From the IMG/VR virus record IMGVR_UViG_3300036770_002590, positions 1 through 35,031 of that record: a stretch of 35,031 bases of DNA, one strand, 5' to 3'. The translations under genes and the position numbers were made by a program. Shown here piece by piece: positions 1 through 35,031 of this stretch (the stretch's first letter is position 1; each line of letters starts with the position of its first letter). The notes under the pieces are model-generated. The model was not told the DNA's origin. It ran no database searches and saw only the letters and a program-made list of their open reading frames with translations. Origin of the DNA: a virus.

Positions 1-452
1 TCAGAGCATTTTTTACCTTTATGGTATATATTATAAAAATGTTTAGTTCCTTCTTCATACAATTGTTGGTAGTATTGAAGAGACTCGGTAAATTTTAATA
101 GGGATGATTCAATAGGCATTCCTTTTATATACTTTGTACCTAATAAATGCTTAATAGCAAAAACATTTGAAAATTTATAATAATTTTTAGTTGAACACAA
201 CGCTAGATAGTAATGTGCTAAAACATGGTCTTTAAAAAATAGGTTTACTATGTTTTCTACTTTATTGTTAATCTTTAAATCATTTTCTTTATAGTAGTAT
301 TTAGGTATAATATGGTGTCTTTGAGTTTTATGTATCTCCTGTTTAGTGGTGAGGTTTTGATTAATTAAACTAATGTATAAATCTAAATATTGATTGTCTA
401 ATACAATACCTATTTCTAAAAGTGTTTTTTTTAATTCCTGTATAACTATCAT
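1..452 (-). CDS. HNH endonuclease, partial (C-terminus outside window)
   Basis: The reading frame is open from an ATG at 452 to the window edge, giving about 150 residues with no stop. Residues 45-51 read RHHIIPK, followed by N67 in ENIVNL, D75-H76 and H80 (DHVLAHYYL). This spacing of HH, N and H is that of phage HNH homing-type endonucleases, which nick or cut DNA and are often mobile. The first 40 residues are helical with no recognised domain. No Shine-Dalgarno sequence precedes the ATG, but the motif GCTAAACTA ends only 4 nt upstream, so the message may be leaderless. It follows the gene at 491-961 by 38 bp in the same direction, inside the head module. It could be a free-standing homing gene or a resident phage nuclease. 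The family call is fairly sure; the target is unknown. Confidence 0.72.
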   Translation of the reverse strand, partial: MIVIQELKKTLLEIGIVLDNQYLDLYISLINQNLTTKQEIHKTQRHHIIPKYYYKENDLKINNKVENIVNLFFKDHVLAHYYLALCSTKNYYKFSNVFAIKHLLGTKYIKGMPIESSLLKFTESLQYYQQLYEEGTKHFYNIYHKGKKCS

Positions 453-456
453 TACT

Positions 457-465
457 TAGTTTAGC
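457..465 (-). promoter_or_regulatory. Candidate late promoter motif GCTAAACTA
   Basis: Read on the minus strand this is GCTAAACTA, one base from the GCTAAAWTA motif seen upstream of seven other genes here. It lies 4 nt before the ATG of the HNH gene. No -35 box is obvious. Its promoter role is inferred from recurrence and orientation. Confidence 0.45.
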
Positions 466-490
466 GTGTTTTAAAACTGCTTTTATTAAC

Positions 491-961
491 TTACCTACCC
501 CTTCTTCCGGCAATAGCCTCAAAAGTAACTAAATCGGCTTTGATAAGTGAACGTAAAGCAACAACCGGCTTCAAGTCGTATGTCTTATAGTAGTTATTTA
601 ACACTCTTGTAATTTCTTCTGCCCTACTGTGTGATAGAAACATTTGAGGACTTTCTAAATGTTTAGCAAACAATAGAATCTGCAAATTGAGGCTTGCCAG
701 GGTCGTTAACATGTCTTTAGGGTCTTTTACTTCTTCCCTAACTAAATTAATGTATAACGAGCTCTTTTTGGCATTGTAGCTCTTTCTAAGTTGTTCATAG
801 AAGTGTGCTACATCTAAAACTCTATTTCCATTAATAAACTTTAATACATCTAGGGATATATCACCCTTGGTTAAAAGTTGTCTCAATTGTTGAGAAGCAC
901 CTTCTACACCTTTTTCTTCTAATTCCGTTAGTAATAATACTAAGTCAGTTGTTTTAAGCAT
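491..961 (-). CDS. Unknown protein downstream of portal, 156 aa
   Basis: This is a 156-residue, apparently all-helical protein with no membrane segment and no recognised catalytic motif. It is rich in Leu, Lys and Glu and ends in the basic tail AGRRGR. The ATG at 961 is preceded by AAAGGT at a suitable distance. It sits 26 bp after the portal stop codon and is probably cotranscribed with it. In T4-like phages small core or scaffold proteins follow the portal, so a head-assembly role is possible, but nothing in the residues proves it. I do not recognise the family. Confidence 0.6.
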   Translation of the reverse strand: MLKTTDLVLLLTELEEKGVEGASQQLRQLLTKGDISLDVLKFINGNRVLDVAHFYEQLRKSYNAKKSSLYINLVREEVKDPKDMLTTLASLNLQILLFAKHLESPQMFLSHSRAEEITRVLNNYYKTYDLKPVVALRSLIKADLVTFEAIAGRRGR

Positions 962-987
962 TGCTAGTTACCTTTACCTTTATTTAA

Positions 988-2859
988 TTATCGATTGACT
1001 GTTAAGTCGACTCCAAGTTCTTCTGCACTTGGTAAGTATGATTCTTCACCTTCTTCTTCAGCAGGAACTTCTTCAGGTGGTGTTTCTTCTATGGGTTCTT
1101 CTGGAATTTCCGAAGGAGTTGGTTCTGGACCAGATGGGCCAACAGGTTCGGATAAACCACCACCCATTTCAGGTTCTTCTGGTGGTCCTTGTTCCTCTGT
1201 GACTCCAGCAGCTTCAAGCTCATCAATCTGTTCTTGTAACAAGCTGATGACTTCCACGTCTGTGAGGGAGTCAGCAAGGAGTGATTTCAATATCTTCAAC
1301 TTAATGACAGGATTTTGAATTTCACCCAATTGTTGCATGATATCATTGATAACACCAACCTTGTTTCTCTTGTTATCACGACGGTCTAATTCTTCTTGTG
1401 TAACAGGGGCTTGCATTCTGATTGCAAATTTGTTAATATATTTAACTAAGCCTCTATCGATTAAGAATAAATTAACTAAGTCTGTGATGGCTTGGGTAAG
1501 AGTGTTTTGTAATCTCTTAACCGATTTTGCATATCGACTAGATTGAATAGCCAAAGAAGTACCACCGTTGAAACCCGCACCGTCATCGGTAATACCAAAG
1601 AAAGCTTTAGGAACACCTAAGGCACCGAATAACTTGTTTTGGAAATACGAAACGTCAGCTAATTGTTTAGGGTCAAAATCTCCACCAACAGCAGATGCAC
1701 TAATAGCACCAATACCACCATGTGTAGGAATATAGATGTTGTTTTCAATTGGACCTGGGTTTGTATATTCTGACATAGATTCGCCAGTTTTAATTGCTGC
1801 TTTTTGTTCCATTAAGGATTTAATAGATTGTAAGTGAGCACCAACCTGTTCCTTAGGCATATCACCAACTTCAACAGAAATCATACGCACAACACTGGAT
1901 TTAGTAATACGGTTTAAAAGAGCACTGTTTTCAAGAAGGGTTAATTGTCTCCAGATTTTAAAGACACTGGATAATTCGGATTGTCCACGTTTAACTTTAT
2001 AGGTGTGAACTTTCTTGTCTGACTTACCTTCTGTATCATCGTCTAAAAAGATATCAACCTCTTCTGGAGAACGATTTGAGGTATCTTCTAAGCATGCGTG
2101 AACAAAGTCTGTTGCAGAGTAAACTTCTACATCTTTCTTCTTCATCTTATATTGCATGTAGGAATAGTTCATAAAGTCACGTTTAACTGCTTGTGCAGAA
2201 ACAGGAGCCTTAATGAACCCCATTGTCTTACCAAACTTGGTTAATTCAAATACTTCACCTGGATTAGGTACTGATTCAACATAATTTACATAGTGGTCAT
2301 CTTTATCGTGAATAACAACATTAACATCTTCTTTTAAGAAATCTTCCTTGCTTAAAACTGCTTCATTTAATGTTTCTTTTTCTTTATTTGCACCTTCAAA
2401 AAATTCAGCATCTTTTTTATAATCTGATTGTCTATAAAGTCTTAAATACAAATCACCATACTTAGTTAAACTATGCATCCAAGCATAGGCATTCTTGTCA
2501 ACGTTCATTGCATCTAAAAGATAAGTAACATACTTAGCAACTTTGGCATCATCTGATTCACACCAGATAACTTTACCAGAGTCATTTGTTTCCACGGCAT
2601 CTTCTGAGATAGTTCTTAAGTACGAAGATAAGATAGGGTCTTGAGCCATTGTATCAATCATTTGATAAATTTGTTCTCTTGTTTGTGCAACAGTAGAAAA
2701 ACCTTCTAACTTCGTGATATCTACATTAGAGTTGATTGCTTGATTAACAATATTAGTAGTTAATGTATTTTCAGTATCAATACCTATTTCGGGTTGTTGA
2801 ACTGGCACAGCTGTAATCTGTGTTCCTACTAAGGGATTTTTGTTTTCTTTTTCTGCCAT
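988..2859 (-). CDS. Portal protein (T4 gp20-like)
   Basis: This is the dodecameric head vertex protein through which DNA is packaged and to which the tail joins. It has 623 residues, against 524 in T4 gp20. The strongest signature is LADVSYFQNKLFGALGVP near residues 400-418, which matches the conserved gp20 segment (L-D-x-x-YFQ-KL-x-AL-x-VP). Other portal-like parts are the helical wing around residues 70-145 (DPILSSYLRTISEDAVE, TKYGDLYLRLYR) and the stem-side helices around 295-360. The last 70 residues or so are a Pro/Glu-rich, probably disordered tail, which accounts for the extra length. The ATG at 2859 has AGGAG 10 nt upstream. The gene lies directly downstream of the large terminase, whereas in T4 the tail sheath and tube genes separate them. 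The product call is confident; the exact subfamily is not. Confidence 0.9.
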   Translation of the reverse strand: MAEKENKNPLVGTQITAVPVQQPEIGIDTENTLTTNIVNQAINSNVDITKLEGFSTVAQTREQIYQMIDTMAQDPILSSYLRTISEDAVETNDSGKVIWCESDDAKVAKYVTYLLDAMNVDKNAYAWMHSLTKYGDLYLRLYRQSDYKKDAEFFEGANKEKETLNEAVLSKEDFLKEDVNVVIHDKDDHYVNYVESVPNPGEVFELTKFGKTMGFIKAPVSAQAVKRDFMNYSYMQYKMKKKDVEVYSATDFVHACLEDTSNRSPEEVDIFLDDDTEGKSDKKVHTYKVKRGQSELSSVFKIWRQLTLLENSALLNRITKSSVVRMISVEVGDMPKEQVGAHLQSIKSLMEQKAAIKTGESMSEYTNPGPIENNIYIPTHGGIGAISASAVGGDFDPKQLADVSYFQNKLFGALGVPKAFFGITDDGAGFNGGTSLAIQSSRYAKSVKRLQNTLTQAITDLVNLFLIDRGLVKYINKFAIRMQAPVTQEELDRRDNKRNKVGVINDIMQQLGEIQNPVIKLKILKSLLADSLTDVEVISLLQEQIDELEAAGVTEEQGPPEEPEMGGGLSEPVGPSGPEPTPSEIPEEPIEETPPEEVPAEEEGEESYLPSAEELGVDLTVNR

Positions 2860-2907
2860 TGAGTTTTATCTCCTGTCTTTAAATTTACTATTTTTTACTG
2901 TATCATA

Positions 2908-2916
2908 TAATTTAGC
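2908..2916 (-). promoter_or_regulatory. Candidate late promoter motif GCTAAATTA
   Basis: An exact GCTAAATTA on the minus strand lies in the 69-bp gap between the terminase and portal genes, 48 nt before the portal ATG. It is preceded by TGG, as at several other copies. The role is inferred from the shared motif. Confidence 0.5.
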
Positions 2917-2928
2917 CACATTTATTTG

Positions 2929-4947
2929 CTACCAAATGATAATTCCATCTTTTATCATAGGCATTACTGGCTGACCTTGTCTTTGTTGGTTTCCAGTGTT
3001 TGCTTGTGTTGGCATATTCTTATTAAAGGTTTTCTTTAATTCCTCTTCAAATTCTACCACTATTTGTTGTTTTAAGGCTGAATCTGATATCATTGAATTT
3101 GTTGCAGCAATCGTATCTAAACTTTCACCCCATTCAAATGCAAATTGTTCTGCATTCTTACTAGCGTTATATACAGCACCACACAATGCGTCAGCCACGT
3201 CCTTCTTACCGCCATCAGGGTGGTCAACCTTACCTGTGTTAATGTTTCTTTCTAAATCGATTATTTCATCAATCAGATTCTTAGAATCATACAACTCAAT
3301 ACGCTTTTCATAAATAGTTGACTTAAGGTATTGATAAGGTTTGGATATCCTATCTGTGTCTACCTTATCGACAGATAGAACTTCGTAGGGAAATCCTTTA
3401 GCCTTTAATGTTTGTCCAGTATCGTAGGATTGATAGGTATCGGATGTAATACCTTTAATATTGAATCCCTGTTCCTTTAACCAGTAAATGAAGTTTCTAT
3501 TCTTCTCAAAGCTTATCTGTCTACCTTTAGGTGCCTTTATGCTTACGCTGAAGGCCAATGAGTAGAACAAGTCTTTAGCTTGGTTTTCTTGAGTTGATGT
3601 TTTCTTTCCCTTAATCCAAATACCTGCAATACCGGTCATGTCACCACTCACAGACATATCTAAGTGAACAAACAACGGTCTGCTTTTCATTCCTTGGGGA
3701 ATCTTAGTTAAATCAAAGAAGTCTTTATATTGAGCCTCATCATCTGATGCATTACCCACCTCTAATATTTCTTTAGTAAATGGGTTATCTATAACTTGAT
3801 TAACAACCTCACGAACAGCAACCCCACTAATATACTTACTGATTTCGCTAGATGATATACCTGCATAGTCACACATAGCTCTATCTATATCATCCATGAA
3901 GTTTGCCTTAAAGTCAATAGGAACATCTAAAATTTTATATCCTTTGTCTCTCCAAATATTTAAGTCATCACCCTCAGATATGACTGCAGATTGTAAGAAC
4001 TTATTACCCAAAGCAACCTTAAATGTTTTATCACTATAAGTCCCTTTAGGTTTAACATTCCAAACAGGCTCATCAACAATCATGACGTTTTCTTGTTCAG
4101 ACTTGAGTTTTCTCTTCATGTGTTCTTCAAGGAAAGACTTTTCACTTCTTTTAGAAGATGCGAGAATAAGTAAGGTAGGATTTTTACCTTTATAAATGAA
4201 ACGGGTTTTCATACCACCAATAGCAGTATCAATCATGTCAATAGCAATTCTCTTTTGCTTTTCAATATCTTGATTACGGATAAAGGATATTTCATCAAAA
4301 AATGCTGCAAAGATAGGTTGACCAATAACGTGACTGGATTGAGAACCAATAATAATATCTAAAGGTTCTGGCGGGTTCCAATACGGCTCATTGTTTCTTT
4401 GAGTCATACTTCCCTTTTCCATAAACCACGGGCTCATTTGAATGGTATGTTGAAACTTACTTACCCCAATTTCTTCTGCTAATATCTTTGTAATGTTCAT
4501 AAAAGCAAAACAAATCTTTTCAGTAGGCTTAAGTCTAAAGTGTTGTTGAGGATTCTTCATACACATGACACGGTACATCAAGTAAGCCATAATAGCAACA
4601 GCTATTTCGGATTTACCTAACCCACGAGCACCACTGATGATTAAGTTATTAACAGCAGTTGTATAACCATCTGGTAATAGTTCTTTTACTTTATTACCCC
4701 AATACTCATATAGCTTGCTTTTACCGTCAAGGTCATGCCAGGCTTTCCCTAAATATTTATTATCAAGAATAAAGGTAATAACATCAACAGGTACTTCTTT
4801 ATAATCTTCAGCCAAAAGACCTTCAAATATTTTACTTTCACCAGTTTTTGAGTATTGCTCCAAAATGGAAAGAGCCAACTCCCTTTCTTTCTCTGAAAGT
4901 TGGCTTAATATTTCATTATTAATAACAGGTTTTTCTTTTTCGCTCAA
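2929..4947 (-). CDS. Terminase large subunit (ATPase and nuclease)
   Basis: This is the packaging motor that cuts concatemeric phage DNA and pumps it into the prohead through the portal. Counting from an upstream GTG at 4965, the Walker A loop is GARGLGKS (112-119) and Walker B is FAAFFDE (219-225, D224 and E225). A coupling motif LILASS lies at 266-271. The RNase H-like nuclease follows, with candidate metal ligands D436 (VHLDMSVSGD), D509 (ITSDTYQS) and D589/D592 (KKDVADAL). Start choice: the GTG at 4965 has no ribosome binding site, while a TTG at 4947 follows AGGGGA by 7 nt, so I prefer 4947 (672 residues). An ATG between them opens only a two-codon frame. The C-terminus after residue 620 is Gln/Pro-rich. 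No small terminase gene is visible nearby. Confidence 0.93.
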   Translation of the reverse strand: MSEKEKPVINNEILSQLSEKERELALSILEQYSKTGESKIFEGLLAEDYKEVPVDVITFILDNKYLGKAWHDLDGKSKLYEYWGNKVKELLPDGYTTAVNNLIISGARGLGKSEIAVAIMAYLMYRVMCMKNPQQHFRLKPTEKICFAFMNITKILAEEIGVSKFQHTIQMSPWFMEKGSMTQRNNEPYWNPPEPLDIIIGSQSSHVIGQPIFAAFFDEISFIRNQDIEKQKRIAIDMIDTAIGGMKTRFIYKGKNPTLLILASSKRSEKSFLEEHMKRKLKSEQENVMIVDEPVWNVKPKGTYSDKTFKVALGNKFLQSAVISEGDDLNIWRDKGYKILDVPIDFKANFMDDIDRAMCDYAGISSSEISKYISGVAVREVVNQVIDNPFTKEILEVGNASDDEAQYKDFFDLTKIPQGMKSRPLFVHLDMSVSGDMTGIAGIWIKGKKTSTQENQAKDLFYSLAFSVSIKAPKGRQISFEKNRNFIYWLKEQGFNIKGITSDTYQSYDTGQTLKAKGFPYEVLSVDKVDTDRISKPYQYLKSTIYEKRIELYDSKNLIDEIIDLERNINTGKVDHPDGGKKDVADALCGAVYNASKNAEQFAFEWGESLDTIAATNSMISDSALKQQIVVEFEEELKKTFNKNMPTQANTGNQQRQGQPVMPMIKDGIIIW

Positions 4948-4988
4948 GACATTATCCCCTAGCACAATACACTATTTGTGTATAATAT

Positions 4989-5016
4989 ATTATACAACTT
5001 TTTATTTTACTTTAAA
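4989..5016 (-). promoter_or_regulatory. Candidate sigma70-like promoter for terminase
   Basis: On the minus strand TTTAAA (5016-5011) lies 16 nt before TATAAT (4994-4989), about 42 nt upstream of the terminase start. The -10 box lies inside a perfect 18-bp palindrome at 4979-4996, TGTATAATATATTATACA, so the same sequence offers a -10 box on both strands and could also be an operator or a weak hairpin. The -35 match is poor and the region is very AT-rich, so this is tentative. Confidence 0.35.
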
Positions 5017-6165
5017 CAATCTAAGTTTATTGTGTGCATAAAATTCTTTAATAGTAATAGGTAATGGTTCACCATCTAAACCCATTGGTATATCATTTTC
5101 TTCTTTAATTTCTTGTTTTTCTTTTGGGTTATAAACAAGTCTAATTCCTTCTTTAATCATTTGTTTACCCATAGACTCTTCTACTTCTCCATCTTGTTGT
5201 GGTTGTTCAGCAGCAGCTTGGTCTTGAACTTGAATGTTACCAATGTTTTGTTGAGCCCAGTTAACGAGGGTATCCACATCATTGAATACAACAAGGGCAA
5301 ATTCCCCTGGACCACGTTGAGTCATTAAAGGACCACCTGCTCTTCCGTTAAAGACAAATAAAGTAAACTTAGTATCATCAAACTTAACAGCACTCAGTGT
5401 TTGACCACCTTCGTCTTTTAATGTTCTAATAAATTCAGCATTGTTAAATTGTCTTAAAGCATCTTCTAAAGAGCTAGCAGTAAACTCCATAGCTTGAGGG
5501 TTAGCAACAGGCTCTAATGTAAACGGAGGAGGAACTGGTGGACCTGCTGGTTCTTCATCTTCATATTCCTCTTCTTCTTCATATTTAGGATTGTCTTGTG
5601 AAACATCAGGTAATCCTTCAACTTTAGGAGCATCTTGAATAAAAGGAATTTCTCTGTCTTGAGGATTAAAAATAGTGTGGTCACCACCTTCATCTATCAT
5701 AACAGCAAACTTTTCATTAGAACCCTTCTTTAAGAAGAAATAGAAATCATTACCATCTGCGGTATAGGAATCCCAGTATCTTCTACCATAAGCGTCATCA
5801 CCATCCATATTTTTACCAGTGATGCACCACTTTGTTCCCGCACCATACTTTTGGCAGGCTTCAAAGTTCTTAATTTCATAAACTAACCAGTTATCATCTT
5901 CAAAGAGAATTTTCGCACCTTCTTTGATAATATTCTTTTCAGTTTCTTTTTGTTCGATTTCTTTTTCTTTTCTTTTCAGGATATCCATTAATTCTTCTTT
6001 TTTACGTGGATTTCTTGTGGATGTCCAATAAGTCATGTCATTTTCAGGACTTGGTAATCTATCTTTAAGTTTTAAAAAAAGATTAAAAAGTTCTTCTCCA
6101 CCCCATGCTTTAAATCTATCCCTATCTGCTCTTGCTTCTAATAATGATTTGAATCTTTTTTCCAT
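5002..6165 (-). CDS. Putative internal head protein with capsid-targeting leader and GTKWC motif
   Basis: The frame opens at 6198, but the ATG at 6165 has AGAGGAG 8 nt upstream and a promoter motif just before it, so I start there (387 residues). The new N-terminus reads MEKRFKSLLEARAD, like the T4 capsid-targeting sequence, with a candidate prohead protease site after LLE (residue 10; T4 rule L/I-x-E). Two further sites, IKE before G, occur at 80-82 and 337-339. Residues 103-117 contain YGAGTKWCIT, then an aromatic-rich stretch and KFAVMID. I have seen this combination in uncharacterised phage proteins but know no function. A run of Glu/Asp and Pro (about 196-215) separates this part from a second globular region (about 220-310). 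It sits between the terminase and the 859-aa gene. Packaging into the head is an inference. Confidence 0.7.
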   Translation of the reverse strand: MEKRFKSLLEARADRDRFKAWGGEELFNLFLKLKDRLPSPENDMTYWTSTRNPRKKEELMDILKRKEKEIEQKETEKNIIKEGAKILFEDDNWLVYEIKNFEACQKYGAGTKWCITGKNMDGDDAYGRRYWDSYTADGNDFYFFLKKGSNEKFAVMIDEGGDHTIFNPQDREIPFIQDAPKVEGLPDVSQDNPKYEEEEEYEDEEPAGPPVPPPFTLEPVANPQAMEFTASSLEDALRQFNNAEFIRTLKDEGGQTLSAVKFDDTKFTLFVFNGRAGGPLMTQRGPGEFALVVFNDVDTLVNWAQQNIGNIQVQDQAAAEQPQQDGEVEESMGKQMIKEGIRLVYNPKEKQEIKEENDIPMGLDGEPLPITIKEFYAHNKLRLFKVK

Positions 6166-6183
6166 TTTATAATCTCCTCTATT

Positions 6184-6192
6184 TAATTTAGC
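6184..6192 (-). promoter_or_regulatory. Candidate late promoter motif GCTAAATTA
   Basis: An exact GCTAAATTA on the minus strand lies 18 nt before the preferred ATG at 6165, with the ribosome binding site in between. Its position supports the shorter start, because a start at 6198 would place the promoter inside the gene. Confidence 0.5.
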
Positions 6193-6214
6193 AGTCATTT
6201 TAACTGTAAAATAG

Positions 6215-8794
6215 TTATTTTTGTTCTTTTTTGTCTTCTTCTATGTGAGCTTCTATCTCAGGTATACCAGTATCACTAAACACCGCATTAAATTCATCTT
6301 TATCAAATCCCTGAAATCCATATCTAGGCTCTCTCATATTAAAGTCATCCCTAAAGATTTCTAAGAAAAGGTCGACACATACATGATAGATATTGTCATA
6401 TTCGTTCCATTTTTCTATTATTTCCTTATAGTAATAAGATACAAAACGTTCGGTGATAATTATGTTTGCAAAATGACCCCTATTGCTTATATCTTTTGTG
6501 TAAGTAACACCAGTAGGCATGGCCCCTTTAAATGCTTCATTAAAAGCTTCTTGTGCTTCTTTTTCCGAACCTGAGTTATATGCCTGAGCTGCTGCATATC
6601 TTAACTCACTCTCAACCACATCAACATGCTCATATTCATCTTCACTAATATTTTCATCTATAATATCTTTTAATAACTCTTTTGTTATGCCTAATCGTTC
6701 TAGTTCTTTAAGATTATCTTCATCTAAATATGAGTCAAGATAATCTAAAGTAACATCTGAAGAGTTGTAATCAAAGTATTCAAACATCATTTCTTCATTA
6801 AATGCAGCTTGTAAAAACCTTGAAGAAATATCCCCACTATCAAATGTAAAATCATCTGATTCCATTACATAAATCATTTTTCCATTTGTATCTTTAACAA
6901 ACTTATTAAATTCATTTAATATTTTATCTTTTAAGTAATTTAAAGCGGTAGGTGTTAATTGGCTAACATTGTCCCCCGTAATGTGTATTATTTCATAAAG
7001 ACCATCAGGTAGTAATTCTGCATAATCTGTAAAAAGACTATCACCCAAATCATCATAACTAATCTCTCCATCGTCAAGTTGTTTTTTAATTTCAATTGCA
7101 GGTATAGTTTTTAATTCAGCCATAGCGTCATCATCATTATTTTCTTCTTTTAACATTGACATTGGTTGAGGCATACTTAATTGGGTTCTCTTAAATATCT
7201 TGTTTAAAAGTTCTTTATCTTTACCATCAGGACCATCCGAAATAAATAAACGAATACCGTTTGGGTAGTAATCTTCTCTTCCCCATGCTGAAGATTCATT
7301 GTAAGTTAATATTTGTTGAAGTTCAAGAGGTAAACTCTTTTTCGCATCAAAGTGGGATAACTCTTCACCATCGTTTTCCCCTGTTAATTTATTGTAAGAG
7401 TATTCCCAAGAGAATAGATAACCACCTAACTCATTGTTATAAAATTCTTTTTGTTGTGGGAATAGTTTATCATCTTTTGGGGTTTTGGCAAAGAGAAACT
7501 TCTTTAACTTTACATCTCCTGCCGATTCTTTTAACTCTTCTTTTTTAACAAACGGTTTAAAAAAATCTTCATTAACCCAATCTATCCACTGATTCCCTAT
7601 CCACAGACTATATGTAAAATCTGTTTCATCTTTTGATGTATCCTTGCTTAGTTTAAACACCCATTCCTTATCTGCGTTATCAACATAAAAATCTATATCC
7701 TCATCAATATAACTATCCATGTTTAAAAAATATTGGGATATCTTTCTAAAATCTTCCAGGCTTCCAGGTGTATCATCATCTAAAATAGAAACAAGATAAC
7801 CTTTAAATCCTTCTGAGGCTACATAATCATCACCTCTTTTTATTAGAGATACATTCAAAGGTTTTAAATCAACATCATTCTCTTTAGATTCTTCTAAGTC
7901 TTCTAATCCATCACCCATGATGCTGTAAACAAATTCAGAAGTCACATAATCTTCTAATGAATTTTCTATATAAAAACCATAAGAAAAATCGTAACCTTCT
8001 TGTTTGCTCACTAAGTATTCATCTCTATCATCTAATTTATTATATTTTATGGACCACTCTTTATCTAATTTAGATTTTAAGTTATTAATTTTAAAATCAT
8101 TGTAATCAGGATTAAATGCCCAAAAATGTTTATTAATATCTTCGCTTTTGGGTAGCATATCTACTATATACTCTTTAAAGTTTTGTGTCAATACATATCT
8201 ATCTTTTTTATCTATAAAATTTACCTGTGGATTTAATAATGCGGTATCATCTTCATTTATGGTTTCCTTGTCCATAGAAAATTTATCTAATTCTGGCTTT
8301 AATGAGTTAAAGTATTCTTCAAACTCATGGTCCAACATAAAAGTTTTTCTACCATACCAGTAATCATACCACTCAATAAACTCAGATATAGTAGTAAATC
8401 TTGTAGTACCATTTTTTTCTATAAAATATGATAAGGGTTTCTTACCTATTTCATCTATATGCTCTATAGTTTCTACCTTAGTTGTATGAGAAAAAACATT
8501 ATCATCTTCAAACTCGTAAATAGCAAGTATACCTAAACCAACATTTTCAGTTTGGTCGTTTCCAAGATTAACTTCAAAATCACTTTCTATAATATAAATA
8601 ACATTATCTATTAAATAAGCATCAAACCAATCACCTTTAATGTTTTCAAGTATTCTTTGTAATAAATCTTGATACCAATCAATAGATGTTAAATTTACAT
8701 CATCACCATCTTCTTTTAGTTTTTTAACAGGATTAAAAGATTTACTCTCTAACAATCTATTAAATGACTTGTTAATTTTATTATAGTAATTCAT
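6215..8794 (-). CDS. Large acidic putative internal head protein with internal duplication
   Basis: This 859-residue protein is strongly acidic and rich in Tyr, Phe and Lys, with no recognised enzyme motif, signal peptide or membrane span. Residues 10-17 read SFNRLLES, resembling the leader of the neighbouring 387-aa protein and the T4 capsid-targeting sequence, with a candidate cleavage after E16. Similar L-x-E sites (ELKES near 422, MLKEE near 548) lie between globular blocks. Residues about 190-292 and 311-416 appear to be two copies of one module: compare RYVLTQNFKEYIVDML with DYVASEGFKGYLVSIL, and DKEWSIKY with DKEWVFKL. The ATG at 8794 follows the holin-like stop by one base (TAA-A-ATG) with only a weak ribosome site, suggesting translational coupling. 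I do not recognise a family. A packaged or ejected protein processed by the prohead protease is the best guess. Confidence 0.65.
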   Translation of the reverse strand: MNYYNKINKSFNRLLESKSFNPVKKLKEDGDDVNLTSIDWYQDLLQRILENIKGDWFDAYLIDNVIYIIESDFEVNLGNDQTENVGLGILAIYEFEDDNVFSHTTKVETIEHIDEIGKKPLSYFIEKNGTTRFTTISEFIEWYDYWYGRKTFMLDHEFEEYFNSLKPELDKFSMDKETINEDDTALLNPQVNFIDKKDRYVLTQNFKEYIVDMLPKSEDINKHFWAFNPDYNDFKINNLKSKLDKEWSIKYNKLDDRDEYLVSKQEGYDFSYGFYIENSLEDYVTSEFVYSIMGDGLEDLEESKENDVDLKPLNVSLIKRGDDYVASEGFKGYLVSILDDDTPGSLEDFRKISQYFLNMDSYIDEDIDFYVDNADKEWVFKLSKDTSKDETDFTYSLWIGNQWIDWVNEDFFKPFVKKEELKESAGDVKLKKFLFAKTPKDDKLFPQQKEFYNNELGGYLFSWEYSYNKLTGENDGEELSHFDAKKSLPLELQQILTYNESSAWGREDYYPNGIRLFISDGPDGKDKELLNKIFKRTQLSMPQPMSMLKEENNDDDAMAELKTIPAIEIKKQLDDGEISYDDLGDSLFTDYAELLPDGLYEIIHITGDNVSQLTPTALNYLKDKILNEFNKFVKDTNGKMIYVMESDDFTFDSGDISSRFLQAAFNEEMMFEYFDYNSSDVTLDYLDSYLDEDNLKELERLGITKELLKDIIDENISEDEYEHVDVVESELRYAAAQAYNSGSEKEAQEAFNEAFKGAMPTGVTYTKDISNRGHFANIIITERFVSYYYKEIIEKWNEYDNIYHVCVDLFLEIFRDDFNMREPRYGFQGFDKDEFNAVFSDTGIPEIEAHIEEDKKEQK

Positions 8795-8795
8795 T

Positions 8796-9140
8796 TTATT
8801 CTTTTTTCATTCCGTTAACAAATTTAATTGTTTGGTCAATATAATCATCTATCTGTTTTGTTAAAGGTGATATATCAATACCAGCAGCTTTGGCAGAAGC
8901 ATTAATGGTTTCAATAACCATTTGCTTTTTATCAAATCCAGATTTACCAGAAGCCTCAGCAGTTTTCATAGCCTCATCTGCTATATACATAATTAAAGAC
9001 CAAATCTCTGCTAATGATTTTCCTTTATTCTTCTCAATGACTGCCTTAACTGCAACGAAAGTACTTACTGCTGTCCCGATAACGCCACCAAATGCCACCA
9101 AGAGTGACAGTACTTGTTCTGCTGTTGTTAACCAATCCAT
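8796..9140 (-). CDS. Holin-like protein (LLH / holin superfamily 6 type)
   Basis: This 114-residue protein has one clear membrane segment near residues 9-31 (VLSLLVAFGGVIGTAVSTFVAV). A soluble helical tail follows, with SGFDKKQMVIETI and then GIDI before an amphipathic C-terminal helix. This plan matches the holin LLH family of phage holins, which make membrane lesions that release endolysin at the end of infection. The ATG at 9140 is preceded by AAGGAAG. It lies between a second small membrane protein and the 859-aa gene. No endolysin is encoded in this window, so the lysis role rests on family resemblance alone. Confidence 0.66.
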   Translation of the reverse strand: MDWLTTAEQVLSLLVAFGGVIGTAVSTFVAVKAVIEKNKGKSLAEIWSLIMYIADEAMKTAEASGKSGFDKKQMVIETINASAKAAGIDISPLTKQIDDYIDQTIKFVNGMKKE

Positions 9141-9158
9141 AATGTTCTTCCTTTGTTT

Positions 9159-9626
9159 TTAAATGTTTATTAATGATTCTTCTTTACTTAAAGACTTTTT
9201 TGTTCTTCTTCTTTTCTTAGGTTCAGGTAATGAATCCGGTAATGCAAGAATTGCTTGATATGTACTATCCATGACACCGTTCTTACCTAATACGTGGTAT
9301 TGATTATAAAGATATTCAAAGTCAGACTTAATTCTTCTTGGGCAATAACCTTTTGCTAACCATTCATCTGCCATCGTAAACAAATCATAACGAAGTCCAG
9401 CCTGTGTACCCTTTTTAATCATATCTAAATCTCTTTGCATTGGCTCTAACAATTCTCTAATTGTTTCTCTTAAAAGCATATCAGCGTGTTCACGTCTTTG
9501 AAGTTCTTCCTTTTCTACTCTTTCAAAGTGCTTAGAAAGACTCCTGTTTATAAGAGTTGCAATAAATGTAGTAACAGCGGTACTACCTACAAGTGAAATA
9601 ATTGTTATAAGCCAACCATCGGTCAT
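9159..9626 (-). CDS. Small membrane phage protein (GTQAGLR family), possible lysis accessory
   Basis: The frame is open from 9827, but the ATG at 9626 has AAGGAG 7 nt upstream and removes an overlap with the plus-strand gene, so I start there (155 residues). Residues 5-27 form one membrane segment (WLITIISLVGSTAVTTFIATLI). A charged coiled-coil follows to about residue 75, then a conserved-looking domain containing KKGTQAGLRYDL, WLAKGYCPRRIK and YHVLGKNGVMD. I recognise this last block from small phage proteins often found near holins in Bacillota phages and annotated as holin or unknown. The C-terminus is basic (EPKKRRRTKKS). Pairing with the downstream holin-like gene suggests a lysis or membrane role, which is inferred. 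Confidence 0.68.
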   Translation of the reverse strand: MTDGWLITIISLVGSTAVTTFIATLINRSLSKHFERVEKEELQRREHADMLLRETIRELLEPMQRDLDMIKKGTQAGLRYDLFTMADEWLAKGYCPRRIKSDFEYLYNQYHVLGKNGVMDSTYQAILALPDSLPEPKKRRRTKKSLSKEESLINI

Positions 9627-9686
9627 ATGAAATCTCCTTACATGTTCTTTGTTTTTGAGTTTAAGATATATACCATATCCATCATT

Positions 9687-9695
9687 GAATTTAGC
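9687..9695 (-). promoter_or_regulatory. Candidate late promoter motif GCTAAATTC (minus strand)
   Basis: On the minus strand this reads GGCTAAATTC, one base off the consensus, 60 nt before the ATG at 9626. With the exact plus-strand copy at 9775-9783 it makes an outward-facing pair in the only divergent intergenic region of the window. Confidence 0.38.
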
Positions 9696-9723
9696 CTGTT
9701 TCTTTTGAAGTTTTATCTTATAT

Positions 9724-9751
9724 TTGCTTTTTAAAATAAATGTTGTATAAT
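9724..9751 (+). promoter_or_regulatory. Candidate sigma70-like promoter for the plus-strand gene
   Basis: TTGCTT (9724-9729), a 16-nt spacer and a perfect TATAAT (9746-9751) lie 37 nt before the plus-strand ATG. A T4-late-like TATAAATA follows at 9760-9767. This gene may therefore have more than one promoter. The region is AT-rich and the assignment is tentative. Confidence 0.4.
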
Positions 9752-9774
9752 GTAAGTAGTATAAATATTTAATG

Positions 9775-9783
9775 GCTAAATTA
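9775..9783 (+). promoter_or_regulatory. Candidate late promoter motif GCTAAATTA (plus strand)
   Basis: This is the only intergenic plus-strand copy of the recurrent motif, and it lies before the only plus-strand gene. It ends 5 nt before the ATG at 9789 and no Shine-Dalgarno sequence lies between, so transcription from it would give a leaderless message. Confidence 0.48.
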
Positions 9784-9788
9784 TATGT

Positions 9789-10688
9789 ATGAAGCAAACA
9801 AATAAACACAATCACAAACATATCCATTTGACGGAAGCCCAGTTACAAGAGGCTAATCGTCAACAACTTTTGGCTAAGTCCAGAAAGGCTAAAAAATACT
9901 CTAAAAACAATCAAAGTAAGGGCATTAACCGCTATGAACGAAGGCTTAAGTCTCAGTTGTCTGCATCTGTCAAGGACTACAATATCATTGACATGGATAG
10001 ATTCTTTAAAAGAGATATCTTATCTTTTAGTGTTCCTGTTCGAGGGGAAACAGATGTATACCTTGTTAGTTTAGAACTACAAAACATTCTAAAAGAAATT
10101 CAACGTCAAATTCGCTCAAATAAAGGCAAACTTGAGTTTAAGGTAGTTTTATCTAGTCTATCTGCTGTTTTAAACACTGGTGATGTTTATACAAGCTGTA
10201 CATGCCCAGATGCCAAGTATCGTCAAGCGTATTGGCAAACCAGAAACAATTATAAGGCTGGCTACAAGGAATTAAGACCCAGCGATGAAACTAACCCTCA
10301 AGACGAACTTGGAGCAGGCTGTAAGCACGTTATGCTTGTTTTAGCAAACCTCAGCTGGATGTATAAAGTAGCCAGTGTTATTAACAACTATATTAAGTAC
10401 AGTCGTGATAGACTTCAAAAGAACTATATTGATTATATCTTCCCCAAAGTGTTTGGTATGAAGTATGACAAGGCTGTTCAATTACAACTCTTCTATTCCG
10501 ATGAGGAAAGTGGTCTATTACCTACCGACCAAGAAACAATTAGCAAGGCTATTGAACAAGGCTTAAAAGATAAAGATGCTGCTGGTAAGTTTGTACCTGG
10601 CAACACCATGAGATTCCAAAAAGAAAATCCCCCTCAAGAAGAAGAGGAAGAAGAAGTTAAAGAAGAAGAACTTAATAACAAGTTCTAA
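9789..10688 (+). CDS. SWIM-like zinc-site phage protein, only plus-strand gene
   Basis: This 299-residue protein has candidate zinc ligands C137 and C139 (TSCTCPD), then C178 and H180 (GAGCKHVML), i.e. CxC-x38-CxH. SWIM domains follow CxC-xn-CxH and bind DNA or protein partners; the 38-residue spacer here is longer than usual. The block from GAGCKH to ASVINNYIKY is a segment I recognise from uncharacterised proteins of gut-type phages. The N-terminus is basic (residues 23-55) and the C-terminus ends in a Glu run (284-294). No ribosome binding site precedes the ATG, and an in-frame stop lies 10 nt upstream, so the start is fixed unless an internal TTG is used. It runs against all neighbours and its TAA abuts the stop of the next gene. 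The role is unknown; nucleic-acid binding is possible. Confidence 0.78.
   Translation: MKQTNKHNHKHIHLTEAQLQEANRQQLLAKSRKAKKYSKNNQSKGINRYERRLKSQLSASVKDYNIIDMDRFFKRDILSFSVPVRGETDVYLVSLELQNILKEIQRQIRSNKGKLEFKVVLSSLSAVLNTGDVYTSCTCPDAKYRQAYWQTRNNYKAGYKELRPSDETNPQDELGAGCKHVMLVLANLSWMYKVASVINNYIKYSRDRLQKNYIDYIFPKVFGMKYDKAVQLQLFYSDEESGLLPTDQETISKAIEQGLKDKDAAGKFVPGNTMRFQKENPPQEEEEEEVKEEELNNKF
10667..10686. terminator. Candidate bidirectional terminator hairpin
   Basis: A perfect inverted repeat has 7-bp arms AGAACTT and AAGTTCT around a 6-nt loop, at the junction of two convergent genes and overlapping the plus-strand stop codon. On the minus strand the hairpin is followed by a T/C-rich run, better suited to termination than the plus-strand side. 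The stem is AT-rich and modest. Confidence 0.4.
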
Positions 10689-11069
10689 TTATTCAATAAT
10701 AATAAATTTGGTTCTAGGAACTAATGTAGTAACTTTCTCTAAGTCTATCATTTCTGATGTTTCTGGGAGTGGTTGACTTAATTTTATTGAGTAATAATAG
10801 TTGCCTGGAAGTAGGTTTAACGTATCAGTATTAGCAAATTCAATATAGATAGCACCTTCGCTATCTGCATCTGCTGAGGTAAATGTTTTTCTAATCAAAG
10901 CACTTTCAAAAGGTGCATTAGCTTCCGATACACCTAAGTATAATGTCTCACCTTCCACTAATTCATGTAAGATAGGTGACATTTCTGTTCCTAGGTTAAT
11001 ATGAAAGGTAAAACCAAAGGTATCCCCTCTATTGATTGTTATAATATTGTTTGGACTAATTTGTGCCAT
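10689..11069 (-). CDS. BppU-like structural protein (baseplate or fibre attachment)
   Basis: This 126-residue all-beta protein has the pattern INRGDTFGFTFHI, then YLGVSEANAPFESALIRKTF, then NTDTLNLLPGNYYYSIKL and a final TTLVPRTKFII strand. Small phage virion proteins related to the N-terminal domain of baseplate BppU share this order, and there it attaches receptor-binding parts to the virion. The ATG at 11069 has AGAGGG upstream and a promoter motif 16 nt away. A hairpin upstream and another downstream suggest a single-gene transcription unit at the end of the fibre cluster. The fold call is by pattern only; the exact virion position is unknown. Confidence 0.6.
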   Translation of the reverse strand: MAQISPNNIITINRGDTFGFTFHINLGTEMSPILHELVEGETLYLGVSEANAPFESALIRKTFTSADADSEGAIYIEFANTDTLNLLPGNYYYSIKLSQPLPETSEMIDLEKVTTLVPRTKFIIIE

Positions 11070-11085
11070 AATGTTTTCCCTCTAC

Positions 11086-11094
11086 TAATTTAGC
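11086..11094 (-). promoter_or_regulatory. Candidate late promoter motif GCTAAATTA
   Basis: An exact GCTAAATTA on the minus strand lies 16 nt before the ATG at 11069 and 28 nt after a hairpin that closes the preceding gene. This terminator-promoter arrangement is the clearest in the window. Confidence 0.52.
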
Positions 11095-11122
11095 GAACTA
11101 TATTAGTTATTGTTCAAAATAT

Positions 11123-11147
11123 TGATTAATAGTACTAATATTAATCA
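11123..11147 (-). terminator. Candidate terminator at the end of the fibre operon
   Basis: A perfect inverted repeat has 9-bp arms TGATTAATA and TATTAATCA around a 7-nt loop. It overlaps the stop codon of the 66-aa gene and is followed on the minus strand by ATATTTTG. It is AT-rich, so only moderately stable, but its position between the fibre array and a new promoter motif supports the call. Confidence 0.5.
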
Positions 11148-11341
11148 GTTACTTGGGGCGTATAAACAAAAACACCATTAGTTTTTGTAAAATCTGATAG
11201 TTTATAAACCCAAGGCATGTCTGTATCTGGAACTTCTATCTCTTGAAAACCTTCTACATTTAACATATGTTCAACAGTTTCAAGGGATGTTAGTGACTTA
11301 TCTTCTGTAACAAGTTCATTTTCTTTTATAAATATAATCAT
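11141..11341 (-). CDS. Small unknown protein, 66 aa, last gene of fibre operon
   Basis: This 66-residue acidic protein starts MIIFIKENELVTEDKSL. The ATG at 11341 has a good AAGGAG 7 nt upstream, and the gene lies 11 bp after the 437-aa fibre gene, so it is translated and part of the operon. It has no membrane span and no motif I recognise. Small proteins after fibre genes are often assembly helpers or minor tail parts; that is only a suggestion here. Confidence 0.55.
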   Translation of the reverse strand: MIIFIKENELVTEDKSLTSLETVEHMLNVEGFQEIEVPDTDMPWVYKLSDFTKTNGVFVYTPQVTD

Positions 11342-11352
11342 ATTTTATCTCC

Positions 11353-12666
11353 TTATGCTATTCTTACTTCAGTAGGATATCTTACTTCTAAATTCGAACC
11401 ATTTATTCTATATTGAGCATAGTATCTATACACTTGTAATATATTAGATGAAACTCCAGCATAACCATCTGCACTTAATAAAGCCATACCAGCTGTTGAT
11501 TGGTTTGTTGCACATGTTACTTCAACAAACACTTTTTCTTGTTGTGCTGTTGAGCTTCCTAAAGATAATTCTATTTTTAGAACATCACCTGAAGCCCCGG
11601 TTGTAGGTGTATACCCTAAAGCAAATTGAGTAAACGTTGCTGTATTAGATGTAACTGCTGTTGGTGTTGTAACATCTCTTCTTAATGTCCAAGTATGTGA
11701 GTTATATGGTCTTGACCATATTCTGCCAATGAAGAATGAAACTTCTAATACACCTAATAAACCATCACCAAGCCTTGCTGAATCAATTGTACCACTGGTA
11801 ATATCTGTAGCAGCATGTGTATGTGATGCCGTAGCAAATGCTGTTGCTTGATTACCATCTAATGTGTCAGCATCTAATCCTGAACCAGAACCATCATTTC
11901 CTTCGTCCCAAATTTTGTATTGTGCAGTGTAATATCCACGATATAAATCTTGTACTTGTCCCCGTAAATAAGGACCTGTAAATGCTTGTGCTGTATTAAA
12001 AGTAATACTAGCACTTGTAGTACCACTTGAAACAGGTACAAGAGTTGAAGTTGATAAATTAACTGTTCCTGTAAAAGTTGGTGTGTTTATAGGTGCATAG
12101 TAAGAACCATGTTGACCATCAAGTAAATCTGCATTTAAGTTAGTGACAGCAGTTGTAGAGGTAACAGTTAACGGAGATGTTCCTGTAGCTACAGTTGAAA
12201 TTAATCTGCTTCCTTGAACAGTTGTATCTGCGGATATACTACCACCACTAATATTAAAGTTATCTACAGCGGCATTAATAACACCACCATCTGAACCAAT
12301 AGATGAAGTAAATAAAGTACCATTTACGGTAACATTATTACTGAAGTTTTTAAGTCCTAAAAATGTTTGTTCACCAGTTGTTACAACACCGGAAGCAGTT
12401 TCGCTTGCAGAAGGAATAACAGCACCTGTACCTGTTGAAGAGTTAATCGTAGGTCCAGCTGTTGTTCCTGCTGTCCATGTTAAGTTTGTGGCTTGATGTG
12501 GTGCACTGTTTGTAACAGTTATTGAACCTGAACTTGTAATAGGAGAACCAGACACAGAAATGCCTGTTCCTGGTGTAATTCCCACAGAGGTAACAGCATT
12601 TGTTAATTCCTGTGTTCCTATAGTTATCTTATCTTTAACTTTTATTTCTTTTACTTCTAATGCCAT
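11353..12666 (-). CDS. Tail fibre protein, 437 aa
   Basis: This beta-rich, Ser/Thr/Gly-rich fibre has an N-terminal region with alternating GITPGTGISV and SSGSITVTNS strands, typical of phage fibre shafts. Near residues 175-190 it carries LNADLLDGQHGSYYA, and near 262-300 a second version, LDADTLDGNQA, followed by SHTHAATDITSGTI. This LDG-type element recurs in phage tail fibres and is also in the 2572-aa protein here. The C-terminal 130 residues have no repeats and probably form the tip. The ATG at 12666 has AAGGAG upstream. It lacks the GIGTTSP repeat seen in its neighbours. It acts on the virion surface in host contact by family analogy; the receptor is unknown. Confidence 0.8.
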   Translation of the reverse strand: MALEVKEIKVKDKITIGTQELTNAVTSVGITPGTGISVSGSPITSSGSITVTNSAPHQATNLTWTAGTTAGPTINSSTGTGAVIPSASETASGVVTTGEQTFLGLKNFSNNVTVNGTLFTSSIGSDGGVINAAVDNFNISGGSISADTTVQGSRLISTVATGTSPLTVTSTTAVTNLNADLLDGQHGSYYAPINTPTFTGTVNLSTSTLVPVSSGTTSASITFNTAQAFTGPYLRGQVQDLYRGYYTAQYKIWDEGNDGSGSGLDADTLDGNQATAFATASHTHAATDITSGTIDSARLGDGLLGVLEVSFFIGRIWSRPYNSHTWTLRRDVTTPTAVTSNTATFTQFALGYTPTTGASGDVLKIELSLGSSTAQQEKVFVEVTCATNQSTAGMALLSADGYAGVSSNILQVYRYYAQYRINGSNLEVRYPTEVRIA

Positions 12667-12677
12667 ATATTTACTCC

Positions 12678-14615
12678 TTATATTGTTCTACGGAACTTAA
12701 ACGTCATTGTATGACTTGAAATTGAATCGCTTCCAGACACTTGCAACTTTAAGGTTGAAGGTGCACTAGATGTTCTAATCACACGAGCATAAATTCTACC
12801 TGCACTTGCTGCTGGTCCTGCTCTGTGTAAAACTATTTCATCGGCAGTGGTTGAAGTGGTTGTTCCACTAAACCAAGCCATATTACCTGTATAGTATTCT
12901 CCATTCGATTCTATTTGGACAATATAGGAACCTGTCGCTAGATAAGTTCCAGACACTCCTGTGACATCTGTCCATGATGTCGTAAGTGCCGAAGTGAACG
13001 TGGTTGTTTTTAACTGGTCGACGTTCGTACCATCTGTCATAGTAAGACCGGTATGTTTAATATCTCCTACTACATCTAATTTAGCCGAAGGGGTTGAAGT
13101 TCCTATACCAATAAGTCCTGTTGAAGTTATTCTCATTCTTTCAAGACTGCCATCTCCAACTCCATTTGTATGAAATGAAATTCCAGAAGTTTGAGAAGAC
13201 CAAACTTGCATCAAATTATTGGTAATACTTATACCTGAATTTGTGTGTAAAAGAAGACCGTTACCAACTCCTGTTTCTCTTATTTTTATACTTCCATTTA
13301 CATCTAAAAATTCGCCTGGACTTGTAGTATTTATACCTACCTTTCCATCAAGTTGAACTGACATTAATTCAACAGAACTTCCATTTACAATAGAGATTCT
13401 ATTACTACCTGAACTTAAGTCATCTCCATCGTATTCAATACCCATTGAATACGATTCAACAGCAGTTCCTTCAGCTTCACTAAACCACAAAGTAGGTTTA
13501 CCTGTGCCGCCACCGTCTTCTCCACCTTCTGCGTTTGATGATGATGCAATTAAAATATTACCTTGTTCTACAATAATTCCACCGTCTTTAATATGTAGCT
13601 TATCTAATGGATTTGTTTCTCCAATTCCAACACTGCCGTCTCCTTTAATTCGCAAGTGTTCTGAAAGACTACCACCAATATTTGCTGTTAAAAATGCTAA
13701 ATCACTATCACCACTAAAATTCGTATTTGTTCTAATGCTACGAATAGATGATTGTTGAAAATTATTTCCAGCAGTAGTGGTAACAACAAAATTTAACGAA
13801 GCATAGTCATTTGTTGTTCCACTACTTCTACGAATTTGAATACCATCATCATTAGATGCAGTAACAACTGATAATTTTGTACCGGGGTCAGTTGTTCCAA
13901 TACCAACATTACCACCATCTTCAATATAAAATGCACTTACACCATCATCTTGGAAATTTACAACTGGTTGAGCACCTGTTTGATTTACTATAACTGCTGG
14001 ACCCGTTCCATCATTTGTAATACTCAATTGTTCTGTATTAGCTACGTTTGTATTAACTTGTGTAACACTACCGTTAACTGTTAGGTTACCTTCAATACGT
14101 GCATCTCCAACTACATGTAATTTTTGTCCTGGACTTGTTGTACCAATACCTATATTACCACTACTGTCTATAACAAATCTATGCTGAGCAGCTGTAGCGT
14201 CATATATATCAAATATATCACTTAAACTTCCGTTATTATAGATTGTCCAAGTTCTGGCATCATTAGTTAAGTTTATAGTGGGATAACCATTTGCAGCACT
14301 ATCTCTTATACGTAATGTAGCACCGCCAGCTGTTGATGAAGAAATATCTAATTTATTACCCGGGTTATTTGTTCCAATACCAACATTACCACTACTGGTA
14401 ATTCTAACAACTTCAACCCCACCTTCAACTAAAGCCAAAGTATCAGCAGCAGGGCTAAATAAACCTGTATTTAAATCCCCACTAAAGGTATAAGAAGGTA
14501 ACGATGTTGTACCAAGAGGTGCTACAAAAGTACCTGTGGTAGTTAATGTTCCCGTGTTTGTGGTTCCCTGTACTAAGAGTGAACCGTAGATGTCTGTACT
14601 ATTTAATTTTGCCAT
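12678..14615 (-). CDS. Tail fibre protein with six GIGTTSP-type repeats, 645 aa
   Basis: Six copies of the repeat G-x-V/I-GIGTTSPG-x-KL are spread along the chain (for example GNVGIGTNNPGNKL and GKVGINTTSPGEFL), each usually preceded by a strand such as ERMRITSTG. This is the shaft pattern of many phage fibres. The first 60 residues (TDIYGSLLVQGTTNTGTLTTTGTF) resemble a fibre base. The last 100 residues, from about 545, form a separate beta domain ending TFKFRRTI and are the likely receptor-facing tip. The ATG at 14615 has AGGAGG 9 nt upstream. It is separated from its neighbours by 11 and 2 bp, so it belongs to a tight operon. No enzyme domain such as a depolymerase or lyase is apparent. Confidence 0.83.
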   Translation of the reverse strand: MAKLNSTDIYGSLLVQGTTNTGTLTTTGTFVAPLGTTSLPSYTFSGDLNTGLFSPAADTLALVEGGVEVVRITSSGNVGIGTNNPGNKLDISSSTAGGATLRIRDSAANGYPTINLTNDARTWTIYNNGSLSDIFDIYDATAAQHRFVIDSSGNIGIGTTSPGQKLHVVGDARIEGNLTVNGSVTQVNTNVANTEQLSITNDGTGPAVIVNQTGAQPVVNFQDDGVSAFYIEDGGNVGIGTTDPGTKLSVVTASNDDGIQIRRSSGTTNDYASLNFVVTTTAGNNFQQSSIRSIRTNTNFSGDSDLAFLTANIGGSLSEHLRIKGDGSVGIGETNPLDKLHIKDGGIIVEQGNILIASSSNAEGGEDGGGTGKPTLWFSEAEGTAVESYSMGIEYDGDDLSSGSNRISIVNGSSVELMSVQLDGKVGINTTSPGEFLDVNGSIKIRETGVGNGLLLHTNSGISITNNLMQVWSSQTSGISFHTNGVGDGSLERMRITSTGLIGIGTSTPSAKLDVVGDIKHTGLTMTDGTNVDQLKTTTFTSALTTSWTDVTGVSGTYLATGSYIVQIESNGEYYTGNMAWFSGTTTSTTADEIVLHRAGPAASAGRIYARVIRTSSAPSTLKLQVSGSDSISSHTMTFKFRRTI

Positions 14616-14617
14616 AT

Positions 14618-17587
14618 TTATTGGCCTCCTTCATTTAATGAGCCTAGTATATTTATACTATTTTTTGCTATCTTCATTTTTTGCTCTACCATTTTTAATT
14701 CCCTATACCTTTCATATAAAGTATCCATTTGTGCTTTAGTGGGTGGCACTGTAAATGTTGTAGATAAGTTTATAGCAAATATTTCCCCTATAAGTTTGGT
14801 ATAATTACCCTGGGCTGTAGGGTTTGTAACAACGGCTCTACCAAAATTATATAAACCAGTTCCTGAACTTTGGTGGGTTATGATTGTTGAAAATTTAGAA
14901 TTTATAAAACTTGATAAAGACACAAATCCAAATGCAGAAGTTATTCCTGGAAAATACACATAAAAACTATCCAAATTTTGACCGTCACCTTCATGCGTCA
15001 TTCTATAGTAAACTTGGTTTCCACCATTTACAGTTTTAGTCACATTATAAATCATTCTGTGGTCATTAGAAGTGTTTTTATCTATTCTTATAAACTCGTT
15101 ATTTTTAGTGGTTATTGCTCCGGGATTAGCACTTGTAAATAAAGAATATTGATTGCTAAAATCAATCATGTTGTTAGTTTCAAATATTTCTTTATAAGTT
15201 TTGTTTTCATAAGCAATAGTATCTATACCTACTTCATTAAATTCTTGTGTTATTACTTGTCCGTTTTGTTTTATTCTTGATTGAGAATAGTCTCTATACC
15301 ATATATCTATTTGTTCTTTACTTGGAATTTCTGTAAAGTATCCATCATTTAAAAGTTTAGTAAAGTTTATGGCACCCATTTGATTAACTACAATTCTTTC
15401 TCCTGTACCTGGATATATAAATGCATTATCATTAAGTCTTAATACCTGCTGCCTAAAGAAAAGAGCATTTCCACTAACATAATTTGGATGGGCTTGAGCT
15501 AAAAATGTTTTTAAACCAATCCCAAAAGTTGCAGAGCCTTGTGCAACACTGTTAAAACCTGTTCCGTTATTATACCACATTACGTAATAATGTTTAGCAT
15601 TATTTTCTAAAACATTTGTAAATGTGTAAACAAAGTCTCCTGCAGTTATACCTTTAGACGCTAAGTTAAAGTCTACATAGTGTTCACCATTTTCTGCATT
15701 AGCTTCAAATGTTAATTTACCATTTATATAAGAATTATTCGTCACTCTAATATAACTAGGACCTACCCCAGACATTAAATTATTATCTTCAAATAGCCTT
15801 GAAAGAGTAAGTGTAGGTGTCTGACCGGTATATCTTAAATACCAAGCATCCATTTGTGCTTTAGTTGGTTCGTTTCCTGCTCCAAACAATGCTGTGAGAT
15901 TTATAAAATTAATATTATCTATATAAGCTGTAAAAGGAGTATCACCACCACTAGACCTATAGGGGTATATACAATGATTTGAAGTAGTATTAGCTGTGTG
16001 CATTTTAGAAGCAAAACTAGCAGTAGAAGGAAAACTAAGTGTTGAGTAAGGATTACTGTTTTCCATATAAAAATTTACAGTTGAAGAAACATATCCTGTT
16101 AAAAAATAATATATATTTCCAGATATTAAAGGAACATCACATCGTATAACCCCTGCGTTATTATTTGAACCAGTTATTTTTAATTTTCCGTCTTCGTTAG
16201 ATATCGTTGAAGAAAATGTAGAGCTCCAATTAGTTGTTCCATTTGAAAAATCAGAATTTGTAGGTATTAAGTTACTTTCTTCAAACAATTTTTTTAAGGT
16301 TATACCCGGTGCTACTTCATCATCTTCTACTACATAATCTTCTACAAATTCATTTGCATATAAGTTTCCTTGATTGTCTATCTTTGCTTTAACTTGATAT
16401 TTATCTAGAACTTGAGCATCAGACAAGACCGTAGAGTATACTTCTATAGTACCAATAGTTCCTGGTCTGGCATCAGCAAAAGATGTTCCATCGTTATTAT
16501 ATCTTGAATTAAACCTAATTGGTTTTGTAATTGAAACATTTCCAATTTGCCCGGAACCCCTAAGAATCCCATTAATATAAATTTTAGCAAGACCGGCACT
16601 ATCTTTTGTAAATACATAATTATTTAATTGAGTCACATCTACAAAGTTGCTTGCTTGCACAAATAACGCTAAGGAACTTGCTACTTGAAAAGCTAACCTT
16701 CCATTTGTTGTATCAAAATATCCGAAGTAACCTAATCCTGAAGACCAGACCTCAGTAGACCATAAAATATCCCATATTACAGTTGTATCTCTTTTATAGT
16801 CTATAGAAATTGTAAACTCTTCAGGGTTAATAAATTTATTTGTATTTAAATAAGAATTATTAGGAAAAGACACAGTGCCATTACCATTAAAGGTTTTAGT
16901 ACCAACTATAGTTCCGTTATATTTATATCCACTATTATCATATACTAAATTTTCATCTTTATTAAATGTATAATGTAATACTTTTGCTTTTGCTAATTCA
17001 TTTATTTCTTTTTGAGATAATACGTGGTCATATATTCTAAAATCATTTAATGAACCAACTATTCGTTCATTATTAAAATCATACCTTGTACCCAGCATGT
17101 AGTTATATTGAGTTAATGTGAAAGGATTGTGGGTTGCTGTATATGAAAGAACACCATTTTTGTAGATGATAACTTCTCCATTGGTTTTGAATGTATATAC
17201 AAGATGGGTCCATGCATTAAAAGGTATTGTTACATTTGTTATAACCCAAGTAGTATTATTACCTAAAAAGTAATAAGAAAGTGCTCCTGAAGGGCTAACT
17301 GATAAATCTGGGTTATGGTTGGAACCGAGTCTCTGCCCACCTAACCATCTGGAATAAGTAAGAGATATAGTTGAAGGATTAATCCAAACAGCAAAGGTTA
17401 CACTAGATTTACCTGTTAAATCAACATTTAAAATATTTATACCATCTGTTTGAGAATCAAAATATGCAGCCTGGCCAATTTTTCCATTGACAAAAGTAAC
17501 ATTACTATTAACGTCTACTCCATGGTTAGCGTTAACACTGTAATCATTTGTATTGCCGTCTAAAGGCCACCAGCCTATTAATGCCAT
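14618..17587 (-). CDS. Modular virion adhesin: two LamG-like plus three carbohydrate-binding-like domains
   Basis: This 989-residue protein starts with a LamG/concanavalin-like domain (residues 1-200: GWWPLDGNTNDYSVNANHG, then FAVWINP, WTHLVYTF, FRIYDHVLSQKEI). A second follows (about 200-395: YNGTIVGTKTF, TISIDYKR, IYINGILRGSG, IEVYSTVLSD). Three beta-sandwich units follow, starting near residues 439, 593 and 775 (for example LIPTNSDFSNGTTNWSS). Each ends in a linker like INLTALFGAGNEPTKAQMDAWY. These resemble carbohydrate-binding modules and suggest glycan binding on the host surface. No catalytic residues are apparent. The ATG at 17587 lies 8 bp after the 377-aa gene and has only a GGTG-type ribosome site. 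It shares its unit type with the 683-aa protein. Confidence 0.82.
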   Translation of the reverse strand: MALIGWWPLDGNTNDYSVNANHGVDVNSNVTFVNGKIGQAAYFDSQTDGINILNVDLTGKSSVTFAVWINPSTISLTYSRWLGGQRLGSNHNPDLSVSPSGALSYYFLGNNTTWVITNVTIPFNAWTHLVYTFKTNGEVIIYKNGVLSYTATHNPFTLTQYNYMLGTRYDFNNERIVGSLNDFRIYDHVLSQKEINELAKAKVLHYTFNKDENLVYDNSGYKYNGTIVGTKTFNGNGTVSFPNNSYLNTNKFINPEEFTISIDYKRDTTVIWDILWSTEVWSSGLGYFGYFDTTNGRLAFQVASSLALFVQASNFVDVTQLNNYVFTKDSAGLAKIYINGILRGSGQIGNVSITKPIRFNSRYNNDGTSFADARPGTIGTIEVYSTVLSDAQVLDKYQVKAKIDNQGNLYANEFVEDYVVEDDEVAPGITLKKLFEESNLIPTNSDFSNGTTNWSSTFSSTISNEDGKLKITGSNNNAGVIRCDVPLISGNIYYFLTGYVSSTVNFYMENSNPYSTLSFPSTASFASKMHTANTTSNHCIYPYRSSGGDTPFTAYIDNINFINLTALFGAGNEPTKAQMDAWYLRYTGQTPTLTLSRLFEDNNLMSGVGPSYIRVTNNSYINGKLTFEANAENGEHYVDFNLASKGITAGDFVYTFTNVLENNAKHYYVMWYNNGTGFNSVAQGSATFGIGLKTFLAQAHPNYVSGNALFFRQQVLRLNDNAFIYPGTGERIVVNQMGAINFTKLLNDGYFTEIPSKEQIDIWYRDYSQSRIKQNGQVITQEFNEVGIDTIAYENKTYKEIFETNNMIDFSNQYSLFTSANPGAITTKNNEFIRIDKNTSNDHRMIYNVTKTVNGGNQVYYRMTHEGDGQNLDSFYVYFPGITSAFGFVSLSSFINSKFSTIITHQSSGTGLYNFGRAVVTNPTAQGNYTKLIGEIFAINLSTTFTVPPTKAQMDTLYERYRELKMVEQKMKIAKNSINILGSLNEGGQ

Positions 17588-17595
17588 AGATACAC

Positions 17596-18729
17596 CTATT
17601 CTCCAAACACAAAGTCTATTGTGTTATCTGTTGCGTTATATTCTGTATATGCATTAGTACCATATTTAAATTTTGCACTTGTATTAATAGAACCATCATT
17701 TTCTACTGAAGCTAATGTTGCTGCTGCTTTTTGGAATCTTGTTATATCACTTGTAGCACCTGAGTTTGCAAGATTGATGATTAATGCCGGATTTGCATCA
17801 GCAGCATTTCTACCAATATTTAAACCTGTATTTGCTGTTTCAATAAAAGCATTATTATAAGTTATGTTTGAAATGCCAACACCTTGGAAACGACCATCGT
17901 TTGCTAAATAGGCTTTAACTACATTGTTTGATTTGAACTCTGCTAATCTTGCTGTATGTGAAGCAACTGTATCTAAAATTAAAGGTATTCTATCGGTAGC
18001 TCCGCTCTTGACTTGTAATTGTGCATCTGGTGTTGTAAGACCAGTTCCGATAGCAACTTTTCCACCGTGGGGTTGAATATGTAAATTATAATATGTTTCA
18101 CTTGTGTCTGTTCTTCTTTGTTGAATAAATCCTTGTCCAGATTCAATTGTTCCAAACAACATACCATAGTTTGTATCTACATTTGAAATTTGAAAAGCCA
18201 CATTAGTTGGTGTAGCACCGGACAGATTAAGTCCATTATTACCAGAAACAGATAATTTAGAGGTGGGTGAACTCGTCCCAATCCCAACACTGCCATTATT
18301 AGTAATACGCATTCTTTCAAATAAAGAACCACCGAGCAAAGTAGTATTTGAAGTATAAAATGACAAATAGGGAGCAGCACCTAAAGAACCAATAGCACTA
18401 TCTATAGCAGCACTTGAAATTGGATACGAACTTGCTCCAAATGTATTACGCCATTGTAATCTTCCAAATGTTCCCAATGAATTTTGAGTTGTCGATAGTT
18501 GTAATGCTACTGTTCCAACACTACTATTAGATATATGTAATTTTTCACCTGGACTAGTTGTCCCAATACCAACATTACCGCTAATAGTTAAATTACCGGT
18601 AATAGCATCACCGGACTTTAATACTTTATTTGTGATGCTTGTTGAATTTTCGTGAACAATTTGTCCTTGTTCTTGTCCTGTAGTTGCATCCCAGATTACA
18701 GAACCTATATGTAATTTACTTCCTTCCAT
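17596..18729 (-). CDS. Tail fibre protein with GIGTTSP-type repeats, 377 aa
   Basis: The start (MEGSKLHIGSVIWDATTG) is followed by NLTISGNVGIGTTSPGEKLH, then GSVGIGTSSPTSKL and a variant GKVAIGTGLTTPDAQL. The C-terminal half contains the units KSGATDRIPLILDT, NIGRNAADANPALI and ITRFQKAAATLASVENDG, which also occur in the 1500-aa and 2572-aa fibres. It therefore looks like a shortened paralogue of those genes, lacking a distinct tip domain and ending in FVFGE. The ATG shares its first base with the stop of the upstream gene (TAATG) and has GGAG 7 nt upstream, implying translational coupling. The role is presumably a host-contact or connector fibre. Confidence 0.8.
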   Translation of the reverse strand: MEGSKLHIGSVIWDATTGQEQGQIVHENSTSITNKVLKSGDAITGNLTISGNVGIGTTSPGEKLHISNSSVGTVALQLSTTQNSLGTFGRLQWRNTFGASSYPISSAAIDSAIGSLGAAPYLSFYTSNTTLLGGSLFERMRITNNGSVGIGTSSPTSKLSVSGNNGLNLSGATPTNVAFQISNVDTNYGMLFGTIESGQGFIQQRRTDTSETYYNLHIQPHGGKVAIGTGLTTPDAQLQVKSGATDRIPLILDTVASHTARLAEFKSNNVVKAYLANDGRFQGVGISNITYNNAFIETANTGLNIGRNAADANPALIINLANSGATSDITRFQKAAATLASVENDGSINTSAKFKYGTNAYTEYNATDNTIDFVFGE

Positions 18730-20780
18730 TATCTTACTCCTTTAAATATTTTATATACTCTTAATAAAGCTTCCATTGTTTCATTGTTGGGTTCGTTCCC
18801 TGAGCCAAACATACTTGTAAGATTAATCGTGTATACATTATCTAAATGAAACTCAGTATATGAAGCCCCTACAACACTCACAAAAAAGCTAAGACCTACA
18901 TTTCCTGTTTCAACTGCTGTTACTACATTGCTAAATGTTTTCCAATTAGATGTTATACCTGTACCCAATGTTTGAGTTGGTATCACATTAGTAAAACTTG
19001 TAATTAAAACATCTTGAGGGTCTAATACAACACCAACCTTTAAATCGGTGGCGATGAAATACTTATTATTTTGCACAAAAGCAATGTTTGCTTGTGGTCT
19101 TACATAAGGTGTCCCATTGTCCCTAGAAGTAATTAAGAATTGATTGCCATAAGATACTGTAGGATTTATACCACCTGTTGCAGTCCAACCACTGACCCCT
19201 GTATCAAATGTATTGTTAGGAATTAAATTTCCACCCTCAAATATTTCACGATATGTTTTATCTAAATAAGCTACAGTATCAATCCCAGAACTTTGGACAA
19301 ACTGTGCAGATAGTGTAGCATTTGCATTATTAAATTGCCATTGATTAAAGTAATAGTCAAGTTGTGATTTAGTAAGTGACTGAAGTCCAAGAGTGTTTAG
19401 GTTAAGAAGCATTACATCTTTAATTATTGTTGCTCCTGCAATTGCCGGTCTAAATTCTAAACCATTAAATGTGGATGTTGTTGTGTATAAAAAAGAATTA
19501 GCAGTAATAGGAGAACCAGTAAACATTGCTACGTCTGGACTACCATTTGCAACAATAGTTCCTATGTTAGTTAACGTTGCTCTTATGTATATTTTGGTTG
19601 AAGATGGTATGTTATATAATGGTATTGAGCTTGTTCCGTTAAAAAAACCACCAGAAAAACCACCAGTAGAACTTGTAATAAATTGAGTGTTATTTGAAAC
19701 ACTTAAATTTGTTGCACTTGTATCTCTTAATGTCCAACCATCAGCAATATTGTTTGAGTTTGCATCTATAAATTCTGGCACTAAATCACCATCTCTAAAT
19801 ACTTCATTAAGTGTAAAACTGTGTGCGATGTATGGGGTTGATGTAGTTCCTAATTCAAGTTGAATATTAGAAAATGAACCACTTCTAATTGCCGATGTTC
19901 CAAAACCTAATAATAATTTAGTTGTACCGCTTGGTACTGTTAAAAATACATTAAAAGAACCACTTTGTCCCCCTGTTGAGTTATCAGAATAAGTAGCTAA
20001 TTCAGTATTGCTATCATTTAAAGCAAGTAAAGTAACAAAATTTCCAAACACTTGGTCTTTTGTAAAATTACCAGAAGCAACGTATGTATTACCAACTTCC
20101 CAATTGTCAAAAAAATATCCCTCACGATTATATATATTTCCTGTATAGGTACTATCTACTGATAAATTTCTTGTATAAATAGTAACATCATTACCACTTT
20201 CACGGTGTAATCTCATACCTAGTTTATTATTTTCAAGCCATACATTATACCAGAAATCTAACTGTTCTTGTGTTGCAGTAATACCAAGAGCTGTTAAGTC
20301 TATAATATAAAAATAATCCATATGAATTGTATCACCAATAGCAGCAATGTTAGCGACATAATCAAGTCTTTGATTAACAGGACTTCCTTTTAAAGTGTAA
20401 GTAGAATAAACATTTGGTGTTGGATTGTATATGTATTTTCTATCCGTACTAGTTCCTGTGCTAAATCCAATATAAATCCACTCTGTTTGTTGCAAAGGTT
20501 TTATACTTGATATAAGATAATATGTTTTTGCATTATCTAAAAATGTTGTAGAATAACCATAAAAAGTAGATGTTCTATCAGATGACGCAATAAAAATACC
20601 ATTAGCATAATCGTATGTTTCAGTAGCAGTATTATCATCAGTCCATACAATTCTATCTGAACTTGATGTATAATCATACTTAAATGTAGGGTTAGCAAAA
20701 ACCTCATTCAATGTTTTATTATTGAGGTCAGCAATTGGTACTTCATTTTGGTCGTATTGTATTAAAGTCTTTGTTATCAT
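18729..20780 (-). CDS. Modular adhesin of four carbohydrate-binding-like units, 683 aa
   Basis: Four beta-sandwich units follow one another, at about residues 20-180, 185-325, 325-490 and 505-683. Units one, three and four open with an element like LNEVF or YREIF plus N/D-rich turns, and close with a membrane-free linker such as YIIDLTALGITATQEQLDFWYN or YTINLTSMFGSGNEPNNETM. Unit four reads LIPNNTFDTGVSGWTATGG, the classic start of a CBM-like fold. The units match those in the 989-aa protein, so the two genes share ancestry. Glycan binding on the host or on mucus is plausible; no enzyme motif is seen. The ATG at 20780 has AGGGGA upstream and the gene lies 9 bp after the 1500-aa gene. Confidence 0.74.
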   Translation of the reverse strand: MITKTLIQYDQNEVPIADLNNKTLNEVFANPTFKYDYTSSSDRIVWTDDNTATETYDYANGIFIASSDRTSTFYGYSTTFLDNAKTYYLISSIKPLQQTEWIYIGFSTGTSTDRKYIYNPTPNVYSTYTLKGSPVNQRLDYVANIAAIGDTIHMDYFYIIDLTALGITATQEQLDFWYNVWLENNKLGMRLHRESGNDVTIYTRNLSVDSTYTGNIYNREGYFFDNWEVGNTYVASGNFTKDQVFGNFVTLLALNDSNTELATYSDNSTGGQSGSFNVFLTVPSGTTKLLLGFGTSAIRSGSFSNIQLELGTTSTPYIAHSFTLNEVFRDGDLVPEFIDANSNNIADGWTLRDTSATNLSVSNNTQFITSSTGGFSGGFFNGTSSIPLYNIPSSTKIYIRATLTNIGTIVANGSPDVAMFTGSPITANSFLYTTTSTFNGLEFRPAIAGATIIKDVMLLNLNTLGLQSLTKSQLDYYFNQWQFNNANATLSAQFVQSSGIDTVAYLDKTYREIFEGGNLIPNNTFDTGVSGWTATGGINPTVSYGNQFLITSRDNGTPYVRPQANIAFVQNNKYFIATDLKVGVVLDPQDVLITSFTNVIPTQTLGTGITSNWKTFSNVVTAVETGNVGLSFFVSVVGASYTEFHLDNVYTINLTSMFGSGNEPNNETMEALLRVYKIFKGVR

Positions 20781-20789
20781 ACTAATCCC

Positions 20790-23700
20790 CTAAAATCTAA
20801 AGTCCAAAGTTCCAATAGAACCTTCATTAATTGTCCAGGAACCAATTCTTATTTCATTTGTTGTAACAGCTTGTGAGGTAATAACACCTTCTTTATCTAT
20901 ACTTGCTTTGCTAACACCTTCTGATTGTGCATCTAATATTAAACCTGTTGAAGATGTATTTTCTTGATTTACAATTAACGCAGAGTTTGCGTCAGCGACA
21001 TTTCTACGAATAACTGTTCCGTTAATAGTTAAATCTACACGGGAGTTATTTGCTCCAGTTGAACTTGCTACTAATGCACCAAATATAGAACCAAATTTAT
21101 TTATCCAAGCAACATCACTACCTGCTGCTTGCCATGTTTGCACATTAGCTGTTGACCCAGCATTTGCAAGGTTAACAATTAAAGCAGGATTGGCATCTGC
21201 TTGATTACGTGCAATAACAACACCAGTGGAGTTAGTGTTTATTCCGGCAAAAGCACTTCCGGATGTTGAATAAATACCCGGTAAAAATAAAGAACCATTA
21301 CTTAACATGAATGCTTTATCAGCACCATTTAATTGCCATTTTTGTAAGTTTTCTGTTGTTGAAGATATAGCATTAACAATTAAAGGAACTACATTAGTGG
21401 CACTATTGGTTACTCTAGCATCAACTAAACTTCCTGAACTTACTGTAAATCCAGAAACAGTATCAAATCTCTTTTCAGATTCATTCCAATAAGCAACACC
21501 ACCATTAACCGGTGTGTCTTGTCTTGTAGCAAGAGCTTGAGTATCACCAACGTCACCAACTCTGGCAATACCATTACCATCAAATATTAATTGTGAATCA
21601 CTTGTTCCATCTGCTAACTTAGCACGTAGACCAGCATATTCTCCTAATGGTAACCCTGTTGTTGCACCATCACGAAGAATAATTTCATCTTTCGTTGTAT
21701 AAATTTGTTCTGCATGTGTTTCATAGATAGAGCCTTGTTGATAAATATCTCCAGCAATATTTAAAGTGCCTGAAATATATGTATCTCCATCTTTATTGAC
21801 TCTAAACTTACTATTACTTCCAGAGTCACTGTTGACAGAAATTTTAAATAAGTTTTCTGTTGTTTCTGTTTGTAAGTCAAAACTTAATAAACCAGTTAAT
21901 CCAGATTCATTGTTTGTGTTGTATATTGTCCCACCTTGTTGAACTAGCAATTCTCCTGTTGGAGTTACTTCTGTTTCTACTGGTGTGGCTAATTGATAGT
22001 AAAGCTTTTTATTTGTAATTGCAGCTTTTGCAGCACTTAAAGAAGTTCCTTTTGTAAACCCAATCCATACAGAAGTATTAGAACCACCGTTGAAAGATAT
22101 TACACCATTATAATCTGCTAAATCAAGAATATTATCAACAGAGCGATAACCCTCTAAATAAAATGGTAATCCTGTTATAGAACCACTTTGAGGGCTGAAT
22201 AAAGGAATGAAACTTCTACTAATATATAAATAATCAATATTATTAAATGATGTAAGCATTAACCAGTTTTCAGTTCCGGTTATTGTATATTCTTCAACAC
22301 GTTTAATATGATAATAATTACCATCTCTAAATTCAATACTATCTCTTACACCATTAGGTAATCTATAACCATATGTATTTAAATCTAGTGTTAGGTTTGT
22401 TGCTTGATATGGTTCATATGTTGTAGCAGTGGTACCTTCTTCTATTTGGAATGTATTTAGTTTAACATAAACTCTTTGACCAGAATTCCAGACACCCCCA
22501 AAACCTATAACAGTTTTACCAGCAGTTGTAGTAATACTTCTTGAAACAAAAGAAGTTGAGTTTGTACCAGCTTGAGATGTTGTCCCATCACTGTAAAATA
22601 CAGCAAGAAATGCAGTTCCAGACGCAACAGCAATTTCATAATTAAATGTATATTGTGTATTAGGTTTAAAGGCATTTGTATAAATAATATTTTCTTGCAC
22701 CCCACTTCCAGCTATCCAAGAAAGAGTTTGAAAACCTAAATATTCTTGAACAGTGTACTGGGCGTTTCCAAATGGTGCTTCTTTATTAAATAAATTCTTT
22801 CCAACCGCAGTAATCGTTTTATCAAAAGGAACACCTTGAATATTATCATTAGGTAAAATACCTTGAGATATCCATAAGTCCATTTGTGCTTTGATTTCAG
22901 CATCTGACATAAGGTCGAATGTTGTGTTATATAATGGCGAGTATTGCTTGTTGGCGATTAAAGGAGTAATGTTAAACACATAAGCAAAATCAACTTCCAT
23001 TACTTTTCCATTTGCCGTAGCAGCATCTGCGTATCTATGAATAATTCTAATTGTTCCAGTTGAAGCATTTGTGACAGCAGATAAGTTATACCAAACATTT
23101 TGTGCAGGTGTTAATTGAACAACATAACTTGGAACTTCGACGTTCAATTGAGTAGCGTTAGCATTTGTAACCCTTGCTCTTACAATATTATAAATTTTAT
23201 TTCCACTTGGAAATGTAAAGTTTTGAGAAGTAAATGGGTCAGGATGACTTCCATCTCCTGTATTTGTTAAAATACCCCCAGATGCAGTGTTTACAGAACG
23301 TGCCCACGGCCAAAATGCTATGCCACTATCAAAATCTGGGTTAGTAAGTAATTGTGTCGCCTGTAACAAATCACCTTCAAGTTTAAAATCTAAAACATCT
23401 CGTTCTAGTATATTACTAGCCACACTTCCTACTGCATCATATTGTGTATATGCAATAGTTTCGGCACCATCATTAATTTCTAATTTTGCTGTAGGAGAGG
23501 TTATACCTATACCTACTTTACCATCTCGTTTTACTGTGAGTCTATCTGTTCCTGATGCTTGAACTTTAAGGATATCACCTGTTGAGGATGCATGAATTTG
23601 ATTGACAATCAATGTAGGATTCGTATCGGCAATGTTGCGAGAGATAACAGAACCATTATTTGTTAGTTCAATATGAGAATTGTTTGTTGATGTTAAATTA

Positions 23701-25292
23701 CCAACAGATGGACCATAATATCTACCACTAGCATTTATAATTGCGACAGTCGAACCATTAACACGCCATCTTTGTAATGCTTCGGTTTGACCAGTAAGGG
23801 CGTCAACAATTAAACCGATACGATTTGTCGCCCCACTCTTGACTTGTAATTGTGCCGATGGACTGGTTTCGTTGATACCCACAAGACCAACATGTGTAAT
23901 ACGCATTCTTTCGTAGTTAGTTCCACTTGAAGAAGCATTAAATGTTAAAGCAAAATTATTATTAGAACCATCTCTTAAAGAACTTATTGAACCTTGTTCC
24001 CAAGAGTATTGTGAATTATAAAATAAAATTTGTTGTGCCGAACTTGCCACCGTTCCAACTTCACTTAATCTAATTGATGTGCTTAAACTTGTGGCAGTAG
24101 ATGTATTAACTTCTAATTGCGAAGCAGGAGCACTCGTCCCAATCCCAACTTTTCCGTCAGGCATAATGGTCATTTTTTCGGTAAATGAACCAGCGTTAGT
24201 AGTTTCTAAAACAATTCTACCACTATTGTCAGCACCACTTCTTACAGCACCAATACGAGCAAGGTTATTATCAACATTGGCACTATCTTTAATTCTAAAT
24301 TGAAAAGAAGCACCAAAACCATCTTCCATATTAGCAGTAGTTGTTGCTTGAACTACTTGTGTTCCAAGATTTCCAGTAGTGGCGTTTGTGGTTCTTTCAA
24401 CGCTTAACGGTGGGAAAGTAGCACTACTTGCGAAGACTTGTCCAGCAAGTAATTGCGAAGCCGTATTGCGATTAAACACGAACTCGCTGACCGATGAATT
24501 ACCGAACACCATTTGGTTGGACTTGTCGGTGTAGGCTAAATAGCCCAATGCTGTGCTATTTGAAGCAGTAGCAAGTTGTGAAGCGTTAAACCCAGCGTCA
24601 CGACCAATAAAGGTATTGTTAGAACCACTTGTAATGGTTTGACCACTTCTTCTACCAACGGAAACATTGTTAGCACCAGTTGTTAATGAAAACATAGAAG
24701 TAGCACCGATTGCTGTGTTTGAACTACCACTTGTTAAAGAATTGAAAACACTATTACCAAAACCAACATTATCAGTTCCAGTAGTAGAAGTTCCACCACT
24801 ACTATTTCCAAAAAAAGTGTTGCTTGTATCTACTGGTTGTGAGAACAATCTCGTTCCATTTTGGTTGATAAAACCATCCTTAGTAACTTCTAACTTACTT
24901 GTGCCATCAACTTTAAACTCAGCAAGGTTTGCTGTTTGACCTGTTAAAGTATCCAATACTAAAGGAACTTTAGTTGTAGCATCTGATTTTACTTGTAGTT
25001 TAGCTGTAGGGGTTAAAACACCTATACCCACGTTTCCACTACTCTCTGCTAATATTACTCTACCATCATCAAATACTTCAATGCTGGCAATACCTGAAAT
25101 ATCATTAACAGAAAATATTGAACCTGTCAAGGTGTCTACAATAGAAAATAACTGACCATTCGTTCCACTGAAGGATAAAACACCCCCAGCTACTGCTGTC
25201 ATTACAATGGAATCTGTTCCATTTTCTTCTACGAATTGAATGTTCTGTGTTTCAAGACCATTCTTTACTACGAATCTTTTACTGTTTGCCAT
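20790..25292 (-). CDS. Large tail fibre with YadA-like, GIGTTSP and carbohydrate-binding-like parts, 1500 aa
   Basis: The open frame reaches a TTG at 25310, but the ATG at 25292 (MANSKRFVVKNGL) is the usual fibre N-terminus, so I start there. Residues about 154-264 carry YadA-head-like repeats (NTAIGATSMFSLTTGANNVSVG, cut short here, and NNTFIGRDAGFNASQLA). Four GIGTTSP-type repeats follow or flank them. Residues about 630-1130 hold carbohydrate-binding-like units (LLTNPDFDSGIAFWPWARS). Residues about 1171-1271 carry the fibre segment GDIYQQGSIYETHAEQIYTT to DTPVNGGVAYW. The end (SQAVTTNEIRIGSWTINEGS) resembles a C-terminal trimerisation or tip. A segment near residues 138-490 is nearly identical in places to the 2572-aa gene at DNA level. 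The role is a virion fibre for host contact. Confidence 0.85.
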   Translation of the reverse strand: MANSKRFVVKNGLETQNIQFVEENGTDSIVMTAVAGGVLSFSGTNGQLFSIVDTLTGSIFSVNDISGIASIEVFDDGRVILAESSGNVGIGVLTPTAKLQVKSDATTKVPLVLDTLTGQTANLAEFKVDGTSKLEVTKDGFINQNGTRLFSQPVDTSNTFFGNSSGGTSTTGTDNVGFGNSVFNSLTSGSSNTAIGATSMFSLTTGANNVSVGRRSGQTITSGSNNTFIGRDAGFNASQLATASNSTALGYLAYTDKSNQMVFGNSSVSEFVFNRNTASQLLAGQVFASSATFPPLSVERTTNATTGNLGTQVVQATTTANMEDGFGASFQFRIKDSANVDNNLARIGAVRSGADNSGRIVLETTNAGSFTEKMTIMPDGKVGIGTSAPASQLEVNTSTATSLSTSIRLSEVGTVASSAQQILFYNSQYSWEQGSISSLRDGSNNNFALTFNASSSGTNYERMRITHVGLVGINETSPSAQLQVKSGATNRIGLIVDALTGQTEALQRWRVNGSTVAIINASGRYYGPSVGNLTSTNNSHIELTNNGSVISRNIADTNPTLIVNQIHASSTGDILKVQASGTDRLTVKRDGKVGIGITSPTAKLEINDGAETIAYTQYDAVGSVASNILERDVLDFKLEGDLLQATQLLTNPDFDSGIAFWPWARSVNTASGGILTNTGDGSHPDPFTSQNFTFPSGNKIYNIVRARVTNANATQLNVEVPSYVVQLTPAQNVWYNLSAVTNASTGTIRIIHRYADAATANGKVMEVDFAYVFNITPLIANKQYSPLYNTTFDLMSDAEIKAQMDLWISQGILPNDNIQGVPFDKTITAVGKNLFNKEAPFGNAQYTVQEYLGFQTLSWIAGSGVQENIIYTNAFKPNTQYTFNYEIAVASGTAFLAVFYSDGTTSQAGTNSTSFVSRSITTTAGKTVIGFGGVWNSGQRVYVKLNTFQIEEGTTATTYEPYQATNLTLDLNTYGYRLPNGVRDSIEFRDGNYYHIKRVEEYTITGTENWLMLTSFNNIDYLYISRSFIPLFSPQSGSITGLPFYLEGYRSVDNILDLADYNGVISFNGGSNTSVWIGFTKGTSLSAAKAAITNKKLYYQLATPVETEVTPTGELLVQQGGTIYNTNNESGLTGLLSFDLQTETTENLFKISVNSDSGSNSKFRVNKDGDTYISGTLNIAGDIYQQGSIYETHAEQIYTTKDEIILRDGATTGLPLGEYAGLRAKLADGTSDSQLIFDGNGIARVGDVGDTQALATRQDTPVNGGVAYWNESEKRFDTVSGFTVSSGSLVDARVTNSATNVVPLIVNAISSTTENLQKWQLNGADKAFMLSNGSLFLPGIYSTSGSAFAGINTNSTGVVIARNQADANPALIVNLANAGSTANVQTWQAAGSDVAWINKFGSIFGALVASSTGANNSRVDLTINGTVIRRNVADANSALIVNQENTSSTGLILDAQSEGVSKASIDKEGVITSQAVTTNEIRIGSWTINEGSIGTLDFRF
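24463..24533. repeat. 71-bp perfect direct repeat, copy 1
   Basis: These 71 bases are identical, with no mismatch, to 30196-30266 in the other giant fibre gene, 5733 bp away and in the same direction. They encode the end of the YadA-like block (QMVFGNSSVSEFVFNRNT). The stretch is visibly richer in G+C than its surroundings. Confidence 0.9.
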
Positions 25293-25323
25293 AAGTTCAC
25301 TTTCCCTCAATGGTTAACTAGCT

Positions 25324-25434
25324 TTAAGCTTCGATGGAGTCGATTGATTTCGGTGGTGTCCAATCTTCTCCAACTAGTTTATCTAGTGTTTCCGTATATT
25401 TATATTTTTTAAATATCAATTTAAATTTATTCAT
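25324..25434 (-). CDS. Small ORF, 36 aa, between two fibre genes
   Basis: An ATG at 25434 opens a 36-codon frame ending in TAA at 25324 and fills most of the gap between the LamG gene and the 1500-aa fibre. It has GAGG 7 nt upstream and a promoter motif 14 nt upstream. The product starts basic and aromatic (MNKFKLIFKKYKYTETLDKL) and ends acidic (SIDSIEA), with WTPP in the middle. I know no family. Ribosome site, promoter motif and fit to the gap argue that it is real. Confidence 0.55.
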   Translation of the reverse strand: MNKFKLIFKKYKYTETLDKLVGEDWTPPKSIDSIEA

Positions 25435-25448
25435 TTTATTGCCTCATA

Positions 25449-25457
25449 TATTTTAGC
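25449..25457 (-). promoter_or_regulatory. Candidate late promoter motif GCTAAAATA
   Basis: On the minus strand TGGCTAAAATA lies 14 nt before the 36-aa ORF and would also serve the 1500-aa fibre gene and those after it. It sits directly after a hairpin that overlaps the stop codon of the upstream LamG gene. Confidence 0.5.
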
Positions 25458-25464
25458 CATTATA

Positions 25465-25487
25465 TTTACAAGTTTTTACCTTATAAA
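25465..25487 (-). terminator. Candidate terminator overlapping the LamG stop codon
   Basis: On the minus strand 8-nt arms TTTATAAG and CTTGTAAA (one U-G pair) enclose a 7-nt loop, and the TAA stop lies within the first arm. The stem is AT-rich. Position immediately before a promoter motif supports a boundary between transcription units. Confidence 0.38.
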
Positions 25488-26188
25488 CCATATCTTCCAC
25501 GCAGTGCTTCAAAGTTTTGTTTGATTTCTTGAACGGATAAAGCCTTGTTATAAACTCTTACTACAGCTAACTTTCCTTTAAACATTTCTAAACCTGAATC
25601 AAATCCTAAATATATAGGAAAAGAGTTTGCAGTCATACCACCCGAAGCTGTGCTAACTTGAACGGTATTCAAATAACCAAAAGAAGTTGAGGATATTACT
25701 GCAACAACATGGTACCACTTATTTCCTGTATAATCTGTAAATAAATCAGTTGCAGAATTAAATACCGAAGGTCTTTCAATATGTAAATATTTTAATCCTA
25801 CTGATTGATTAACAGATATAGCAGGTGTTTGATTACTCCTTGTACTTCCTTTACTAAAAATAGCCATCCAAGTAGAATCTCCTGATATAACACTTTTTGT
25901 TTGTAAGGTGAATATTAACTCAACTGTCATTGTAGATACTGATTGAAGAGATGCACTATTATTAATAACCATTCCACCATTTATACCTATTGATGTTGCA
26001 GGAAAGGTAAAATAACCTTCTGAATTCCAAACTGGATTATTTGCATTTCCATTTAATAATGCATTATTACCATTGCTTGTCAAGTCAAACCATGTGTTTC
26101 CAGTTCCAGGATATGACTTAGGATTAGCTGCATCAAGATAAAGAACTAATCCATCTGTTATTATTTTAGGATTATAATTGATAGCCAT
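25481..26188 (-). CDS. LamG / concanavalin-like virion adhesin, 235 aa
   Basis: This is a single LamG-type jelly-roll domain spanning nearly the whole 235-residue chain. It opens with TDGLVLYLDAANPKSYPG and WFDLTSNGNNALLNG, has the middle strands MTVELIFTLQ and KWYHVVAVIS, and closes with GKLAVVRVYNKALSVQEIKQ. This exact order is common in adhesin proteins of large phages, where it is thought to bind surface sugars. The ATG at 26188 has AGGAG 9 nt upstream. The gene lies 4 bp after the 2572-aa fibre gene and is probably cotranslated with it. It has no shaft, so it probably binds to another virion protein. Confidence 0.85.
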   Translation of the reverse strand: MAINYNPKIITDGLVLYLDAANPKSYPGTGNTWFDLTSNGNNALLNGNANNPVWNSEGYFTFPATSIGINGGMVINNSASLQSVSTMTVELIFTLQTKSVISGDSTWMAIFSKGSTRSNQTPAISVNQSVGLKYLHIERPSVFNSATDLFTDYTGNKWYHVVAVISSTSFGYLNTVQVSTASGGMTANSFPIYLGFDSGLEMFKGKLAVVRVYNKALSVQEIKQNFEALRGRYGL

Positions 26189-26192
26189 TTAT

Positions 26193-29100
26193 TTACGCTC
26201 CTATCAATGTGAATGTTGTTTTAAATGTTGTAGATGTTGCAGAAGCAGGAGTAATTAATACTCTTACGTTTCCACCACTAATATCTACTTCTGTGGTGAA
26301 GAGTGTGCTTCCTGTTTGGATTATAGCATATTCTGTTGCGTAGACTGTTGTTCCATCATGAACTACTAATAATTCAGTAATTTGTCTTGCTGTTCCTTGA
26401 GTTGCTTGGATTAAGAACTTACCACTTCCATATGTTGCAGCAGCAAATGTTGCTAATGCTGTTTGTGTTGTAGCCGTTGTTGTTAGGGTTGCTGTATCCT
26501 GTGTTGATAAGTTATCTATTGTGATTGATGGGACTTCTAAATTGTTTGATAAAACAAATTCTTGTTCACTATCACCAAATCTAATGAAGTGAGCAGTGTC
26601 AGATTCATCATCCCCAAAGTAAATGTAGGTGTCTGCGTTTCCTGGTGTGTTATCGTTATTTAAGTATAAATCACCAAATCCTACAATATTTCCCCTAATT
26701 CTAGCATTACCATTAACATCTAATAATTCAACAGGACCTGCCGTTCCAATTCCTATCCTACCTTCTGTATCAATACGTAATCTTTCAACCATGTCTGTTT
26801 GGTCATAAATTGTATACGTTCCATTATCCGTAATAAATCTAAAATGACCTTCACTATTTTTAAGTTCTAAACTTGCTTGACTTGTTCCTGAAGTTTCAGC
26901 CCAAACCTTAGCAGCAGTTGATATAGACCTTACTTCACCTGCTACATCCAAAGTTTTTCCAGGACTTGTAGTTCCAATACCTACATTACCATCAGAAGTT
27001 ATACGCATTCTTTCTGAATTATTTGTAGCAAATCTCGTAGGAACATTTTCTTTTCCCCAAAAGATATTACTATCATCTTGATGTCCAACAATTAAACCAT
27101 CATTTGCTGTTTCTCCAGAAACTGCTGTTGTAAAAGACATATTTGAGTTTGTTCCTGTAGAATGAATATGAAATTTATTTGCAGGACTTGTAGTTCCAAT
27201 ACCTACATTACCACTTGTATTAATTCGTAATCTTTCAACTCCATTTGTTCCAAGGACTAAACCCATGTTTCCTTGACCACGAACTATTAAATTATCAGAA
27301 TCCCAACTTATTAAACCTCTTTCACCAGCACTTCCAAATGTCATTGTCCCTCTAAAATTTGAAGAACCATTTACATCAAGTAAATTACCAGGTGTGTTTG
27401 TCCCAATACCTACTTTACCATCAGACTTAATAATCATTCTATCTGCTGCTCTTGAACCCTCAACACCACTTACCGAAGAAGTTGTTCCAAAAACTAAATC
27501 AGCACCAACTCCAAATGAATTGATAGTTCTTGCTTCGATTAAAGCAGCAACATTAGGCCCGTCACTTGAAGCATCGTTGTTGAAAAACTCAATACCAGCA
27601 TAGTTAACATTAGCGACATTACCAGTAGAACCACTAATTCTTAAATAACTTTCTGAAGCAGTTGCATTTTGAATTTCTAAAATTCTTTGTGGATTTGATG
27701 TTCCAATACCGATGTTACCGTTTTCTCTAACTCTAAATCTTTCTACATTGTTACCAGTTGAATTTTCACTTACTTCAATATAAAAATCAGCCCCAGCATT
27801 TGCCCCTTCTCTTTTTGAAACTAAACTTACATCACATGCATCACCTATTGTGTGTGATAAACGTAATGCTACTTCTGTTTGGTCTGCATTTGTATCATTT
27901 GTAAAATTACCAAGAACCACCCTTCCAGAAGCTGAACCTCTTACATCTAATTTATAAGATGGGCTTGTAGTTCCAATACCTATATTACCAGTATTGGTAA
28001 TTGTCATTCTTTCAATGGCGTTGGTACCTGGGTCATTAGTTCCAGTTACTGTTTCAGTTCCTGTTAGGAATGATATACCCCCACCTGTACTAACATTGCT
28101 AATGATTTGAAGTTCATTATCATTTAATCTGACTGCAGCTTCTGTACCGCCACCATCTGCTTTAAACCAAAGTTCAGGTAAATCAGTTTCGTTGTTATTA
28201 TCTGTGTCAGCTTCTATGATTACTATAGCACTTCCAGATGTTCCTGAACTTATATGTAATTTTCCTGAAGGTGTGGATGTTCCAATACCAAAATTACCAT
28301 CTGTAGTCATACGCATGCGTTCTGTAAAGTTTACAGGACCACCAGAAAGATTTGTACCAAATGCTATGTATTGGTCAGTGGTTGTATTAGAGGCATTTAA
28401 TCTTATTGCACCAGCTGTACCTGAGTTAAAACTATCACCTCTAATGTATCGAGATATAATTCCATCACCATTTAATATATGCAAAGGTGCTTGCGGGCTA
28501 GAATAACCAATACCAATGTTTCCATTGGAAGCAAATGTCATTCTATTTAATCCAAGAGTATTATCATAAATATTTAATCGTCCATTATCATTTATAATAG
28601 AAAAATCACTGTCATGGTCTGTGTCAGTAATATCGATACGAGGATATATACCTCTAACTGTAAAGTTACTTGCCTCAACAAATACATCTTTATTAAAGGT
28701 AAAGGCATCAGCAGTAGCACCATAAGTTAAACTTGCACTTCCATCAGTTCCTAAGTCTATAGTAATACCTGCTCCATCAGAAGCTGCCTTATTAATAGCA
28801 CCTTTAGATAAAACAATATTCTTATCTGCTACATCTATCGTAGTAGAGTTAATTGTAGTAGTTGTTCCATCTACTTGTAAATCACCTAAGATAATAACTT
28901 TACCTGTTATATCACCATGACCTGATGGGTCAATAGTAAAGGTTGTAGGAGCAAGAAGTGTTCCGTCACGTTTAAATGAAATAACATTGGTTCCACTTGC
29001 TTGTAAATCTAAAATATTACCTGTGGATGAAGCGTTTTGTTGATTAACAATTAATGCTGTATTACTATCAGCAACATTACGTTCTACTTTAACACCTGTT

Positions 29101-32100
29101 GTTAATGTATAAACTACACCATTTACAGCACCTGATAAATTGGCTAAACCTAAATTTGTTCTTAATCTACCAAGATTATCAATAGTTGTTAATTCTGTTC
29201 CTGCCTTTTGAAATTTAACAATATCTGCACTCGCACTTGCGTTTGCGAGATTTACAATAAGGGCAGGATTTGTATCAGCGACGTTTCGAGAGATAGTTGT
29301 TCCAGTAGTTGCTGTAAATATACGAGAAAATTCTGCCGAGTTCATATTAGAAATACCATTAGTAGTTCTAATTAAACCATCACTCGCTATTAAAACACGT
29401 AGAGAATTATTACCATTAAATTCGGCAAGGTTTGTTGTATGACCACTTGCTAATGTATCAACCACGAGTGGAACACGAGTAGTAGCCCCACTCTTAACTT
29501 GTAATTGAGCCGTAGGCGAGGTTTCGTTGATACCCACAAGACCATCATCACGAATACGCATACGTTCCGCTAAAGCAGTGTTTGTAAATGTATGGAAAGA
29601 TAAATCACTATCGCCACTTACAGCACGATTTGTTCTAGTATTTCGTATTTCACCAGTGTTTGTGGCACTATCACTTTCAGCAACTCTAAACCCTAATAAA
29701 GCAATTTGGTTAGCACTACTTGAATTTCTGCGAACTTGAATACCATCGGTGTTAGATTGCGAAACTACGGTTAGTAGTTGAGCAGGAGAACTCGTCCCAA
29801 TCCCAACTTTTCCGTCAGGCATAATCGTCATTAGATTACTTAATCCATTTCTAAATGTAAATGCCTTACGATTAGCAACATTACTAATTGTTCCATTGAA
29901 TGGGTCATTTGCGTTATCAGTTCTTATAACTTCAAAATCAACAAGACCAAAATTAGAACTATTACTTGCGTCATTAGCGGGAGTTGAAAACCCTGTAAAT
30001 TTTAAACCCCAATGAATTGTGCTACTTGATATACCACCAAATGATGGAGCAAACACACCATCTGTAATAGTTCCGTTAGCAATAACAAAACGACTATTTG
30101 CGTCATCACTAATTGTTGCGTCCATTAGTTTTTCTCTTGTGGCAGTTGCCGAAGCAACACTTAATGATAATCTCGGCAATAACGCAGTAGCACTCGTATT
30201 GCGATTAAACACGAACTCGCTGACCGATGAATTACCGAACACCATTTGGTTGGACTTGTCGGTGTATGCTGAATTCCCCAAAGCAGTGGAATTCGTTGCT
30301 GTCGCAAGTTGTAAAGCGTCAAAACCAGCACCTGAACCAACGAAAGTATTATTTGAACCTGTGGTAATGGTTCTACCACTTTCAGTTCCTATTCCAACGT
30401 TGGCATTACCAGTTGATAATGAATTAAAAGAACGCAAACCCAAACCAACATTAGTAATTCCAGTTGTTAATGCGTTTAACGAATTAAAACCAACAGCAAC
30501 ATTACTACCACCACTTGTAAGTGATAATAATGCTCTATCTCCAAAACCTGTATTAGCAGTTCCAGTTAAGGTTAAGTTTCCACTTTGATTTCCAAAGAAA
30601 GTATTACTTGTTCCACCTGTTTGATGAAACAATCTCGTTCCATTTTGGTTGATAAAACCATCTTTGGTTATCTCTAACTTATTCGCACCAGCAAATTGTA
30701 AGCGTAAAATATCGCCTGTCGAAAAAGCGTTTGCTTGATTTACGACTAAAGATGGGTTGCTGTCTGCGATGTTGCGAGAGATAACTGTGCCATTAGTGGT
30801 TGTATTAACAAAAGAATTATTACCACCAGCACTTGCTTTTAAACCATTGCCAAAAAATTCCAAAGCAGAAAATATACCGTTAGATTGTAAAAAAGCAATG
30901 GGTGTGTTATTAACTTGCCACTCTTGTAATCTTGCGGTTGTTCCACTAATACCATTTATCGTCAAAGGTCTAACACCAACAGAAGAGTTTGTAACAGTAG
31001 CATCAACTAATGTTGCATTTGCAAGGGGTGCATAATAAGAACCATGTTGGCCATCTAATAAGTCAGCATTTAAATTAGTTACAACTTGTGTAGAATCAAC
31101 TGTAAATGGTGCTGTAGCCCCAGATGTTCCACCATTGAAAGCAGGAATACTTGTGAATGTTTTAACACCACTTAACGTTTGGTCACCAGATGTTCTAACA
31201 ACTGTAGTATCAGCAGAGAATACAGTTCCTTCTAGTTTAACACCATCTGTTGCTGTATATGTTCCAGCACCAGAGAATTGGAAATAATTAATCGCATTTG
31301 TTCCAACAACAAAAGTTGATTGGTCTGCAACATTTGCTACCCAACCTGTATTGGCATATAATGTTCCATGCTTAACAAAAACATAACTTCCAGGTATTTC
31401 ACTTGCTTGGTCACAGAAAGCACAACGTGTAAGTATCCAAGGTAAACTTCCTGTACCTTGTTGTGTTAAGTTATATCTACCATTATGTGCTGGATTTGCT
31501 TGATTCTTAACAAGAACACCGTTTAATCCAGGTGTAGTTGAGGTTAATGTATATCCATCTATTTCAGGGAATGCACCATTCGTTGTTGATGTTAATGTAG
31601 CACCAACACCATCTGAACCATTTAAATAGTTAGCAGTTAAAGAAGCAGTTGTAGCAACCTCTACTGCTGGAGCTGATTTTAATCCTTGTGCAATTTCATT
31701 AACATACTCTACACTGGAGTAGTATGAACCGTGTTGTCCATCTAAGTAATCTGCATTTAAGTTATCTACCTTCGTTGTAGAAGCAACAGTTAAAGGAGCA
31801 GTTCCTGTTGTTTGTGTTGAAATAAATCTTGTAGCTTCAACGTTACCAAAAACGTCTAAAGCTTCTACTGGGTCAACTAAACCAATACCTACCTTAACTG
31901 CACTGTTTCTTGAAAGTAGTATTTCTGATACATCACCATTACCAAATACCATTTGATTAGATTTGGTTGTGTATGAACCATTACCGATAGCAGTAGAGTT
32001 GTTGGCACTTGCTAATTGTGAAACATTAAAACCTGCAACATAACCGATAAACGTGTTGTTAGAACCACTTGTGTTAGAACGACCTGAAGCTAAACCAACA

Positions 32101-33911
32101 GCGGAATTATTTGAACCAGTTGTATTTCCAAACAAACCATACCAACCAACAGCAACGTTACTTGAACCAGTTGTATTTGATAAAAAACTTTGATAACCTA
32201 TTGCTGTGTTATAACTTGCGTGATTAACTGATGTAGCAGTAGAACCCATTGTGAAGTTACCAGCTAACTCACCTACAAAAATGTTTTGACCATTAGGTAT
32301 CGCAGTAGAACCTGTTGGGTGTTTGAAATTATGTAACAATCTTGTTCCATTTTGTGTAAGGAATCCATCTTTAGTGATTTCTAATTTATTTACACCACCA
32401 AATTGGAAATCAACAATATTGGCAGTATTGCTTAAATTATTATTGTTAATTCTTAAAGTTGGATTAGCATCGGCTATATCCCTTCTTATTACTATTCCAA
32501 ATGTATTCAAATCAATTCTTGCATTATTAGCACTAGATGTATTTATAACACTTGCAACACCAAATCTTGCAAATCTATCTATGTATGCTTGAACAGAGTT
32601 ATCTATTCTCCAACTTTGTAAATCGGCAGTAGTCCCAGTAATCGCATTGATTGTTAAAGGTCTAAGTGTAATTGCCGAATTTGTAATCGTAGAATCAACT
32701 AAGTTTGTAGTACCATTGACAATGTTAGCAATACCAGTATAAGCACCAGCAATCGTTTGTGTATTATCTGTATTATAGTTTGCAGTTCCTCTGGCTAATC
32801 CAATTGCAGCATAAAGGTTCTTTAACTTAATGTCAATATTTTCAGATGTTGAGGCTGAAGTTAATTCTGTCCATGAGTTATAAGAACCGTCTGCATTATC
32901 TAAAGATGCAAAGTTTGCAAGTTTAGAAAGTGCAATGTTTCCTGCCAACATGGCATTAGTAACACCGGAATTAGAAATAGATAAAGTCGTACCTGTCTTT
33001 GTTAAGCCCGCACCAGCAAGGATGGTATCAATTCTTGCAGCAGAAATCCAAGTTGTATCTGTAGTTGCTTGGAATGTCCAGTCATTATGGGTAGTACCAT
33101 TTTCAACGAAGACCATAATACCGAGTTTACTATCAACAGTATCTTTAATCCAAATGTCAGATGAAACAGTATAGACACCATTTTCAGATGGTGTTGTTTG
33201 TCCATAAATTAATATACGGTCACCCTCTACTGTTTGATAACCATCAATAATAGCTAAACCTGAAAGTGATGCTTGATTAACACTGGTAGCTGCTTTGACT
33301 GGTCCATTGGTAGCCCAACGTAAACCAGCAGCAACTAAAGTATCAACGTATTGTTTTGTTGTAGCATCAGATGTACCAACAGGGGAAATTAATCCTGTAA
33401 GGTAATTTTGACTTTTAAGGTTAATGATTCCAGGAATAAGTTCATCTTCACCCTTTTCATAACTAAAGCTTGAAAATAGGTCCTCACTATTCCCCAAATT
33501 AAATTCAATGGTATCATCTGCTAATATGATTTGAGTACCACCTAACCCTTCGGAGGTAAGTCCACCGTAAAGGGATAAGTTTGATTCGGCAATACTCTTA
33601 ATTGTATTCCCAGTTAAAGTTCCAATAAAAGCAGGATTGTTCTTGAGTAGATACGTTTCGGATAAGTCACCGATTAAACTTCTATCAATCTTTCCTGGGT
33701 CTTGTAGCGTTTCAGAATCATCAGAGTTAATTTTAACCAACTTGTCTGCAACATTAAAACCACTAGTAAGGTATGTACTAATTGCTTCTCTTTCGGAAGC
33801 AGTCATTATTTTAAGAGTTTCTGTTTCGTCAACTAAATCAGCAGAAGTCTTAAAATAGTATTCTACCCACGCAGTACCTGTCCAACGTTTATATATCGAC
33901 TTTGTTGGCAT
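26193..33911 (-). CDS. Giant tail fibre protein, 2572 aa
   Basis: The N-terminus (IYKRWTGTAWVEYYFKTSAD) looks like a virion-attachment region. Two copies of a fibre domain with ENGVYTV or HNGRYNLTQ and FVENGT or FVKHGT lie near residues 190-310 and 760-890. The second carries an unusual RCAFCDQASE near residue 827. YadA-head-like repeats occupy about 570-657 and 1104-1239. LNADYLDGQHGSYY and LNADLLDGQHGSYY lie before and after the second domain. DGTTTTINSTTIDVADKNIV (about 1677-1696) is a segment widespread in large-phage fibres. Eleven GIGTTSP-type repeats run mostly along the C-terminal half. The last 100 residues (GSGKFLIQATQ, ITELLVVHDGTTVYATEY, GGNVRVLITP) form a recurrent tip domain. 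It is the largest protein in the window and presumably the main long fibre. Confidence 0.88.
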   Translation of the reverse strand: MPTKSIYKRWTGTAWVEYYFKTSADLVDETETLKIMTASEREAISTYLTSGFNVADKLVKINSDDSETLQDPGKIDRSLIGDLSETYLLKNNPAFIGTLTGNTIKSIAESNLSLYGGLTSEGLGGTQIILADDTIEFNLGNSEDLFSSFSYEKGEDELIPGIINLKSQNYLTGLISPVGTSDATTKQYVDTLVAAGLRWATNGPVKAATSVNQASLSGLAIIDGYQTVEGDRILIYGQTTPSENGVYTVSSDIWIKDTVDSKLGIMVFVENGTTHNDWTFQATTDTTWISAARIDTILAGAGLTKTGTTLSISNSGVTNAMLAGNIALSKLANFASLDNADGSYNSWTELTSASTSENIDIKLKNLYAAIGLARGTANYNTDNTQTIAGAYTGIANIVNGTTNLVDSTITNSAITLRPLTINAITGTTADLQSWRIDNSVQAYIDRFARFGVASVINTSSANNARIDLNTFGIVIRRDIADANPTLRINNNNLSNTANIVDFQFGGVNKLEITKDGFLTQNGTRLLHNFKHPTGSTAIPNGQNIFVGELAGNFTMGSTATSVNHASYNTAIGYQSFLSNTTGSSNVAVGWYGLFGNTTGSNNSAVGLASGRSNTSGSNNTFIGYVAGFNVSQLASANNSTAIGNGSYTTKSNQMVFGNGDVSEILLSRNSAVKVGIGLVDPVEALDVFGNVEATRFISTQTTGTAPLTVASTTKVDNLNADYLDGQHGSYYSSVEYVNEIAQGLKSAPAVEVATTASLTANYLNGSDGVGATLTSTTNGAFPEIDGYTLTSTTPGLNGVLVKNQANPAHNGRYNLTQQGTGSLPWILTRCAFCDQASEIPGSYVFVKHGTLYANTGWVANVADQSTFVVGTNAINYFQFSGAGTYTATDGVKLEGTVFSADTTVVRTSGDQTLSGVKTFTSIPAFNGGTSGATAPFTVDSTQVVTNLNADLLDGQHGSYYAPLANATLVDATVTNSSVGVRPLTINGISGTTARLQEWQVNNTPIAFLQSNGIFSALEFFGNGLKASAGGNNSFVNTTTNGTVISRNIADSNPSLVVNQANAFSTGDILRLQFAGANKLEITKDGFINQNGTRLFHQTGGTSNTFFGNQSGNLTLTGTANTGFGDRALLSLTSGGSNVAVGFNSLNALTTGITNVGLGLRSFNSLSTGNANVGIGTESGRTITTGSNNTFVGSGAGFDALQLATATNSTALGNSAYTDKSNQMVFGNSSVSEFVFNRNTSATALLPRLSLSVASATATREKLMDATISDDANSRFVIANGTITDGVFAPSFGGISSSTIHWGLKFTGFSTPANDASNSSNFGLVDFEVIRTDNANDPFNGTISNVANRKAFTFRNGLSNLMTIMPDGKVGIGTSSPAQLLTVVSQSNTDGIQVRRNSSSANQIALLGFRVAESDSATNTGEIRNTRTNRAVSGDSDLSFHTFTNTALAERMRIRDDGLVGINETSPTAQLQVKSGATTRVPLVVDTLASGHTTNLAEFNGNNSLRVLIASDGLIRTTNGISNMNSAEFSRIFTATTGTTISRNVADTNPALIVNLANASASADIVKFQKAGTELTTIDNLGRLRTNLGLANLSGAVNGVVYTLTTGVKVERNVADSNTALIVNQQNASSTGNILDLQASGTNVISFKRDGTLLAPTTFTIDPSGHGDITGKVIILGDLQVDGTTTTINSTTIDVADKNIVLSKGAINKAASDGAGITIDLGTDGSASLTYGATADAFTFNKDVFVEASNFTVRGIYPRIDITDTDHDSDFSIINDNGRLNIYDNTLGLNRMTFASNGNIGIGYSSPQAPLHILNGDGIISRYIRGDSFNSGTAGAIRLNASNTTTDQYIAFGTNLSGGPVNFTERMRMTTDGNFGIGTSTPSGKLHISSGTSGSAIVIIEADTDNNNETDLPELWFKADGGGTEAAVRLNDNELQIISNVSTGGGISFLTGTETVTGTNDPGTNAIERMTITNTGNIGIGTTSPSYKLDVRGSASGRVVLGNFTNDTNADQTEVALRLSHTIGDACDVSLVSKREGANAGADFYIEVSENSTGNNVERFRVRENGNIGIGTSNPQRILEIQNATASESYLRISGSTGNVANVNYAGIEFFNNDASSDGPNVAALIEARTINSFGVGADLVFGTTSSVSGVEGSRAADRMIIKSDGKVGIGTNTPGNLLDVNGSSNFRGTMTFGSAGERGLISWDSDNLIVRGQGNMGLVLGTNGVERLRINTSGNVGIGTTSPANKFHIHSTGTNSNMSFTTAVSGETANDGLIVGHQDDSNIFWGKENVPTRFATNNSERMRITSDGNVGIGTTSPGKTLDVAGEVRSISTAAKVWAETSGTSQASLELKNSEGHFRFITDNGTYTIYDQTDMVERLRIDTEGRIGIGTAGPVELLDVNGNARIRGNIVGFGDLYLNNDNTPGNADTYIYFGDDESDTAHFIRFGDSEQEFVLSNNLEVPSITIDNLSTQDTATLTTTATTQTALATFAAATYGSGKFLIQATQGTARQITELLVVHDGTTVYATEYAIIQTGSTLFTTEVDISGGNVRVLITPASATSTTFKTTFTLIGA
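30196..30266. repeat. 71-bp perfect direct repeat, copy 2
   Basis: This copy is identical to 24463-24533. Flanking islands are also shared in the same order: 29790-29825 matches 24132-24167 (36 bp), and 30628-30662 matches 24844-24878 (35 bp). All offsets are multiples of three. Confidence 0.9.
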
Positions 33912-33917
33912 ATACTA

Positions 33918-34286
33918 CTATTCCTCTTGAGTTTCTTGTTTTAAAATTTGTCCTTCTTTCAGGATAAGTTCTTTGATGTTTGTGTCAGAAGGTAATCTAA
34001 CGATAACCTTAGCATCTTTTTCTTCTACTTCACTTAAAGAACCATCTTCAGCAGCAATAAGGAAAAATCTTTTTGTTCCTTCTAACTTTGCCTTTAATTC
34101 TTCTAATTCAACAGCAAAAGGAAGTTGATTTTGTTTGACCACTAATGCTGGTTGAACAAACTTCGCTTGAAAGGGAACACTGCACACTGGCAAGTCAACA
34201 AAAACGTCTTCCCCAGAAAGAATCTTGATTAACGGGAATTCTTCCCATTGTTCTTCCAATAATTTAAAGTTTTTTAATATTTCCAT
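33918..34286 (-). CDS. Unknown structural-type protein, 122 aa
   Basis: This 122-residue mixed alpha/beta protein starts MEILKNFKLLEEQWEEF and ends in a Lys/Glu/Gln tail. It contains RFFLIAAEDGSLSEVEEKDAKV and no recognised motif (one Cys, no membrane span). The ATG at 34286 has GAGGAG at a good distance and a promoter motif 19 nt upstream. It lies 6 bp before the giant fibre gene and is almost certainly in its operon, which suggests a tail or fibre-assembly role. The opening F-x-LLE resembles the leader of the two putative internal head proteins, but more weakly. The family is unknown to me. Confidence 0.6.
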   Translation of the reverse strand: MEILKNFKLLEEQWEEFPLIKILSGEDVFVDLPVCSVPFQAKFVQPALVVKQNQLPFAVELEELKAKLEGTKRFFLIAAEDGSLSEVEEKDAKVIVRLPSDTNIKELILKEGQILKQETQEE

Positions 34287-34305
34287 GTTTATCTCCTCTT
34301 CATTA

Positions 34306-34314
34306 TATTTTAGC
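34306..34314 (-). promoter_or_regulatory. Candidate late promoter motif GCTAAAATA
   Basis: On the minus strand TTGGCTAAAATA lies 19 nt before the ATG at 34286, at the head of the giant-fibre operon, with the ribosome site between. It is identical in its 9 bases to the copy at 25449-25457. Confidence 0.52.
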
Positions 34315-34340
34315 CAACTATTTTGTCTGATTATCTCATA

Positions 34341-34363
34341 AAGGTGTAATAAATTACTCCCTT
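34341..34363 (-). terminator. Candidate terminator overlapping a stop codon
   Basis: Paired blocks AAGG/CCTT and GTAAT/ATTAC, separated by a 1-2 nt internal bulge, surround a 2-nt loop and overlap the TAA of the 162-aa gene. The tight loop makes the structure uncertain. Its position before a promoter motif repeats the pattern seen at 11123 and 25465. Confidence 0.3.
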
Positions 34364-34850
34364 ATTCCACTGGTTCGAACCAAGTTCTAGCATCAGTAGG
34401 TGCTTCTGACGAGGTTCCAACATTCGTTTCAAAGAATAACTGTTCTATATCCCCCTCTATATCAGTTGCCCTTTCTTCTAAGGCTATGATTTTGTTAATT
34501 AGTTCTGATAGGTCTGCTTCAATATCAGGACCGTTAATTGTTTCAATAACTAATTTCTTATTATCATAATCTAAGTAAACACTCTCAACAGGGGTAGACG
34601 GTGTATCAACTGAATAGGTATATAATACATTACCATCTAAATTATAAAACGTTGTTGTAAGAGTAAGAACACTATCTGCTTGTGAGGCACTAATAGCAGC
34701 AGAAGTAAATGCACCATTCTTTACTTCATTTACTTTATATTCCAATACAGCATACTTCTTACCAAAATCGTAAACTAATCTATTATCAACATTGGCTGGA
34801 GCTGCTTCAGGTATATAACTTTTTCCAAATGCAATCTTCTTATTTGCCAT
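34362..34850 (-). CDS. Unknown structural-type protein, 162 aa
   Basis: This 162-residue protein starts MANKKIAFGKSYIPEAAPAN. A beta-rich middle (VLTLTTTFYNLDGNVLYTYS, SVYLDYDNKKLVIETI) is followed by a short heptad-like helix (LSELINKIIALEERATDIEG) that could trimerise, and an acidic tail ending TWFEPVE. The beta-plus-coiled-coil plan suits a small fibre, baseplate or neck part. The ATG at 34850 has GAGGG 7 nt upstream, and the gene starts 3 bp after the upstream stop. I do not recognise the family. Confidence 0.6.
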   Translation of the reverse strand: MANKKIAFGKSYIPEAAPANVDNRLVYDFGKKYAVLEYKVNEVKNGAFTSAAISASQADSVLTLTTTFYNLDGNVLYTYSVDTPSTPVESVYLDYDNKKLVIETINGPDIEADLSELINKIIALEERATDIEGDIEQLFFETNVGTSSEAPTDARTWFEPVE

Positions 34851-34853
34851 AAC

Positions 34854-35031
34854 CTAACCCTCACTACTCGATTCGAGTGCACTGGTATTGATAGAATCAA
34901 TCATGGCTAATCTAAACATATCACTATAAGAAACTGTTCCATCAACAAGTTTTAATGCTAACTGAACAAAGGTGTCTTTATTATATGCATTAAATAATCT
35001 ACTGTCATCTGGTGTGATTACTACTTTTAAA
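34854..35031 (-). CDS. Partial gene, C-terminal 58 aa only
   Basis: A minus-strand frame runs in from beyond the window and ends in TAG at 34854. The visible 58 residues (LKVVITPDDSRLFNAYNKDT, TFVQLALKLVDGTVSYSDMF, MIDSINTSALESSSEG) show no recognised motif. Open frame, 3-bp spacing to the next start and a ribosome site for that gene in its last codons support a real gene. Confidence 0.55.
   Translation of the reverse strand, partial: LKVVITPDDSRLFNAYNKDTFVQLALKLVDGTVSYSDMFRLAMIDSINTSALESSSEG

Follow-up and report, generated by a model that had tools for sequence, protein, structure and literature searches.

Short islands of DNA identity between two tail-fibre genes of a metagenomic phage and their probable role as joints for module shuffling

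Invertible tail-fibre switches, such as those operated by Gin in phage Mu and Cin in phage P1, need inverted sites together with a site-specific invertase. The distal tail fibres (adhesins) of T-even phages reportedly recombine at conserved motifs, and the tail-fibre genes of P2 and other phages are said to be mosaic. In the Ackermannviridae phage S117, recombination between paralogous tail-spike genes replaced the receptor-binding part or led to deletion (PMC11414711). Smug et al. (2023) documented domain shuffling in phage receptor-binding proteins in a broad survey at the protein level (PMC10684548). The fibres described here would belong to this already known kind of module shuffling.

Fibre cluster and paired islands

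The DNA that we analysed (hereafter the window) is an entire virus record of 35,031 bases, a single metagenomic record that may be a fragment. It carries portal, terminase and holin genes in addition to fibre genes. Its terminase is best matched by those of Maribacter phages (32% identity), and the named genome relatives of the fibre head module are Bacteroidota, plus one uncultured bacterium of unstated kind; from these two lines of evidence, a Bacteroidota host is likely. The fibre cluster lies on the minus strand in the order B (2572 aa), LamG (235 aa), A (1500 aa), a 683-aa gene, C (377 aa), a 989-aa gene with two LamG matches, D (645 aa) and E (437 aa). The features that concern us are listed below; the start of fibre A was taken as the ATG at 25292, a start common to a related record, G003.

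20790..25292, minus strand: fibre A, 1500 aa, with a conserved N-terminal anchor, a hag-like head region and VGIG-type modules; PHROG tail-fibre match (phrog_9942)
25324..25434, minus strand: 36-aa ORF
25481..26188, minus strand: LamG (concanavalin-like) gene between fibres B and A
26193..33911, minus strand: fibre B, 2572 aa, with an N-terminal part and a C-terminus kept in G003 and modules in between; PHROG tail-fibre matches (phrog_9942 and phrog_18345)
12678..14615, minus strand: fibre D, 645 aa; in G003, its C-terminus follows an A-type start
24844..24878, minus strand: 35-bp linker island in A, encoding DGFINQNGTRL, where A-B homology begins
30628..30662, minus strand: identical copy of the 35-bp island in B
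24462..24533, minus strand: 72-bp linker island in A, encoding YTDKSNQMVFGNSSVSEFVFNRNT, after which A-B homology ends
30195..30266, minus strand: identical copy of the 72-bp island in B
24132..24167, minus strand: 36-bp linker island in A, encoding IMPDGKVGIGTS, the switch point of the natural chimera L043
29790..29825, minus strand: identical copy of the 36-bp island in B
23865..23889, minus strand: 25-bp linker island in A, encoding GLVGINET, where A-B homology picks up again
29520..29544, minus strand: identical copy of the 25-bp island in B
31818..32480, minus strand: B1, located within fibre B, where the head module occurs for a third time; its synonymous sites are saturated, and it served as a negative control

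The four paired matches between A and B are exact and collinear, and all are direct repeats. The original prediction had placed a 71-bp match among matches of 25, 36 and 35 bp in the same order; all proved exact where placed, the longest extending to 72 bp at maximum (24462-24533 = 30195-30266) and the other three being already maximal. The DNA between them, which had been called diverged, is indeed diverged or non-homologous. In the codon alignment of A and B, each island encodes a linker at which homology between the two fibres begins or ends. The offsets between copies (5655, 5658, 5733 and 5784) are all multiples of 3 as claimed, an observation of little information that shows only that A and B are in the same absolute frame; a crossover would be in frame at any offset because both copies of an island encode the same peptide in frame. 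Of the window's exact direct repeats (18 bp or more), those of 72, 36 and 35 bp are the longest; a local match of 32 bp between two tandem VGIG modules (26960/27182) comes next.

Fibre A and its island region had zero DNA matches among 50,697 phage records, and an exact 35-base pattern taken from the 36-bp island gave no hit in IMG/VR. For the N-terminal 404 aa of fibre B, a pattern search gave no confirmed relative; G003 has one at 52-56%. The predicted structure of an A module was too poor (mean pLDDT 48.6) for domain borders to be drawn, and the search of solved structures returned only a marginal match (E 0.099). Elsewhere in the window, a partial ORF at the record end (3-452, minus strand) matches HNH/homing endonuclease families. 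A plus-strand ORF of 299 aa amid minus-strand genes (9789-10688) matches no family; it is probably a real gene because it is 89% identical in G003.

Synonymous identity and codon composition of the linkers

Synonymous positions were identical between A and B at 53/54 sites in the islands (0.98) and at 92/171 outside them (0.54), against 0.49 expected at saturation; outside the islands, even stretches of conserved protein have synonymous sites close to saturation. The p value of this contrast (6e-11) comes from islands that were themselves selected for identity. Since the islands had been picked in this way, the fair test is a runs test that ignores their borders: the longest identical run was 24 codons, against a permuted mean of 7.9 (20,000 permutations; p about 5e-5). 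Given the amino acids, and with independent codon choice from the codon usage of both genes, the four islands have log10 P values of -7.2, -3.9, -3.0 and -2.4. The B1 copy of the motif (31.9-32.4 kb) has a synonymous identity to A of 0.41 at the island columns versus 0.48 outside, so the linker protein motif does not force these codons. These results bear out the original claim that synonymous conservation in the islands exceeds what protein selection would produce: island identity is due neither to chance nor to protein selection alone.

An identity peculiar to this genome was not supported: three fibre genes of other phages (L040, L042 and L043) carry these linkers too, again with unusually similar DNA. 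At island columns, synonymous identity of A or B to these genes was 0.74-0.80, versus 0.51-0.58 outside. A comparison in which the window takes no part, L040 versus L043, gave 0.80 at island columns versus 0.51 outside (p = 0.0005), and L042 and G003 share an exact match of 48 bp at the VKSGAT linker. When linkers were set by protein motif, A-B identity was 0.86 versus 0.63-0.78 for other pairs, a modest excess (Fisher p = 0.02, on non-independent data). Because the linkers are alike in other phages and this excess is modest, a recent conversion event private to this genome is possible but not required. The codons of the VGIGT linker are linked as haplotypes (19 versus 25.5 when shuffled, p < 0.0002).

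The islands also differ in base composition, with a third-position GC (GC3) of 0.55 versus 0.16 in the remainder of fibre A. High linker GC3 recurs in five genes (A, the B copy B2, L040, L042 and L043), at 0.38-0.55 versus 0.16-0.26 (amino-acid matched p < 0.002); B1 keeps the motif as protein, yet has GC3 values of 0.17 and 0.12. GC3 is raised at conserved fibre columns. No such rise occurs at conserved columns of portal and terminase, a result that led us to reject general translational selection as the cause of linker GC3. RNA structure was rejected as well, the two copies being inconsistent around the 72-bp island (z of -2.5 in A and -0.9 in B), as was an overlapping antisense ORF (30019-30588, plus strand), which has no counterpart across the 72-bp island of A. 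Codon selection, a common GC-richer source or GC-biased conversion could each account for the composition of the linkers.

Module slots and related phages

For comparison across a small sample of related phages, we cut the fibres at the linkers into slots, slot 0 lying before the 35-bp linker, slot 2 between the 72- and 36-bp linkers and slot 3 between the 36- and 25-bp linkers. All five copies (A, B, L040, L042 and L043) have homologous slots 1 and 4. In slot 2, A resembles L043 (Z 21) and has no detectable homology to B (Z -0.4); the same module is also present in a B-type gene of G003 (Z 22). In slot 3, it is B that resembles L043 (Z 24), with A versus B at Z -0.9. In slot 0, B resembles L040, L042 and L043 (Z 23-39) and is unlike A (A versus B, Z 3.2). 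L043 is thus a natural chimera of an A-type slot 2 and a B-type slot 3 that switches at the 36-bp linker, which is the kind of breakpoint between swapped modules that the original prediction had proposed to look for in related phages. The fibres thus display non-homologous modules between common linkers, modules that are combined otherwise in related phages with the switch at a linker, and DNA identity localised to linkers.

What comes after the A anchor varies: VGIG modules in the window and G003, collagen-like repeats in L104 and L105. In the phage that carries L043 (G007; L101 and L043), two fibre genes lie 33 kb apart; they are 95% identical over a 1.3-kb 5' part and divergent beyond it, and the end of the second gene resembles an endosialidase-type chaperone, as judged by eye.

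G003 shares about 82% DNA identity with the window in conserved genes. The A N-terminal anchor is 82% identical in G003 and the B C-terminus 65% identical. One G003 gene (27575-33346) has an A-like start (82% over 96 aa) and an end like that of window fibre D (89% DNA identity over 464 bp), with both homologies ending at VGIG-type linkers. The window and this relative differ by an in-frame fusion of fibre genes, for which either G003 lost the genes between A and D or the window gained them. Fibre B of the window corresponds to two adjacent G003 genes of 407 and 1389 aa (L037 15950-17173 and 11763-15932). Between B and A, the window has a single LamG gene (25481-26188) and G003 has three (L037 9688-11758), each sharing about 32% identity with that of the window. 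In G003, L104 and L105, a longer ORF immediately precedes the A anchor, and its C-terminus is similar to the 36-aa ORF, which is probably a truncated remnant of a deletion.

Explanations for the islands and comparison with known systems

The explanation that we consider likely is that fibre modules are shuffled by homologous recombination at the linkers, from phage to phage and probably from one paralogous gene to another. Fibres A and B would be mosaics: their ends would be phage-specific, and the modules inside, which can be interchanged, would be connected by short conserved linkers such as the four islands. Homologous recombination at the linkers among co-infecting phages, and probably between paralogs of the same genome, would swap modules in frame; linker DNA would stay alike as the matching, exchanged part while the intervening modules are replaced or diverge. 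The recombination would presumably be carried out by host RecA or a phage annealing protein, and the modules presumably set host range. A and B may have exchanged linker DNA directly in this lineage, a step that the modest A-B excess at motif-defined linkers (0.86 versus 0.63-0.78) does not prove.

Selection on linker DNA or RNA, through codons for accurate or paced translation or another nucleotide signal, might instead keep the codons alike with no recombination at these sites. We regard this as unlikely, although recombination alone does not predict high linker GC3 and selection on DNA or codons could cause it: the GC3-rich linkers of A, B2, L040, L042 and L043 and the rise confined to conserved fibre columns fit selection, whereas B1 keeps the motif as protein with low GC3 and saturated synonymous sites, other phages write GLVGINET with other codons, the VGIGT codons travel as haplotypes, no RNA fold is consistent between the copies, and the module swaps would be left unexplained. 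A further idea, also unlikely, is that the linkers are DNA-level recombination hot spots kept across the phage family. Repeated exchange there would have biased them towards GC (GC3 about two to three times that of the flanks), and every fibre gene would hold a series of docking sites at which modules are swapped. No paper in the collection searched treats GC-biased conversion in connection with phage tail fibres. It is improbable that one recent duplication copied the whole region between the fibre genes and that the inter-island modules then diverged quickly under selection. The collinear islands and the homology of slots 1 and 4 would be expected of such an event, but it is largely refuted by slots 2 and 3, which lack detectable A-B homology (Z below 0) and have their counterparts in other phages. 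Also against it is the near saturation of synonymous sites outside the islands, conserved protein stretches included.

The original prediction had also raised a built-in switch of host range, in which programmed or frequent crossover between islands would delete 5733 bp and fuse fibre B to fibre A. A crossover in the 72-bp repeat would remove 5733 bp and yield a predicted in-frame fusion of 2462 aa, and paralogous receptor-binding genes of one engineered phage have recombined or been deleted in the laboratory (PMC11414711). The same event would cost fibre A about 253 codons at its N-terminus and fibre B about 1333 at its C-terminus, both of them ends that are conserved in G003, and the deletion would be irreversible because the repeats are direct. 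Profile searches of the larger window ORFs against Pfam and PHROG found no invertase, integrase, serine recombinase or reverse transcriptase, although the record may be a fragment and a distant gene is possible. No repeat within the G003 genome exceeds 23 bp; long islands are absent there, so the repeats are not kept as a device. A programmed switch is therefore highly improbable. An invertible switch of the Gin/Cin type was rejected since all four islands are direct rather than inverted and no serine recombinase matched in the larger ORFs, and a diversity-generating retroelement since no reverse transcriptase matched and the copies are identical, without adenine changes. Occasional recombination between islands appears plausible, and related phages combine modules otherwise at the same linkers, which argues for ordinary shuffling of fibre modules rather than a built-in switch. 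We give equally little credence to an assembly artefact, with sequences wrongly joined at the 72-bp repeat during metagenome assembly. In its favour, only one metagenomic virus record underlies the window, and the near-identical records G001 and G002 stop short of the fibre A and B genes; against it, G003, an independent record, has the same order of B N-terminus, B C-terminus, LamG and A N-terminus.

Linker-mediated shuffling would make this locus a clear case of natural fibre-module exchange whose joints are visible in the nucleotide sequence, for two genes within a genome as well as from phage to phage. Should GC-rich, codon-conserved linkers turn out to mark exchange points in general, other receptor-binding proteins could be searched for swap joints by this mark. 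As in the T-even adhesins, short conserved motifs between variable segments would be the joints at which specificity modules are swapped; the protein family is different, and the linkers of the window, known here from sequence alone, are common to two paralogous fibres of the same genome as well as to different phages. The likeness to P2-type mosaicism lies in horizontal exchange of fibre segments among unrelated phages, although those are enterobacterial fibres, likened to ours by description and not by sequence. Like the Gin/Cin switches, shuffling in the window would alter the fibre tip by recombination, but its repeats are direct and no invertase was found. Sequence common to two receptor-binding genes of one genome is the feature that S117 and the window share, but the S117 events followed engineered gene insertion and laboratory selection, whereas the islands of the window are natural, short and read from the DNA record (PMC11414711). 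Finally, the homologous fragments in otherwise unrelated fibres, and the near-identical anchors with different tips, reported by Smug et al. resemble what we describe; in the window, identity extends to the DNA level and is localised to the linkers (PMC10684548).
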